A stretch of DNA of 64,000 nt. Origin: Prorocentrum cordatum (lineage: Eukaryota; Sar; Dinophyceae; Prorocentrales; Prorocentraceae). The stretch spans positions 397,001 through 461,000 of the forward strand of contig CAUYUJ010007236.1 of assembly GCA_963575745.1 (NCBI GenBank), given 5' to 3'. This document shows, piece by piece, positions 1-64,000 of the stretch. The notes beneath the pieces are model-generated. The model was not told the origin of the DNA, did no database searches, and worked only from the letters and a program-made list of their open reading frames with translations. How positions within the stretch are numbered: the first letter of the stretch is position 1; the number at the start of each line of letters is the position of its first letter. The position numbers were made by a program, and so were the translations under genes.

Positions 1-2782
1 ACGCATCGTTGTCCAGGCAGGATCTCGTGAGGTAATTGTTATGTATCCTGACGCTCGTCACACGCTTTACATCGAATGTCTCCTCACACGGGAACTTGGC
101 ATGGATAATATGGCCATGCAAACAGTCCTTACGTATGTGGCACACCTCGGTGCAGGGAAACCTGCCAAAGTCTTCGGCTACATCCCAGACTACAAGGGAA
201 ACCTCAATCTTTCAGACGACAGCAAGTTTCAACCGCGCGTAAATCTTGCACTACAGTATCTCGTGCGAAATTATTTCCGAGTAGAACACGTAGTAGCAGT
301 TAGATTGGCCAAAAGTGCGTCAAATCTACCTGCAGTAAAGTACGCCACCGGGTCTACGCTGATCCACTACGACAATGATGTCAGCCCAGCCTTCCACTAT
401 TATGAGTGTGTGGGCACTGGCCTGCATTTTTTTCAAATCACTGGTAGCACTCATTCCAGACTTATCCAATGCTTGACCTCACCTGTTCCTTCCTTAGGAT
501 TTCACGACGACCTGGCCAAGTATCAGCACTCGGGCACCACGTCTGGAGAACACGATTCGCCTGGATACAGGCCTGCACCAGATACCCCAGGTGCTTCATC
601 GCCAAGTGAAGGCCGTCTGTCGACAATCTATGAAGATAACGAGGAACATAACATCGAAGCCATGATGCTGGAAGAGTGGTACGACGAGTTACGTATGGAC
701 CTTCATCCCCCGACAACTACCGACGATTATCTCTACTGCGTCCCAACAACCATGCTGCCCGACCAATGTGTTTTGGTTTCAGCATCTGTGGACGAAGAAG
801 ACATCGTATTGTCGGAAACGCTCGGAGACGAGCCTGAACCACAAGAGCCCTGTCTAGCCTCTCTATGCTCAACCACACCTGACGAGGGCTACTCTCTTGA
901 CAGTGATGAATATGGTCCATATGTTGAGTTATGTTTTACATCAGAAATGTCAAAGGTAGTGTTGGATCAGACTCAACTTGCACAGCTCGACACTGATATG
1001 GTCGCAACGATGAGAGTATATGTATCCTCTGCTGCTAAACGTGCTGTGGTAGTCAAGGAAGACGACCTACTCACAAAAGCCGACATAGCAGCACACCCGA
1101 AAGAGGTGAGTGAAGCTTTGTACACTGAATTCAAGATCTCGCTTGATAACCGGTGCTTTGAGATGTACGATTTATCCAAAGCTTCCAACACCATGACATC
1201 CAGATATGTATATAAGTGGAAGTTTGTGAAGTCAGGTACCGAGAACGTTAAAACCATCCGTCTCAGACTTGTCCTTCGTGGATTTATGGACACTGAGGCT
1301 TTCGATGTGGAAACCTTCTCGGGAACCGCCCGAAGGCAGTCCCAGAGACTCCTGGCAAGTGAGGCGGCATGCCATCCAGAGTGGATCTTCGCATCCATGG
1401 ATATCGACAAAGCATTCCTCAAGGGTTTGACCTATGAGGAAGTTGCCCATGCCACCGGCGAGGAAACTCGCATGGTTTGCTTCGCTCTTCCACCGGGAAG
1501 TGCCCAGGTACTTCGTACATTGCCTGGCTGTTCATCTTATGACGAAAGCCGACACTGCCTCAGGTGCCTCAAGCCAGGAACGGGTACAAAGGACGCCCCA
1601 GGAGCGTTCTCTCTCAAGCTTCGTACGACCACACGAGCTATAGGCCTTACACCGACAAGCTATGATCCTGGATTTGAATTCAGCCAAGATTTGTTAACGG
1701 CAAAACATGTCGATGACATTAATATGACAGGCCTAGAGAAACATATAGACGACTATGTACAACGCGTCGGAGAGGTGTTTGGCAAATGCAAGCTTAACAA
1801 ACACTCATATACGAACTGCGCCGTTCGCTACACTAAGAATGACCAAGGGGATGTGATCATGGATCAGGACGAGTATATCAAACAATTACGTCCTATCACA
1901 CACCCAGAACTTACAGGAGCGGCGGCCGATGCCAGAGCCACCAAACTCATCACCGACATGTTCGTCAGCTTGCGAGGAGCCCTCGCCTATGCCCTTCTTA
2001 CTCAAGTCTGGCTCATGGCATACGTGGTCTCTCTCCAGAAAATCCAAGAGCCCACCAACCTACAAGTCAGACGACTGAATGCTGTGACGCGAAATCTGAT
2101 CAGCAGCCCGAAACGCATCACCTCCCCTCGGATGAAGCCGACGAATGAAGTTGACATACGCAGTGATTCAGGGCATCGGAAGCTCACCGGGGAGGAGGAC
2201 GATGAGACCAAGGGCTATGGCATACGCGGGGCCAACGTACTACGGCGAGGAAGCTCGCCTCAAAGCAAATCCGTCGTTCACCTCTGTGACGGACTATTCA
2301 AATCACACCGACTGCAGGTGAGGTCCAGTTATGCCGCAGAGGCACTCGCAGCTGCACATAACCTTGATGAGTGTTACCCTACGCTCATCACTCTCCACGA
2401 GCTCAAGGCAGGGGCTCTGGCCCCACGACAACTACGAGATATGCGTGAAGTTGGGGGCCTAGACATTAAAGGATCTCTTACTATAGACGCTGAGTCGGTT
2501 TATAAATCGCTATCCAGCAATGATCTTAAGATACCGACAGAACGGACCTTGCTTGGACATATTAGCTGGATACGTGAGCTCATGGACATAGGTATAGTAC
2601 ATAATGTGCAGTGGTATGATACTAGAGATATGACCGCAGATGGGCAGACAAAGGGGAGCATCGATCGGGAGCTGCTTTTGGAAGTGATGTCAGGCACTCA
2701 GTCATTTAAGTATGACGTGAAGCAGTTTGTTCCCTTTCGGGGTCCCGAGGACAGAAACAAGCTTAAGTCTAATCAGTTTTAG
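1..2782 (+). CDS. Ty1/Copia-type reverse transcriptase-RNase H polyprotein, 5' partial
   Basis: The frame is open from base 2, so the ATG at 41 is only the first visible Met and the protein enters from the left edge. Numbering from that Met (913 residues): the RT palm motif A MDIDKAFLKG lies at about 453-462, and motif C is AKHVDDI with the Asp pair at 558-559. A Copia-type RNase H follows, with DIRSDSG at 705-711 and the C-terminal DTRDMTADGQTKG at 860-872, typical of Copia elements. The first ~330 residues have acidic, low-similarity sequence that I cannot assign; no zinc knuckle or integrase is visible, and these may lie outside the window. The enzyme would copy element RNA into DNA and degrade the RNA strand. 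It is unbroken over 900 codons, which suggests a young copy. The family call is firm; activity is not shown. Confidence 0.9.
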   Translation, partial: RIVVQAGSREVIVMYPDARHTLYIECLLTRELGMDNMAMQTVLTYVAHLGAGKPAKVFGYIPDYKGNLNLSDDSKFQPRVNLALQYLVRNYFRVEHVVAVRLAKSASNLPAVKYATGSTLIHYDNDVSPAFHYYECVGTGLHFFQITGSTHSRLIQCLTSPVPSLGFHDDLAKYQHSGTTSGEHDSPGYRPAPDTPGASSPSEGRLSTIYEDNEEHNIEAMMLEEWYDELRMDLHPPTTTDDYLYCVPTTMLPDQCVLVSASVDEEDIVLSETLGDEPEPQEPCLASLCSTTPDEGYSLDSDEYGPYVELCFTSEMSKVVLDQTQLAQLDTDMVATMRVYVSSAAKRAVVVKEDDLLTKADIAAHPKEVSEALYTEFKISLDNRCFEMYDLSKASNTMTSRYVYKWKFVKSGTENVKTIRLRLVLRGFMDTEAFDVETFSGTARRQSQRLLASEAACHPEWIFASMDIDKAFLKGLTYEEVAHATGEETRMVCFALPPGSAQVLRTLPGCSSYDESRHCLRCLKPGTGTKDAPGAFSLKLRTTTRAIGLTPTSYDPGFEFSQDLLTAKHVDDINMTGLEKHIDDYVQRVGEVFGKCKLNKHSYTNCAVRYTKNDQGDVIMDQDEYIKQLRPITHPELTGAAADARATKLITDMFVSLRGALAYALLTQVWLMAYVVSLQKIQEPTNLQVRRLNAVTRNLISSPKRITSPRMKPTNEVDIRSDSGHRKLTGEEDDETKGYGIRGANVLRRGSSPQSKSVVHLCDGLFKSHRLQVRSSYAAEALAAAHNLDECYPTLITLHELKAGALAPRQLRDMREVGGLDIKGSLTIDAESVYKSLSSNDLKIPTERTLLGHISWIRELMDIGIVHNVQWYDTRDMTADGQTKGSIDRELLLEVMSGTQSFKYDVKQFVPFRGPEDRNKLKSNQF

Positions 2783-3600
2783 TCTGTCCTTGTTGCCCCC
2801 GCGGTCCAATTTGCCAGCATGGGCGCCTACTACAGAGGCGCCCTTCTAGGTGCTCGGACACGAGCCTTACATTTCACGCCTGGCAATGAGCCGGCTTAAT
2901 GTGATTCAGGCTCTTTGCCTTAATACCCGTTTGCTCGGTGAGGTATGGCCCGTTTGGCTTACCTCTAGCCGGGCCGATTGCCCTTTATCATTCAAGGGGC
3001 TGTCTTGTATTTGCGTGAAATGTTTTGCGAGGAAACTCGCCTTACAGTCTGGTGTTAGGCCAGTCTGTACGCACTGCTTTCTTGTAAACAGTTGCGCGCG
3101 CGGCCTTTGTAGAGCCTAACGGCTGCGCGGCTATACTCTCCGTCTCCTCCCCTCCCGACTTTGAGGGTAGCTCTTTGGGAGATGTTATATAGAATCGGGA
3201 TCATAGCTCGCGCGCCGTTGCCTTTGGCTCAAGGCACGCGCGCCCTATTTGCCCGGATACCTGACTTGGTATTCGCTATGTGCCGGAAAGACCGATACAT
3301 CGATCTTATCCTATCTTACCCACCCACTCCCCATATCGTATTCCTTCGACATGGAATTGGATGCAATGTGACCTACCAGGCTCACTTTCGACTTGCGGGT
3401 AGTCGGAAGCATGCAAATCGCATTTGTTTTCTGGGCGGAGTTGGTAGTGACGGAGGAGCATGTGGGATGATGTTGGGAAAATGATGGGCAAGAGGATCGT
3501 GCTTTCCATGATTCGCACAGCTTGCATTCGTGGACAGCTCTTTCTCATTCGTCCTCTTTGTCATTCGCCTTCCGCGTCTCCCACCTCTGTGGCGAGCCGC
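2783..3600. other. Non-coding 3' flank of the Copia ORF
   Basis: No convincing reading frame. A perfect 7-bp stem (GGGCGCC at 2821-2827, GGCGCCC at 2837-2843) with a 9-nt loop lies 38 bases after the Copia stop. The stretch should hold the 3' LTR if the element is complete, but I could not recognise LTR ends or a matching 5' copy, which would lie outside the window. A possible spliced-leader relic is listed separately at 3225. Confidence 0.5.
3225..3243 (+). other. Possible relic of the dinoflagellate spliced leader
   Basis: Reads CCGTTGCCTTTGGCTCAAG. Compared with the dinoflagellate leader core CCGTAGCCATTTTGGCTCAA+G it has one substitution and a 2-nt deletion. It also lies in a small palindrome (GCCTT...AAGGC), so chance similarity is possible, and no clear gene follows it. 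Confidence 0.4.
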
Positions 3601-3610
3601 CTCGAGAACT

Positions 3611-4205
3611 GTGTGTGTGTGTGTGTGTCACGCAACTCATCTGGGAAGTGAAGCGTCCCCGCCGCCGTTTGCGGCTCATGCTATTTGCACTAGCCCGCTT
3701 TGTCGAACGAAGAAGAGGATTGAGGGGCTGGGGCGAGGGGGAGGAAGGGGAGAGCGCGAGAAAGAGACAGTGATGACCATGAGGAGGAGGAGGAGGAGAA
3801 GGAGGAGGAGGAGGAGGAGGACGACGAGGAGGAGGAGGAGGAAGATAAGAGGAGGAGGAGGAGGAGGGTATGAGGAGGAGGAAGATAAATGGAGGAGGAG
3901 GAGGAAGAGGAGGAGGAGGAGGAGGCGTCTCCCCCGAGGACAACGGGCTTCGGTGACATGGCGAACTTTTTCCGGCAGTTTTCGGAGAGCCCTGGGCGGC
4001 AACGGCCCCGCCCGGACGTGCCTCCACACTTCCCGTCGCCTTGCTCCCCCTGGCCATCCAGCCCTGCTTCCCTCCCCCCCTATCCCCCCCCCCCTCTCTC
4101 ATCCCCTCGCCTTCTCCCCCAATCCTCCCCCTCTCTTTCTCTCCCTCGCTGATGGTGTTGTTTCTCGTTTTTGTTTTCTCCCCTGGTACCCCCCCCCCCT
4201 CCGCG
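3611..4205. repeat. (GT)n, (GGA)n and pyrimidine-rich low-complexity block
   Basis: A (GT)9 run at 3611-3628, a (GGA)n-type tract at about 3780-3930, then C/T-rich sequence with poly-C runs at 4030-4200. Long open frames on both strands here encode only Arg/Glu/Ser/Pro strings and are products of the repeats. Confidence 0.85.
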
Positions 4206-5880
4206 CGGGACCGTCGGGTGCTCGTGCGTACGTGTCCGATCGTTGAAGATCGGAGGCAAATGCGGAAGGTTACCGCGAATCGGTTTGGCTCACAGATTGC
4301 CGGAGTGTCAAGCAACAGTCAGTGAGGCAATTTTCGAGCATTCATTACAAGCGCCGTGAATTGGATCAGGTTCACTGCGGCGGACATTGCGAAGAAGGCC
4401 AGTCAGACTAATGCAGGCACAAGTGGAGGAAATAGGCGCACGGCTTGCTTGAATAAATTCGGTCGGGCCCAGCATTGATGATTGTAGTAGTGAGTTTGAT
4501 ATTGCAGCCAACATATATGTAGATTGTTCGGCAACGCCAGGTCTTGAGTCGATACGGCAACGGATTACGATAGTATTCTAATAGTTAGACGCAGTCGGCT
4601 ATATACACGCTAGTAAAACAAGTGTGGTTCATCAGTTCATCAGGAAATTTGGATCAGCTGCTCTGCAAGCGTTGCATAGCAGCTGTGAAAGTGCAGTAAC
4701 ACGTACCTCGGTAGGTCTGTTATTTGCAACTCTTTGTTTGCATTGTAAGTTGTTTGAGCATTTACGCGCAAGTTCAGACATGATGTTCCTGCACATTGCG
4801 AACACATCAATCACATCGCGGGTGCGAAGGTATTAGCTAAGTTGATGCATGTTGACGCCATTGAGGTCTAACAGGGGCCCCGTAATGGATCTCATCGCAA
4901 CGCCTTAATGCGATCCGAAATCAGGGGGCTCCTTTTGACCAGTGTCACACTACCATGTACCTCTACCCTTCCTACGACTTGTATTCCTCCTTGCCCTTCC
5001 CTCTATCTTTCCAGGGCCCCCCTTCGGCCACCCTGCCCCATCCCCGTCATCCTCCGACTCATCCTGCCCCCCCCCCTCCCTGGCCTCCTCTACCCCATTC
5101 CTCCCCAATGCGACGACGATAGCAGCGGGTGCCTGTGAGGAGGACCACAGGAGTACGACGGCCAGCTCGAAGCCCAGCTCCGAGGCGGGCTCGGCCCCCT
5201 GGCCCAACGCGGCCTCGCCTGGCGGGGTTGGAGGGAGTTCCTCATTGTCGTCGTCGCCGTCCTCGTCGTTATCGAAGTCGCCGCGTCCTCGTCCTTGTCC
5301 TCGTCCTCCTTGTCGTTGTCGTCGTCCTCGTCCTCGTCCTAGTCGTCGTTGTCGTCGTCGTCGTCCTGATCCTGGTCCTCCTCCCTTCCGTTTCTCACCT
5401 TTCCTCGCCGTCGTTTGCCCAATTTGGGCAGGCTTCCGGCCAAGTTCGGGAGGGGACCAGAAGCACACACAGAGACGCAATGGATCGTCGGCTCCCAGGA
5501 AAAGACGGGGAGATGTGGGAAGTGGGGGGGATACGAGCACCAGGGAAATGCGGGAAAACGTTGGGGATCCTGGGATTTGTGCCTATGTATTCGTGTGTCT
5601 TTGGGACCCTCTCACAAGCGGGGGCCAGTGCCAGGGCCGCGGGGGCTATGCCAGATTCTGCCCACGAGGGCGCAGCCGTCGTGGACTGCTCCAGCCCGAG
5701 CGGCCACCCAGGGCGAGTCTTCCTCCTCGTCGGTGGGGCTCGCCATCTGGGCTCGGGAGCATTAGGCTGGGCGTGTCCCTCTGCAGGAGGACGATTCGAA
5801 GATAGGCAAACATAGCCTGGTAGGGATTTTGCGGTTACGTGTGACTATATGTTTGAATATTGAATCGCTTCGCTCATTCC
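4206..5880. other. Gene-free stretch with a (CGTCCT)-type tract
   Basis: I see no protein-like frame. A CGT/CCT hexamer-like tract runs at about 5245-5390. Open frames over it are low-complexity Arg/Pro strings. Confidence 0.55.
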
Positions 5881-5884
5881 GCCG

Positions 5885-6239
5885 GCCCCTATTGTGCCAT
5901 CGCGGGTTCTTGGGGGGTCTTGGGAGCCCTTGGAAGCTTCGTGGGAGCTTCTTGGGAACTTTGGGAGGCCTCGTGGATGGCTCTGGGTGGGCCCTCTTGG
6001 TGGTCTCTTGGGGGGGTCTGCCTGGCCTCTTGGGGGCCTCCTGGAAGCTTCCTGGGGGTCCCTTGGGGGCCTCTTGGGGCTTTCTTGCGGCCTGTTGAGG
6101 GCCTCTTGGGGTTCTCTTGGGGGCTTCGTGGGGCTACTTGGGGGCTTGTAGGGGCATTTCGGGGGCGTGTTTGGGCGGGAGGCTCAAAATTTCTGTTCAG
6201 GTTGCCCCTGTGGACCTCAATCATGGGGCCGTCTTGGGG
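5885..6239 (+). repeat. Degenerate CTTGGGGGCCT-type short repeat
   Basis: Irregular tandem copies of a roughly 10-20 bp G-rich word built on TCTTGGGGGCC. The same texture recurs at 14320-14900 and, in the opposite orientation, at 18715-19085. Confidence 0.7.
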
Positions 6240-7756
6240 CCTCTTGGACCGTCTTGAGGGTTTGTTGGGCCTTCTTGGAGCGCTCTTGGGCCGTCTTTGA
6301 GCGGTCTTGAGGGTCTCTCGGGCCGTCTTGGGGTGATCTTGGGGGCCTCTTGGACCGCCTTGAAAGGTGTGAAAGACGAAGAGGCGGATATGTTAAAAAT
6401 GCACGTTTTCCTAAGGGAATGGGACGATTTTTGCTTGTGGGAGCCCTCTTGGGGCGCCGCTTAGGGACCTCTTGGGGCGTCTTGAAGGCCTGTTGGGCCG
6501 TCTTGAGGCCATCGTAGGCGCTTGGGGGTGATATTTCGGCGTCTCCCGGCTCTCTTGGACCGTCTGGAGGGCTTCTCGGGCCCCTCTTGGACCGATTTGG
6601 AGCCCTCCTGGGCTCCGAAAAAGAGTTCTTGAGGGTTTCTTGGGCCTTCTTGGAGCGCTCTTGGGCCGTCTTTGAGCGGTCTAGAGGGTCTCTCGGGCCG
6701 TCTTGGGGTGATCTTGGGGGCCTCTTGGACCGCCTTGAAAGGTGTGAAAGACGAAGAGGCGGATATGTTAAAAATGCACGTTTTCCTAAGGGAATGAGAC
6801 GATTTTTGCTTGTGGGAGCCCTCTTGGGACGCCGCTTAGGGACCTCTTAGGGACCTCTTGGGGCGTCTTGAAGGCCTCTTGGGCCGTCTTGAGGCCATCG
6901 TAGACGTTTGGGAGTGATATTTCGGCGTCTCCCGGCTCTCTTGGACCGTCTGGAGGGCTTCTCGGGCCCCTCGTGGACCAATTTGGAGCCCTCCTGGGCT
7001 CCGAAAAAGAATTCTTGAGGGTTTGTTGAGCCTTCTTGGAGCGCTCTTGGGCCGTCTTTGAGCGGTCTTGAGGGTCTCTCGGGCCGTCTTGGGGTGATCT
7101 TGGGGGCCTCTTGGACCGCCTTGAAAGGTGTGAAAGACGAAGAGGCGGATATGTTAAAAATGCACGTTTTCCTAAGGGAATGGGACGATTTTTGCTTGTG
7201 GGAGCCCTCTTGGGGCGCCGCTTAGGGACCTCTTGGGGCGTCTTGAAGGCCTGTTGGGCCGTCTTGAGGCCATCGTAGGCGCTTGGGGGTGATATTTCGG
7301 CGTCTCCCGGCTCTCTTGGACCGTCTGGAGGGCTTCTCGGGCCCCTCTTGGACCGATTTGGAGCCCTCCTGGGCTCCGAAAAAGAGTTCTTGAGGGTTTC
7401 TTGGGCCTTCTTGGAGCGCTCTTGGGCCGTCTTTGAGCGGTCTAGAGGGTCTCTCGGGCCGTCTTGGGGTGATCTTGGGGGCCTCTTGGACCGCCTTGAA
7501 AGGTGTGAAAGACGAAGAGGCGGATATGTTAAAAATGCACGTTTTCCTAAGGGAATGGGACGATTTTTGCTTGTGGGAGCCCTCTTGGGGCGCCGCTTAG
7601 GGACCTCTTGGGGCGTCTTGAAGGCCTGTTGGGCCGTCTTGAGGCCATCGCAGGCGTTTGGGAGTGATATTTCGGCGTCTCCCGGCTCTCTTGGACCGTC
7701 TGGAGGGCTTCTCGGGCCTCTCTTGGACCGTTTGGAGCCCTCCTGGGCTCCGAAAA
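6240..7756 (+). repeat. Tandem array of four ~375-bp units
   Basis: The landmark GGAGCCCTCC with its upstream GACCRATTT falls at about 6590, 6976, 7351 and (variant) 7726, giving periods of 386, 375 and 375 bp. Each unit holds a conserved stretch around GGCGGATATGTTAAAAATGC (6377-6418 and equivalents). Copies are nearly identical (units at 6587 and 7348 share a long exact run), so the array is recent or homogenised. The first unit starts inside the degenerate repeat to its left. No coding role is evident. Confidence 0.9.
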
Positions 7757-7757
7757 G

Positions 7758-7845
7758 GGACCTTGCCGGGACCTTGCCGGGACCTTGCCGGGACCTTGCC
7801 GGGACCTTGCCGGGACCTTGCCAGGACCTTGCCGGGACCTTGCCA
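7758..7845 (+). repeat. 11-bp minisatellite, 8 copies
   Basis: Eight near-exact tandem copies of GGACCTTGCCG directly follow the last 375-bp unit, with single-base changes only in copies 6 and 8. The junction lies inside the unit's GGGCTCCGAAAA landmark, so the small array replaced or grew inside the larger one. Confidence 0.95.
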
Positions 7846-8424
7846 GGGTACCTTTCGTCCGGGGACCCCCAGGGCCCGCCCCGCGCGCGCGAACTAGAAA
7901 TATTGTTGAGCAGTTACCAGAGATCTTAGCACGCCTCTGGCCCGTTGGGCCGGCGAATTTCGTGGTTATTTCCAGTCTTCCTCCACAGATCCGCCCGTAG
8001 GAGGACATGCCCGACCTAGCGGTAGCAGGAGATGGAGGGAGAGAGAGGGAGAAAAGTATTTTGAGAGGCGGGCGAAGGTAAGGAGGCCGCTGAGGAGGGG
8101 GCGGAAGGCGCAAAGCAGGAGGGTAACAGAACATGCGAAAAATCATGGGATGAGGACACATCATGGGAAGTGGAGGGGAAGACGAAACTCCAGAAAATGT
8201 TGGAACACATATAGGGGGAATCTTGGGATGTGCGCCTACTTCTTTGTGTCTCCAAGGGCACCTGCAGCAAAGAGATGCAGCTACGCGGGTGCGAAGAGGC
8301 AAAGGGCGACCATCTCTCTCGTGGGCCCTGGAAACGACAGGGCAATTCGTTTACCGGCTCCGCTTGGTCGTTCTTGTTGCCGGTTCTGGCGCCGTTGTTG
8401 TTCGTTGTTTGGTTATTGCTCTGC
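7846..8424. other. No gene seen
   Basis: Mixed sequence with purine-rich stretches at 8030-8110. No protein-like frame was recognised on either strand. Confidence 0.5.
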
Positions 8425-8627
8425 ACGCCCGAAATGGGTACTGAAAGAATGGGTACGATGCCCAACAGCAGTTCTTGTTCATTCTGAACAGGGCTCGCTG
8501 TCCGCTCCGCCGCGGCCTGTGTCCATTCGAGACAGGAGGCCGCCTGCCCAACAGCGGCCGCTGTCGGTTTGGGACAACATTTGCTGTTGGGCATTGTACC
8601 CATTTTTTCGGTACCCATTTCGGGCGT
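8425..8627. mobile_element. Foldback (MITE-like) element made of nested hairpins
   Basis: Terminal inverted repeats of 46 bp (8425-8470 and 8582-8627) match at 43 of 46 positions; both outer ends read ACGCCCGAAATGGG inward. Inside lie further hairpins: TGTTCA-TTC-TGAACA near 8476, CCTGT...ACAGG around 8518-8538, and CCCAA...TTGGG enclosing the perfect palindrome ACAGCGGCCGCTGT near 8552. There is no ORF, so any movement would need outside enzymes. I found no convincing target-site duplication. Confidence 0.75.
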
Positions 8628-8654
8628 CCAAAATTGCGCCGTTTTTGTTGCCGA

Positions 8655-8889
8655 ATCCTCATGGCGACAACATCGCAGAGCGGGTTTCGCTCGGAAAGCG
8701 ATAGCATGGGCCCGGAGGGTCCTGAAGAATTTCGTTCCGGAGTTCGAAGTTGATTTCGTGCGGATGATTTTGGCCAGGAATGAAGACTAAAACAAATCCA
8801 CGTGAAATTTACTTCATTTTTCGCTCGCCGCTTCGGGCAAGAATCCACGCAGAAGTCCGCCGCAGCACATCTGCAAGGCTGGCGCAATG
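8655..8889 (+). repeat. Copy A of a ~235-bp dispersed direct repeat
   Basis: Aligns over its whole length with 9133-9366 at roughly 80% identity; shared words include GAATTTCGTTCCGGA, GCCAGGAATGAAGACTAAAA and CGCTCGCCGCTTCGGGCAA. No coding frame is conserved between the copies. Confidence 0.8.
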
Positions 8890-9132
8890 AGGATCCGGTT
8901 CTGGTTCCAATTCTGGAGCCGATTTTTTGTTCCGCCGTTTCAGGTTGCCGTCGTGGCCTCGAGAGGGTTCCCGATCAGATGGGGGGGGGCGCCAGGGCCA
9001 GCCCCGCAGCCGGACTACTTCGTGAGGTCCATGGGCGGCACGCCCGCAGCGCAGGCCCCGGAGCCTTCTCTTGCGACACGCGTGGAGGGGTGGACGATGA
9101 TGGATAGGATGAGGAACGCGGAGGATGCATGT

Positions 9133-9366
9133 GTCATGGCGCCCACATCGCAGAGCGGATTCCGGCCGGAAAACCAGGGGATGGGCCTCGAATATCCTTC
9201 AGAATTTCGTTCCGGATTTCGAGGTTAACTTCGTGCGGATTTTGTTCGGCCAGGAATGAAGACTAAAAATAATCCACGCGACATTTCTTTCGTTTCTCGC
9301 TCGCCGCTTCGGGCAAAAATACACGCAGAAATCCGCTGCAGCACGTATGCAAGGCCAGTGCAATGA
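9133..9366 (+). repeat. Copy B of the ~235-bp dispersed direct repeat
   Basis: Second copy of the unit at 8655-8889, about 478 bp downstream and in the same orientation. Differences are scattered substitutions and small indels, so the duplication is old. Confidence 0.8.
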
Positions 9367-9369
9367 CAT

Positions 9370-12060
9370 TTGGATGGAAGACGAGGAGGTAAATTGAGGA
9401 GCAGGTGAAGGATGAAACGACGCGAGAAGACTTCCACGCTGACTTTTCGCCCTTGTCTGACATGATCTCAATACGGGCCTCCTTGAATTACATCGGTTTT
9501 CCAGGAGTTTCGATGCTTTCTTCCGCACCCTCCGCGGAGGTCAGAAGGTATGGAAAGTGGAGGGGAGGGGGGAGGGATGAGGAGAGCGGGGGGCGCAAGC
9601 AGGAAGGAGGAACGAGGGAGGATGGAGGGGAGGAGGACGATGAGGGTGGACAGAGGAGAGATGAGGGAGGGAGGCCAGAGTACAGTCGCACCGAGGTTAT
9701 TATATAATGTTATTCGTGTTTGTTGGGTGTTATTTTGTTTCCTGGGGGAGGGTACCCTCGAATGCTTTCATGTGGGCCTGGGGATGTCCTCATGTACTCG
9801 AAGGCTGTTCTTGTGTCCCAGGTCCGTCTGAAAGGAGGTGAGAGGAGGGACGAGGGAGGGATGTGAGAGGTGAGGATTGAGGTGGGCAGTCGGTAGAGAA
9901 GAAGGGCGGAAGGCGCAAGCAGGGCGGCGGAGCATCGAGGCAGGAGTATAGTGTCAGGATAAGCGCAGATGGAGCGGGACGATCATGGGATGTGGTAGGC
10001 TGGATGAAATGAGAAGCATGCGAAACATGAGGATGCAATAGAAATGTGGGGAGTGGGCGGAAAATGGGGGCGGAATGAAGGAGAAGGGAGGAAGCTGCAG
10101 GACGAGCGGACCTCCTTCCGCTTGCGGCACGCACTCGTTCTGGGAAGGGAGTGGCGCGGAGCAGGAGCGGCAGCAGCATGCCGTGCAGGACAGGGGGAGG
10201 ATGTCATGGCGGTGTGTAGTCCGGGGGGTGGGGAAGGAACAAGAACAAAGGCAGTGCGCGGATGAATCTTTTTTGCGTCGCTGCGCGGCAGAGGCAGTCC
10301 GCAAGCGCGCCAGAGCGGTTCGGGCAACGGGAAGCGCGAGTGAGCCGGCGGCGGGAGGAGGAAAAGACAGGCGGAAGCGGCCGCGGGGCGGGAGGAGGGA
10401 GGGGAGGTGTGTGCAAGAAACACGCACCGTGCATTGTCATTGCAGACGCGTCGCGTTCACCGCCGACTCATTTCATCTAGTTCACGCCAGAAGGGCCGAA
10501 TCCAATTCCAATCTGGCGTGACAACAATATTCATACGTCATCCAGGGGTCCGCCCCCCTCCCAAATACTACTGGGATCGGCCCCCCCCCATCCCCCGCTG
10601 GATGGGTACGCCCGCGAGCCTCGGTAAGGCCTTGCGGATGTGATCCCCCCCCCGCCCCTTTGTGGTCGTTGTTGTGTGGGCTTGGCGTGGTGGTAGGTGT
10701 CGGTGCCCCCTCCCCCACCGTTGGGCGTGTGTTGGTTCGTCGTTGTCGTCGTCGTCTTTCGTCCTCGGTGTTGGCGTCGGCGCGTCGGTTCCGTCGTCGT
10801 CGTCGTTGTCCCTCCCATCTCATTGGGGGGGTGTCGTCGTCGTTGTTTCGTCGTCGTCGTTGTCCCTCGTGGAACCCTTGGGCTCATCCCATCGGGGGAA
10901 GCCTCTGAACACTCGACCCTGGATCATACATCGTTCAGCAGGCATGTCTGTAAATTTCCACTGGTCCCTCATATTGCATTCCGTCACAGATTGTTGTCTC
11001 AGCTTTGCCGTGTGGTTGATCGATGGTTAGTTCATCGTCCTCTGATCATCGGTCCGACGTCATGACCAACGGATCAGTGATGAGACGCTGATTCTCCGGA
11101 TCTTTGTTCCCCACCTTTTGCGTACGGCACACATTTGCAACGATATGGCTCACCACAGAGTCCAGATCGGCCATGGAGACCCACGGGCTTCTAGGTGCCC
11201 CACTCGCGAGCGTCCAGCTTTAGGCCCGACCCCCGTCCAAACACGTCTGGAACCAAAGCCATGCCCAGGCCAGCTTGAGCACCGCTTGAGGTCCAGTGTT
11301 TCCACACTGCATCTTTATCTAGCTCTTTGTTGTGCCCTTCGTCATCTGCATTCTCTCTTTCTCTTCTCCTCCCGTTCTTGATCCTCGTCGTTATCCACCT
11401 TCTCCTTGTCCGTGCCCTCCTCATGCTTTTGCTTTGTTTTTGCCCTCCTCTCTCTTCGCAGACCTTGTCGTTCTCGTCATGGTTCTCCTTCTCGTCGTTT
11501 TTGTTGCCCTTTCCTGCTCATTTCATCATCATCCTCGATGAGTCCCCGTCGTCCTTCTTCCTCCCCATGTTCCGCCAGCCTGTGTGTCATTTACGGATGG
11601 GCGGATGGATGACCCCCAGCTTGCATATCAGGCCACGGCTGGATGTGTTCTACGATTGTCATGATATTCTTCCCTTGTTGCAATCCCTTATTCGTGCAAG
11701 GCGCAACGAACTGTCTGCAAAGCTTGTTGGAGCAACGTAGCGGTGCACAACTTATCGGAGAAGACAATATTGCATTATTATGGTAGTGGTCTTCCTCGAA
11801 CGTATGACCTCCTGTGCTCCGTCCCCAGCACCGTTGTTGAATCTGCTGCTGCTGCTGCCCGTCGCGCTTCGCATGCTCACGAGGGGGAAAGCTGCTGTTC
11901 TTCGTGCGATCCCCACCACTGATTTTCAGTGTGCCAGGATGTACGTTTTGAGTGTAGGGCTTTGACGTGTATTCTTGGTACGCACGTTTGATGTCAGTTC
12001 AGTACGCATGATCTTGGAGTGTGTTTGACACCTCTGATCGCTTGCAGCGTTCCTGATGTC
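9370..12060. other. Gene-free stretch with purine-rich and (GTC)n tracts
   Basis: GAG/GGA-rich at 9550-9680, mixed GC-rich DNA to 10530, GTC/GTT trinucleotide tracts at about 10735-10865, then CT-rich sequence at 11330-11580. Open frames are mostly Ser/Pro/Val strings made by the repeats. I recognise no gene. Confidence 0.5.
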
Positions 12061-13040
12061 TGACCTTGGTGGGTGCGTCCAGTATGTGTGTGTGTGTGTG
12101 CTATTGGTGTATATGATTGGTGTATGTTGTTAAAGCGTGCTAGTTGTGGGTGCATGTGTGTTGTTGCGTATGCTTGACACTCATGGTTTATGTTGTGCGG
12201 ATGTTTGTTTGTGTGTTTGTATTGTTGTTTGTTGGTAGTGTATGCTCTTGGTGTTTGCTGTTGTGTAGCGTCGCTATTGGTGACGTGTGAGTTTAGTAAT
12301 GTCTGTTTGAGGCGTATGTTGTGGATGTGTGGTCTCGGTGTGTGTGTGTGTGTGTTCTTGCTGGCGAGCACTCTGGTATGTAATTGGTACATGTTGTTTT
12401 TGTGTGCCATGGGTCCCCTTCATTGGCGTCTAGCTTATTATCGCTCTGTTTTGTTAATGAGCTTATTAGCTTGTAAGCTGTATTGTTATTATCTAGCTTA
12501 TAAGCTTGCTTAATTGAACTGGGGCGATCGCGCACCTCTGCAGCGCATATCGGCCCCGCGGGGTGTCTGGTCTGAGCTCCCTCCGGGAAGGACAGGGCGA
12601 GCACGGGCCTTCCATGAGGCTGCCCATCGACTCCCCGGTTTCGCCGTCGCCCGTGGCACAGTTCCTCGCGCGGTGGCCGCTGTTGTTCGGCGGCGCGGCC
12701 AGGGGGGGAAGCAAGAGGGGCAGGTCTTCTCAGAATGCGGCGGTGCTTCCTCCGGCATTCCGAGAAGCCGCCTCTGTCTCTGGGGAGGCCCAGGCCGTTT
12801 CTCAGAAGGCCCGAGTCCTTCAAACCTTCTTTAGAAGGCCCGCGCCCTCTGACTTTCCCCCCTGGGCTCGCCGCCGAGTTGTGGATGTTCTCTTGTGGAA
12901 GGAGCTGCTTCTTTAGTCGTTGAACCCGTAACGCTCGTTACGGGGTACGGGGGGTCGCCCCCCCCTTTCTGGTAACACATGTAACAACAGCTATGGAGTC
13001 CTGCTCACGGGCATGGGGTGGTGCAGCCTCCAGACGACCC
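12061..13040. other. TG-rich stretch followed by unassigned GC-rich DNA
   Basis: 12080-12370 is built of TGTG/TTG words. 12520-12920 is GC-rich and open in several frames, but I see no domain or convincing composition and do not call a gene. Confidence 0.45.
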
Positions 13041-13044
13041 CAGA

Positions 13045-13090
13045 GGCTGCTGTCGTCGCCTTCGTCGTTGTCGTCGCGGTCGTCCTCGCA

Positions 13091-13129
<39 letters not shown>

Positions 13130-13690
13130 TTCATTATCATTGCCGTCGCCGTTGTCGTCGGCGTGGTCAAGGTCGTCGTCGTCGTCGCGGCCGTCGTCGC
13201 CATCGTCGTCGTGGTCGTCGTCGTCGTCGTCGTGGTCGTCGTCCTCGTCGTCCTCGTCGTCGTCATCGTCATCCTCGTCATCGTCATCTTTCTCGCTATC
13301 TTGTGCGTCGTCGTCATTTCCGAGGGCTTCGACAGACCTGCAGACGCCTCCAGGGGCCTCCACAGATTTCTGGGGAATTTCTGAGACGGCCGTCATCGTC
13401 ATTCTCGTCGTCGTCATCGTCGTCTTCGTCGTCGTCGTCGTTTCCGAGGGCCTCGAAGGACCTCCAGACGCCTCCAGAAGCTTGTGGAGACCTTCTGAGG
13501 CCTGTGGAGACCTCTAGAGTCCTTCAGCGGCGGCCGCCGTCGTTGTCGTCCCCGTCCTCGTCCTCGTCCTCGTCCTCACCCTCGTCCTCGTCCTCGTCCT
13601 CGTCCTTGTCGTCGTCTTCGTCGTAGTCGTCGTCGTCCTTGCCCTCGTCCTCGTGTCCTCGTCCTCGTCGTCGTCGTCGTCGTCATTGCC
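13045..13690 (+). repeat. (CGT)n blocks carrying two ~75-bp modules
   Basis: Long CGT-type trinucleotide tracts at 13045-13315, 13390-13440 and 13540-13685. Between them sit two related non-repetitive modules, 13318-13390 and 13442-13520, sharing TTTCCGAGGGC and CAGACGCCTCCAG; a third copy lies at 17812-17884, again next to CGT tracts. The Val- or Ser-only open frames here are repeat products. Confidence 0.85.
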
Positions 13691-13698
13691 CGCGTCCT

Positions 13699-13731
13699 TC
13701 GTAGCCGTTTTGGCTCAAGACTTGGTTCAAG
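13699..13731 (+). other. Dinoflagellate spliced-leader relic, probably tandem
   Basis: 13699-13719 matches the leader core (CCGTAGCCATTTTGGCTCAA plus G) at 19 of 21 positions. Straight after it, 13721-13731 reads CTTGGTTCAAG, which resembles the last 11 nt of a second, truncated leader. Genomic leader sequence in front of a gene is the mark of a trans-spliced mRNA that was reverse-transcribed and inserted; a tandem relic implies more than one cycle. Confidence 0.8.
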
Positions 13732-14263
13732 CAGCCTCGTCCAGCAAGCTGCAAGGCGACTACTGCTATGGGTGTTTGTCCCAGCACTTCGGCTGTGGCC
13801 CCGCGATGGTGGCGCTGTAGAGCAAGAGCTCGTTGCCGAACAAGCACGCATTGTCCAGCAAGTACCCCTTGTCGAGCAAGCTTTAACATTCCAGGCGGCG
13901 ACCGTCAGCTACAACGTCAAGCGCCGCCTCCAGAATACCCCGTGGTCAGAAGACATGCGGCTGAATAGGCCAGAGTGCCTCATCTACCTGCACACCCATG
14001 GGGTGCGGATGCCCAAGTGCCAGGATGTTCCGAAGCAGTGGGTCCTCGACGTGGACGTCGAGTTGGGTTGCGGCCTCCTGGAGATAATTTCGGTCAGCTG
14101 TTGCCGAGTTGCGAAACGATACCCGGATCCGAACGGCGACCACCTCCCGATCTTGTTTCGGTTCTGTTCTCGCTTCGTCGCCGGCGCGCTCCACATCGCC
14201 AGGGGCAAGTCTCATTTGTCAGCTTGCGGCCGTGAGCAGAGTATTCCATTTCAGTGTGTTTGA
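13732..14263 (+). CDS. Retroposed gene, unknown product
   Basis: The frame read as VEQELVAEQARIVQQVPLV... is open from before the leader relic to the TGA at 14261, about 170 codons after the relic. No in-frame ATG occurs until about residue 75 of that frame (MRLNRPECLIYL near 13954), so the true start is unclear or the copy has lost it. Composition is protein-like, with a Gln/Glu/Val-rich possible helix followed by a His/Cys-containing part (THGVRMPKCQDVPKQWVLD). I recognise no family. The leader relic supports insertion of a processed mRNA copy; no intron is visible. Confidence 0.5.
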
Positions 14264-14269
14264 TGGCCT

Positions 14270-15010
14270 TCGGCCCATTCCGCCACCTTGCCTGGGTTGT
14301 GGGTGTGAGGCCTATTGGATGTTCGTTGGGACCTCGTGGAGGTCTTCCCTATTGGAAGCAGTTTGGAAGCCTCGTTTGGGCGTCGTGGGGGCCTCGTGGG
14401 GCCTCTTTGGGGGCCTCTTCGGCGCCTTCTGGGGCCTCTTCGGGGCTTCTCTGGACGGAAGGCTAAGGTTTCGGTTCGTGTGTCCTCTCTTCGGCCCTTT
14501 TTGGGGCCCCTCTTAGGCCGTCTTGGGCGCCTCGTGGGCCATCGCGGGGAGTTTTTACGTCGTCTTGAGGCCTTCTCGGAGGCCTCTTGGGTCGTTTTTG
14601 GGGTGGTTTGGAGGCCTTTGTGGGCCGCTCTTGGAGCGTCGGAATGCCGAGAAAGCGCGAACGCCAAATTCGATTGGAAACCACGAGGGGGTCAACGACT
14701 TGTGCCTCCCAAGCCCTGTTGGGAGGCCTTTTGGAGGCCATTTGGGGCGTCCTGGAGGCCTCCTGGGCCAACGCCATCTTCGGCGTTTGGAGCGATCTTT
14801 CGGCGATGTGGGGCCCTGTTGGACGGGGCTCGGGGCGTTTCGGGGCCCTCTCGGGCCCGTTTTCGGGCCCTCCCGGGCCCGAGAACGTCGCGCGGGGAGA
14901 CGCGCTGGAGCCCGGGGAGCATGCAGGACCCCCTGGGAAGATTGCGGAGACTTGGGCCTCGGCGTTCTACGAGTCCTCCTCAGCACTGAGGGCTAAGATC
15001 CCAGGGGTTA
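14270..15010 (+). repeat. Degenerate GGGGCCTC/CTTGGGG repeat, second locus
   Basis: Irregular G-rich words (GGCCTCTT, GGGGCCTCGTGGG) as at 5885-6239, thinning out after about 14900. No period or coding frame is clear. Confidence 0.6.
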
Positions 15011-15067
15011 GCCACAGGACCTGAGGACGCGCCCTTCCGTGCCCAGAGGGACCTTTTTGCAGATCCG

Positions 15068-17175
15068 ATGGGCCAGGGCCGGTGCTTCGACAGCGGCGAC
15101 GGCTGGCCCGCAGGCGCATTCATTAACCGAATGAGCATAGCGCATGACCAGCCCGAGGGCACAAGCACAACGGAGGAGACTATTGCGTTCAAGCGCGCGC
15201 TGAAAAACGTGAGCATCTCGTGCGGGCACGAGGAAGCCATGACCAAGAGGTTGACGTCCCTGCCTTCCCTTGCTCAGCGTGCGGGTTATGGGTCATTGCG
15301 ACGCGGGCTTCCTCTCGAGCGAGCGCAGGATGCTGCTGACCGACAGGGAGGGGCGTAATGATTTGAAGACAGCGCTCGGGGAGTACTCGCGCAATCGACC
15401 TTCGACTTACGCGACCGGTCCCCTGAGCCATCATGCCCCCCAGGCGCTCAACGTGTTGGTCCAGGACGGGGTCTCCACGGGGTCTCAAGGGCGAGAACGT
15501 CACCCCTCCCTACTGTGACACATTCATCACTACCATTAGCGATGCCACGAACTGCACATTCAGAGTCAGGGCCTTGGCCACCCGCAGGCGCGAGAAATCA
15601 TGAAGCTGGTGCGCGCGCGCGATCGCGCAGGGAACACCGCGAACTCCATGTCGGCGCCTCTGGAGGACTGGGTGACAATGGCCTTGGACATGCAGCTCAC
15701 CTGCTTGGCATTGGGTGTGTGCGAACTGATCTCCAGGGATATCGAGGTCGCGCGGCCCCTCGTCAACCTGACTGTACTGAAGATCAACGGCGCCCTGTTC
15801 ACGCGCGACACCCCGGCGGCCCAGCCCCTCGTCACTTGGCCTACATCATTCTGCGCAACGCCAAGTTCATGTGCAGCGTCGCAGCGGCGGAGCCCCTCGC
15901 CATCTAGCCGCGGATTTCATGGACACGCAGTGGTAGGCGACGACGCGGCGGTGGAGCCCCTCGCCAGGGTGGCTTCGCTGAGCCTCGCCGACGCGCAGGT
16001 CGCGGGCGACTTCGCGGCGGTGGGGCCCCCCGCCAGGTCACGGGCGACATCGAGTCGCTTGAGCCCCTCGTCTAGTTGACCACCTCTGCCTCTCTGGCGC
16101 GCAGCTCGCGGGCGACGGCGAGGCGGTGGGGCTCCTCGCCAAGCTGACTGCGCCGAGCCTCGCCGACGCGCAAGTCGCGGTCGACACCAGGGAGGTGGAG
16201 CCTTTCGCCAAGTTGGCCATGCTGAAACATTCCGCCGCGCAGGTCACGGCGACCCTGGGTTTCGCCGACGCGCGGGTCATGGAAGACGCCCGGGCGGCGG
16301 GCGTCCTCGCCAAGCAGACCGCGGGCGACATTGGGGCGGCAGGGCCCCGAGCCAGGGCGACCGCGCCGCGCCTCTCGCTAAGCAGGTCAAGAGCGACACC
16401 AGGGCGGCGGAGCCCCGAGCCAAGCTGACCGAGCAGAGCCCCCGCGACGCGCTGGTCGCGGGCGACTTTGAGGCGGCGGGCCCCCTCGCCCAGCTAACCA
16501 TGCTGAGCCTCTCCGCCACGCGAGTCACCGGCGACTTCATGGCCGCGGTGCCCCTCGCTCAGGCGACCGCGCTGAGCCCCGCCGAGGCGCGGGGCGCGGG
16601 CGATGTCGAAGCGGCGGGTGCCCTCGCCAAGCCGACAATGCTGAAATTCATCGCAACGCAGGTCGCGGGCGACATCGAGGCGGCGGGGCTTCTCGCCAGG
16701 CTGACCGCGCCGAGCCCGCTGGCGCGCAGGTCGCGGGCGACGTCGAGGCGGACAGGGGCCCCGTCGTCGAGCTGGCCATGCTGGAATTCTCCGCCGCGCA
16801 GATCACGGGCGACGCCCTGGTGGCGGAGGCCCTCGTCAATTTGACCTTGCTGATTTTGGGCCGAACCAAGGCCGTGGGCGACGCCGAGGAGGTGGCCCCC
16901 CAGTCAATTTGACCAGGCTGAACCGCGGGGGCACGCGGGCCACGGGCGACAGCCAGGCGTTGCAGCCCATTGCCAAGTTGACCTACCTGAGCCTGCACAA
17001 CACCATGGCCATGGGCGACACTATGGTCATGGGCGACATCAATGCGGTGGAGCTCCTCGCAGAGCTGACCTGGTTGGAGCTCTCCGCCACGCAGGTCTTT
17101 GGCGACGTCCAGGCGGCGCAGACCCTCCCAAGTTGACCGACTTGGACCTCAGCGACACTTGGTATTTGGGGCGAC
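15068..17175 (+). pseudogene. Leucine-rich-repeat protein gene, frame-broken
   Basis: From about 15740 to 17175 a ~72-bp unit recurs roughly 20 times; read in the right frame each gives a 24-residue LRR of the form LAxLTxLxLxxTxVxGDIEA. Clear units are KLTYLSLHNTMAMGD near 16974 and ELTWLELSATQVFGD near 17058. The pattern hops between all three plus frames (open pieces end near 16079, 16428, 16844 and 17136), so no continuous protein exists. Upstream pieces 15068-15358, 15270-15518 and about 15520-15603 look protein-like and may be its N-terminal domain, also frame-broken. LRRs bind proteins; no partner can be inferred. Many small indels point to an old pseudogene, though error in repeats could add some. 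The start at 15068 is only the first plausible ATG. Confidence 0.7.
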
Positions 17176-18185
17176 ATCCTGGCTGTGCAACGTCCAGGCG
17201 TGAGGCTCGTGGGCTCCAGGTTCAGGACCTGTCGTTGACTGAGCGGGGCTGGTTCCGCAGAGAGCATCCGGCCTCCAGAACGCGAGGGGGGCTCGAAGAT
17301 ATGGGGCCTCGCTTGGCGGCCCCTTGTGCCCCTATTCCAGTCCTTTCCCTCCCCCCTTCCGTCATCGCCCTTCTCCCCTTCGCTTCCGTCCGTCCTCCGC
17401 GCCCTGTTTGCGGGGCATCGCACGCAGGCCGCCGCGACTGACGAGGGGGGGGGGCAGGGGCGGGTGGGGGGTGACCGAACGTGCGCGCGCCGCGGCCGCG
17501 GCGCCACAGCAGCGCGCCGCAGTTCCGTCTTCGCCACCGGCGTCCGTCGCGAGGGCACGCGTGTGGTTTTATACGTGATTCCGAGATTTCGAGCAGCCGC
17601 AGAGCTGGCTTGCAGTCGTACTTGATACAGAAAATCCAAATGCATCGAGGGCGATGAGATCGACTCGGTGATCGCGCTTGCCTTCGCTCTCGTCGTCGCC
17701 GTCGTCGTCGTCCTCGCCGTCGCCACTGCCGCCGTTGCGTCGTCGCCGTCCTCGTCCTCGTCCCCGTCCTCGTCCTCCTCGTCGTCGTCGTCGTTGGTTG
17801 TCGCCGTCGTCGTTCCCGAAACCCCGACAGGCCTGCAGAGGTCCCCGCAGATCCCCCGAGGTTTCTGGAGACCTTCGGACACCTTCAGTGGCTGCCGTTA
17901 TCGTCGGCGTTATCGGCGTCGTCGTCGTCATCGTCGTCGTCGTTGTCGTCGTCGTTGTCGTCGTCGTCGTTTTCGTTTTCGTTCCCGTCCTCGTTTTCGT
18001 CCCTGTCCTTGTCCTCGTCTGCGTCCTCGTATTCGTATTCGTCCTCGCCATCGCCATCGTCGTCGTCGTCGTCATTGCCGTCGTCGTTATCATCGTCGTT
18101 TCGCGCCCATGCCTGCCCCCCCGCGGGGCCCGCTCACGTTACCGTTGCCTCCCCACGGGGGCCCGATTACCCCCCTTCCTTTGTA
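17176..18185. repeat. Unassigned GC-rich DNA then (CGT)n tracts with a third 75-bp module
   Basis: 17176-17670 holds no recognised gene. 17690-17810 and 17890-18100 are CGT/CGTCCT tracts; between them 17812-17884 is a diverged copy of the modules at 13318 and 13442. Confidence 0.7.
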
Positions 18186-18189
18186 ACGG

Positions 18190-18529
18190 GCGTGACGGTG
18201 GGAGGGATGCCAACAACATTCAGGTTGACACCATCCCTCCACTGCAGGCGTCGCCTGCAACTGCGCCCACCAGCTTCCGCTTCTGCGCGCAGTGCGGCAG
18301 CCCCACGAAGGAGAACGACAGGCCGCCGGTTGCCTTCAAGGGGGGGGAGCTCCGGGCGGAGCGCAAACATGACCTGGGGTGCAAGAGGGTTCGCGGCGGG
18401 TCCCGTTTCCATGCGACGTGGACGCGTTACGTGGCCAAATCAGGCCGTGGATCTGGCGCCCACGCGCCAGATCCACGTATGGAAGGAACGCGCTGTCGGA
18501 AGCAGGTTTGCGAATGTTGTAGCGTATAG
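18190..18529 (+). CDS. Possible exon with a Cys-rich (zinc-ribbon-like) segment
   Basis: The frame ending at the TAG at 18527 has protein-like composition: FRFCAQCGSPTKENDR, then KHDLGCKRVRGGS, ending KQVCECCSV. The CxxC pair could bind zinc. There is no start, and upstream the frame runs into CGT repeat, so if real this is an exon or remnant. A perfect 14-bp inverted repeat (18446-18477) falls inside. Family unknown. Confidence 0.3.
18446..18477. repeat. Perfect 14-bp inverted repeat with 4-nt loop
   Basis: CGTGGATCTGGCGC at 18446-18459, loop CCAC, GCGCCAGATCCACG at 18464-18477. No mismatch. It could form a strong hairpin in DNA or RNA. Confidence 0.9.
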
Positions 18530-19590
18530 GATCCCATATATCCAATGAGTCAACATAGTAACATATGACTCGATTCCCTAAATAATGTTTATTATTTCGT
18601 ACCCCCCCCACCAGATCCGCGACCCATCCACGGAGCGCCTCCATAGGCTAACGACAACAACAATGTTGCCTTTCTGAGTCTGGACCATTTTCTAGCGCTC
18701 TCGCCTTCCAAGACAGCCCCAGATGCCTCGAAGATGGCCCCAGAATGGCCCCAAAAAGCCTCCAACAGGGCCTCAACGCGGCCCAGGAGGGCCCAAGTTG
18801 TCCGCAGAGGTGCCCAGGACAGCCCCCGCACGGCTCAAGTGCGCGCCAAGACGGCGCAAGAGATCCCCAGGGCGGCCCGTGTTAGGCCCCAAGGCGTCCC
18901 TTGGGGGCCCCCAGGACGGCCTCCGAGGGCGTCAAAGGTGCCACGAGCGCCCGAAGACGGCCGGAGACCCCCCAAAACCGCCCCACCAGGCCCCAGACAA
19001 GCGCCAACGCAGCCCCAAGATGTCCTCAAGAGGGCCCACGGGGCCCCCGAACGGCTTTCAGGAGAGCCCAAACGTGCATATTCCACCTATACGACCACTC
19101 TGCGGGTGATAAGGAGGTTGCGGGGGGGGGTGGGAGGGGGGTGGTTCATGACGACAACTGTGGTGAATGTGGTGCTGATGGCCGATGATGGTGTGGATGA
19201 CGTGGCGGATTTTTGTTTGTTTTTTCGCTTGGGCGTTTTGTGTCATTCGGTGGCCGCCATCCTCAGAGGAGGGAGGAGAGGAGGAGGGAGGCGATGAATG
19301 GCAATCGAGCCTCCGTCCTAGCAAAAATGTGACGAGCTGACCGACTTGTGTCGTATGGCCTGAGCCCTTGAGCCGAGAGAAAGATCTAGAAAACCAGGCT
19401 CGAGTTAAACAATTACGGATACGAGGAGGAGAAGCAAGAGGAGGTGACCCATGATGAGCAACCATGGTGGTGTCCCATGATGAGCAGCCATGCTGAGCAA
19501 CCATGATGAGCAACTTACGGGACAATGATGAGCAACCGCGATGGAGAACCAAGATGGGTAACCATCATGAGCAACCGGCGGGACAATGAT
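18530..19590 (-). repeat. Reverse-oriented CCCCAAGAxGGCC repeat and flanking gene-free DNA
   Basis: 18715-19085 is the minus-strand version of the CTTGGGG-type texture at 5885 and 14270. 19086-19440 has no recognised gene. At 19440-19590 a short word, GATGAGCAACCATG, repeats about eight times with GGGACAATGATG, a preamble to the arrays that follow. Confidence 0.6.
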
Positions 19591-19594
19591 GATT

Positions 19595-20206
19595 TCACGA
19601 TCGATCTCTCTATCGATCTCACTATCGATCCAGCATTTGGTCTCACAATCGATGTCACTATCGATATCACCATCGATCTCACTATCGATCCCACTATCAG
19701 ACTATGGATCTCACAATATATCTCACTATCGATCCCACTATCGATCTCACATTCAATCTCACGATCGATCTCAATCGATATCACGCTCGATGTCACAATC
19801 GATCTCACATTCGGTCTCACTATCGATCTCACTATCGATGTCACTATCGATCTCACTATCGATCCCACGATCGATCTCACTATCGATCTCACGACAGGAC
19901 ACCGACGGGACAATGCGGGCTCGATCTTTCAATCGATCTCATAATCGGTCTCACTATCGATCTAACCATCGATATAACCATCGATCTCACAACTGATCTC
20001 ACTATCGATCTCACATTCGATCGCACAATCGATCTCACTTCCCGTGCCACTATCAATTTCACGATCGATCTCACAATCGATCTCACTATCGATATCCCTA
20101 TCGATCCAACATTCGGTCTCACATTCGGTGTCACTATCGATATCACTTTCGGTGTCACTATCAATTTCACGATCGATCTCACTATCGATCCCACTATCGA
20201 TCTCAC
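19595..20206 (+). repeat. 12-bp minisatellite, TCGATCTCACTA type
   Basis: About 50 tandem 12-mers of the consensus TCGATCTCACTA, with variants in single positions (TCGATCCCACTA, TCGGTCTCACAT). At 19891-19920 it is interrupted by a fragment (CGACAGGACACCGACGGGAC) of the 96-bp unit that follows. Read as protein it gives Asp-Leu-Thr-Ile quartets, a repeat product. Confidence 0.95.
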
Positions 20207-20494
20207 GACAAGACAACGGCGGGCGACCGACGGGACAATGCGGGCTACCGCTTGACACGCGCCGGCGGGGGAAACATTTATGTTGGCGAACCATCAGCGA
20301 CAGACAGGACAACGGCGGGCAACCGACAAGACAATGCGGGCCACCGCTTGACACGCGCCAGCGAGGGAAACATGAATGTTGGCGAACCACTAGCGACAGA
20401 CAGGACAACGGCGGGCAACCGACGGGACAATGCGGGCCACCACTTGACACGCGCCGGCGGGGGAACTATTTATGTTGGCGAACCACTAGCGATA
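20207..20494 (+). repeat. Three tandem 96-bp units
   Basis: Units at 20207-20302, 20303-20398 and 20399-20494, exactly 96 bp each and over 90% alike; each ends TGTTGGCGAACCAYYAGCGA. A fragment of the same unit lies inside the preceding 12-bp array. Confidence 0.95.
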
Positions 20495-22320
20495 GCAGAA
20501 TGAATTCCTCTCGCCCGCGCACGCAGCTTCGCCTCGCCCGCGCGCACGACACGAACACGAAACCGAAACCGATGTCCCGGTGGGGGGCGCCCCGTTCCAC
20601 TTCGATCTCACCCCCCAACCTCCGATATGTTTCAGAAGTGCACCCCGCGAATCGACAGGAACCTACGGATTCCTAATCCGTGTTCGTGTACGCCCGATGT
20701 GTGTTCCCCGCTTCCTGGTGTCGCGATAGGACGATATTCAGGGGATAGGCTCAGGGTGAAACGCATCGCCCCCCAAACTGCCTACTGATCGCCGGTTGAG
20801 GTCAGATAGCCCACCCTGCCCAGGAGCGTGTGGTTTCGCTATGAGGGCCTATCGCCGATCTACCGGCGACGCTTCCCCACCTGAGCCTGCCCCTTTTATC
20901 GTTCCCCCCAAAGTTGTTGGCAGGGCCGATCTACTGAGACGCCAGTAAAGTTGTATGCAATTTTGCAGCAGCGTGTCAGTGAGCGGTGTCGAGGCCTTTG
21001 GGCGCAGCATCCCAGTCAAAAAGGAAGGGCAGGAGGAGGAGGCAGAGGAAACGGGAGGATGATAAGGATGAGGCGGAGGGATGACGAGGATGAGGAGGAG
21101 GAGGAGGAGGAGGAGCGGGGAACGAGAGGGGAAGGCCAGAATAAACAAATGATGCGTCGACGATGCTGCAATACACCATCCCGCCCCAAGTCCTTTCTTC
21201 AAGAGTCAACGCACGCATTCCTGATCTCTTCTTGAAGCCACCCCTTGAAGGACGAACAGTCAGCGGAAATCCCGTTCTGGCTAGAGCCCCGCAGTTCATC
21301 TTTCTAGTTTGAAGGAGTGCGAAGGAAGAGGTGGGCGTGCCCGGTGGGAGCCCCGGTTTGAAGCGGGACCGCCGTCGATCCGTTCAGTCGCTGCGTTGCT
21401 CTGCGTTTGTGCCGTTCGCCGGGAGTTAGCCTCAGCCTAGAGCGCGATGTTGAGGAGGAACCGCACCCCGTCCTTGTCATAGACCCTGCAATTGCCCTGG
21501 CATCGCTCGGACTTGTGCATTTTTTTTCGGCGAGGACCCTGGAGGAGCATCCTGGATCATCCTGCGAAAAGAACCGCGCACGAAACCAACAAAGACAGGG
21601 ACTGGACGTCAGAGCGATGGTCAGTTGCGCACCGATATGATATGGGGGTGCGCAGGCCGCTCGCTGCCCACCCACACCGTCTTCACATCGCGCGTTTTGC
21701 TACAGGCGCAAGAGGGGCCCCGTGGCAATAGCAAGCAAGAGACACGACAGGACGACGGGGACGACAGACGACACGCCCGCGACACAGGCGCGGGGAGGGT
21801 GAGGGGGGGGGGAAGGGGGAGGGGCAAACAGACGACAGACGACAGACGACAGACGGCACGACACTGCACATCCGCGCCTGCGGCGGGCCCGTGGTGCAGT
21901 CACGCGTGGCAAACCTGCGGCGCCTGCGACGGGCTCTTTCGAGCTTGCGCTCAAGCCTCGCAGACTGTCAGGGCCAGCGCTATGATGTTCCGACCTACTT
22001 TATAGCCCTGACCACCTGAAAGATCTTCGAGCACCACGAAATTAAGTGCCGAAGCTCGAGGGTTGTCACGTGCTGGGCCCCAGGAGACACGCATCCGACA
22101 CCGTTTCGGCACTCTTTCGACACTTTTCGGGGTGCTCGGAATAGGTTCTGGGGTGTGATTTTTAAGCACGATGGGAGCTCCGAAATACTCGAAACATCGT
22201 CCTCAGGCTATTTTTTAACATGTTTTTCGCTATTCCCCCTGCAGAAGGACATGTCCGACTTAAGACGAGGGCGACGGCGACGGGGCGACGGCGACGGCGA
22301 CGGCGAGGGCGTCTGCGTGG
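20495..22320. other. No gene seen
   Basis: 20495-20950 has mixed sequence with one short hairpin at 20665-20681. 21000-21120 is purine-rich (GGA/GAG). 21400-21640 is open on both strands but without recognisable protein character. 21820-21860 holds four copies of GACGACA. I call no gene. Confidence 0.5.
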
Positions 22321-22324
22321 AGTC

Positions 22325-22670
22325 GCGGGCGGGTCGCGGGCGGGGTCGCGGGCGGGGTCGTGGGCGGGGTCGCGGGCGGGGTCGCGGGCGGGTCGCGGGT
22401 GGGTCGTGTGCGGGCCGCGGGCGGAGTTCCTCTTCCTGTTCCCCCTCCTCCCCCCAATCTCCTCCCCCTCCTCCCTCCTCCTCCTCCTCCTCCTCCTCCT
22501 CCCTCCTCCTCTCCTCCTCCTCCTCCTCCCTCCCTCTTCCCCTCCTCCTCCCCTCTTTACCTCCTTCTCCTCCTCCTCCTCCTCCTCCTCCTCCTCCTCT
22601 TCATCCTCCTCCTCCTCCTCCTCCTCCTCCTCCTCCTCCTCCTCCCCCTCCCGCCCCTCGCGCGGGACGA
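22325..22670 (+). repeat. (GTCGCGGGCGGG)n minisatellite followed by (CTC)n
   Basis: 22325-22420 is about eight copies of a 12-mer, GTCGCGGGCGGG; 22440-22665 is an almost pure CTC/TCC tract. Both are strongly strand-asymmetric in G and C. Confidence 0.9.
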
Positions 22671-22779
22671 ACGACCTCGACGAGAATCTGCACCGCGGAA
22701 CCCCACTTCAACCGCGCGCCCAGGGATTTCATAGGATCGTTCGGCCTACTCGTCCTTGATGGCTGGTCGATGCCTTCCA

Positions 22780-23000
22780 GGCGGACGCATGCGGCGCATG
22801 AGCGGGGGCCGCACTCCGAAAACGGCCGCCCACCCATCGTTGTAACCGCTTGCGGCTTTTAGGAAGGACGTGCGCAGCGCTGAGAAGAGAGCCACACTTC
22901 GAAAAAAACCGTCCATCAGCATCGTATATGTGGGGGAGGGGCGCCCCAGGCGAGAGCCCCCTTCGACAGAACAACAGCAAAGAACGTCCGCTCTTTGTTG
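22780..23000 (+). repeat. Tandem duplication of a ~90-bp segment
   Basis: 22785-22850 and 22868-22940 resemble each other in DNA and in translation (AAHERGPHSENGRP versus AALRREPHFEKNRP). The frame is open through both, but I recognise no gene. 23000-23440 beyond it is unassigned and holds CTCT and ATAT simple runs at 23310-23390. Confidence 0.5.
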
Positions 23001-23441
23001 CTGTATGCGTCGACAGGATCCCAGGAGACTGTCGGCCGCTCGAATGCCAGAGCCAAGTTTTTGAAACGGCCCACCCTCCGTCTATGCAGAGGTTGGGTCG
23101 GAAGTGTCGGGGGCGTCTGAGGCGAGAGGTTGCGCCCACCGGCCGCCGCGTCCGGTGGCGCAGCGAGGGGAAGTATCTGCAGGGAAGAGGGGTGGAGGGC
23201 GGAAGAACGTGGGGTGGTGAGGAGGATTCGATGATATGTGGTTTGCCATCGGGGTTGTTCCTTATATATCCTCTCTCTATATATCGTTATCTTTTGTGGT
23301 TGTCTGTTTGCTTTCTCTCTCTCTCTCTCTATTTGTCTCTTTCTGTTGATATATGTATATATATATACACATATGTGTATACACACAAACGCTTGCGGTA
23401 GATAAATCGAGGGAGGGAGAACAGGGGGTGCGGGGTAAGAC

Positions 23442-24535
23442 ATGGCCGAGAAACAGAATGCATGGCAGTCGCTGTTGTGGCTCAGCCTTTTAAGGCTTTT
23501 CTTGGCCCTGCGGGGCATGTCTGATTCTGGCGCCGGGCCCCCGCCTCCAGCCTGGCAGCCCATCCAGGAGGCGGTCCCGGCGCCTCCCGGACCGCCGCCT
23601 CCGCGGCCGCCCGTGCGATATTGCGAGTGGTGTTCCGGGCGGCTGGGGCCCGGCGAGCCCCTGGCGCTCGCCCTGAACGGCGAGCTCTGGGAGGTGCGCG
23701 AGTTGTGCTACCTCCAGGGGCTGGCGCGGCAACACGCCTGGCGCGCCCGGCTGACGCCGGGCGAGCGGGCGGTGCTGCTGGAGCAGGCGCGCCACCTGAC
23801 GGCGCTCCTGGCGGCGCTGGCTGGGCTGGCGGACGAGCTGGTCCGGGATGCCACCCAAGGCTAAGGCCAAGGCGAAGGGCAAGGCCAAGGCTGTAGCCCG
23901 GGGCCGCGGCGTCGCGCGAGGAAGGGGACGCGCCCGTGGCCGAGGACGTGGCGGCGGCAGAGGAGCTGCGGCGGCCGGCCGCGGCCGAGGGCGCGCCCGA
24001 GTGGGCGCGGGAGTGGCGGCAGGCGGCCCCGGCGCGGGACTTGCTGCGTTACCCCCCCTTCGGCGCTGCCGTTCCTCCTGGCGGCGGAGGCGCTGCGCTG
24101 CTGCCGGGGGCCCCCCCGCTCGGGATTGCGGCCGGACCGCTGCCAGGCCCGCCGGGCGCCGCGCCTGGTGGCGGCGCGCTTGGGGCCCCGCCCGGCGCTG
24201 CCGCTGGGGTCGGCGCGGCCCTCGTGGGCGCCCTGGCGGCGCTGCCTGCTCCAGGCGGCGGGGGCCCCCCTTGGCGCGCCGCCGGCGCCCGGGCCCCTCG
24301 CGCTGCCAGGGGCGACTGCTGCCGGCGCTGGAGGCGGCGTCGTGGCGGTCGCTGCGGGGCCGGCGCCCGCTGGAGGCGGCGCGGTGGCGCTGGCGCGGCT
24401 GGTGGACGGCCCCTGGATGGGCTCGCCGGCCCTTCAGCACGGCGCCTTCGCGCCTGGGATGGTGCTGGAGACGCCGACGCACGACCCGACGGGCCAGGTG
24501 GACGGCACGGTGCTACGCCCCGACTCTCCATGAGG
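23442..24535 (+). pseudogene. Basic, Cys-containing protein gene with frameshifts, possibly a retroelement 5' ORF
   Basis: 23442-23864 encodes 140 residues from an ATG; the likelier start is Met26 at 23517 (MSDSGAGPPPPAW). It has a Pro-rich stretch, a CEWC...C segment that might bind zinc, and a helical Leu/Ala/Arg tail. Its end overlaps, in another frame, a Lys/Ala and Arg/Gly-rich segment beginning MPPKAKAKAKGK at 23848, RNA-binding-like in character. Protein-like text then moves to a third frame (APEWAREWRQAAPARDLLRY, about 24000) and returns to the first (LVDGPWMGSPALQHGAFAPG, 24405-24535). The simplest reading is one ORF broken by at least three indels. Its gag-like composition suggests a retroelement, but no RT follows. 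Confidence 0.5.
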
Positions 24536-24599
24536 CCCCGTGGGGGGCGTAAGAGAGGTTACCTTCCATGTCGCCAAACCGGCTTGCATGCAACGTCAT

Positions 24600-25310
24600 C
24601 TATGTTAAGAAAAAACTAACTTGACAGGCTGCCTTGCATGTTGCAAAATGAGCTATCATGCAAGGCTGCTTTCCATGTTGGCTACCGCTAAATATGGCGC
24701 TTCCTGAGGATTCTATGGAGTTCTAAAGCAAGGGGGGGGGGCCTAGCACAGATGGGCTCTCAGGGTGCCGTCAGGGGGGGGGAGACTGCCTTAAAGGGGT
24801 ACCCCGAGCTCCCAGGCTTTGGGCACTAGTGCCTTCGTTCGGCGCTGCCCTTGCAGGCGGCCGCTCGAGGGCACATGGGCCTGAGACCTGGGAGGCTCTG
24901 AGGGTCGAATTCGGGTGCATGTTTAGACCAGTCTTAGCCTCATCCCCCTCCCCCCCCCCTCCTCCTCCTCCTCCTCCTCCTCCTCCTCCTCCTCCTCCTC
25001 CTCCTCCTCCTCCTCCTCCTCCTCCTCCTCCCCCTCCTCCTCCTCCTCTCTCCTCCTCCTCCTCCTCCTCCTCCTCCTCCTCCTCCTCCTCCTCCCCTCC
25101 TCCTCCTCCTCCTCCTCCTCCTCCTCCTCCTCCTCCCCCCCTTCTCCTCCCTCCTCCTCCTCCTCCTCCTCCTCCTCCTCCTCCTCCTCCTCCTCCTCCT
25201 CCTTCCCTCCTCTTCCTCCCCTCCTCCCCCTCCTCTTGTTCATCCTCCTCCTCCTCCCCCTCCTTCTCCTCCTCTTCCCCCCCCCCTCCTCCTCCTCGTA
25301 AGCCAACGTT
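24600..25310. repeat. Gene-free flank and (TCC)n tract
   Basis: 24600-24940 contains two copies of CTTGCATGTTG/TTTCCATGTTG-like words and no gene. 24950-25310 is an almost uninterrupted TCC/CTC tract of about 360 bp, open as poly-Pro, poly-Ser or poly-Glu. Confidence 0.85.
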
Positions 25311-25339
25311 TCCCAAGGCCTCGCGGAACCCGTCAATCA

Positions 25340-25353
25340 TAGCCATTTTGGCT
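25340..25353 (+). other. Truncated spliced-leader relic
   Basis: TAGCCATTTTGGCT matches the middle 14 nt of the dinoflagellate leader exactly; the bases before (CA) and after (GACC) differ. It lies just ahead of an open frame and next to an 8-bp palindrome (CGCTCGAG/CTCGAGCG, 25357-25374). Confidence 0.55.
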
Positions 25354-25355
25354 GA

Positions 25356-25949
25356 CCGCTCGAGGTCTCGAGCGAGAGGCGCCGCCGAGCTTTCTGGCCG
25401 CCCGAACGGCCGCACAGCACGGCGGTCGACAGCCCGCATTACGGCGACGACGCAGAGGAGGTGTGCCGGAAGGCCAGGTTTGAAACAGGAACCTTCGCTG
25501 CCAGCCTGGCACGATCCGACTCCGTGCCGGAATGGGTCAGCGGGAGCTGCATCACAGAGCTTGCTCGGGACAGGGAGCACCCCGAGTGCGAGAAGGTGGG
25601 CATATCGTGCTTCGACAATGTCAACACCTTCAGCGCGTTGAAAGCGCTGCTCACGGCGCCCCCGGGCCCTGCGCCGCCGTCGGGGCAGATGCGGGAGGGT
25701 CTTCGCGCTGCGGACGCGATGTTGAGTTTCGAGCTCAGCTGTGGGGCTCGCTCCAGTGCCTGCTGGTCCGCGGAGGAATCGCAGAATATCCACATGCTGC
25801 GGTCGTTTCTATGGAGCTGCTTCTCGCGGAGTCCTGAATGGAGCAAGAGTGCGCCAGTGCAGCGCCTCAAGTTCGCGCTGCACTCCGGCGGCGCCACGCC
25901 ACCGCCCCGCGCTTCTTCGCAGAGCAGTCTGCATGACACCTCGGGTTAA
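25356..25949 (+). CDS. Unknown protein frame behind a leader relic
   Basis: Open from the codon after TGA at 25353 to the TAA at 25947, 197 codons. There is no ATG near its start; the frame begins PLEVSSERRR, so the start has been lost or lies in another exon. The middle (CRKARFETGTFAASLARSD, then ECEKVGISCFDNVNTF) has even, protein-like composition with several Cys. I recognise no family. The leader relic upstream suggests a retroposed mRNA copy; the missing ATG suggests it may be dead. Confidence 0.45.
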   Translation, partial: PLEVSSERRRRAFWPPERPHSTAVDSPHYGDDAEEVCRKARFETGTFAASLARSDSVPEWVSGSCITELARDREHPECEKVGISCFDNVNTFSALKALLTAPPGPAPPSGQMREGLRAADAMLSFELSCGARSSACWSAEESQNIHMLRSFLWSCFSRSPEWSKSAPVQRLKFALHSGGATPPPRASSQSSLHDTSG

Positions 25950-26150
25950 AATGCGCTGCTCCTTCACCAGCCCCCCCCTCTTGAGGCCCCTCCGCCCCCC
26001 CCCCCTGAATATTCTCCTGCTTCTGTTGATGTCCTCTCTGACTTCGGCTTGGGGGAATAGCAACTCACGCGCGCCAAACTTCCCTAGGAGAGGTCGGAGA
26101 AAGATGACGGGGCGCGCCCCGTCCGCTATCTCTGGCTTCCCCTGAGAAGA

Positions 26151-28060
26151 TTGGTGCTCGTGAGTTGGAGTTCGAGCGGCCGCCCCCCGCAGGACGGCGA
26201 GCAGGTGACCGCGGGGGAAGCGACGGGCGCGCCGCACGTGATTTCAGACACAGATGCCGAGAGCGAGTCTGGCAGGGCCGAGCGCGAGTTCCACGCCCGC
26301 TTCCTTGAGCTGGAAGCCCGCTTCCTTGAGCTGGAAGCTGATGGGGCATCCGACAACGAGGGTGCGAGCGACGGCTCCGACCTCTTCCCGGAGCCGCTGG
26401 GCGACGACGACGGCGCCCTTCCGATTGAGGGCGTGGACGGGCCTGCCGCCGACACCGAGGGCCTCGATTTCGAGCTCGCGCCGATCGAGAATCAGGAGGG
26501 GTAGCCCGAGCAGGAGAAGAAGCCCGAGCAGGAGGAGCAGCCCGCTGCGCAGGAGGAGCAGCCCGTTGCGCAGGAGGGGCAGCCCTGGAAGCAGCCCGTT
26601 GCGCTGAAGGAGCAGCCCGAGCAGGGGGGGAAGCAGCCCAGCGTGCTGGAGGAGCAGCAGCCCGAGCAGGGGCAAAACAGCCCGAGCAGGAGCAGGAGCA
26701 GCCCGAGAAGGAGAGGAAGCAGCCCGAGCAGGTGAGAAAGCAGCCCGAGAAGGAGAGGGCGCAGCCCGTTGCGCACGAGGAGCAGAAGCCCGCGCTGCAA
26801 GAGCAGCAGCCCAGGGAGAAGACGCCCTACGAGATCCTTCGCGAGCCCGACGGTGCGTGCGATGGAGAGCTGATCGAGTCGAGCAGCCGATGCCGCGTGC
26901 AGCAGGTCCAGAAGATGGAGGCGACGCTGTAGATCCTGGGCAGCATGAACGGCCAGACCTTCGATATCGAGGATCGGGGGCCCCATGATTGGCATCCAGG
27001 GCGGGGGCAGAGGAGGGGGTGGGGGAAGAGGGCGAGGATGTGGATGGGGAAGGAAGGGGGAATAAGACGATAATGAGGAAGAACAGGAGGAGGAGGAGGA
27101 GGAAGATAACAACGGGGAGGAGGATAATGAGGAAAAGGAGGGACAGGATGAGAAGGAACGGGGAGGAGGAACAGGCGTAGAAGAAGGGAAAGGAGGAGGT
27201 GCAGGAGAAGGGGCAGGAGGGGGGCGAGGGAGAGGAGATGAACAATTGAGCGGAGCCCCTAATTACGAAGCGATCCTCCTTCTCTTCCTCCTCCTCTCCT
27301 CCTCTCCTCCTCCGCCTCCTCCTCCTCTTTCCAGCTCCCCCTCCAGCTCCTCCTCCAGCTCCTCCTCCAGCTCCTCCAGCCCCTCCAGCTCCTCATCCTC
27401 CTCCCTCCTCGCCCTGCACGTTGGATCCGATTCGAGTCGACTCCATGCGAACCGGGTCGTTTCAAAGTCGACTGGCCCTCAGATGCTTTCGCCCCTGAAC
27501 CGCTGCTCGAAGCTATTTTTCGAGCAGCGGGCCAAACCTGCCGCCCCCGGGACTCCGGCGATTCGGACGCTGGGCTGGGGAGCCCCCAGGATCGTGAGAT
27601 CTCGATGGCCCTGGGCGAGGTCGGAACGCCGATGACGCAGCGGCAGCGGGCCCCGAAAAGGAAAGTGCAGAAGGCCGCGGCTGACGACGGCCCAACACCC
27701 GCGAAAACCAAGAAGGCGAGATACCCACCGGCACCGAGCCTTGACGAGGCCTAGGGGTCCTTCGCGCAGCCTCCAGCGAAAGTGGTGAACAAAAGTGAGA
27801 GGGGGCTGCACTTTTACCAGGTGTGTTTCACGTATCGGGCTGGGCACAAGAAGGCCCTCTGCCGGCTGAATCCATCGACCGTCGGTAAGAGCATCGAGGT
27901 TTGCAAAGAGATTGCCGACAAGATCGTTGAGTTCGTGAACGGGTCAACCTTCGAATCCCTGGAGGCTGCCAAGACTGCCGCCACGGAGAAAAGGAACGAG
28001 CTCATCTCTGAGGTTCGAAGCCGCGCAGGGGCTCGCGACAGGCTGGCTTCGAGAGGCTAG
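26151..28060 (+). pseudogene. Acidic, EQP-repeat nuclear-type protein gene with in-frame TAGs
   Basis: Pieces in order: 26151-26501, acidic, with the doubled heptad-like RFLELEA; then after a TAG at 26502 the frame carries on as PEQEKKPEQEEQP repeats to about 26690; a shift moves it to the frame of 26732-26929 (EKTPYEILREPDGACDGELI); another TAG at 26930; the piece ends in GGA/TCC DNA that may be an intron. Protein-like text resumes in the same frame at about 27470, with a bipartite basic cluster KRKVQK...KTKKAR near 27660-27720 (possible nuclear signal), a TAG at 27752, and a compact domain HFYQVCFTYRAGHKKAL to the TAG at 28058. All three interior TAGs sit where CAG would fit. Function unknown; I treat it as one broken gene, but separate genes are possible. 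Confidence 0.45.
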
Positions 28061-29480
28061 CTGCTGCGAGGGGGCCTCGAGAGGCTCGCATGAGGCCAGC
28101 TGATGCTGGGGAGCATGACAGCACGGCTTCTGGATTCAGCTTTGGACCGCCGTCGGCATCTGCGACGGTCTGCTGGCGAGCGCTTCAGGGATGTGAGAAT
28201 CTGGAAACTCTGAAGGGCATGAGCCTCGCTTCCGGGTCTCTCTCCCCTTCGGCCCTCCCTCGCCCCCTCTCAAGTCCCCTCCCATTCCTTTCCAGCCCTT
28301 CCCACGCCAGGGATCTCGCAAGAGGTCCAACCGATGCAGTTTTTGGCGCCTCGGCCGACCCAGGGTCTCGCATGGGGTCCGTTTCTGTAGGTCGCGGGAC
28401 CCGAAAGTGGCCCCTGGGAGCCGAAAAAAAAAACGAAACGCTGGGGGCACTTGGGAAGAATATGCCAGTGCAAGGTCGCAGTGCCGTTTCCAGGGGGCAG
28501 GGGCCATGCTCCCTACCAGTCAACAAACGATCATGACAACAATGACAAGGGCAACGACAAGAACACGGCAACGATGGCCAGCGATATGAGCCACGACAAC
28601 AACCGCCATCAAGCATCGCGACTTGAGTCAGCAGCAACAGCATCGGTATGACATAACAACATATTTTAAAACGCAACACTCAGTGGGCAATTATATCAAC
28701 ATAAACAAAGATAGCACGGCTACAACAGCGATGATATGACAACAACGATAGCACGGCAACATCAAGAGCAGCCGAAACAGCAATAAGTCAAGAATGTTCG
28801 CAACCAGCTGCGCTGCGCATATCCCAAACCCTCGATGACCGCCCTCTTCGTCTTCGGCTGACCCAACACAGCAACAGCCGGCGCCGCCGTGCCTCGGTTC
28901 AAGCTGCTGCCCGAACCACTACGACAATGATGCCATAAACAGCTGATGGCGCGCCCCCGGCCCCTCCGTGCTCTCTCGGGGAGTCGGGGTCAGGACAGGA
29001 GGTTTAGTAGGACGAGGAAGCCCCAGGAGACTGAGGGGACCCAGGGCTTGTAAGATAAGGAGGCCTCGGGGGATTCGGGCCATGACCAGAGCTGACCACC
29101 TTCAAAGGGCACTCGGACTCCTCAGCCTTCTTGAACCCGCTTGCCCCACTCGAAGTCCTGGAACAGGATGGGGGATCTTCGCGGGGGTCTTCGGGATCGT
29201 GCGGTCAGCGAGGGCGATCACTCGTGATGACCGCTCTCGCGAGCTCCCAGGGCCGCTCGGTATCCAGGTGTCCTTTTGCAGTTCTGAGGCCATCATGGGA
29301 ATGGCGATGGAGAGCTTAAAACTTGCCACAGGGGGGCGGACAACGTCGACAATGCTGATTAGCTTCTGTGCCCCCTGAGCCCTCGTGCACCCTGAGGCCG
29401 CTCCGACCCTCTGGGAGCCCCTTGGGCATGGTGGGAGAGGAACGAATCCATTGGATCTCTGGGTGGCCAAGGTTGCGCCG
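28061..29480. other. No gene seen; CAA-rich diverged repeats
   Basis: 28090-28536 is open from an ATG but is Ser/Gly/Pro-rich and unconvincing. 28530-28800 is made of diverged words of the type ACAACAACGATAGCACGGCA. The rest is mixed. Confidence 0.45.
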
Positions 29481-29487
29481 CCATTCG

Positions 29488-29506
29488 CCGTAGCCATTTT
29501 TTCAAG
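29488..29506 (+). other. Spliced-leader relic with 2-nt deletion
   Basis: CCGTAGCCATTTTTTCAAG: identical to the dinoflagellate leader for the first 13 nt and the last 5, with GGCTC replaced by TTC. A short open frame starts 3 bases later. Confidence 0.65.
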
Positions 29507-29509
29507 AGT

Positions 29510-29710
29510 TTGCAAGCAAACATGGGCCCCAAACGCAGGCTTAAAGAAATAGGCGCGCGACGGCGTTCTACATCCATATATGCCTGCTTCCTTGACAGAG
29601 GGATGCGCTGCGGAGAGCATTGGGGTCAGCTTGCTTACGCACAAGAGAATGCAGCGAATCGGGGTGCCAGTTCTCATCTATTCAATCATGAGCGGCGCGA
29701 GACGCTCTGA
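29510..29710 (+). CDS. Short unknown ORF behind a leader relic
   Basis: The first ATG in frame is at about 29522 (MGPKRRLKEIGARRR), giving 62 codons to the TGA at 29708. The position right after the leader relic is where a 5' UTR and start would lie in a retroposed mRNA. The product is basic and unrecognised; chance is possible at this length. Confidence 0.35.
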   Translation: MQANMGPKRRLKEIGARRRSTSIYACFLDRGMRCGEHWGQLAYAQENAANRGASSHLFNHERRETL

Positions 29711-29843
29711 AGACTTTCCTACCAGACCCCCCTGAGCGCATTGAGCATTTCAGTGGAGTTGGACAAATATATTCAACATTCTAGAGGGCTGGCTTCCCTG
29801 CTTTGGGCTATGACATCGAATGCGACTCCCAGTGCAATGATCT

Positions 29844-30612
29844 ATGTTATACCCCAGGCTTCCCCTTTGCGCTCGTATGTATGATGAGTCTTTCTCCGGA
29901 CGGATTGGCATGGTTCGCAGCTTCATCCAGCGGCGTTTGGAAGCGGCGAGGCGCGGTGCTGGGAAGCGGCGAGGCCGTGGATCTTACGCGGAATACTTAG
30001 CCACTTTCGCGGGGATGACGCCGCCGCCGCTGACGAAGAGAATTGGTTTCACATTGGAAATGGTGATTGCTGATTTTCTTCGTTGCGATCACCTCGGGGT
30101 CGCTTCATGGCTTGCTGGAAGCGGTCTTGTCCGCGCCGCTGAGGTGCATCGCAGGACGCTCGAGGTTCTTGGGCAAGCATGATGTTCACCAATTCGTTCA
30201 GTGGAGTAGAGATAACGGAGTTCAACATTCGGAGCGAGAGTTCGCACTTCGCAGGTCATCAATACACTCGCAAAAGAAGCAATGGCCAGACCTCAAGGGA
30301 AAAGCTCATGACACGGCTGTAGTTTGCAAGTTTCTATCGCATTACCTGCAGTTTGAGCCGGGATTCGATTCGCCGGAAGATTTAACTCTCAGGAGTGCTT
30401 TCGAGGGCTGGGACGGCGCCCAGAATGTCACGCGCGCAGGGCCGACCCTCGACAACGAGCAGGCCAGCAACATTTCGAATGACGGCATGCGTTGTTTGAG
30501 GTCTTCGGCCCTCTTGGCTAAGGTGCATGGCTTCCGGGGCCAGCCGCGCTACCAGGTGCAACCAAAGCGCCACTTATTGGGAGGAGGGCCTCAGGAAGGC
30601 CCACCGTTGTAG
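29844..30612 (+). pseudogene. Unknown protein gene, two overlapping frames
   Basis: 29844-30182 reads RLPLCARMYDESFSGRIGMV... and ends in a TGA; from about 30150 the neighbouring frame continues with GKHDVHQFVQWSRDNGV and AHDTAVVCKFLSHYLQFEPG to the TAG at 30610. Both halves have protein-like composition and join across a short overlap, so a single indel near 30150-30180 is the simplest explanation. The second half resembles, from memory, a conserved tail seen in expanded dinoflagellate transposon-like families, but I cannot name it. Confidence 0.45.
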
Positions 30613-31414
30613 GACGAATCCTTGCACCACGTGGGTGTGCAAACAAGAGAGTTTTGCAGGCGTGATTTTTAGAATTGCAGCGGAAGCGCATCCTGCAACA
30701 GGCAGCGTATTTGCGTCGAAGAGGTGGCTCCTCGGTCTCTCCAGCTTCAGCCCCCATAAGAGTGGCGTTTTCCGGGGGGGTTGGATTGCGCCGCGGCGTC
30801 GAAGCCGAAAATGCAAATGAATGATCTTTTGGGGGGAGCCACCGCCACAGCTAATTGCAGACATGGGGTCCTCCTCCCACTTCCCCCCCCCCCCCCCCCC
30901 CCCCCCTCCTGCTTTCACCTCCTCCTCCTCCTCCTCCTCCGCCTCCTCCTCCTCTCCCCCCCCCTGCCTCTTCCTCCTCCTCCTCCTCCTCCCCCCTCCC
31001 TCCTCCCTCCCCCTTCTCGCCCTCCTCCCCATCTTCAGCGCCCTCCTCGAGTAGCGGCCGTGGCCCAAAACAAGCACGCCAATGGACACAACGGAGAGTC
31101 ATTCGTCACGCGTGGCACTAACTTGTAAATTCAATGCAATGCATATGCGTGGCAGATGGGCGCATCGTGCGATATTGGCAGTAACTCGCATCATGCACGA
31201 TAGGTGGCGGGATGCATGCATATATTTACTGCGAATGCATCAACGCGTTGAGGCTCTCGCAAGCAATCCAAGTTACACCAGAACCCATGAATTACGCTAC
31301 TGCACGCATACTTAATTTGAATACGATGTGCTTGCTTATGTTTTAATGTATGCGCAATCCTGCGTTCTGAACCCTCGTCGCGAATGTTTCCCTATGTGTC
31401 ATCCAACGCCGCAT
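30613..31414. other. Gene-free stretch with poly-C and (TCC)n
   Basis: 30885-30907 is a run of more than 20 C; 30910-31040 is TCC-rich. 31090-31400 is more AT-balanced than its surroundings and has no gene that I can see. Confidence 0.6.
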
Positions 31415-34305
31415 TGCTTGCCACGCTTTGCGAGCCCGCGACGGATAGGGAGACCACCCCCAGCGCGCCCCCTGTCGCGCCGAGGAAGTGCTACGCCTGC
31501 CACGCTTTGCAAGCCCGCAACGGATAAGGAGACCACCCCCAGTGCACTCCCTGTGGTGTCGAGGAAGCGCCACGCCTGCCACGCTTTGCGAGCCCGAAAC
31601 GGACGGGGGGCCCCCCCCCAGCGCCCCCCCCCCCCCCCCCCCCCCCCCTGTGGTGTCGAGGAAGTGCCACGCCTGCCACGCTTTGCGAGCCCGCAACGGA
31701 TAAAGATACCACCCCCAGCGCACCCCCTGTGGTGTCGATGAAGTGCAACGCCTGCCACGCTTTGCGAGCCCGTCAAGGATAGGGAGACCAACCCCAGCGC
31801 ATCCCCTGTGGTGTCGGGGAAGTGCCACGCCTGCCACGCTTTGCGAGCTCGCAGCGGATAAGGAGACCATCCCCAGCGCACCCCCTTGTGGTGTCGAGGA
31901 AGTGCCACGCCTGCCACGCTTTGCGAGCCCGTCACGGATAGGGAGACCACCCCCAGCGCAATCCCTGTGGTGCCGAGGAAGTGCCACGCCTGCCACGCTT
32001 TGCGAGCCCGTCACGGATAGGGTGACCACCCCCAGCGCACCCCTTGTGGGGCCGAGGAAGTGCCGCGCCTGCCGCGTTGTGCGAGCCCGCAACGGATATG
32101 GAGACCACCCCCAACGCACTCCCTGTGGTGTCGAGGAAGTGCCACGCCTGCCACGCTTTGCGAGCCCGCAACGCATAGGGAGACCACCCCCAGCGCACCC
32201 CCTGTGGTGTCGAGGAAGTGCTACGCCTGCCACGCTTTGCGAGCCCGAAGCGGATAGCGCCCCCACCCACAGCTCCCCCCCTGTGGTGTCGAGGAAGTGA
32301 CGCGCCTGCCACGCTTGGCGAGCCCGAAGCGGAAAGCGTCCCCACCCACAGTTCCCCCCCTTGTGGTGTCGATGAAGTGCCACGCCTGCCACGCTTTGCG
32401 AGCCCGAAACGGATAGCGTCCCCACCCATCCTCCCCTGTGGTGTCGAGGAAGTGCCACGCCTGCCACGCTTTGCGAGCCCGAAGCGGATAGCGTCCCCAC
32501 CCACAGCCCCCCTCTGCGTGGTGCCGAGGAAGTGCCACGCCTGCCACGCTTTGCGAGCCCGAAACGGATAGCGCCCCCACCCACAAGCTCCCCCCCCCTG
32601 TGTGTCGAGGAGGTGCCGCGCCTGCCACGCTTTGCGAGCCCGAACGGATTGCGCCCCCACCCACAGCCCCCCCCCTGCGGTGTCGAGGAAGTGCCACGCT
32701 TGCCACGCTTTGCGAGCCCGAAACGGATGGCGTCCCCACCCACGGCTCCCCCCCTGTCACGCTTTGCGAGCCCGAAACGGATTGCGTCCCCATCGACAGC
32801 TCCCCCCCTGTGGTGCCGAGGAAGTGACACGCCTGCCGCGCTTTGCGAGCCCGAAACGGATTGTGCCCCCACCCCCCACAGCTCCCCCCTTGTGGTGTCG
32901 AGGAAGTGCCACGCCTGCCACGCTTTGCGAGCCCGAAACGGACAGCGTCCCCACCCACAGCTCCCCCCCCCTGGGGTGTCGAGGAAGTGCCACGCTTGCC
33001 ACACTTTGCGAGCCCGAAACGGATGGCGTCCCCACCCGCAGCTCCCCCCTTGTGGTGTCGAGGAAGTGCCACCCACGCCTGCCACGCTTTGCGAGCCCGA
33101 AACGGATGGCGTCCCCACCCACAGCTCCCCCCTTGTGGTGTCGAGGAAGTGCCACGCTTGCCACGCTTTGCGAGCCCGAAACGGATGGCGTCCCCACCCA
33201 CAGCTCCCCCATTGTGGTGTCGAGGAAGTGCCACGCCAGCCCGAAACGGATAGCGTCCCCACCAACAGTTCCCTCCCTGTGGTGTCGAGGAAGTGCCACG
33301 CCTGCCACGCTTTGCGACCCCGGAACGGATAGCGCCCCCACCCGCAGTTCCCTCCTGTGGTGTCGGGGAAGTGCCACGCCTGCCACGCTTTGCGAGCCCG
33401 AAACGGACAGCGCCCCCACCCACAGTTCCCCCCCTGTGGTGTCGAGGAAGTGCCACGCCTGCCACGCTTTGCGAGCCCGAAACGGATAGCGTCCCCACCC
33501 ACAGCTCCCCCCCTGTGTGGTGTCGAGGAAGTGCCACGCCTGCCACGCTTTGCGAACCCGCAATGGATAGCGCCCCCACCCACAGTTCTCCCCTGTGGTG
33601 TCGAGGAAGTGCCACGCCTGCCACGCTTGGCGAGCCCGAAACGGATAGCGTCCCCACCCACAGCTCCCCCCTTGTGGTGTCGAGGAAGTGCCACCCTGCC
33701 ACGCTTGGAGCCCGAAACGGATAGCGTCCCCACCCACAGTTCCCCCCCTTGTGCCGGTGCCGCGCTTTGCGAGCCCGAACGGATATCGTCCCCACCCACC
33801 ACGCCCCCTCCTGTGGTTCGAGAATGCCAGCCAGCCCGAAACGGATAGCGTCCCCGCTCCACCCCGCTCACCCCCCCGTGGTGTCGAGGAAGTGCCACGC
33901 CTGCCACGCTTTGCGAGCCCGAAACGGATAGCGTCCCCACCCACAGCTCCCCCCTTGTGGTGTCGAGGAAGTGCCACGCCTGCCACGCTTTGCGAGCCCG
34001 AAACGCGTCCCCCCCACAGCTTGTGGTGTCGAGGAAGTTCCACGCCTGCCACGCTTTGCGAGCCCGAAACGGATAGCGTCTCCACCCGCAGCTTCCCCCC
34101 CTGTGGTTCCGAGGAAGTGCAACGCCTGCCACGCTTTGCGAGCCCGAAACGGATAGCGCCCCCACCCACAGCTCCCCCCCTGCGGTGTCGAAGAAGTGCC
34201 ACGCCTGCCACGCTATGCGAGCCCGAAACGGATAGCGCCCCCACCCACAGCTCCCCCCCCCTGTGGTGTCGAGGAAATGCCATGCGTGCCACGCCTGTGC
34301 CACGC
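31415..34305. repeat. ~78-bp satellite, about 37 copies in two subfamilies
   Basis: Each unit carries GTGGTGTCGAGGAAGTGCCA, then CGCCTGCCACGCTTTGCGAG, then CCCGAAACGGATAGCG or a variant. Units up to about 32250 end in GGGAGACCACCCCCAGCGCA; units after it end in GTCCCCACCCACAGCTCC plus a C run. The C run varies in length. Near 33230, 33700-33850 and 34010 units are shortened. The minus strand is open for 986 codons because 78 is a multiple of three and the unit lacks stops in that phase; this is no evidence for a protein. Confidence 0.97.
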
Positions 34306-34570
34306 CTGTGCTGTGCTGTGTTGTGTTGTGTGCTGTGCTGTGCTGTGCAGTGCTGCGGTGAGCTGTGCTGAGCTGAGCTGCGCTGTGCTGTGCTGTGCTG
34401 TGCTGAGCTGTGCTGTGTGCTGTGCTGTGCTGTGCTGTGCTGTGCTGCGGTGAGCAGTGCTGTGCTGCGCTTTGCTGTGCTGAGCTGAGCTGAGCTGAGC
34501 TGTGCTCAGCTGTGCCGTGCTGAGCTGAGCTGAGCTGAGCTGTGCTGAGCAGTGCTGCGAGGAGCAGGGG
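34306..34570 (+). repeat. (TGTGC/TGAGC)n pentanucleotide array
   Basis: About 50 tandem pentamers, mostly TGTGC with TGAGC and TGCGG variants, starting directly out of the last satellite unit, whose GCCTGTGCCACGCCTGTGC grades into it. Confidence 0.95.
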
Positions 34571-34734
34571 AGGTGCGAGGTGAGACGCGGGTGCGACGCG
34601 GCAGGGGATAAAACTAGAACCCCACTAAGCATGTGGTGAATAATATATCAACCTTCTCGCTACCAGGTGCGCCTGCCCCAAAGCACCGAACATTTATTCT
34701 CTTGCACAGCTGTGCTCTAAAGCTCGGACATCTT
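34571..34734. other. Spacer between satellites
   Basis: Unique-looking sequence; its end (AAAGCTCGGACATCTTTATTT near 34720) resembles the right flank of the next satellite (AAGCCTCGGACACCTTTGTG near 35786). Confidence 0.5.
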
Positions 34735-35800
34735 TATTTCCGTCGTTCGTCGTGTCGTTCGCCCCCCTCGCCCCCCCCCCCCTGTCCACGCTTCCCAGGG
34801 TAGCCTCCCTGGGCCACGGAACATTTTATTTTCGTCGTTCGTTGTGTCGTTCGCCCCCCTCTCACGCATCGCCCCCCCCCGCCCCCCTCGCCCCCCCCCC
34901 CCACCACCCCCTCCGTCCACGCTTCCCATGGTGCCCCTCGCGCCCCCCACCCCTTTCCCCCCGCCCACGCTTCCCAGGGTACCCCCCTGGCCCACGGAAC
35001 CCTTTATTTTTCGCAGTCGTCGCATCGTTTCGCGCCCCCCGCCGCACACCCTCCGCCCCCCCCCCCCCCCCCCCTTGTCCACGCCTTTCGCCAGGGTACC
35101 CCCTCGCCCCCCCCCCCCCCCCCCCTGTCCACGCTTCCACAGGGTAGAGCCGCCCTGGGCAACGGAACCCTTCATTTTCCGTTTCGTCGTGTCGTACTCC
35201 CCCTCGCCCCCCCCCCCCCCCCCCCCCCCTGTCCACGCTTCCCAGGTACCCCCCTGGGCCGCGGAACCCTTTCACTTTTCGTCGTTCGTCGCGTCGTTCG
35301 CCCCCCCCCGCCCCCTCGCCCCCCCCCCCCCTGTCCGCGCTTACCAGGGCAAACCCCTCGCCCCCCCCCTGTCCACGCTTCCCAGGGTGGCCCCCCTGGG
35401 CCACGGAACTTTTTATTTTCGTCGTTCGTCGTGTCGTTCGCCCCCCTCGCCCCCCCCCCCTGTCCACGCTTCCCAGGGTAGCCCCCCTGGGCCACGGAAC
35501 CCTTTAATTTTCGTCGTTCTCGCGTCGGTCGCCCCCTCGCCCCCCCCCCCCCCCCCTGTCCCGCATCCCAAGGGTAAGCCCCCTGGCCACTGAACCTTTA
35601 GATTTTCGTCGTTTCGTCGTGTCGTTCGCCCACCCCCCCCCCCCCCCTCTCCCCCTTCGTCCACGCTTCCCAGGGTAGCCCCCCTGGGCCACTTTTATTT
35701 TCGCGTCGCGTCGTGTCGCGTCGTTCGCGCCCCTGCCCTCCCCCCTCTGCCCCCCCCCGCCCAGGCTTCCCGGGGCAGCCTCCCTAAGCCTCGGACACCT
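34735..35800 (+). repeat. ~95-bp poly-C satellite, about 12 copies
   Basis: Units begin TGTCCACGCTTCCCAGGGTA and continue CCCCCCTGGGCCACGGAAC, CTTTTATTTTCGTCGTTCGT, a GTCGTTCGCCC segment and a run of 8-20 C. Landmarks fall near 34783, 34916, 34963, 35076, 35126, 35231, 35332, 35369, 35460, 35556, 35658 and 35760, so unit length varies from about 40 to 130 bp, partly by truncation. CCAGGG...CCCTGG in each unit can pair. Confidence 0.92.
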
Positions 35801-36352
35801 TTGTGCAAGAGCCAGGGCATGCGCGCCACTTGTTAGGGTTGTCGCCCGCGGCTCCGCCTGCCCCGAGGCCTCGACGAGACGTCAGGGCTATCGCTCTCAA
35901 TTCCGCCTGCCCCAAGGCCCCCTCCTTCCCCCCGGCAGACTTGCAGCGCTTCGCTGCGTCGCGTCGCTCGCAGCGCCCCGACGTGGGCGACGAGGGGGGC
36001 GAGAGGAGGATGGAGGGGGAGGAGGAAGAACGGGGGGAGAGGAGGAGGAGGAGGGACACGAAGAAAAACAGGAAATCGAGGGGGATAACAAGGAACGGTG
36101 GAGGAAACACGGATGAGAAACTGGAGGGGAAAGACGGGGAGTTTTTATTTTGCTTGCGCAGACGGGCCAAGTCATCATCATATCCCAGAGGGCCTAGACT
36201 TGCTAAAATAAGCGTTCAGTTCTTGTTGAACAAGCGAACGGTTAAACTAAGCGTTGGCGGTTGTTTCAAGCGTTCGCGGTTATGTTAAGAGTTGGAAGTT
36301 GTTATAAACATATGCAACATATCATGTTAACTACAATGTTATCATATTAAGT
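35801..36352. other. No gene seen; AT-richer pocket at the right end
   Basis: 35960-36110 is purine-rich. 36190-36350 is AT-rich for this window, with repeated TAAGCGTT and a CATGTTAAC...ATGTTATCAT segment similar in style to 63150-63420. Confidence 0.5.
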
Positions 36353-36378
36353 ATGTTTATCATTCGCGCATGCATTTC

Positions 36379-36550
36379 TCACGCGCGTCGCGCCCCACAT
36401 GCGCGCGGCATGTACTTCTCACGCGCATCGCGCCCCACATGCGCGCGACATCGCACCCCTCGCGCGCATCGCGCCCAGCGCGCGTGCGATGTCAAAATAG
36501 AACGGCGCACCCCTCGCTTGCATCGTGCCCCACGCGCGTGCGATATCTAG
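36379..36550 (+). repeat. Four CpG-rich 40-54 bp repeats
   Basis: Units start near 36379, 36419, 36459 and 36511; each has CGCATCGCGCCC or CGTCGCGCCCC followed by a GCGCGC-rich segment (ACATGCGCGCG in the first two, GCGCGTGCGAT in the last two). Confidence 0.8.
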
Positions 36551-36659
36551 TAAATTGCCTTCGGCAGCGTCCCGCCAGCCACCGGCGCCCGCGCCGCCGC
36601 TCCAGTCGCAGGGCGGCGCCCGAGATCGACAAGTGCGCCACGTACGAGGCCGCCGTGGG

Positions 36660-38270
36660 GAGGGGGGGGCCCAGGGATAGCCGCAAGGAGGAGGGAGGAG
36701 GAGGAAGAAGCGGAAGAGGAGGAGGAGGAGTAGGAAGGGGAGGAGGAGGAGAAGGAGGAATTCAGAGGAGGAGGAGGAGGGGGAGGAGGAGCGGAACAAC
36801 GAGGAGGAGGAAGAGGAGGAGGAGAGAAAGGCTGGAAGAGAGGAGGAGGGGGGAGGAGGAGGAGGAAGAGAACAATAGTAGGAGAGGGGGAGGAAGGATG
36901 AAGGGCGAGGAGTAGGAGGAGGGGGGAGTGAGGAGGAGGAGGAGGAGCGAGAGGGTTAGTGTGGGGGATTTCGCAACGACGCGCGTGCAACCGACCCCCC
37001 GCCAGGGCATTCGCTCGGGTGTGAGAGGGGGAGGGACGTCGAGGAGGAGGATGGATGGGGGGGGAGGATGCGGGAGGGAGGAGGAGTGGGGGGAGGGGGA
37101 TGAGGGTGGATATGGGAGGGGGAGGGGAAGAACCATTTGCGCGAGCAGGAGAAGGAGGGGAGGAGGATGAGGAGGAGGGGGGAGGGGGGAGGTGGTGGAG
37201 GAGGAGAGGGAGACGATGATGAGAAGGAGGAGGAGTACGGAAGGGCGCGTTCTCCCATCCTCATCCCCATCTTCGTCCTCTTCCCCTGCCTACTCCCCTT
37301 GCTTCTCCTCCACGTCTTTCGCCTTCTCCATCCTCCCCCCCCCTCCCCATCCTCTCTCCCCCCCCCTATCTCCCCCTTCCCCTTCTCGTCCACTCGTCCC
37401 TCGTTATTCCTCTCCTCCTCCTCCTCCTCCGCCTCCTCTTCCTCCTCCTCCTCATATCTCCATCCGTCCTCCTCATCCTCCTCGCCTTCATCCCTTCTCC
37501 TCCTCATCCTCGCTCCTCTCGTCCTTTCTCTCCTCCACCTCTTTATTCTTCATCATTCCCCCTCGTCATTCTTGCCACTGGCGGCGCGCCGCAGTGGCTC
37601 GGGCACCGCGCGGCGCGCCAGCGCCTCAGAGCTTCCTCCACCTCAAGTCCTCAGGGAGGGAGGCGGCAAGGATCCTTCATCCTCCTCGTCCGCTTCCTGC
37701 TTCTCTTCCTGCTCCTCTCCTCCTCTAATCCACATCCTCCTCCTCCTTCTCCTCCTCTTCGCCCTCCTCCTCCTCCTTCTACGCTTCCTCCTCCTCCTTT
37801 TCCTTATCCTCCTCCTCCTCCTCCTCGTCCTCCTCCCTGTCCTCCTCCTGACCTTATCCATCTCCCCATCCTCCTTCTCCTCCCCCCCCTCTTTCTGGGC
37901 TCTTGTTTCGGATCGGCGCCATCGGCTGCCACCGGTCGTCGGGCCGCCGTCGACTTATGTCGTCGTTGTCGTACTCGACGCATTTGTTGTATCTGTCGTC
38001 GTCGTCGTCCTCCTCCTCCTCATGCTCCCCATCCTCCTCCTCCTCCTCCTCCTCCACCTCCTCCTCCTCCACCTCCTCCTCATCTTCCTCCTCCTCCGCC
38101 TCCTCCTCTTCTTGCTCCTCTTCTTCCTCATCCTCCTGCTCCTCCCCCCCCCTCCCCCTCCTCCTCTGTCTCCTCCGTCTCCTCCTCCTCCTTCTCCTCC
38201 TCCTCCTCTTTTCCCATCCTCCCCCTCCTCCCCCCCCTCCTCCTCCTCCTCCTCCTCCTGGGCCGTTGGG
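36660..38270. repeat. (GGA)n tract followed by (TCC)n tract
   Basis: 36680-37240 is GGA/GAG-rich on the plus strand; 37260-38260 is CTC/TCC-rich. Together they form an imperfect inverted pair able to fold. The spacer-like segment at 37570-37680 is not repetitive. A 75-bp stretch at 37905-37965 resembles 38262-38320 (GGTCGTCGGGCCGCCGTCGA). No gene is called; long frames are repeat products. Confidence 0.85.
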
Positions 38271-38427
38271 TCGGATTGATTTCGTCGGCCACCACCGGTC
38301 GTCGGGCCGCCGTCGATCGTTGTCGTTGTCGTCGTCGTCGTGGTCATGTCCGTCGTCTCCGTCGTCGCAGTCGCCCGTGTTAGCCGTTGCGTCCATCGTA
38401 TTTGTCGTCGTCGGCACTAGTTCATGG

Positions 38428-38486
38428 TGTCATCGGTGCGTCGTCGATGCGTCGTCGATGACGCATCGATGACGCATCGATGCCAC
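38428..38486. repeat. Inverted array of an 11-bp word (locus 1)
   Basis: Words of the type ATGCGTCGTCG run into the reverse-complement type ATGACGCATCG, meeting at a palindromic centre, then GATGCCACCACG. Related arrays lie at 41711-41785 and 48591-48698. Confidence 0.85.
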
Positions 38487-38516
38487 CACGTTCGCACCAT
38501 CACCCACCACGTTTGA

Positions 38517-39650
38517 TCAGCACACCCCGTGGTCCACGATGTGGAACGGCGACGTAGGGCTGTCGTCGTCGGTCTCCAGCTCGTCTGCCACCTGCTCGAA
38601 GTTCGCCTGCGAGCTGGCCTCCAAGATGCCGCTCCTCGTCTCGTAGCGCGTGCGGGGTTGCTGCTCCTTGCCTGTGCCTTTGCCCTTGTCGAACTGCGCC
38701 GTGCCCTTGCCCGTGTCGAGCTCTCCCGTGCCCGTGCCTTTGTCGGGCTGCTTCGTGTCCTTGCCCTTGTCGAGCTGACCCGCGCCCTTGCCCTTGTCGA
38801 GCTTGCTTGTGCTCTTGCCCTCTTCGAGCTGCTCCGTGCCCTTGCCCTTGTCGAGCTTGCGCGTGCCCTTGCTCTTGTCGAGCTGCTCCGTGCCCTTGCC
38901 CTTGTCGAGCTCCGCGCGCGTGCCCTGGCTGCCTTGGGAAGCCTCCTGCGCAATCGCCCTCGCGTGCTTGTTGTTGATGTACCGCGCCAGCTCCTGGTAA
39001 GTCCAGGGGGGGTCGACGCCGTCGTCGTTGTCGTGCCCCCACTCCTCGTAGTACTCGTCGAGCAGCTTCTGCGCGCAGCACACGTCCAACTCTGTAGTGG
39101 ACAACCTATCCCACCAAAAACTGCCCTTGATCGTGTCAGCGGCGTTCTCGCCAATGCCGTCGTCCTTGGCGGTGCCAAGGTCGTCCGCATATGTCTCCTC
39201 GGCGGCCTGCGTCGCCTCGACGCGCTCGCGGGCGCTCTCGGCGCGCTGGTGCTGGCGAGGAACGTACTCCTCCAAAGCTCTGTCGGACATCTCGCCGTCG
39301 TAGTCGCCCGTGTCAGCCGTGCCATCCATGTCCTCATCGTCGGGGTCGTCGTGATCGCGTTGCAAGCCGTCGTAGGGGTCTTGGGTAGCCGCTCCGCCGT
39401 TCTGAAGCGCGTCTCCATGAGGCTCGCTGCCAGCCGCCGCGCCGCGCCCGTCTTCGTGGCCAGCGTCAGGACCGTCGCTGTCGCTCATGCTGGTGTCCAA
39501 ACCGAAGTGCATCGCATTCGCCCGCGCCCAGTCGACGCCGTCTCTGCACCAGCCATTCGGGTTGGCGCTGATGCGAGTGATGACCTCGCGTGGTGAAAGA
39601 TCGTGAAGGAGCCCTGTGACCTTGAGCTGCAGGAAGAGCCTCGGCGGCAT
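38517..39650 (-). CDS. Acidic protein with nine 9-residue LDKGKGTEQ repeats, unknown function
   Basis: I choose the Met at 39650 (MPPRLFLQLKVTGLL), giving 377 residues; the frame is open 81 bases further up to 39731, but that part lies just after a leader-like sequence and would be 5' UTR. Order: a short globular start with GWCRDGVDWARANAM, a long Asp/Glu-rich segment, a mixed segment with WWDRL and DPPWTYQELARYINNKHARAI, nine tandem 9-residue Lys/Gly repeats (27 bp each, about 38660-38910), and a tail ending FHIVDHGVC. No membrane segment or known domain is seen. The acidic N-terminus and basic repeats suggest a nucleic-acid or protein scaffold, only as inference. It is a single intact exon. 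Confidence 0.75.
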   Translation of the reverse strand: MPPRLFLQLKVTGLLHDLSPREVITRISANPNGWCRDGVDWARANAMHFGLDTSMSDSDGPDAGHEDGRGAAAGSEPHGDALQNGGAATQDPYDGLQRDHDDPDDEDMDGTADTGDYDGEMSDRALEEYVPRQHQRAESARERVEATQAAEETYADDLGTAKDDGIGENAADTIKGSFWWDRLSTTELDVCCAQKLLDEYYEEWGHDNDDGVDPPWTYQELARYINNKHARAIAQEASQGSQGTRAELDKGKGTEQLDKSKGTRKLDKGKGTEQLEEGKSTSKLDKGKGAGQLDKGKDTKQPDKGTGTGELDTGKGTAQFDKGKGTGKEQQPRTRYETRSGILEASSQANFEQVADELETDDDSPTSPFHIVDHGVC

Positions 39651-39720
39651 GATCAATGATGTCCTGCTCTCGGTGCGAGTCGGGATGTAAAAAAAAAACA
39701 GTAGGTTCGAAACAAACCAT

Positions 39721-39742
39721 ATTCGAGCCAAAGCAGCTAGAC
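39721..39742 (-). other. Weak spliced-leader-like relic
   Basis: On the minus strand this reads TCTAGCTGCTTTGGCTCGAA, about 13 of 21 matches to the leader, including TAGC and TTTGGCTC. It lies about 70 bases before the chosen start codon of the gene at 38517-39650, the expected place. Confidence 0.35.
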
Positions 39743-40675
39743 CACCATCGCGTTTCTCAGCGTTTAAAACATGTTAGCGATGTTGTTGCACGCTATTTAT
39801 GGCTCGATCTATGTGCTTTTGGTGCGTTTGCTCCCCCACCCTCTCTCTCTATCTCTCATGGTCTGTATCCCTCGCTCGTCACGGGTTGTTTTTCTTCATC
39901 GCCGACGGGGTCGGGGGGTCTTTGAAACGAGCCGTCATCGATCCGCTGAGCTGGTAAGCGATGCAACGCAAGCCACTCAATGCAACTGAACTCCCGCGCC
40001 GAGAACTGCGGGGGGAAGGGGCGGGCTGGTTGCAACAAATCGCCATCGATCGTTGAGATGACGCAATCCAGTCGATGCAATCGAACTCGCTGACCAGGGC
40101 CCAATTTTGAAGTAAAGCTCCCTCCATCCAACGCGACGCAAATTGAGGTTGGAGTGTGCTTCGAGCGACAGTCGGGGAGGAGTGGTCTCAAACGACAGAG
40201 GGTGAGGAGGTGGTTGAGGAGGAGTGGTTTACACATCGAAGCTGGTCGAGCTGGGCATTTGACTGGCAGGAACGGACTCGACTTGCGCCTCGCGCGGTGC
40301 ACTGGCTACGACTGGCGCCTCGCACGGTTGGCTGCGACTGGCGCCTCGCACGACTGGCTGCGGCTGGCTCTCGGCTAAAAATGATATGATCTTGTAGTTG
40401 CTTGGGCTGAAGCGCCTCGCGGCACGCGTGGCTCGCCCTCCCGTCTGCCTCTCCTGGCTCGCCCTCCCGTCTGCATCTCCTGGCTCTCCCTTCCGTCATT
40501 CCTTCCTTCCTCCCTTCCCTCGCGTAGTTACTTGGGCTGAAGCGCCTCGCGACATGCGCGGCTCACCGCCCGCAGCTGGGAACCCAGCCGCTGATGTTGC
40601 TGCCAAAGGTGCAGCTTGAGAGAATGCGAGAGCCTGCATGCAGCACAGATTCACTGGAGGACATAGTCTGCGGTA
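39743..40675. other. No gene seen
   Basis: Repeated words occur: GACTGGCGCCTCGC three times at 40310-40365, and CTTGGGCTGAAGCGCCTCGC twice at 40405-40424 and 40532-40551. There is no convincing frame. Confidence 0.5.
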
Positions 40676-41488
40676 TCACTGGACATCATCCTTCGCGGCC
40701 TGCAAGGCCCTTAACTCTTGGGCCATCCTGCCAGCCGTCACGTAATACCACCTTTTGTTATCCGTCACGACATCTCCGTCCAAGAGCGCTTCGCCAACAG
40801 GGAGGCTGCCCGCGCAACGGCGGATCTCGATGTGGTTCGGCGAGAACTCCAGGGTAAAGTTGTTGTTCACCTTCGCAGCCTCGAAGTGGCTCATGATGGT
40901 GATCTTCATGTCCTTGACCGTCGTGCGGACCTGCCCGTTCGTGGTGAGCTGACGGTTTGGCAGCCACACTTCTTGCCAATGGTTGCACGGCTCGATGTAG
41001 ACCAGCACCGATAGTAGGTTCGTCGGGTCCGATGGCCCCATGCACACCCAGCGCAGGAGCGGCTCCTCCTGTGAGCGGAGACCTTCCTCGGCAGCCTCGT
41101 CCAGCACGACGCCGTTGTTCGTCGTCCAAGCCACAAGCCACGTCAAGTAGAAGACCTGGCCATCACCCTGCAGAGGATCGCCGCGAGGCTGCTGCGCAGA
41201 GCACCTGTGCAAGATGATATCCTTGTCGTCCTCCTGTTCGAAAACGCTCAAGCGGTGCTTGAGCTCAACCAGGATGTTCTTAGCCATGACGTGCTCGATA
41301 GTGTAGATGATCTCCTGGGCGACTTCCTCGAAGGTCGGCTTATTGACCTCATGGGGCTTCGTCTTCTGAACGTTCAGCTTGACCCAGGTGTTGCATTGCG
41401 GCACGTAGCAATGCATGATGTAAGCGTTCTTCGTGCTTCCTGGAGAGGTGTTCCAGTTCGCGGAGCGCGGGCTGCCTCCGAAAGACAT
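40676..41488 (-). CDS. Intact 270-residue protein of unknown function
   Basis: Starts at an ATG (MSFGGSPRSANWNTSPG) and runs unbroken to the TGA at 40676. Composition is even, with Trp-containing segments (QVFYLTWLVAWTTNNG, CNHWQEVWLP) and a helix-like start EEVAQEIIYTIEHVMAKN. I see no signal peptide, membrane segment or known motif; likely soluble. Just upstream on the sense strand is GTGGTGAGTTGC (around 41535), which looks like a splice donor, so a 5' exon may exist further upstream. It follows the same strand as its neighbours, with the 11-bp inverted array about 220 bp ahead of it. Confidence 0.8.
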   Translation of the reverse strand: MSFGGSPRSANWNTSPGSTKNAYIMHCYVPQCNTWVKLNVQKTKPHEVNKPTFEEVAQEIIYTIEHVMAKNILVELKHRLSVFEQEDDKDIILHRCSAQQPRGDPLQGDGQVFYLTWLVAWTTNNGVVLDEAAEEGLRSQEEPLLRWVCMGPSDPTNLLSVLVYIEPCNHWQEVWLPNRQLTTNGQVRTTVKDMKITIMSHFEAAKVNNNFTLEFSPNHIEIRRCAGSLPVGEALLDGDVVTDNKRWYYVTAGRMAQELRALQAAKDDVQ

Positions 41489-41710
41489 GGCGCGTCTCGC
41501 GGGCTCGCCGCGCGTAGAGAAACGAGCAACTCACCACGCGAGCCTCGAGCCCAACAGACGTCTAAGGACAAACGGGTTCCCACGTTGGTGCCATTGACAT
41601 CTTCGTCGTCGTAGTCGCGACTGTCGTCCTCGTCGTCTCGTCGACCGTCGTCCACCGTGGTCGTCGTTGTTAGTCGTCGGTCGCCAGTCGGAGGGTTGCC
41701 GTTTGCGAGA

Positions 41711-41785
41711 CATCGGCGACGCATCGGCACCGTCATCGATGACGGCATCGATGACGCATCGATGCCACAACGCCGATGCATCGAA
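41711..41785. repeat. Inverted array of the 11-bp word (locus 2)
   Basis: Reads CATCGGCGACGCATCGG... into CGTCATCGATGACGGCATCG, ATGACGCATCGATGCCAC and CGCCGATGCATCG. On the minus strand it shares GTGGCATCGATGCGTCATCG exactly with locus 1, so the two are copies of one element. Confidence 0.8.
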
Positions 41786-42289
41786 CCAGGAGGGCTAGGC
41801 GGGGGGCAGCGGGATGGCTTAGGGTTCCCGCAATCTCCACCCCAGGGGTCTGGCACCGAACGGCGAGATGAGACGGGGGCCTTGCGCCAGAGAGCGAGCA
41901 GGATGTCACAGGGCCAGCGCCTGTTGTTGAATTAGATGGCTGTTCAGGGAGACCGCAGGGGGGAATGCGGATGAAGAGGGTCGCCCCGAGGAGGAGGAGG
42001 GAGAGGAGGAGGGGGGGGGGGGGGGGATGGGGGGGAGGATGAGGGGCAGGAGGAGAAGGATGAGACGGATCAGGAAGAGGATGATGAGCAGGAGATGGGG
42101 CGCGTGCTGCAGGGGGTGAGCGACAGGCGGTGAGAAAGATACGGAGGTGGAGGCGGATCAGTGATGCGAGGATGAGCAGGAGAGATCTTGCGAGCTGCAG
42201 GGGGTGAGCGACAGGCGACGCGGACCAATTTCATCCAGAGTCGAACGTCGACAGGATTGAGCACCATGTTTACACACGCGGCATACTGC
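41786..42289. other. No gene; GGA tract and a repeated 23-mer
   Basis: 41985-42060 is GGA- and G-rich. CTGCAGGGGGTGAGCGACAG+GCG occurs exactly at 42107-42129 and 42195-42217. No protein-like frame is seen. Confidence 0.6.
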
Positions 42290-42545
42290 AGTGAGCTAAT
42301 TCACGACGTCATACGTCGCTCGCGTACGCACGGGAGCCACCCGCCATCATTATGATTACCTCTTCCCCCGTATCCCACAAAGAGATCAGGGCGTGCACTC
42401 GCCCAACAGATGGCTGGCCATCTTGGTCATGCTCAAGGTACATGTTATCAGGTAGGTGCCAACGCGTTCGGCGCTGCACGTCCCGCGGCATCATTGCCGC
42501 CCGTGTTCAAACAGTATCAGGGCGCTTCGACTGAAGCCGCATGCT
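42290..42545. repeat. Diverged duplicate of 42570-42840
   Basis: Shares CTAATTCACGA, CCATCTTGG(T/C)CATGCTC, then GTGCCA...CGCTTCG(A/G)CTGA with the next ~270 bp at about 65% identity. The second copy overlaps the 3' end of the methyltransferase-like gene, so this one is a decayed copy of that 3' end plus flank. Each copy starts with a short hairpin (CGACGT-CAT-ACGTCG at 42303-42317; CGATGT-GAC-ACATCG at 42569-42583). Confidence 0.7.
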
Positions 42546-42682
42546 TGCGCACGCGAGCAAGTTCAAGCAACTAATTCACGATGTGACACATCGTTGCTAA
42601 AATGCGTAGGGCTGCCGTCCTCTCCTCTCCCTCCGTCCGATCTTCTCCCTTCATCTCCTCCCCCTTCCTGCCACATTGATAA

Positions 42683-43851
42683 TCAGGGAGTGGCGTCTCC
42701 CAAAAGATGAATTGCCATCTTGGCCATGCTCTCGCCGAACGCCCTCGGGTACGTGCCAGTGCCTTTCAAAGCGGAACCTCCCACGACATACGTGCCGTCC
42801 ATCCGCCAGACTGCCTCGCGACGCTTCGGCTGATGCATCTTTGTCGGCATGCTACGCCGCAAAAAACGCTTCGCTACATCGATGGGAACAGTGGTATCCA
42901 CACACCACGTCGGGTGCACAAGAGGCAGCGTGCGTCCTCGATTTCTTTATACATCTAGGGGGTGGGGGCGGGGGCTGGCACCGATGCATCCCCTGGCGAA
43001 GTATGCGCCAGATGTGCTGGCGCGAAGCGCACGTAAAGATATGCGCGGCCTTGGGGATTGGCAGGGAGCGGTCAAATGCACCCAGCCACGTGCAGATCGT
43101 ATTGATAGTAACACGCTTCTTGAGCGAGAGAAACGCAGGGTGGTGCTTAAACATTGAGGTGGTGGGTTGCTCGATTGAAATGTAAACACGTGCCAGGCTT
43201 AAGTGCGTGCACACCCAACTCACGAACAACGCCATGGCGTTCCCAACGTTGACGAGAGTGTACGAATCATTCCCAACGGGATCATCAGACGACCTGCCAC
43301 TCTGCCATCGGCTGATCCACGCATAGCTTCGACAGTCCACGCCGAAATGCACGAACCCCTTCGGACGCACGCGGAAACGCAAGATTGCGCACCACAGCAT
43401 CCCTGCACACGTGGTTATGTCTTGCGACACATGGTTAATAATGTCGAAGGAGCCCACGTTGTATCCTCTCCGCAGCATTGCTTTGCCTGGGCTATCCCGC
43501 CCACTGAAGATATGAGCGAAGTCAAGGTCTGTGGCGATCTTGCCTGGGGGAAGGCGCGTGGCATATGCTCGTCGGTATATGCGCCCGTGCGAGCGCGACG
43601 AGTTCCAAGGCGAGTCCAACCGTCGCGCGCGGGTTTACAGACACCCAGGAGCGAATGCGTTGAGCTTATGCCACTATCGATCCTGAGCGAAGCAAGCCAG
43701 GAACAGTACTCGCAACGAACTGTAATGTCCCGAAGCGTGTCTGGTCGGCGTTCGTCGACGCCAGCTGCGCGACCCACTCTGGAACTGCGGGGTCGACAGT
43801 CGCGCCGACGTGCACCACCATCAGCGCCGCAAGAAGCACGGCGCAAGCCAT
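42683..43851 (-). pseudogene. Cytosine-C5-methyltransferase-like (Rossmann) protein
   Basis: The likely start is the ATG at 43851: MACAVLLAALMVVHVGA looks like a signal peptide or membrane anchor, followed by DPAVPEWVAQL. A TAA at 43664-43666 interrupts, but the same frame goes on as AQRIRSWVSVNPRATVGLAL. From about 43535 another frame carries FAHIFSGRDSPGKAML (a motif-I-like FSG loop), GVDCRSYAWISRW (a PC-loop-like site with Cys but no Pro-Cys-Gln) and YISIEQPTTSMF (an EQP in place of ENV). The tail GTGTYPRAFGESM ends at the TGA at 42683, in a third frame. This pattern fits a large dinoflagellate family that I know only as methyltransferase-like; catalysis is unproven. Introns or frameshifts separate the pieces. 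The ATG overlaps the stop of the transposase-like gene upstream as TGATG. Confidence 0.55.
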
Positions 43852-46800
43852 CAGGAAGATCGACCAACGCCTATGCCCAGCGCCACCTGGAGATCCAGGC
43901 GGTTGAACACGCCCCGCTCGAATGCCGCTGCGTGGGATGCTTCAGCCAAATTGGCTAGGAGAGCATTGAGCGCCTCGTCTTTCCACGTAGCATAAATGCG
44001 AGGGTGTCCCTGAATACGGATCCTCAAAGGATGGCAAATGGAAGCGGTGGGCTTCAGAGTGGCCCCAGGAGAGGGGGGGGGGCGTCCAGGGGGTGAGCAT
44101 CTAAGGCTCATCGAGGAGGAGGGTGGAGGAGAGGGGGGAGGAGGAGGGGGAGGAGGAGGAGGGGGAGGACGGAAGGAGGAGGGGGGGCGGAGGAAGGAAA
44201 TGATTCGAGGGAGGGGGTAAACAGAACCTGTGGGAAAGTCGGGGGGAGTCCGGTAACAGTCGTGTGTATGTATTTGCTGCTGCCTGCTCCTGCTGCTGTT
44301 GCTTCCTCCTCTAACCCCCCCCTCCTTCCCCCCCCTCCTCTCCTCCTCCTCCTCCTCCTCCTACGCCTCCTCCTCCTCCTCCTCCTCATCCTCCTCCTCC
44401 TCGTCCTCCTCCTCCTCATTATCCTTCTCCTTCTCCTCTTCCTCCTCCTCCGCCTCCGCCTCCTCCTCCTCCGCCTCGCCCCTGCGCCCTCTTTGACGGA
44501 CTGCCAGGCGCGACTTCGCCGAGCACGTCACGGGGCGCGAGGCCCGCGCCCCCCGCCTGCGTGCGCCCCCCCGTCGCCGACGCATCGCCGACGCGTTGCA
44601 GATGCTTCGCCGATGCATCGCCAGACGGGCAGGGGTGGGCGAGGGATCGGGACCCCGTCAAGAGAGCAGCGGTTGGGAAGGATACAGAGGAGCAGGAGCA
44701 GGAGGGGGAGTCAGAGGGCAGTTGGGTGATATTGGTTCCTTTTGTTCATGTGCCAGAACAGGTGGTGCTTCGGCTTCCGCGGGATCCCTGAGCGCCTAAG
44801 TCCGACAAGATGTCGAAGAGCCAAGTTTTCCAAACGATCACACTGTTCTGGGGACGGTACGTCTGGGCATGCCGATAGTTCATTGGCCCATTCGAGCAAC
44901 GAGCCGGCACTCCTCTTGAGCACAGCACCACGGGGAAGTCGGCGGGCGAAGGTTGGCATCATAATCTCGGCGCAAAAACGAAACATGCCCACTGTCTCTG
45001 CTGCTTTGAGTTTACAAGAGTGCTTTGCTGGCGAACCGAACATTGTGGCGGCGAGGCTTTCGACCTCATTCGGGCGTCGACCATGGCTTTTCTCTGACGC
45101 GTACCACTCCCCCAGAAGTACACTCAAACGTCCGAACCCAATCGACCGCCGAGCATCCTGATTTTTACCACGGGGAACGAACAACGTTGATTGAACCAAC
45201 GCCCACATGATTGCTACGACAACAGATTGCATAACACCCAGCGCCACAGTGTGCAAGAAATCAATACCGTAGCTACTCACGATAGACACACCAAGCCCAG
45301 CCTCCAAGACGGGGGATCCCAACGCGGCGATCGTTGCCCTGGACGGTCTCCAGAACTTCAGCCAGACTGGCGTTTGTACAACAGCATAATTGCCGACGTC
45401 CTCTAAGCCAGGCTGGGGAAGTAGGAGGTCGTTTTTTTGCAGGGGGGCACTCCGTTCATTGAGCGCCTCAGTGTCGCACCCCACGGTGAGCCCTCGACCT
45501 TTGCCCTTCCTCCGATCGAAAAACATACATGCATCATCCCACAGTCGCGCCTTTTCTTCCTCCGTTCCAACATAAACATATATCTCGGCCTGCCGAGTCG
45601 CGTCCAGGTGGTCGCCATCGTCGTGATTGCCACAGGGAAGATCGCATGCATTCTCAAGAAGGCTGGGGCCGCTGCCTTGCTTGCAAAGCGACGCCGAAGG
45701 AGGAGGGGGAGGAAGTGGAGGCGGAGGAGAGGAGGATGAGGAGGAGGAGGAGGAAGAGGGGGAGGTGGAGGAAGGGGAGGAGGAGGAGGGAGGGGGGGAG
45801 ATGGGAGGGCCCCCCCGCGTCCTCCTCCACGTGTTCCTCCTCCTCCCCCTGACCCACCCGATCTCATCATCATCCATCCGCCTCCGTCCTTGCCACCTTG
45901 CCACCATCCCAGCCCACCCGTTCCCGTTCGAACATCATTCTTATTCTGACATCATCATTTCACGCACTTTGGCACGTGCCTCTACAAAAACGCAGTCCTG
46001 TAGTAGCGCAGGTTCTCCGAGTTGGCGTCGCAGAGGGGACAGCAGTGCAACGAAGACTTCCAAGACGGAATATTGTAGAACGACACCAGCCCCTCCCAGT
46101 CGCACATGAGGTAGCAACGCGCGGCTTTGAATCCCAAGGCGGTGCCACCACTCTCCCGCCTGGCTGATTCCCTGTCAGGCCAGCGGGCAATGTCCCAGGT
46201 AGTTGATGGAAAGATGCCAGCTGCCAATGCATCGAGGGACCTCCGCAAGAAGGTGAACAACCGATTGTAAGAACAGTGCCCTCTACACCCGCAGCGGCAC
46301 GCCACGTGCTTGCGGAACACTATCCCAATGTGGCGAAGACCACTGATAAAATTGACGATGGAGATAACTAGAATTGATTTGGTCCGCCCAGCACCAGCAG
46401 CACCACCATATTGGGCAGAATCGACATATACCCCGACTGGGATGACCAACTCGCAAGGACCTGCTTCCGTGACCACGACATGTTCTCGGACAGAAGTCGG
46501 CCACTGTTTGGACATCATTTGTCGTCGAAAGTCAGATTCGACCAATGGCGTGGTAACCTCTTCTCGGAGCAGCTCGTGAAACGGGCGCACCGCAATCTGC
46601 GCAGTTGAGCGAGATCGTGTCTGGCGAGTCTGGCAAGGAACATCTAGGATAACATGTTGAACTGTAACCAGCCCGAGTCCGCGTAATTGTTTTTCGATGT
46701 GTCGGGAATAATGACCAGTGTTCCACGAAGGTTGGGGGGCCAGCCCCCAGCGTTTCACGTCGCCCACGGCGCCAGCCTTGCTGGCATGGTAACTGATCTC

Positions 46801-46956
46801 GCAGAAACTCTTGGCAGTTAACTCACCACAGCAATAGAGCTTCTGAAGTTGGTGGAGCAGCGCATCACCGGACTCGGACTGGACGTGGGCTGGCACGGGT
46901 GGCGATATTGTGCGGCGGCGTGACGCCATTGAGTGGCGCTTGAGCATCAGCGGCAT
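43851..46956 (-). CDS. DDE-transposase-like protein, three exons
   Basis: Exon 1 runs from 46956 (Met10, MASRRRTISPP, at 46929 is an equally good start) to about 45995. It holds VGVYVDSAQYGG (a candidate first catalytic Asp), a Cys/His cluster CRCGCRGHCS, and MCDWEGL...W...CCPLCDA (second Asp and CxxC). Exon 2, about 45700-44730, has YGIDFLHTVALGVMQ and RKPKHHLFWHMNK. Exon 3, about 44026-43851, reads GHPRIYATWKDEALNALLAN and ends at a TGA. Both introns are filled with GGA/TCC tracts, purine-rich near the 5' end and pyrimidine-rich near the 3' end. Donors look like AG|GA (TACAG|GACTGC, AAAAG|GAACCA); exact junctions are not settled. It is a relative of the gene at 56950-59096. Role: probably a mobile-element protein; whether all acidic residues are present is not certain. 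Confidence 0.6.
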
Positions 46957-48174
46957 CAGCGGTCAGGTCAATGCGGTGAACGTTCATCTGAACCCATCAC
47001 CATCGTTAGCAGCATGCCATCATCCATCTCGCGTCCGCCATCCCATCATCTCCCTCCCTTCACCCCTCTACCCGTGCCGTTCAGCACGCCATATCCATCA
47101 CTACCGCCAGTTCAGAAGCAACCCGCGCATGAAAAGAGAGGGGGTGAGAAAGAGGAGCAGGAGAAACAGGGGGCCTTGGGCGTGGAGGACGAGCGATGTA
47201 GAGAAATTGGTTCAGGCGAGGGGGCGGATGCTGACGAGCGAGTGCGACAGCAGAAAAGTGGGCGGTGCAAGAAGGAGAAAGAAGCTGCACGAGCGGCCAT
47301 TTGCTCGACACCACTCCGCGGCCAACGCGCCGCCGCGGGAATCCAAGATGAAAAAACTGCCGTCCGCGGGGCCACTGCGTTGATTTTCGCCTCTCGTCGG
47401 CCTGTTGTCTGCCCGCCATCGGTCCGTCATCGGTCCGTCATCGGTGCGACGTCGGCGTCATCGAACGCCATCGCACGTCATCGAGCGTTTGTGTATATAT
47501 ATATAGGGCATCGTAGCCACGTCATCGGACGTCATCGGACGTCATCGTACGTCATCGTCATCGGCCCGTCATCGGTCCGTCATCGGTCCGGGATCGGGTC
47601 AGATTGAGAATTGTCGGTTCAAATCTAGAAATTTCTGAAAATTTTCAGAAATTTCCATGAATTTCAGGAAATTCTAAGAAATCCTAAGAAATTTCTGATT
47701 TTTTGAACATTCTAAAAAAACATGGTGTTCTAGGATGCTATTGCGTCGCATCGTGCCCTCGTAGTCCCCATCAAGTCCCCGCCACGTCGTCGGTCGCCTG
47801 TGCCCTCGCCAATCGGGGCCCCGCGGAGCAGCACCAGCCGCATCACGCGATCTGAACGTCGCGCAGTCGACTGCTGGCGCGTGGTAGCACGCCGCGCTGA
47901 GGCGAAACTGGTGCGCCTCGGCAACGCATAAGTGCCACGCGCGCACCGTGCACGCGATGCCAGCACAGTAACAGTGCGCTTGAATGGCGTCTTCCAAGAC
48001 GCGTACCCTACACCAAGGCTCGGCGCCAACAAGTCGCGGTGCCCAAAGCTGCGCTGACACCAATGATATTATGCGCGGCGGTGCCACCACCTCAATGCTC
48101 TAGAGTGATCAGCGTGCGTCACCGAGAGAATACCCCATCACACCAGCGAAGCCAGACAATACACACGAGCACAA
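46957..48174. other. No gene; CGTCATCGG repeats and an AT-rich palindromic pocket
   Basis: 47413-47450 and 47510-47600 are built of 10-11 bp words such as GTCCGTCATCG and GACGTCATCG. 47605-47720 is AT-rich with overlapping palindromes (AGAAATTTCT, GAAAATTTTC, GAAATTTC). 47674-48090 is open on the minus strand but unconvincing. Confidence 0.5.
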
Positions 48175-48424
48175 TTAAGCATCAGTTTTCGCCTTCGCGG
48201 CTGCCCTTGGTTTCTTTTTTGGCTTGGCGGCGGTCGACTTGCCTCCAGTGGCCGTATTCCTCTGGACCTCGTTGGTATGGATGGTGGCGGCGAGGATATT
48301 GTCCAGCCTGTCGACAGCGTCCGGCGGGCGCGGCACATGTAGAGTTGGCGATTAAAACTGAACGAAGACGGGCGTCGGCGACAGGGGCCGACCGCAGAGA
48401 CGGGACGAGAGAGAGGAGGTGGAC

Positions 48425-48472
<48 letters not shown>

Positions 48473-50285
48473 GGATGGAGAGCGGAGGTGGACGGGGAGA
48501 GGAGCGGCGATCCTTGAGGAGCTTGACCTTGCCAGGCTCGCACCCGTTCTCGATCTCGGACTCGGAGAACTGCTGCTTGACCTCGGGTTGTCATCGATGC
48601 GTCGTCGATGCGTCATCGATGCGTCCTCGATGCGTCATCGATGCGTCATCGATGACGCATCGATGACGCATCGATGACGTATCGATGACGTATCGATGGT
48701 GTTCCAGGGCGCGCGGGGCGTTGATGCGAGGGATGAGGAAGGCGGCGAGGAGGAGGGGGAGGGGGAGGCGGAGGAGAAAGAGGCTGACAGGGGGGAGCGG
48801 GAGAGATATGGGGGGCGCGGGGGAGGAGGAGGAGGACGAGGAGGGCGAGGCGGACCAGGCGCAGCAGGAGGAGGAGGAGGAGGAGAAGGAGACGGACAAG
48901 GAGAAGGAGAAGGCCGATAGGATCCACAAGACGTGTCTCTCTCCTCTCCGCATCCGTGCGCCTTCCTCCCCCGCCTCATCCTCCTCCTCCGCATCCTCCT
49001 CCTCCGCCTCCGCATCCTCCTCCTCCTCCCCCGCCCCATCTGCCTCCTCGTTTTCCTTCTCCCTCATCCCCCCCTCCTCCTCATCATCACCATCATCATC
49101 GTTGTTCTATCCGTCTCCATCGTCCTCCGCCGTTTCCTCATCGCCTTCCTCTCCGCCCTCGCCCCCCCCCCCCCCCCCCCCCCCTCTCACCCTTTTTGTT
49201 TGCATGCGACGTGCCTGGGCGAACTCCACGCCAAGGAGCAACTGCTTCCAGACGTTGTTCTCCTTCACCATCGTGTTGAGCTCGCACTCGCACGACTGGA
49301 TTTCCCCCTGAACTGCACTTGCCCTGGCCCAGGCGCATTCGGCTTCGGGGTCATCCTCGTTCTCCTTGATAGTGTCGAGCATCGATTTGGCAGTCGAAAA
49401 CGAAGTCTGTGCAGCATGTATCATTTTGCGAGCCTCCGTGAGTCGAATCGTGGCCAGGGTCTTCACTGGCTTCGGCCTTTCTGGCTTAGGATCTGGCACT
49501 GGCTTAGGACATGGCGCTGGCTTCAGCCTTTCTGGCTTACGGTCGTGTGTTGCCCCACCGCCATCACCCTCAGCGGCGCCGCCGCCATCTTGGTCGTCGG
49601 CAACTTCATCATACTCAGCCTGATGCTCAGTGATCTCCCAGCGCTCGGTGAACTTATCCTGCCAGATCGTCTCGAACCACGTGAACTTCACGGCTCCAGT
49701 GCCCTCGTCGACTTGGGTGAAGGGGTACCCCATTTGGATGCACTTCTCAACATTTGCCAGGCAACCTCGAATCGTATCCTCGTCATACTGGCCGCGAGGC
49801 CCTCCCTCCAAGTAGCACATCTTCAGGAAAGACACCAACTTGCCGTTGCGGATCCACGAGTCGTCCACCGAAGTTGTGATCGTTTTGAGGCGCGTGATGG
49901 CACCCTTGTACTGGTCGGCCACCCACTTCTTCTTCCAAGCATCTATGTCACCAGTTGTGGTGTAGTCATCCTTGAGGCTCGCGTCTTTCTTCAGGTCGCG
50001 CTGCAGCCGCTGACCCAGGGGGGGCCTCATCGTGAACGCGCAGTGGCCTTCCTCGTAGATCTGCTTGGCCTGCTGGTCGCCCTTGTAGTACTTCTTCTGC
50101 TGGGGCGTCATGTTCATCGGCATCTGCGACGACTGCATCGGGTTAGCCTTCGAGAACTTCAACGAGTCAGCACTGTGAAGCTGCCTCACGCGAGCAACCA
50201 AATCATCCTGGATTGACGTGGCATCGTCTTTCGCTGGTGTATCGCCATCAGTCCTGCTAGGGTCGGAAACATGTTCGACCCCCCG

Positions 50286-50325
<40 letters not shown>
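48175..50325 (-). CDS. Multi-exon protein of unknown function, 5' end lost in the assembly gap
   Basis: The main exon (about 50250-49191) encodes SDPSRTDGDTPAKDD..., MTPQQKKYYKGDQQAKQIYEE, KTITTSVDDSWIRNGKLVSF and a Pro/Lys-rich linker (PKPVPDPKPERPKP) before a helical tail. It ends at AGG|GTGAGA, a good donor; beyond it the frame runs into poly-G. A second exon at about 48581-48513 reads VKQQFSESEIENGCEPGK behind the acceptor GAG|GTC. A last piece, ending at the TAA at 48175-48177, reads LDNILAATIHTNEVQRN and closes with a Lys/Ala-rich tail. The phase of the last junction does not close with the sites I see, so it may be one gene or two. The (CT)n tract and the Ns at 50280-50425 hide the start. 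Confidence 0.6.
48591..48698. repeat. Inverted array of the 11-bp word (locus 3)
   Basis: Five copies of ATGCGTCATCG type followed by four of ATGACGCATCG/ATGACGTATCG type, head to head at a palindromic centre near 48650. On the minus strand the array ends about 8 bases before the presumed acceptor of the exon at 48581, so it appears to lie inside an intron. Confidence 0.9.
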
Positions 50326-50425
50326 NNNNNNNNNNNNNNNNNNNNNNNNNNNNNNNNNNNNNNNNNNNNNNNNNNNNNNNNNNNNNNNNNNNNNNNNNNN
50401 NNNNNNNNNNNNNNNNNNNNNNNNN
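50326..50425. other. Assembly gap of 100 N
   Basis: Exactly 100 Ns between a (CT)n run and the start of the 89-bp satellite, a typical scaffold gap of unknown true size. Any reading frame crossing it is meaningless. Confidence 1.
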
Positions 50426-51268
50426 TGCCACTGGCGCCTTCGGCGGGGCTCCCTTTGGGGCCACGATCCTCGTGAGGGTGTGCCGAAATGGCCCGAGGCC
50501 GCCATGCGAACCCTGCCACTGGCGCCTTCGGTGGAGCTCCCTATGGGGCCACGATCCTCGTGAGGGGTGTGCCGAAATGGCCCGAGGCCGCCATGCGAAC
50601 CCTGCCACTGGCGCCTTCGGTGGAGCTCCCTATGGGGCCACGATCCTCGTGAGTGGTGTGCCGAAATGGCCCGAGGCCGCCATGCGGACCCTGCCACTGG
50701 CGCCTTCGGTCGAGCTCCCTATGGGGCCACGATCCTCGTGAGGGGTGTGCCGAAATGGCCCGAGGCCGCCATGCGAACCCTGCCACTGGCGCCTTCGGTG
50801 GAGCTCCCTATGGGGCCACGGTCTTCGTGAGGGGTGTGCCGAAATGGCCCGAGGCCGCCATGCGAACCCTGCCATTGGGGGCCTTCGGTGGAGCTCCCTA
50901 TGGGGCCACGATCCTCGTGGGGGGTGTGCCGAAATGGCCCGAGGCCGCCATGCGAACCCTGCCACTGGAGCCTTCGGTGGAGCTCCCTATGGGGCCACGA
51001 TCCTCGTGAGGGGTGTGCCGAAATGGCCCGAGGCCGCCATGCGAACCCTGCCACTGGAGCCTTCGGTGGAGCTCCCTATGGGGCCACGATTCTCGTGAGG
51101 GGTGTGCCGAAATGGCCCGAGGCCGCCATGCGAACCCTGCCACTGGGAGCCTTCGGTGGAGCTCCCTATGGGGCCACGATCCTCGTGAGGGGTGTGCCGA
51201 AATGGCCCGAGGCCGCCATGCGAACCCTGCCAGCGGGGCCTTCGGTGGAGCTCCCTATGGGGCCACGA
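50426..51268. repeat. 89-bp satellite, about 9.5 copies
   Basis: Unit starts near 50426, 50514, 50603, 50692, 50781, 50870, 50959, 51048, 51137 and 51227. Each holds GGTGGAGCTCCCTATGGGGC, CACGATCCTCGTGAGGGGTG and GCCGAAATGGCCCGAGGCCG. Copies are over 95% alike. Since 89 is not a multiple of three, the reading phase rotates every unit, and the array is open in several frames on both strands; it is not a gene. The left side is lost in the gap, so the copy number is a minimum. Confidence 0.97.
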
Positions 51269-52330
51269 AGCGGTGGGTGAAACGCAGGGATGAAGAGGAG
51301 GAAGGGGGCAGCGGGAGGAGTGGACGCGGGGCGCTGTCTCTTCAAAACGAGGACCCAACACCACAGGGCGGTTGGGAAAATGGAAAGGAGGAGGAGGAGA
51401 CAGGAAAGGACAGGAGAGGAAAAGGAAGGAAAATGAAAAGAAAGAAGGGATGGGCAAGGACATGGGGAGGGCGAGGGGGATCCACTGAAGAAGACACTCA
51501 CACTTGCAGTGCTCACAACTGCGCATGGTTGGGTCCTTCCTTTGCCGGGATGATTTGGGTTTGGCCAAGTAGAGCAGCAGGAGATGAGCAGGATCGGCGG
51601 TGCCCTCGACACGCCTCGTGCACTCGTGCCAGTGCGCACTCACTGCGGACAGCCCAGAAAATGCAGCGACGAGAAAGGGGGGCCAGGAACAAGAGGCACC
51701 GGCGAGCCTGCATCCACGGTGGTGTAGTAGAGCCAGAGCACCGGGCGCGGGCTGAGCCGTGCTGGGGGTGGCGCTCGGCACTCTCCATCCTCTGCCCTTT
51801 TCCCTTTTCCCTTTTGCCCTTTTCCCCCTGCCCCCTCCTCCCTTCGCCCTGCCCAACCTCCCCTTCGCTGCCCCTCTCTCTCTTCCTTCCTTCTCCCTTC
51901 CTTCCTTCTCCTCTCCTCTCCCCTCTTCCCTGCTGCCAGCTGGCAGCTGCAGCAGACAAAAGCGCTGGGCGGGGGAGAGCAGGCAGGCAGGCAAGCGCGC
52001 GCAGTGCAGTAAGTTGGCGAATCCTTTTAACAGAGGAGGAAAAGGGGGAGGAGGAGGAGGAGGAGGAGGAGGAGGAGGAGGAGGAGGAGGAGGAGGAGGA
52101 GGAGTAGGAGGAGGAGGAGGGGGGAGGGGCAGGCTCACTGTGTCCCCTCCTTCCTTCCTCCTCCGTGATTCTCTCTTATCTCTTTGCCCTCCTCTTCTCC
52201 CCTCTGCCTCCTGTATGTGTAATCGTATTTGCAGTAGTGGCAGACGCGCTTCTTATAGCATTGGTAACGCAAATACGTACTTCAACGGCGGCAGCCGTCA
52301 CAGAGGCACCCACAGCGGACCTCTGGCTCA
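51269..52330. other. No gene seen; purine-rich flank and (GGA)n
   Basis: 51290-51480 is purine-rich, 51780-51930 is C/T-rich, and 52037-52120 is a (GGA)n tract. I found no convincing frame on either strand. Confidence 0.5.
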
Positions 52331-52539
52331 TGATTCTTGGCCCCTCGGCCACGATCTCTTGTTCAGGGAGCGCTCCCGCTCGCCGCTCCCGCCGAGGACG
52401 CCCCGCGGGGACAGCCCCCGCCCCGGGGCCGCGGCGGCGCCGGGCCGCGTGGAGCTGCACGTCGGACGCCCCCGAAGTCCGCGCCTTTCGGCAGGGCCAG
52501 CCGGCAGCGCAGGTCGGCGGGGGGGCCCCCAAGGCAAGG

Positions 52540-53004
52540 CGATGGGCGGCAGCCCGAAGGGCGCGGGCAAGCACCGCGGGCGACGGGCGCCGGGAGGAGG
52601 GATGCCGGGTCGCGGGCGGCAGGCGCCCTGGGAGGGTCGCGGCAAGGGCCGCTAGCGCCGGAGGCGCGGGTGCTCTCTGCTGATGATGCGCGTGGGGAGG
52701 CAGACCCCATGGGCCCAGCTGGAGCTCGTGCTGACTGCATGGGCGACCTGGGGCCGCCAGCTGATTCCTAGCAGCAGGCCGGCAGGCGGCGCGCGCGGAG
52801 GCGGCTTGCCCGGGCGCGGGCGCCCCCCTGGCGAAGCTCTTCCGCGCGAGGCAGGAGAAGGCTGGGGCTGCTGCCGAGTGGTTCCGCCGCCCGCTGGATG
52901 CGGGCCCGATCCTCGAGGAGCTGATGCGAGAGCCCCCAGGGTCGCTCGGGGTCTACGTGGGCAAGTTCATGGACAGCGGGCATCGGCCAACTAGACGGGG
53001 GTAG
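52540..53004 (+). pseudogene. Frame-broken 5' part of the RT-methyltransferase retroelement
   Basis: Protein-like text passes through three frames: a basic, Gly/Arg-rich segment (GKAMGGSPKGAGKHRGRR, ending near 52655), then a short acidic one (RVLSADDARGEADP, to 52771), then ARQEKAGAAAEWFRRPLDAG and MREPPGSLGVYVGKFMDSG up to a TAG at 53002. This last frame is the one that continues into the RT ORF, so a single TAG separates them. The basic segment is gag-like. At least two indels and one nonsense change affect this part while the downstream 785 codons are open. Confidence 0.55.
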
Positions 53005-55359
53005 CTGCAGCGCGATCTGTTCCCGCTACCCTGTCCTGTTATAGATGCTTCGGATTTCACCGTGGAGGAGATGTTTGACCCAGGCGACCGGACCTCGCTG
53101 CAGTCTCGCTTGAGGGTGATTGTGATGGCGATGAACTGGGGGGCCGGCCACCGCCACCTGAAGTTGGCCGACGTTTGCGGGCTGGAGCCGCATGCGGCCC
53201 AGCGCTCCGCTCTCCTCGGGATCGCGTGGCGCATCTACTCGAGTGTCGTGCCCGAGCCCGTCATGGCCGGGACCCTCTACTGGTCCGAGAAGCTGAAGGG
53301 CCGGGCCATCGCCTACCACGGCTCGGAGGTCTCCACGCCGAGCAGGATTACGCTCGAGCAGATCGAGGGCGGCCTGCCGCCGGTGGGGGTGGCCGCCTCC
53401 ATCGAGGCCGCGGACCTCGCCACGGGCTTCGTGCGGGCTGCGCTGCTGGGCCCCGTCCTTGGTCCTCCTGCCGCCGGCGCAGAGGCGCCCCGCGCCCACC
53501 TCGACGCGCGTCTGGGCGACGTCGCAGGAGTGGGGGCCAGTGGTGAGCGCCTTGTTTGCTCGCGGGATCCCTTGATCACCGGGGCCTTCGGCGCGGCGAA
53601 GGTGCACGACGCGCCGGTCCGCTGCAGCGACGGCGAGGAGCGGCCGGTCCTTCGGCTCATCGTCAACCTGATCCCCGCGAACGCGTGCCAGCGCACCATC
53701 GCGGGGGACGCCCCCGTCATGCCGGCGATGGGGCAGCTGAACGGGCTGGTGCCGACGCCGGATGAGCAGCTGCTCTGGAGCGCCGCGGACCGCAAGGCGT
53801 TCTTCTACGTCTTCCGGGCGCGCCCGGCCAGGTGGCCCTACATGGCGCTGGGGCCTCCGGTGCCGCGGCGACCGGTGGGCGGCAGCGGCGACGGGCTGAC
53901 TCGCATCGCCCTGTGGGTCATCGGCATGGGCTGCATCAGCGCGGTCGGGGTGGCGACGCGCGTTCTCGGCAACATGCTGAGGCGGTCGGCCTCGGCCCCC
54001 CTCGGGCTGCCGCCTGCAGCCGAGGTGGTGCGCGCCCGCCGCCTGCCCGCGGAGGCCCAGGCAAGCGGGGTCGCGACGTGGTCCATCGACATCGACAACC
54101 TCGAGATCGCGGAGATCGTCTCGAGGGAGGAGGCCGTGAAGCTGAAGGGCAGCATCCCGGAGCTGCTGAGCCAGGCGTCGGCCTGCTACGAGCGGGCTAA
54201 GTCTCCCGGATCGCCGGGCAAGGACGTCCACTGCGCCCAGCAGGTCTCCACCTTGGGGTACCTCGTGGACGGCCCGGCCGGGGTGCGCCGGCCGCTGCTG
54301 GGGTGCGTCACGGAGCTCACGAGCCTGACGCTGTGGTTCTTGGCGAAGAGGCGCCCGAGCAAGCGCCTGGCGCAGATCCTGCTGGGGCGCTGGGTCCGCG
54401 TGCAGTGCTACTGGAGGCCGCTCGCCGCCGCCTTCGTGAACGCCTGGAAGTGGCTCGCGTCGGGCCGGTCAGGCGGGCTCGCCACCCTGGGCCTCGCCGA
54501 GGACCTGCTGATGGCGGCCGCGCTCGCGCCGCTCAGCGTGGCGGACATGCGGCTGGCCGTCGACCACCTCGTGGCGGCGTCCGACGCCTCGGAAGCCGCG
54601 GGGGCGATCGCCTACTCCCAGGGGCTGTCGGACATGGGCCGCGCCCTTGGCGCCAGGGGCCCGCGGCCTCTCAACCCGGCCTGCGAGGAAGCCGTCGCGC
54701 TGATCTCCGTCTTCTCGGAAATCGACGGCGCGCGCCGGGCCTTCGAGATCTTGGGGCCCGCCCCCGCGGCGCACCTCTCGTTTGAGGTGGGCGCCAAGGC
54801 CGTGCGCGTGGCTCGGCGGGCGTTCCCCAGCACCGTGCACCTGGGGGGCGTCACGGCTGCGGATCCGGCGCATCTGGCGCGCCTCCTGAGGGGCCACGGC
54901 CGCATCGCGAAGGTGATCGTGGTCGGGGGTCTCCCCTGCCAGGGCCACGCGGCCCTGAACGTGGACCGCAAAGGGGGCGCGGGCCCGAGGTCGCAGCTTG
55001 CGGGCCACATGTGGAGGCTCATCGAGGGGCTGAAGCGCGAGCTGCCCGAGCCCACGGTGGACTTCCTCGGGGAGAACGCGGCGCCCATGGCGGAGGACGA
55101 GGTTTTGGCCTTGAACAAGGTGTTCGGCCGAGTGCCGGTGTCCTTCGACGCCGCGGACCTGGGCAGGGTCCGCCGCCCGCGGCTGCATTGGCTGTCGTGG
55201 GACCTGCTGCCCTCCTTCGAGATGGCAGCCGAGATGAAGGCGACGGCGGATGGGGCCCGGCCGCGGGGTTGCCGGGTGCAGCTGGTGACGGAGCTGCCGC
55301 CCGTCTCGGAGTGGCTGCCGCGCGGGGCCTCCTGGCCCGGGGCCGCCGAAGGTGCTTGA
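53005..55359 (+). CDS. Retroelement ORF: reverse transcriptase, RNase H and C5 DNA methyltransferase fusion
   Basis: Open from 53005; the first ATG is at 53071, and numbering here counts the GTG at 53062 as residue 1. RT: RLIVNLIPAN near 213, motif A WSAADRKAFFYVF with Asp243, a motif-B-like GMGCISAVGVATRVL near 293, and motif C SIDIDN with Asp345 and Asn346 in place of the usual DD. RNase H: AASDASEAAGAIAYSQGL with Asp508. Methyltransferase: motif I ISVFSEIDGARRAFEILG (548-565), motif IV GGLPCQGHAALN with catalytic Cys626, motif VI GENAAP (Glu671), and a motif-VIII-like RRPRLHW near 706. The ORF ends about 50 residues later, without target-recognition domain or motifs IX-X. Such fusions are known from dinoflagellate retrotransposons (de Mendoza and colleagues, 2018). 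It could methylate newly made copies, but motif I is off-consensus and the C-terminus is missing, so this copy may be inactive. Confidence 0.85.
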   Translation: MQRDLFPLPCPVIDASDFTVEEMFDPGDRTSLQSRLRVIVMAMNWGAGHRHLKLADVCGLEPHAAQRSALLGIAWRIYSSVVPEPVMAGTLYWSEKLKGRAIAYHGSEVSTPSRITLEQIEGGLPPVGVAASIEAADLATGFVRAALLGPVLGPPAAGAEAPRAHLDARLGDVAGVGASGERLVCSRDPLITGAFGAAKVHDAPVRCSDGEERPVLRLIVNLIPANACQRTIAGDAPVMPAMGQLNGLVPTPDEQLLWSAADRKAFFYVFRARPARWPYMALGPPVPRRPVGGSGDGLTRIALWVIGMGCISAVGVATRVLGNMLRRSASAPLGLPPAAEVVRARRLPAEAQASGVATWSIDIDNLEIAEIVSREEAVKLKGSIPELLSQASACYERAKSPGSPGKDVHCAQQVSTLGYLVDGPAGVRRPLLGCVTELTSLTLWFLAKRRPSKRLAQILLGRWVRVQCYWRPLAAAFVNAWKWLASGRSGGLATLGLAEDLLMAAALAPLSVADMRLAVDHLVAASDASEAAGAIAYSQGLSDMGRALGARGPRPLNPACEEAVALISVFSEIDGARRAFEILGPAPAAHLSFEVGAKAVRVARRAFPSTVHLGGVTAADPAHLARLLRGHGRIAKVIVVGGLPCQGHAALNVDRKGGAGPRSQLAGHMWRLIEGLKRELPEPTVDFLGENAAPMAEDEVLALNKVFGRVPVSFDAADLGRVRRPRLHWLSWDLLPSFEMAAEMKATADGARPRGCRVQLVTELPPVSEWLPRGASWPGAAEGA

Positions 55360-55530
55360 AGGCTGGAGCTTCTCATGCTACTTAAGCTTAGCGCTGAGTA
55401 CCTCAAGTAACTTAGGCTACTTACCGTTGCAAGTTAGTGCTACTTACTAAGTTACTTAGTAAGTTACTTAGGGTTTCATATATAAGTTACCTTTGTGCTT
55501 CTTATAAGTACCACTAACTTTTTTAAAGGG
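55360..55530 (+). other. AT-rich 3' flank of the retroelement
   Basis: Directly after the stop comes a low-GC segment built of TAAGTTACTTA-like words (55385-55475). A related word, TAAGTTACTTACC, recurs at 63083. It may be the element's 3' untranslated end; no poly-A or LTR is visible. Confidence 0.4.
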
Positions 55531-55595
55531 TGAGGGCGAGGAGGAGGGGGAAGGCGAGGGCGCGCGGCCAACTCAGCCGTTGTTCGCGGGCTTCT

Positions 55596-55958
55596 TCAGC
55601 GCAAGCGCGCCGCGTTCTTATCCTGCTTCTTCTTATCCTTCTTCTCCTTCTTCTCCTTCTTCTCCTTCTTCTCCTTCTGTTGCCTCTCCTCCTCGCGCCG
55701 CGTCGCCGCCTCCAGCGCCGCCGGCGCCGCGTCGCGCTCTTGGGGCGCGATCTCCAGCTCGCGCTCGGCCTCGTTCAGCCACTGGCCCAGGTCGCGGACC
55801 TGCTGCGGCAAGCCGCGGTCGATCGCCTAGGCGAGGAGGAGGCGGGGGGGCGGGGGGGGGCGGAGGAGGAGGAGGAGGGCGAGGAGGAGGAGGAGAAGGA
55901 GAAGGGGGGGCGACGAGGGAAAGGAGGAGCAGGGGAGAGGAGGAGGACGAGAGGAGGA

Positions 55959-55989
<31 letters not shown>

Positions 55990-56286
55990 GAGGAGGAGGA
56001 GGAGGGGGAATAGGAGGAGGACGTGGAGGACGAGGAGAAGGAGGAGAAGGAGGAGGGGAAGGGGAGGAGGAGGAGGATGAGAAGGAGGAGGAGGAGGAGG
56101 TGGGAAAAGGATAAGGAGAGGTCGATGAGGGGAGGAGGAAGAGGATGAATAATAATAATAAGAAGAGAGCGATCGCTATCGCTGGATTGCAGGGGGGCGC
56201 GGGGCCTCCCGCACAGAGCGCCGCTGCGACAGCTCGGCCTGCTGCTCGCGGTGCCACGCGACAAGCGCGACCAGCTGACCCTCCAT
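55596..56286 (-). CDS. Small coiled-coil protein, two exons
   Basis: Exon 1 begins at the ATG at 56286 (MEGQLVALVAWHREQQAEL) and runs to about 56190. Exon 2 runs from 55826 behind the acceptor CCTAG|GCGATC to the TGA at 55596: AIDRGLPQQVRDLGQWLNEA, then ERELEIAPQERDAAPAALEA, then a run of EKK repeats ending in KNAARLR. Both exons are Glu/Gln/Arg/Leu-rich helical sequence. The intron (about 55827-56185) holds a long TCC-type tract on the sense strand and, at its 5' end, one copy of the 16-bp hairpin (56168-56183). The donor is not resolved. Function unknown. Confidence 0.5.
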
Positions 56287-56785
56287 CGCAGCGGCCCGCG
56301 GGGCGCCCTGTCCTGCCCACCCCCCCTCGCCTCCTGCCACCATCGCCATCGCTATCGTGATCCCTCCCCTTTCTCCTCATCCTTCCCTCGTCGCCGTCCT
56401 CCTCCTACGCCTCCTTCTAAAGCGGTCGCCGCCGATCCGCCCAGGCGATCGCCATCGCCCCCGCCACTATTCAAGCGATCGCCACCGCTCCGCTCCATAT
56501 CGCGCATATCTCCACATTCCTCCCCTCCCGTAAGCGGTCGCCTCCGATCCGCCCAAGCGATCCCCATCGCTCGCCCCTCACCCTCCTCCTCTTTCTCCTC
56601 TTCCCTCCTTCTCCCCCTCCTTCTTCTCCCCCCCCTCCTCCTCCTCCTCCTCGAGCGGTCGTCGCCGCTCGGCCCGAGCGATCCCCATCGCTCGATCCTC
56701 ATCCTTCTCTCCCTCTCCTCCCCCCCCCCCGTCCCCTTCCCCATCCCCACCCCCCTCCCCCCCCTCCCCCCCCTTCCCCCGCCGC

Positions 56786-56817
<32 letters not shown>

Positions 56818-56949
56818 TTCTCAGATCCCCCCTTCCACTTAAAGCGGTCGCCACCGCTCCGCCCAAGCGATCGCCATCGCTTCCCCCGCTCCCATCAGCC
56901 TCCTGCGCAACAACGGCGCGGCGCGCCCTACCTTTTTTTTATTTTTTTT
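56287..56949. repeat. (TCC)n/poly-C DNA with a cluster of 16-bp hairpins and an A-rich tract
   Basis: Perfect-stem copies of the hairpin start at 56444, 56556, 56677, 56843 and 56866; imperfect ones at 56421, 56474, 56533 and 56654. Between them lie TCC and C runs (30 or so C near 56786-56813). 56932-56966 is A-rich on the minus strand (AAAAATAAAATAAAA type), right at the 3' end of the transposase-like gene. Confidence 0.85.
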
Positions 56950-59096
56950 TTATTTTATTTTTTTTTTCCGGCAGCGGGCGCGCGCAATGGTGCATTCGCC
57001 CTTGCGCAAGCGCCGCGCCCGAACCGACGCCGTCAGGTCGGCGTCGGCAAGCTTGATCACGAGGAGCTCGTTGATCACGCGGCCAGTGCTAACGCCGCTC
57101 CCGCGCGCGTGGGTCCCGATCCCGCGCGCGACGATGTGCAAGTCGCCCGACATGGCGGCGCGCGCGTCCACGACGAAGCACTCGCCACCGCGCGAGCGAA
57201 CGATCTCGCCTGCTTTGAATTGGGCCCCCTCCCAGCGCAGCGACGCCGCCGCGGAGACCTCGACTGCCCCGATCGCGGAGCGCAGCTCTGGCGAGTCAAC
57301 CATCGGCGGCACCAGCGCGTTGCTAGACGGCCCCATGCCCCTGGGCATCCGCAACTGGTGCAGGACGGCGGCCCCGAAGACCGCGCGCTCGAAATTGGAG
57401 CAGCTCGTCGCGGACTCGGCGATGCCCTTCGCCGCCTTGTTGTGCCACTCAGTGACGAAGCAGTCGAGCTGCTTGGGCCCCTGGTCAGCGTTGTGGCGTT
57501 CGATTGCGACGGGTGGTGTTGGAGGGGGCGCCTTCAAACGCCCCCAGCTCAAACGCAACGCCCGCGGGGGGGGGGGGGAGGTGTGCTTTGGGGAGTTCCT
57601 GCGCCGCGCTGTGCAACACGTAGTGGTGCTTCGGCTTGACGAAGCGGGGGCCGCGCACCCGCTGGTGGAGGTCAAAATGGACCTCTGCCAGCGCGATGAA
57701 CTCCTCCTTGGTTGGGGCGGGAAGCCCGCGCTTGGCCCGCAGGAATGCGTCCGCCATCAGGCAGCACGCGCGGCATGAATCGAGCTCGCGCCCGAGCGAC
57801 GGAACGTCGGCGACGCGCTCCTCGGCGCGCGCCATCAGGATGTGCAACAGGGAGTTCAGCTCGCTTGCGCCCGATTTGAACGACTTCTTGCACGCGGTCT
57901 CGTGCCCAGTCGCGAACGCATGCCGCGTCGCCGACGAGCCGCCAGCGCACGACCAGCAGCGCGCGTACTTGCGCCCGCCGGCGAACGACATGCCAGCCTT
58001 CCTTTTGCACGCGCCCAGGAAAGCGAACACTTCCCAACCGATGATGCCATTGCTCCAGAGGTTGTGCATTGAGTCGTACATCAACGATGACGGTCGCACC
58101 GCGCTCCGCAGCTCGCGACCGTCAAGCAGCGCATTAGCGTGGTAGTTGAACCCGCTGGCGACCTCGAGCTTCTTGAACTCGGTCGCTGACAGGTGGCCAA
58201 CCTGCGCGGCGAGCTCGTCCCAGAGCCCCCGCGCCTCGTCGTCCGACTGCGCGCCGAAACGCGCGAAGTCTTGGCAGCAAATGTCGAAGCAATAGTTGTC
58301 GACGTCGCCCGCGAGGCGGGCTCCTTTCCTGATGGCGTTCTTGCATCGCATGCACGGCCGCATCGCATGCACGGCCGCCAACCGCTGGCACCTTTCATGC
58401 TGAATACTCCCTTGTGGGCGTCCACGTCCGCGAGGATCTAGCACTGGCGCGCCCGAATCAGCGCCGAGGTGCCGTCGGCCAAGGGCGCGCGCTCGCCAGC
58501 AGTGGCCAGCCTGCTTGGAGCGAGAAACATATTCCCCAGGATGGGGCCGAACGACGCAGCTGATGCCGCCGTTCACGCCGTTGGCGACCTTCGAGCGCAG
58601 GGCGCCACATGGAAGCCACAACCCTTTGCCAGTGTAGCATGTCGGAACCAAACTCCAGGAAGCTGAAGAATCTCATCCAGAATTTTCGGTCGTGCCGCGG
58701 CGCCAGCGCGTCGCCTGGCGTGATCTCGTCCAAGTATAACACCATTGTGAGCGGTATGCCACCTTCAACCGCCCGCTCGATAATCGCCGCGCATTCGGAG
58801 CTCTCTCGGCACACGTGCCGCAACAAGTTGCCGACATTACCGACGTGCCAGTTGAACGGGTTCTCAGCCTTGTCGGCCATTGGGAGCTCGATCGACGTGC
58901 CGACGGCGTCGTAAGCCTCGGCAACGGCGGAACTGACCGCATTGCGAGTTATCGATGCAGCACGATCTGGGTCATCCGCGAACTGCTTCGCGAGGCGCAC
59001 GAGTGCCCTGGCAGTGGTGCCTGGCAAGGCGATGAGCTCGCCCAATCGGCGACGCTTGGCGGCGCGCTCGCCTGGCGGCGCGGCCGAGGCAGCCAT
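56950..59096 (-). pseudogene. DDE-transposase-like gene, second family member, frame-broken
   Basis: Start chosen at the ATG at 59096 (MAASAAPPGERAAKRRRLG). The N-terminal part carries LTMVLYLDEITPGDAL (candidate first Asp) and SFLEFGSDMLHWQRV. From about 58620 the frame changes; RSKVANGVNGGISCVV follows, then ADVDAHKGVFSM and GWRPCMRC (second Asp, CxxC). An exact 17-bp tandem duplication (58344-58377) then breaks the frame; without it the text would run on as CKNAIRKGARLAGDVDN. YDSMHNLWSNG and RFVKPKHHYVLH come next, and after a likely GA-AG intron (57481-57598) CFVTEWHNKAAKGIAES to a TAA in an A-rich tract at 56950. The order of motifs parallels the gene at 43851-46956. It is probably inactive because of the duplication and at least one more shift. 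Confidence 0.6.
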
Positions 59097-59560
59097 GCTG
59101 CGCGCGGGTGCGCGCCGATATCGAGCCGACGCTGCTCTGTGACTGACCATGCGCCCAGTCTCCCAGTCTCGAAAGCGATCGTCATCGCTGGCAACGCTTT
59201 CCGTCCTCCCCATCCCCCTCCGCCGTCTCAGCATCATCCTCATCATCATCATCCTACTTCTCGTTCCAACCACCGCTCATCACCCCGCCCCAAGCGATTG
59301 CCATCGCTGAACATGTTGATCCCCGCGCTGCTCCTCATCATAGCGATCGCCATCGCTGCCATCCCTCCCGCAGCGATCAGCATCGCTACCCTCCACCCCG
59401 CAGCGATCGTCATCGCTAGGTCACTCGCCCACCCGCTTCTGCCACCTCCACGACTGCACCACCCACATCCATCGATCGACATTGATATCACCGTTTTGCT
59501 TGTACAAGCCACAGCCGCTGCGCGATCAACGCGCAGTCGGTGGGAGAGGGGCAACGCGCG
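59097..59560. repeat. Upstream region with five 16-bp hairpins
   Basis: Perfect-stem hairpins start at 59174, 59293, 59342, 59372 and 59402. The stretch is the 5' flank of the minus-strand gene below it. No separate gene is recognised. Confidence 0.8.
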
Positions 59561-59565
59561 TCACC

Positions 59566-59802
59566 GCGCGCCTCGCCCGCACCTGGAGCGCGGCGCTGCG
59601 CAAATGCGCTGCGCCGCGCGGAAATGATGTGCCGCGCGGCGGGTGGTCGCCGCGCGGAGATGATGTGCCGCGCGGCGGGTGGCAGGGGAGGCGCCTCACC
59701 CTCCTCTTGTGCATCATCCTCGTCGTTCCCCTCCGTCACGATGCGCCTCGCCCGCGCCGTGGCGCGGCGTGGCGCAAATGCGCTGCGCCGCGCGGAAAGG
59801 CA
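59566..59802. repeat. GC-rich hairpin units, duplicated
   Basis: 59566-59627 and 59743-59802 share GCGCCTCGCCCGC and GCGCAAATGCGCTGCGCCGC followed by GCGGAAA; each forms a 12-bp stem with one mismatch around AAAT. Between them, GATGATGTGCCGCGCGGCGG-like units repeat twice at 59620-59685. Confidence 0.85.
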
Positions 59803-60238
59803 TCCTTGCTGGGTGGCATTTGCGCAGCGAGGAACAAGGCACATGACCGGTGTACGCCAGCGGCGGCAGCTGCACTCTCTGGTTGCGCAAGCTCCAGCAG
59901 AATACAGCTGGGCGCCTGCAAGCAAATATAAATCTCAACAGCTCACAATAACCCGGCCTGCGGCTGGACGAATACAGCTCAATAAAATAAAGCTGTCTGA
60001 CTGCGCAAGCTCAGGCGTGGCGCCTGGATCAGACGGCAGGCTGCTGTGTCTCTGCCAAGGCTTGCGGCTGTGGTGCGCGCGGTGGTGGGCAGGGCGCGCC
60101 ACCGCCCTCAATCCCCCCACCATGGCCATGGTGGGGAAAGACGCTAAGGCACCACGTGGCCGACAGCGCCGCTACCTGCAGCGACTCCTAGCGATGCGTG
60201 GCTGCGCTAAGGCCACGCCGATGACGTCCAGACCATGC
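59803..60238. other. No gene seen
   Basis: Intergenic between two minus-strand genes. 59925-60000 is AT-richer (ATATAAATCTCAACAG, AATAAAATAAAG) and may be part of the 3'-to-5' spacer; no motif is recognised. Confidence 0.5.
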
Positions 60239-62924
60239 CTACTTCATTGTCTGGATGCTCTTGCACATCGTGCTCACGAGCACGCCCTGTGCATTCGCCG
60301 TGTTGGCGATGTCGTTCACTTCGGTCGCCGTCCACGTGAACCTGGAGGGGTCCCAGCGCCTGGAGGCAATCTTCGAGCTCTCCCTTAGAATGGCCGACAA
60401 CGTCTGCAACTTGTCGGTCGCGTTCTTCTTGATGGCATCGGGGAGCTTGCCGAAACCGTCGGATTCAATTGCTTTTTCCAGCCTCTGGTGCGGGATCATC
60501 AGCTTCGCCTGCAGGAGGGGAAGGATGCCGAGCAGTGCTTGGGGGTGGGATGGGGGAGGATGGGGGGGGGGGGGTAAGAGGGTGATGAAAATCACCTGCG
60601 CCCGCGTCGCCAGGAGCATCTTGACTGCCTTCTCCTCCTCCGCCTTCTTCAACGTGTCCATCCTCTCTTTGGCGCTCTCCCTCTTAGCCTTCTCGCGGGT
60701 CTTCCTCTCTTGGGCGGTCTCGTGCGACGGCGGCAGCTCGGGGGAGTCGCTGTCGGTGTTGCTGTCGCTGCCGCTGCTGGTGGGGACCGGCTTCTTGTGC
60801 TTCTTGTGAGAATTGCCCTTCTCATGGGCGTCGGCGTCGCGGTGATTCTTCCCCTTAGTGCTGGCGGCTCTCTTCTTCTCAGCGGCCTTGCACTTGGCCA
60901 TGCCCTTGCTGCTCGTGTGGATGGGCGTGTCTTTGGCGCGGCCCGCGCTGCTCTTATCAAGGCGCGTGGCCTTGCTGCTTGTGCCCTTGTCCTTGTGCTT
61001 GTCCTTGCAGCTTCTGCCCTTGTCCGCGTGCGCGGCCTTGTCTTTAGGGCGCTTCAGTTCTGCTCTGATCATCGCATCACTCGATAGCTTTGTGTTGCCG
61101 CCGTGCTTGCTGACCTTCGCATCGCCGTCCTTGCGATGCTTCTTATTTCTGCGCGTGGTACTGATGCGCTCAATGTCGTCATCGATACGCAGCTCGTCCT
61201 TGAGGGAGACCTTCTTGGTGCCGTCCTTGCGGCGATGCGCTGCCTTGATGGGTGGCGTCGGTGGCTCGTGACTCGAGCCGTTCTCTGATGAGCGATCCTG
61301 ATCATCATCACTGCCGCTGCCGCTGGGCGACGCAGGTGAATCACTGATCACCTCGTCGCGTTCGCCGCCCTCCTCCTCCTCGCCGCCTTCGCACTCTTCC
61401 TCGCATTCCTCGAAGTCGGCGTTGTCGACATCGTCGGCCCCCTCGCTGCTCTCGCGGTCACCGCCCGCTGCAACGTCACCGCCGCTCTTGTCGACGCCCT
61501 TCGCGGACTCCTCCTGGACCTTTCTGCCCACTTGTTGCTCCCAGCGCTCTATTTCATGAATTTCAACGCGGTAGCACTTGCCCAGCACGGGGTGCTGAAC
61601 CACGTCCGTGCACGTGGATTTGATGCGGCGGCACGGGAACCTTTGTTTCTTGTACCACGTCAATGGGTAATCGCCGCCTTTTCTGCCGCGCCGCTGCCCC
61701 TTCTCCGCGAGTGCCTGCAGCGTGAAGCCCAGGTGCTTCTGCAACTCAAACTTCTTCGCGCATTCCTGCAGGCCGCTCCAGACGGCCTTCCGCTCGTGAT
61801 CATTGAAACGCAGCAGCCGCGCCTTCGTCGCACCCCACTCCTCGCAACGAGCGACTTGGACGCCGCGCGGCGAGCACAATTTGCACCTGAAGACCTGCCC
61901 CTTCTTCGTGACCCGTATGGGATACGACGACATCACGTCGCACGGCTGGCCGCACCGATCGCAGTGGAACGTGTCGTCGAGAGCATCCAGGCCCAGCTCG
62001 CGCTGGTCGCTCAGGCGGCTCCTCCTCTGTGGGCTCGATAGCGCCGCGAAGCTCCCCACCGCGAACCTCTGTGGAGAGGAGCAGTCCTCGCCCCGCCCCG
62101 TCTTGCTGGGCGTAGCCGTCCCCGAACTCGCAGCAGTCGAGTCCGCCTGCGGCGGTCGGACTGGCACCTTCTGGATCCACTTGCCGATGCCCGCGTAGCC
62201 AGCCATGGCCTTGCCCGCGGCCTTGGGCACAGGCGCTGCCGCACTCGCCACGGCTGCCTTGGTCACAGGCGCTGCAGCTTTGACCGACTTGGTCCTGAGG
62301 GGCACAAGCGCTGCCGCACTCGCCGACTTGGCCCTGGGTGGCACAGGCGCTGCCGCGGCCGTCGCCTTGGCTGTGGCCTTCTTGGGCGGTGGCTTCGGCG
62401 CCGACATGGCTTTGCCCTTAGCCTTGCCCTTCGCCACGTGCTGGACCGCCGCATCTGCGGCCTTCGCCTTCTCCCTGGCCTTCTTCGGCGGCCGCGTCCC
62501 CTTCATGGGCGCGCTCGGCGTCGCCGTCGGTGGCGTCGCGGCGTCGCCCACGATGCTTGCAGCGGCCGCGGCGCCGCCCACGCTACCTGCGTCGACCGCG
62601 GCATCGCCCGCGCAACCTGCCGCCGCGGCGTCGCACGTCGCGCTGCCTGCCGCCGCGGCGTCGCCCGCGCTGCCTGCCGCCGCGGCGTCGCCCCCTTCGG
62701 CGTCGCCAACCGCTGCGTCGCCCCCCATCAGCGCCGCCCGTCGTGGCGCCGCCTCCCCCGGCGCCGCCCGCCGCGGCGTCGCTTGCCTGCCCGTTGCCCA
62801 AGCCGAGGTCGGCAATCATAGCAGCGTGCAAGCTATCATCGTTCGGCCCCGCGAGCTCCAGCGTCGCCCCGCTGTCGCAGTCGCTTTCGTCTTTGGCCTG
62901 GACGGCGCCCGTCGCGGCGGACAT
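60239..62924 (-). CDS. Zinc-binding, Lys-rich protein of unknown function, one intron
   Basis: The best start is the ATG at 62924 (MSAATGAVQAKDESDCDSG); its frame joins the main one at a run of six G (plus-strand C run near 62728), where one G too many shifts the frame, perhaps a sequencing error. An Ala/Gly/Asp-rich repeat region and Lys/Ala/Pro-rich linkers follow. A zinc-like module CDRCGQPC...CKLC sits at about 61963-61870, then RFNDHERKAVWSGLQECAKK and a conserved-looking GDYPLTWYKKQRFPCRR. The second half is an acidic block and a long Lys/Ser/His-rich nuclear-type region, ending in a helical domain (KLPDAIKKNATDKLQTLSAI). An 87-nt GT-AG intron (60509-60595) is in frame and stop-free. 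Probably nuclear; function unknown. Confidence 0.75.
60509..60595 (-). other. In-frame 87-nt GT-AG intron
   Basis: On the minus strand GCGCAG|GTGATTTTC opens it and CCTCCTGCAG|GCGAAG closes it, with a C-rich stretch between. Removal joins ARAQ to AKLMIPHQ. Retained, it would add 29 Pro/Leu/His-rich residues without a stop. Confidence 0.8.
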
Positions 62925-63505
62925 GGCGCGCGGGTCCCGAGAGCGGCGCGCGGCGCGCAAGCCCCGCGATGGGGGGGGGCGTTCTCGTCGCAAGGACGAG
63001 CACAAAGCTCGCCCGCTCGATCTGCAACAGCAATGGCGTCACATCAACAACCACGAGCGTTTAGAACAAGCGGTCAACATCGCTAAGTTACTTACCACGC
63101 CTAAGTATGATAAGTACGATAAGTTCCACACGGTGATATTTTTTTGCTGACGTGTTGTTATCTTGTGCTATCATATGTTATCCTTGGATTTCTGACACCA
63201 TGGTCGCAACGTTTAACATGTTACCCTAAAATATAGCATGGCATCCTGTGTTTTCCTGGGTGTGTTATCTTACCAGATAGCATGTTATCGTTTAGGATAG
63301 CATGTTATCATATGTTATATTTTTGTTATCCTCGCACCCGAAATTCCAGGATAACAAAAGATATCACAATATAACACAACACCTAACAAACCATATAACA
63401 TTGTGAGGAACTTATGATACTTGCGGTATTTACCAGGGCCCTAGGTGCACTTACTCCGATCACCACCACCGCCATCCTGCAATCTCGCTCCCCCGACCTC
63501 ATCAT
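62925..63505. other. 5' flank with an AT-rich pocket
   Basis: 62925-63080 is GC-rich, non-coding flank. 63090-63420 is AT-rich, with GTTATC and ATAGCATG(T/G) words repeated (63172, 63232, 63275-63330). It may contain the promoter of the minus-strand gene, but dinoflagellate promoters have no pattern I can identify. Confidence 0.5.
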
Positions 63506-64000
63506 CATTCCCACGAGCGATCGCCATCGCTTACGCTCGCAGGCGATCGTCATCGCCACACCATCCCCCTCAACATCACTCACCGTCGCCCCTCTCGAGC
63601 GATCGACATCGCTACATCCCCCATCCGCATCCCTCACCGCCGCCCCGCCCAAGCGATCGACATCGCTAGCCCAATTGACGGTCGCCGCTTACCCAAGCGA
63701 TCGGCATCGCTACGCAATCCCCACCCAACATCCATCGTCACCCCCCCCCTCCCCCCCCAAGCGATCGGCATCGCTAGCCCAATTGGCGGTCATCGCCTAC
63801 CCAAGCGATCGGCATCGCTACGCGCCCCCCACTCAACATCCATCGTCACCGCCCCCCCCCCCCCCCCCCCCCCAAGCGATCGACGTCGCTAATCCAAGCG
63901 ATGGGCATTGTTGCCCCAAGCGATTGCCTTCGCTTACGCAACCGATCAACATCGCTACATCCCCCCCCCCACACCCCACCCCCCACCCCACCCCCCAAAC
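63506..64000. repeat. Dense cluster of 16-bp hairpins in poly-C DNA
   Basis: Perfect-stem copies start at 63516, 63542, 63598, 63652, 63696, 63760 and 63804; weaker ones at 63875, 63897, 63919 and 63940. Spacing is 20-65 bp, with CCCC-rich and CATCC spacers. A ~107-bp higher-order unit (CAATTGRCGGTC, hairpin, CAACATCCATCGTCACC, hairpin) seems to repeat from 63652 to 63870. Confidence 0.9.

Follow-up and report, generated by a model that had tools for sequence, protein, structure and literature searches.

The open reading frame at 53005-55359 of the window, which is the whole stretch of 64,000 nucleotides of Prorocentrum cordatum DNA analysed here, belongs to a pol fragment, dead and truncated, left by a DIRS-type retrotransposon. 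According to the best joint explanation, to which we assign a probability of about 0.78, the fragment derives from an element of the SymbioDIRS-Dnmt3 kind, in which a cytosine-C5 methyltransferase is nested in the RNase H and removal of RNA may be coupled to methylation of the cDNA.

The open frame and the decay of the window copy

Translation confirmed that the frame is open over 784 codons plus a stop. The search with family profiles recovered a reverse transcriptase (RT), the start of an RNase H and the start of a methyltransferase in this single frame, as described in the initial annotation. The fragment comprises the following features:

52366..55352, forward strand: entire fragment of the retroelement, confined to the pol region and truncated on either side (blastn: L004 91.5-92.5%, L022 84-90%)
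52741..53001, forward strand: upstream pol coding remnant in the frame shared with the reported open frame (tblastn with P0003 and P0002, from 52741 and 52786)
53002..53004, forward strand: in-frame TAG splitting pol and creating the apparent start (sequence, translation)
53005..55359, forward strand: reported open frame, 784 aa
53450..53570, forward strand: frame-shifted stretch of about 120 bases (other frame matches P0002; alignment gaps to L022 and L004)
53566..54411, forward strand: reverse transcriptase domain (profile rt1, E 2e-106; Asp of motif A encoded at 53788, DIDN of motif C at 54088)
54547..54648, forward strand: RNase H, first part, comprising strands 1-2 and the first catalytic Asp at 54583 (profile rhN1, E 7e-16; homologous strands in the P0011 model)
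54694..55356, forward strand: remnant of a DNMT3-type C5 methyltransferase, limited to motifs I-VIII (E 2e-80 to positions 1-215 of profile mt1)
53026..54231, reverse strand: antisense open frame of 401 codons over the element

The antisense frame is probably a by-product of the third-position GC of 0.91. The residues named in the initial annotation, Asp243, Asp508, Cys626 and Glu671, are all present, but their numbers were counted from a GTG at 53062 and not from the start of the frame. Numbered over the whole frame, they are residues 262, 527, 645 and 690, encoded at 53788, 54583, 54937 and 55072; Cys 54937 and Glu 55072 are the key codons of the methyltransferase remnant. Of the C5 methyltransferase motifs, IV, VI and VIII are present as PCQ, E and RRPR, and the sequence is cut before the TRD and motifs IX and X. 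The RT motif C indeed reads DIDN, but this form is peculiar to the window copy and is not shared by the relatives. In an alignment of 18 rows the first Asp of this motif is present in 18/18, followed by Asn in 16/18 and by Asp in 2/18.

The window protein matched zero Pfam families at E<=10, and its comparison with PDB gave only a weak match to DNMT3A (E 0.018, residues 637-730). Because the Pfam models are blank on this copy, the assignment of the methyltransferase rests on its relatives. The initial annotation had named a missing PF00145 match as a refutation of its claim; that match is missing here, and the relatives overrule it.

The start of the frame at 53005 is an artefact of the TAG at 53002-53004, and homology to pol extends upstream to 52741 at the protein level and to 52366 at the DNA level. 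Beside the shifted stretch, alignments to L022 and L004 revealed that around 40-46 bases of the relatives are missing. Homology to the relatives ends at about 55352. Due to this truncation, the window copy has neither the second half of RNase H nor the recombinase, and its methyltransferase breaks off halfway, before the target-recognition part and motifs IX-X. Compared with L004, the nearest of the fetched copies (92.5% DNA identity), the region 53569-55352 carries 134 differences, distributed as 46/48/40 over codon positions 1/2/3. Since these differences are evenly spread over codon positions, there is no sign of constraint on the window copy. With a stop, a shifted stretch, a truncation and such a distribution of differences, this copy is broken and drifting, and the suggestion that it could itself act by methylation is not supported.

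Related elements and the nested methyltransferase

Fifteen protein relatives of the window copy were found at E<=0.001, ten from Prorocentrum cordatum and five from ENA or JGI (32-37% identity). Five out of eight of these family-1 relatives (P0005, P0011, P0012, P0013 and P0016) matched PF00145 above the cut-off, which was missed by P0003, P0014 and P0015. In a second scan, five out of nine proteins exceeded it (P0017, P0021, P0022, P0024 and P0025), in a set that includes the family-2 protein P0026; P0018 was below the cut-off in a separate scan. A family profile of nine rows matched human DNMT3A at E 5.9e-18, far ahead of M.HhaI at 2e-6, and the profile and fold matches, from which the type is assigned, were best to DNMT3A/B/C. 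The proposed PF00145-type methyltransferase therefore holds through the relatives, but not for the window protein by itself. The Asn of motif X is kept in nine out of twelve rows with a letter. None of the Pfam models for RNase H matched any relative scanned. Since PF00145 also missed several of them, annotations of dinoflagellate genomes may be missing some of these elements. Two scans of viral contigs detected no relative of the element; the sole locus found, L001, holds an open frame resembling an ordinary C5 methyltransferase.

The genome assembly of Prorocentrum cordatum searched here comprises 4.13 Gb in 21875 contigs. The search with the window protein revealed at least 67 matches, which occupy no fewer than 57 places if the window is counted; as the scoring covered 57 of 3336 candidates, the copy number is a lower bound. 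Excluding short pieces, the copies form two groups, whose proteins are approximately 71-85% and 54-60% identical to that of the window copy. The RT, the first part of RNase H and the methyltransferase are consecutive in 23 out of 23 distinct genomic places examined. In the same genome, at least 129 matches to PF00145, each over the cut-off, were found on many contigs (123 of 3988 candidates scored). Many of them lie in recurrent open frames, of approximately 383-402 and 468-478 codons, which perhaps correspond to other methyltransferase-bearing repeats.

Elements of the DIRS order are characterised by RT, RNase H, a tyrosine recombinase and split or inverted repeats, and they are not known to produce a target site duplication. 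The more complete copies of the present family are DIRS-type elements of 8-8.5 kb, in which pol is followed by a tyrosine recombinase; RT, RNase H, tyrosine recombinase and repeats were all found. Three out of the four long stretches, L022, L024 and L025, encode RT, the RNase H parts and the methyltransferase, followed by the recombinase in a separate open stretch past the pol stop. RT, the first part of RNase H and the methyltransferase lie within a single frame in all three. In L024, pol is open over 1666 codons (1436-6433) and the recombinase frame spans 6458-7372. The recombinase stretch of L025 is interrupted by an internal stop, and the fourth long stretch, L023, consists of N from position 5886, so that its recombinase region is unreadable. 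Repeats in the arrangement A-coding-B-A-B were present in three out of three copies with both ends read, with A (87-94 bp) at the left end and B (239-396 bp), A and B at the right end, in contiguous genome sequence. The description of the element as a retrotransposon carrying a cytosine-C5 methyltransferase is thus upheld, as a DIRS-type element with a tyrosine recombinase.

The order of domains in the relatives is RT, first part of RNase H, methyltransferase and second part of RNase H. The methyltransferase lies between RNase H strands 2 and 3 in 12 out of 12 proteins and in 18 out of 18 genomic places with all three parts, as detected with profiles built partly from the sequences that they then count. 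In the more complete copies, the methyltransferase follows the first catalytic Asp of RNase H and precedes its Glu, Asp and Asp. We are highly confident from this anatomy that a DNMT3-type methyltransferase is nested in the RNase H and not appended to it. In the P0011 model, the predicted RNase H fold of family 1 is read from the succession of strands and helices, together with homology to family 2; the 50 fold matches listed for this model were all filled by the methyltransferase and are uninformative on RNase H. The slot of Prorocentrum cordatum proteins P0003, P0005, P0015 and P0017 also contains a DUF4326 domain.

A second family (family 2) of distant recombinase retroelements possesses another domain of the C5-methyltransferase fold in the same RNase H slot. 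Between the two families, the RT (E 3e-19) and the second part of RNase H (E 3.5e-29) are still alike, whereas the slot domain is not (E 0.027), which may mean that the arrangement is old. As a point against the explanation preferred here, the family-2 relative P0051 has a contiguous RNase H, with approximately 75 residues from the Asp to the HIN motif, followed by the recombinase without an insert. Its search against the Prorocentrum cordatum genome gave 70 matches, 69 of them within the recombinase half, and no insert-free copy was found among the four matches fetched (L031-L034), all of which carry the family-2 domain before the second part of RNase H. As a side observation, the RT motif C of family 2 is Asp-Asp in 23 out of 23 rows with a letter, unlike the Asp-Asn that prevails in family 1, where Asn takes the place of the second catalytic Asp.

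Possibly, though with odds somewhat against it, the RNase H of dinoflagellate tyrosine recombinase retroelements has long provided a slot in which DNA-modifying domains dock between strands 2 and 3, either DNMT3-type (with DUF4326 in several Prorocentrum cordatum proteins) or of a diverged C5-methyltransferase fold, so that one machine would strip RNA and mark DNA. The occurrence of a different C5-methyltransferase fold in the slot of a second family suggests a general solution and not an accident.

Other features of the window include a second fragment of the element family and a remnant of family 2:

2..2782, forward strand: open frame of 926 codons with RVT_2, a Copia-type reverse transcriptase (Pfam E 7e-9)
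23344..24514, forward strand: same-family fragment, 5' end, with A repeat and part of the leader (blastn to L028 and L022, positions 941-2118, 83%)
43101..43523, reverse strand: remnant of a slot domain of family 2, with the C5-methyltransferase fold (profile search, E 1e-10)
50432..51414: tandem array, period approximately 89 bp, directly preceded by a run of N

The fragment at 23344-24514 lies 28 kb upstream of the pol fragment, and the two represent either one split element or two independent fragments. Eight other large open frames of the window had no Pfam match at E<=0.01.

Constraint and possible role of the methyltransferase

The dN/dS ratios (NG86) were calculated from 23 places, using whole stop-free domains: RT from 18, methyltransferase from 11 and the second part of RNase H from 10, while the single recombinase was left unused and the rest were dropped. 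L003 was dropped as the same place as L022, and pairs with dS below 0.02 fell in no bin. For dS 0.5-1, RT had a median of 0.37 (52 pairs), the methyltransferase one of 0.46 (28 pairs) and the second part of RNase H one of 0.19 (10 pairs); these values come from non-independent pairs and are probably inflated by NG86 at such high third-position GC. The methyltransferase has thus been retained, less strictly than RNase H. Young pairs (dS 0.02-0.15) had medians of 0.77 for RT (62 pairs), 0.55 for the methyltransferase (22 pairs) and 0.31 for RNase H (8 pairs), and higher ratios in such pairs are expected if many copies are dead. The observed/expected ratio of CpG is 1.01 in the window fragment and 0.77 to 1.14 in 4-kb blocks of the window. 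Because CpG is not depleted in the fragment, no mutational trace of self-methylation is visible; SymbioDIRS elements are likewise reported without CpG depletion relative to other DIRS (PMC5890265).

Nesting would place the methyltransferase where the hybrid becomes DNA, so that marking could be coupled to the removal of RNA, before integration. The RT would copy the RNA, and the composite RNase H would then strip it. The tethered methyltransferase would meet the new duplex cDNA and methylate its CpGs before the recombinase inserts the copy, which would thereby resemble CG-methylated host DNA. This functional coupling is inferred, and we put it forward tentatively, at somewhat less than even odds. 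Methylation of the cDNA has been proposed by the authors of PMC5890265.

The main rival is that the methyltransferase, once captured by an RNase H loop that tolerates it, folds independently and contributes nothing to transposition, persisting only because RNase H is not impaired by it. The weaker constraint compared with RNase H (0.46 vs 0.19) and the undepleted CpG would agree with such a passenger, as would the loss of the catalytic Cys, which is replaced by Arg in 2/15 family-1 rows with a letter and lost in 4/24 family-2 rows. Nonetheless, dN/dS between diverged copies stays below 1 (0.43-0.55, 28 pairs), the motif residues of the methyltransferase are retained in most rows of the relatives' alignment, and a C5-methyltransferase fold occupies the same slot in two distant families. 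Moreover, de novo CG methylation in yeast has been demonstrated for two SymbioDIRS-Dnmt3 domains in isolation (PMC5890265). We regard a passenger as less likely than not, although it is the strongest of the alternatives.

The tandem order RT, RNase H, methyltransferase given in the initial annotation would mean that the methyltransferase comes after a complete RT-RNase H, the arrangement of DIRS elements in which a Dam-type domain is appended behind RNase H. The window alone would fit this order, with DASEAAG before the methyltransferase and nothing RNase H-like after it, but it is contradicted by the relatives, which split RNase H around the methyltransferase in every protein and place counted above, and it is very improbable. 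It is still less probable that the frame is a host gene, either working or domesticated, that serves as RT and methyltransferase: the 784-codon open frame and the third-position GC would be compatible with it, but the upstream stop, the shifted stretch, the missing half of the methyltransferase and the even spread of differences from L004 are not. That a retroelement and a host DNMT gene were joined by chance or in the assembly, as the blank Pfam models on the window copy might indicate, is ruled out for practical purposes by the many matches in the same genome, by the consecutive domains in all 23 places and by proteins of other samples (32-37% identity) with the same succession.

Comparison with known systems

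DNMT-bearing retrotransposons are known, and the pointer of the initial annotation to a 2018 report from dinoflagellates was correct (de Mendoza et al. 2018, PMC5890265); the reason to keep a DNA methyltransferase was left open there. With the nesting, the idea that a new copy methylates itself becomes a structural hypothesis on one polypeptide. DNMT-bearing DIRS elements are already described. Three features are apparently new: the nesting in RNase H, the recurrence of this nesting with a different C5-methyltransferase fold, and the DUF4326 domain in the slot. No description of these three was found among the papers listed in the literature searches (including PMC11453091, PMC9998398, PMC12344493, PMC7776569 and PMC6338049), although Fig. 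1e or the supplement of PMC5890265 may draw the nesting.

The family of the window element matches the kind published as SymbioDIRS-Dnmt3. Similar to those elements (PMC5890265), it combines RT with a Dnmt3-type domain in a single Pol open frame, as the window copy also does, and encodes a tyrosine recombinase in a separate open frame, found here in three out of four long stretches and absent from the truncated window copy. The A-coding-B-A-B repeats and the many copies per dinoflagellate genome are shared as well. However, the present host is Prorocentrum, a name absent from the main text of PMC5890265. Here the methyltransferase is inside RNase H, with DUF4326 in several Prorocentrum cordatum proteins, whereas that text states only that two structures have differing domain orders.

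Other methyltransferase-bearing retrotransposons are less similar. SymbioLINE-Dnmt is also a dinoflagellate retrotransposon with a C5 methyltransferase, but it is a LINE, and its DNMT, of an orphan lineage, is mostly encoded in an open frame upstream of the RT frame (PMC5890265). KnitGypsy-Dnmt3 carries a Dnmt3 domain within the Pol polyprotein, but it is a charophyte Gypsy element and an independent capture (PMC5890265). The DIRS elements with a Dam-type adenine methyltransferase are likewise tyrosine recombinase retrotransposons with a DNA methyltransferase, although their adenine enzyme is structurally unrelated (PMC5890265, PMC6338049).

The RNase H-like folds of DNA transposases are known to take insertions, such as that of the P element transposase, in which a whole domain is inserted in the fold as in the present family (PMC7776569). 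In that DNA transposase, however, a GTP-binding domain lies between strand 5 and helix 4, whereas here the insertion is between strands 2 and 3 of a retroelement RNase H.
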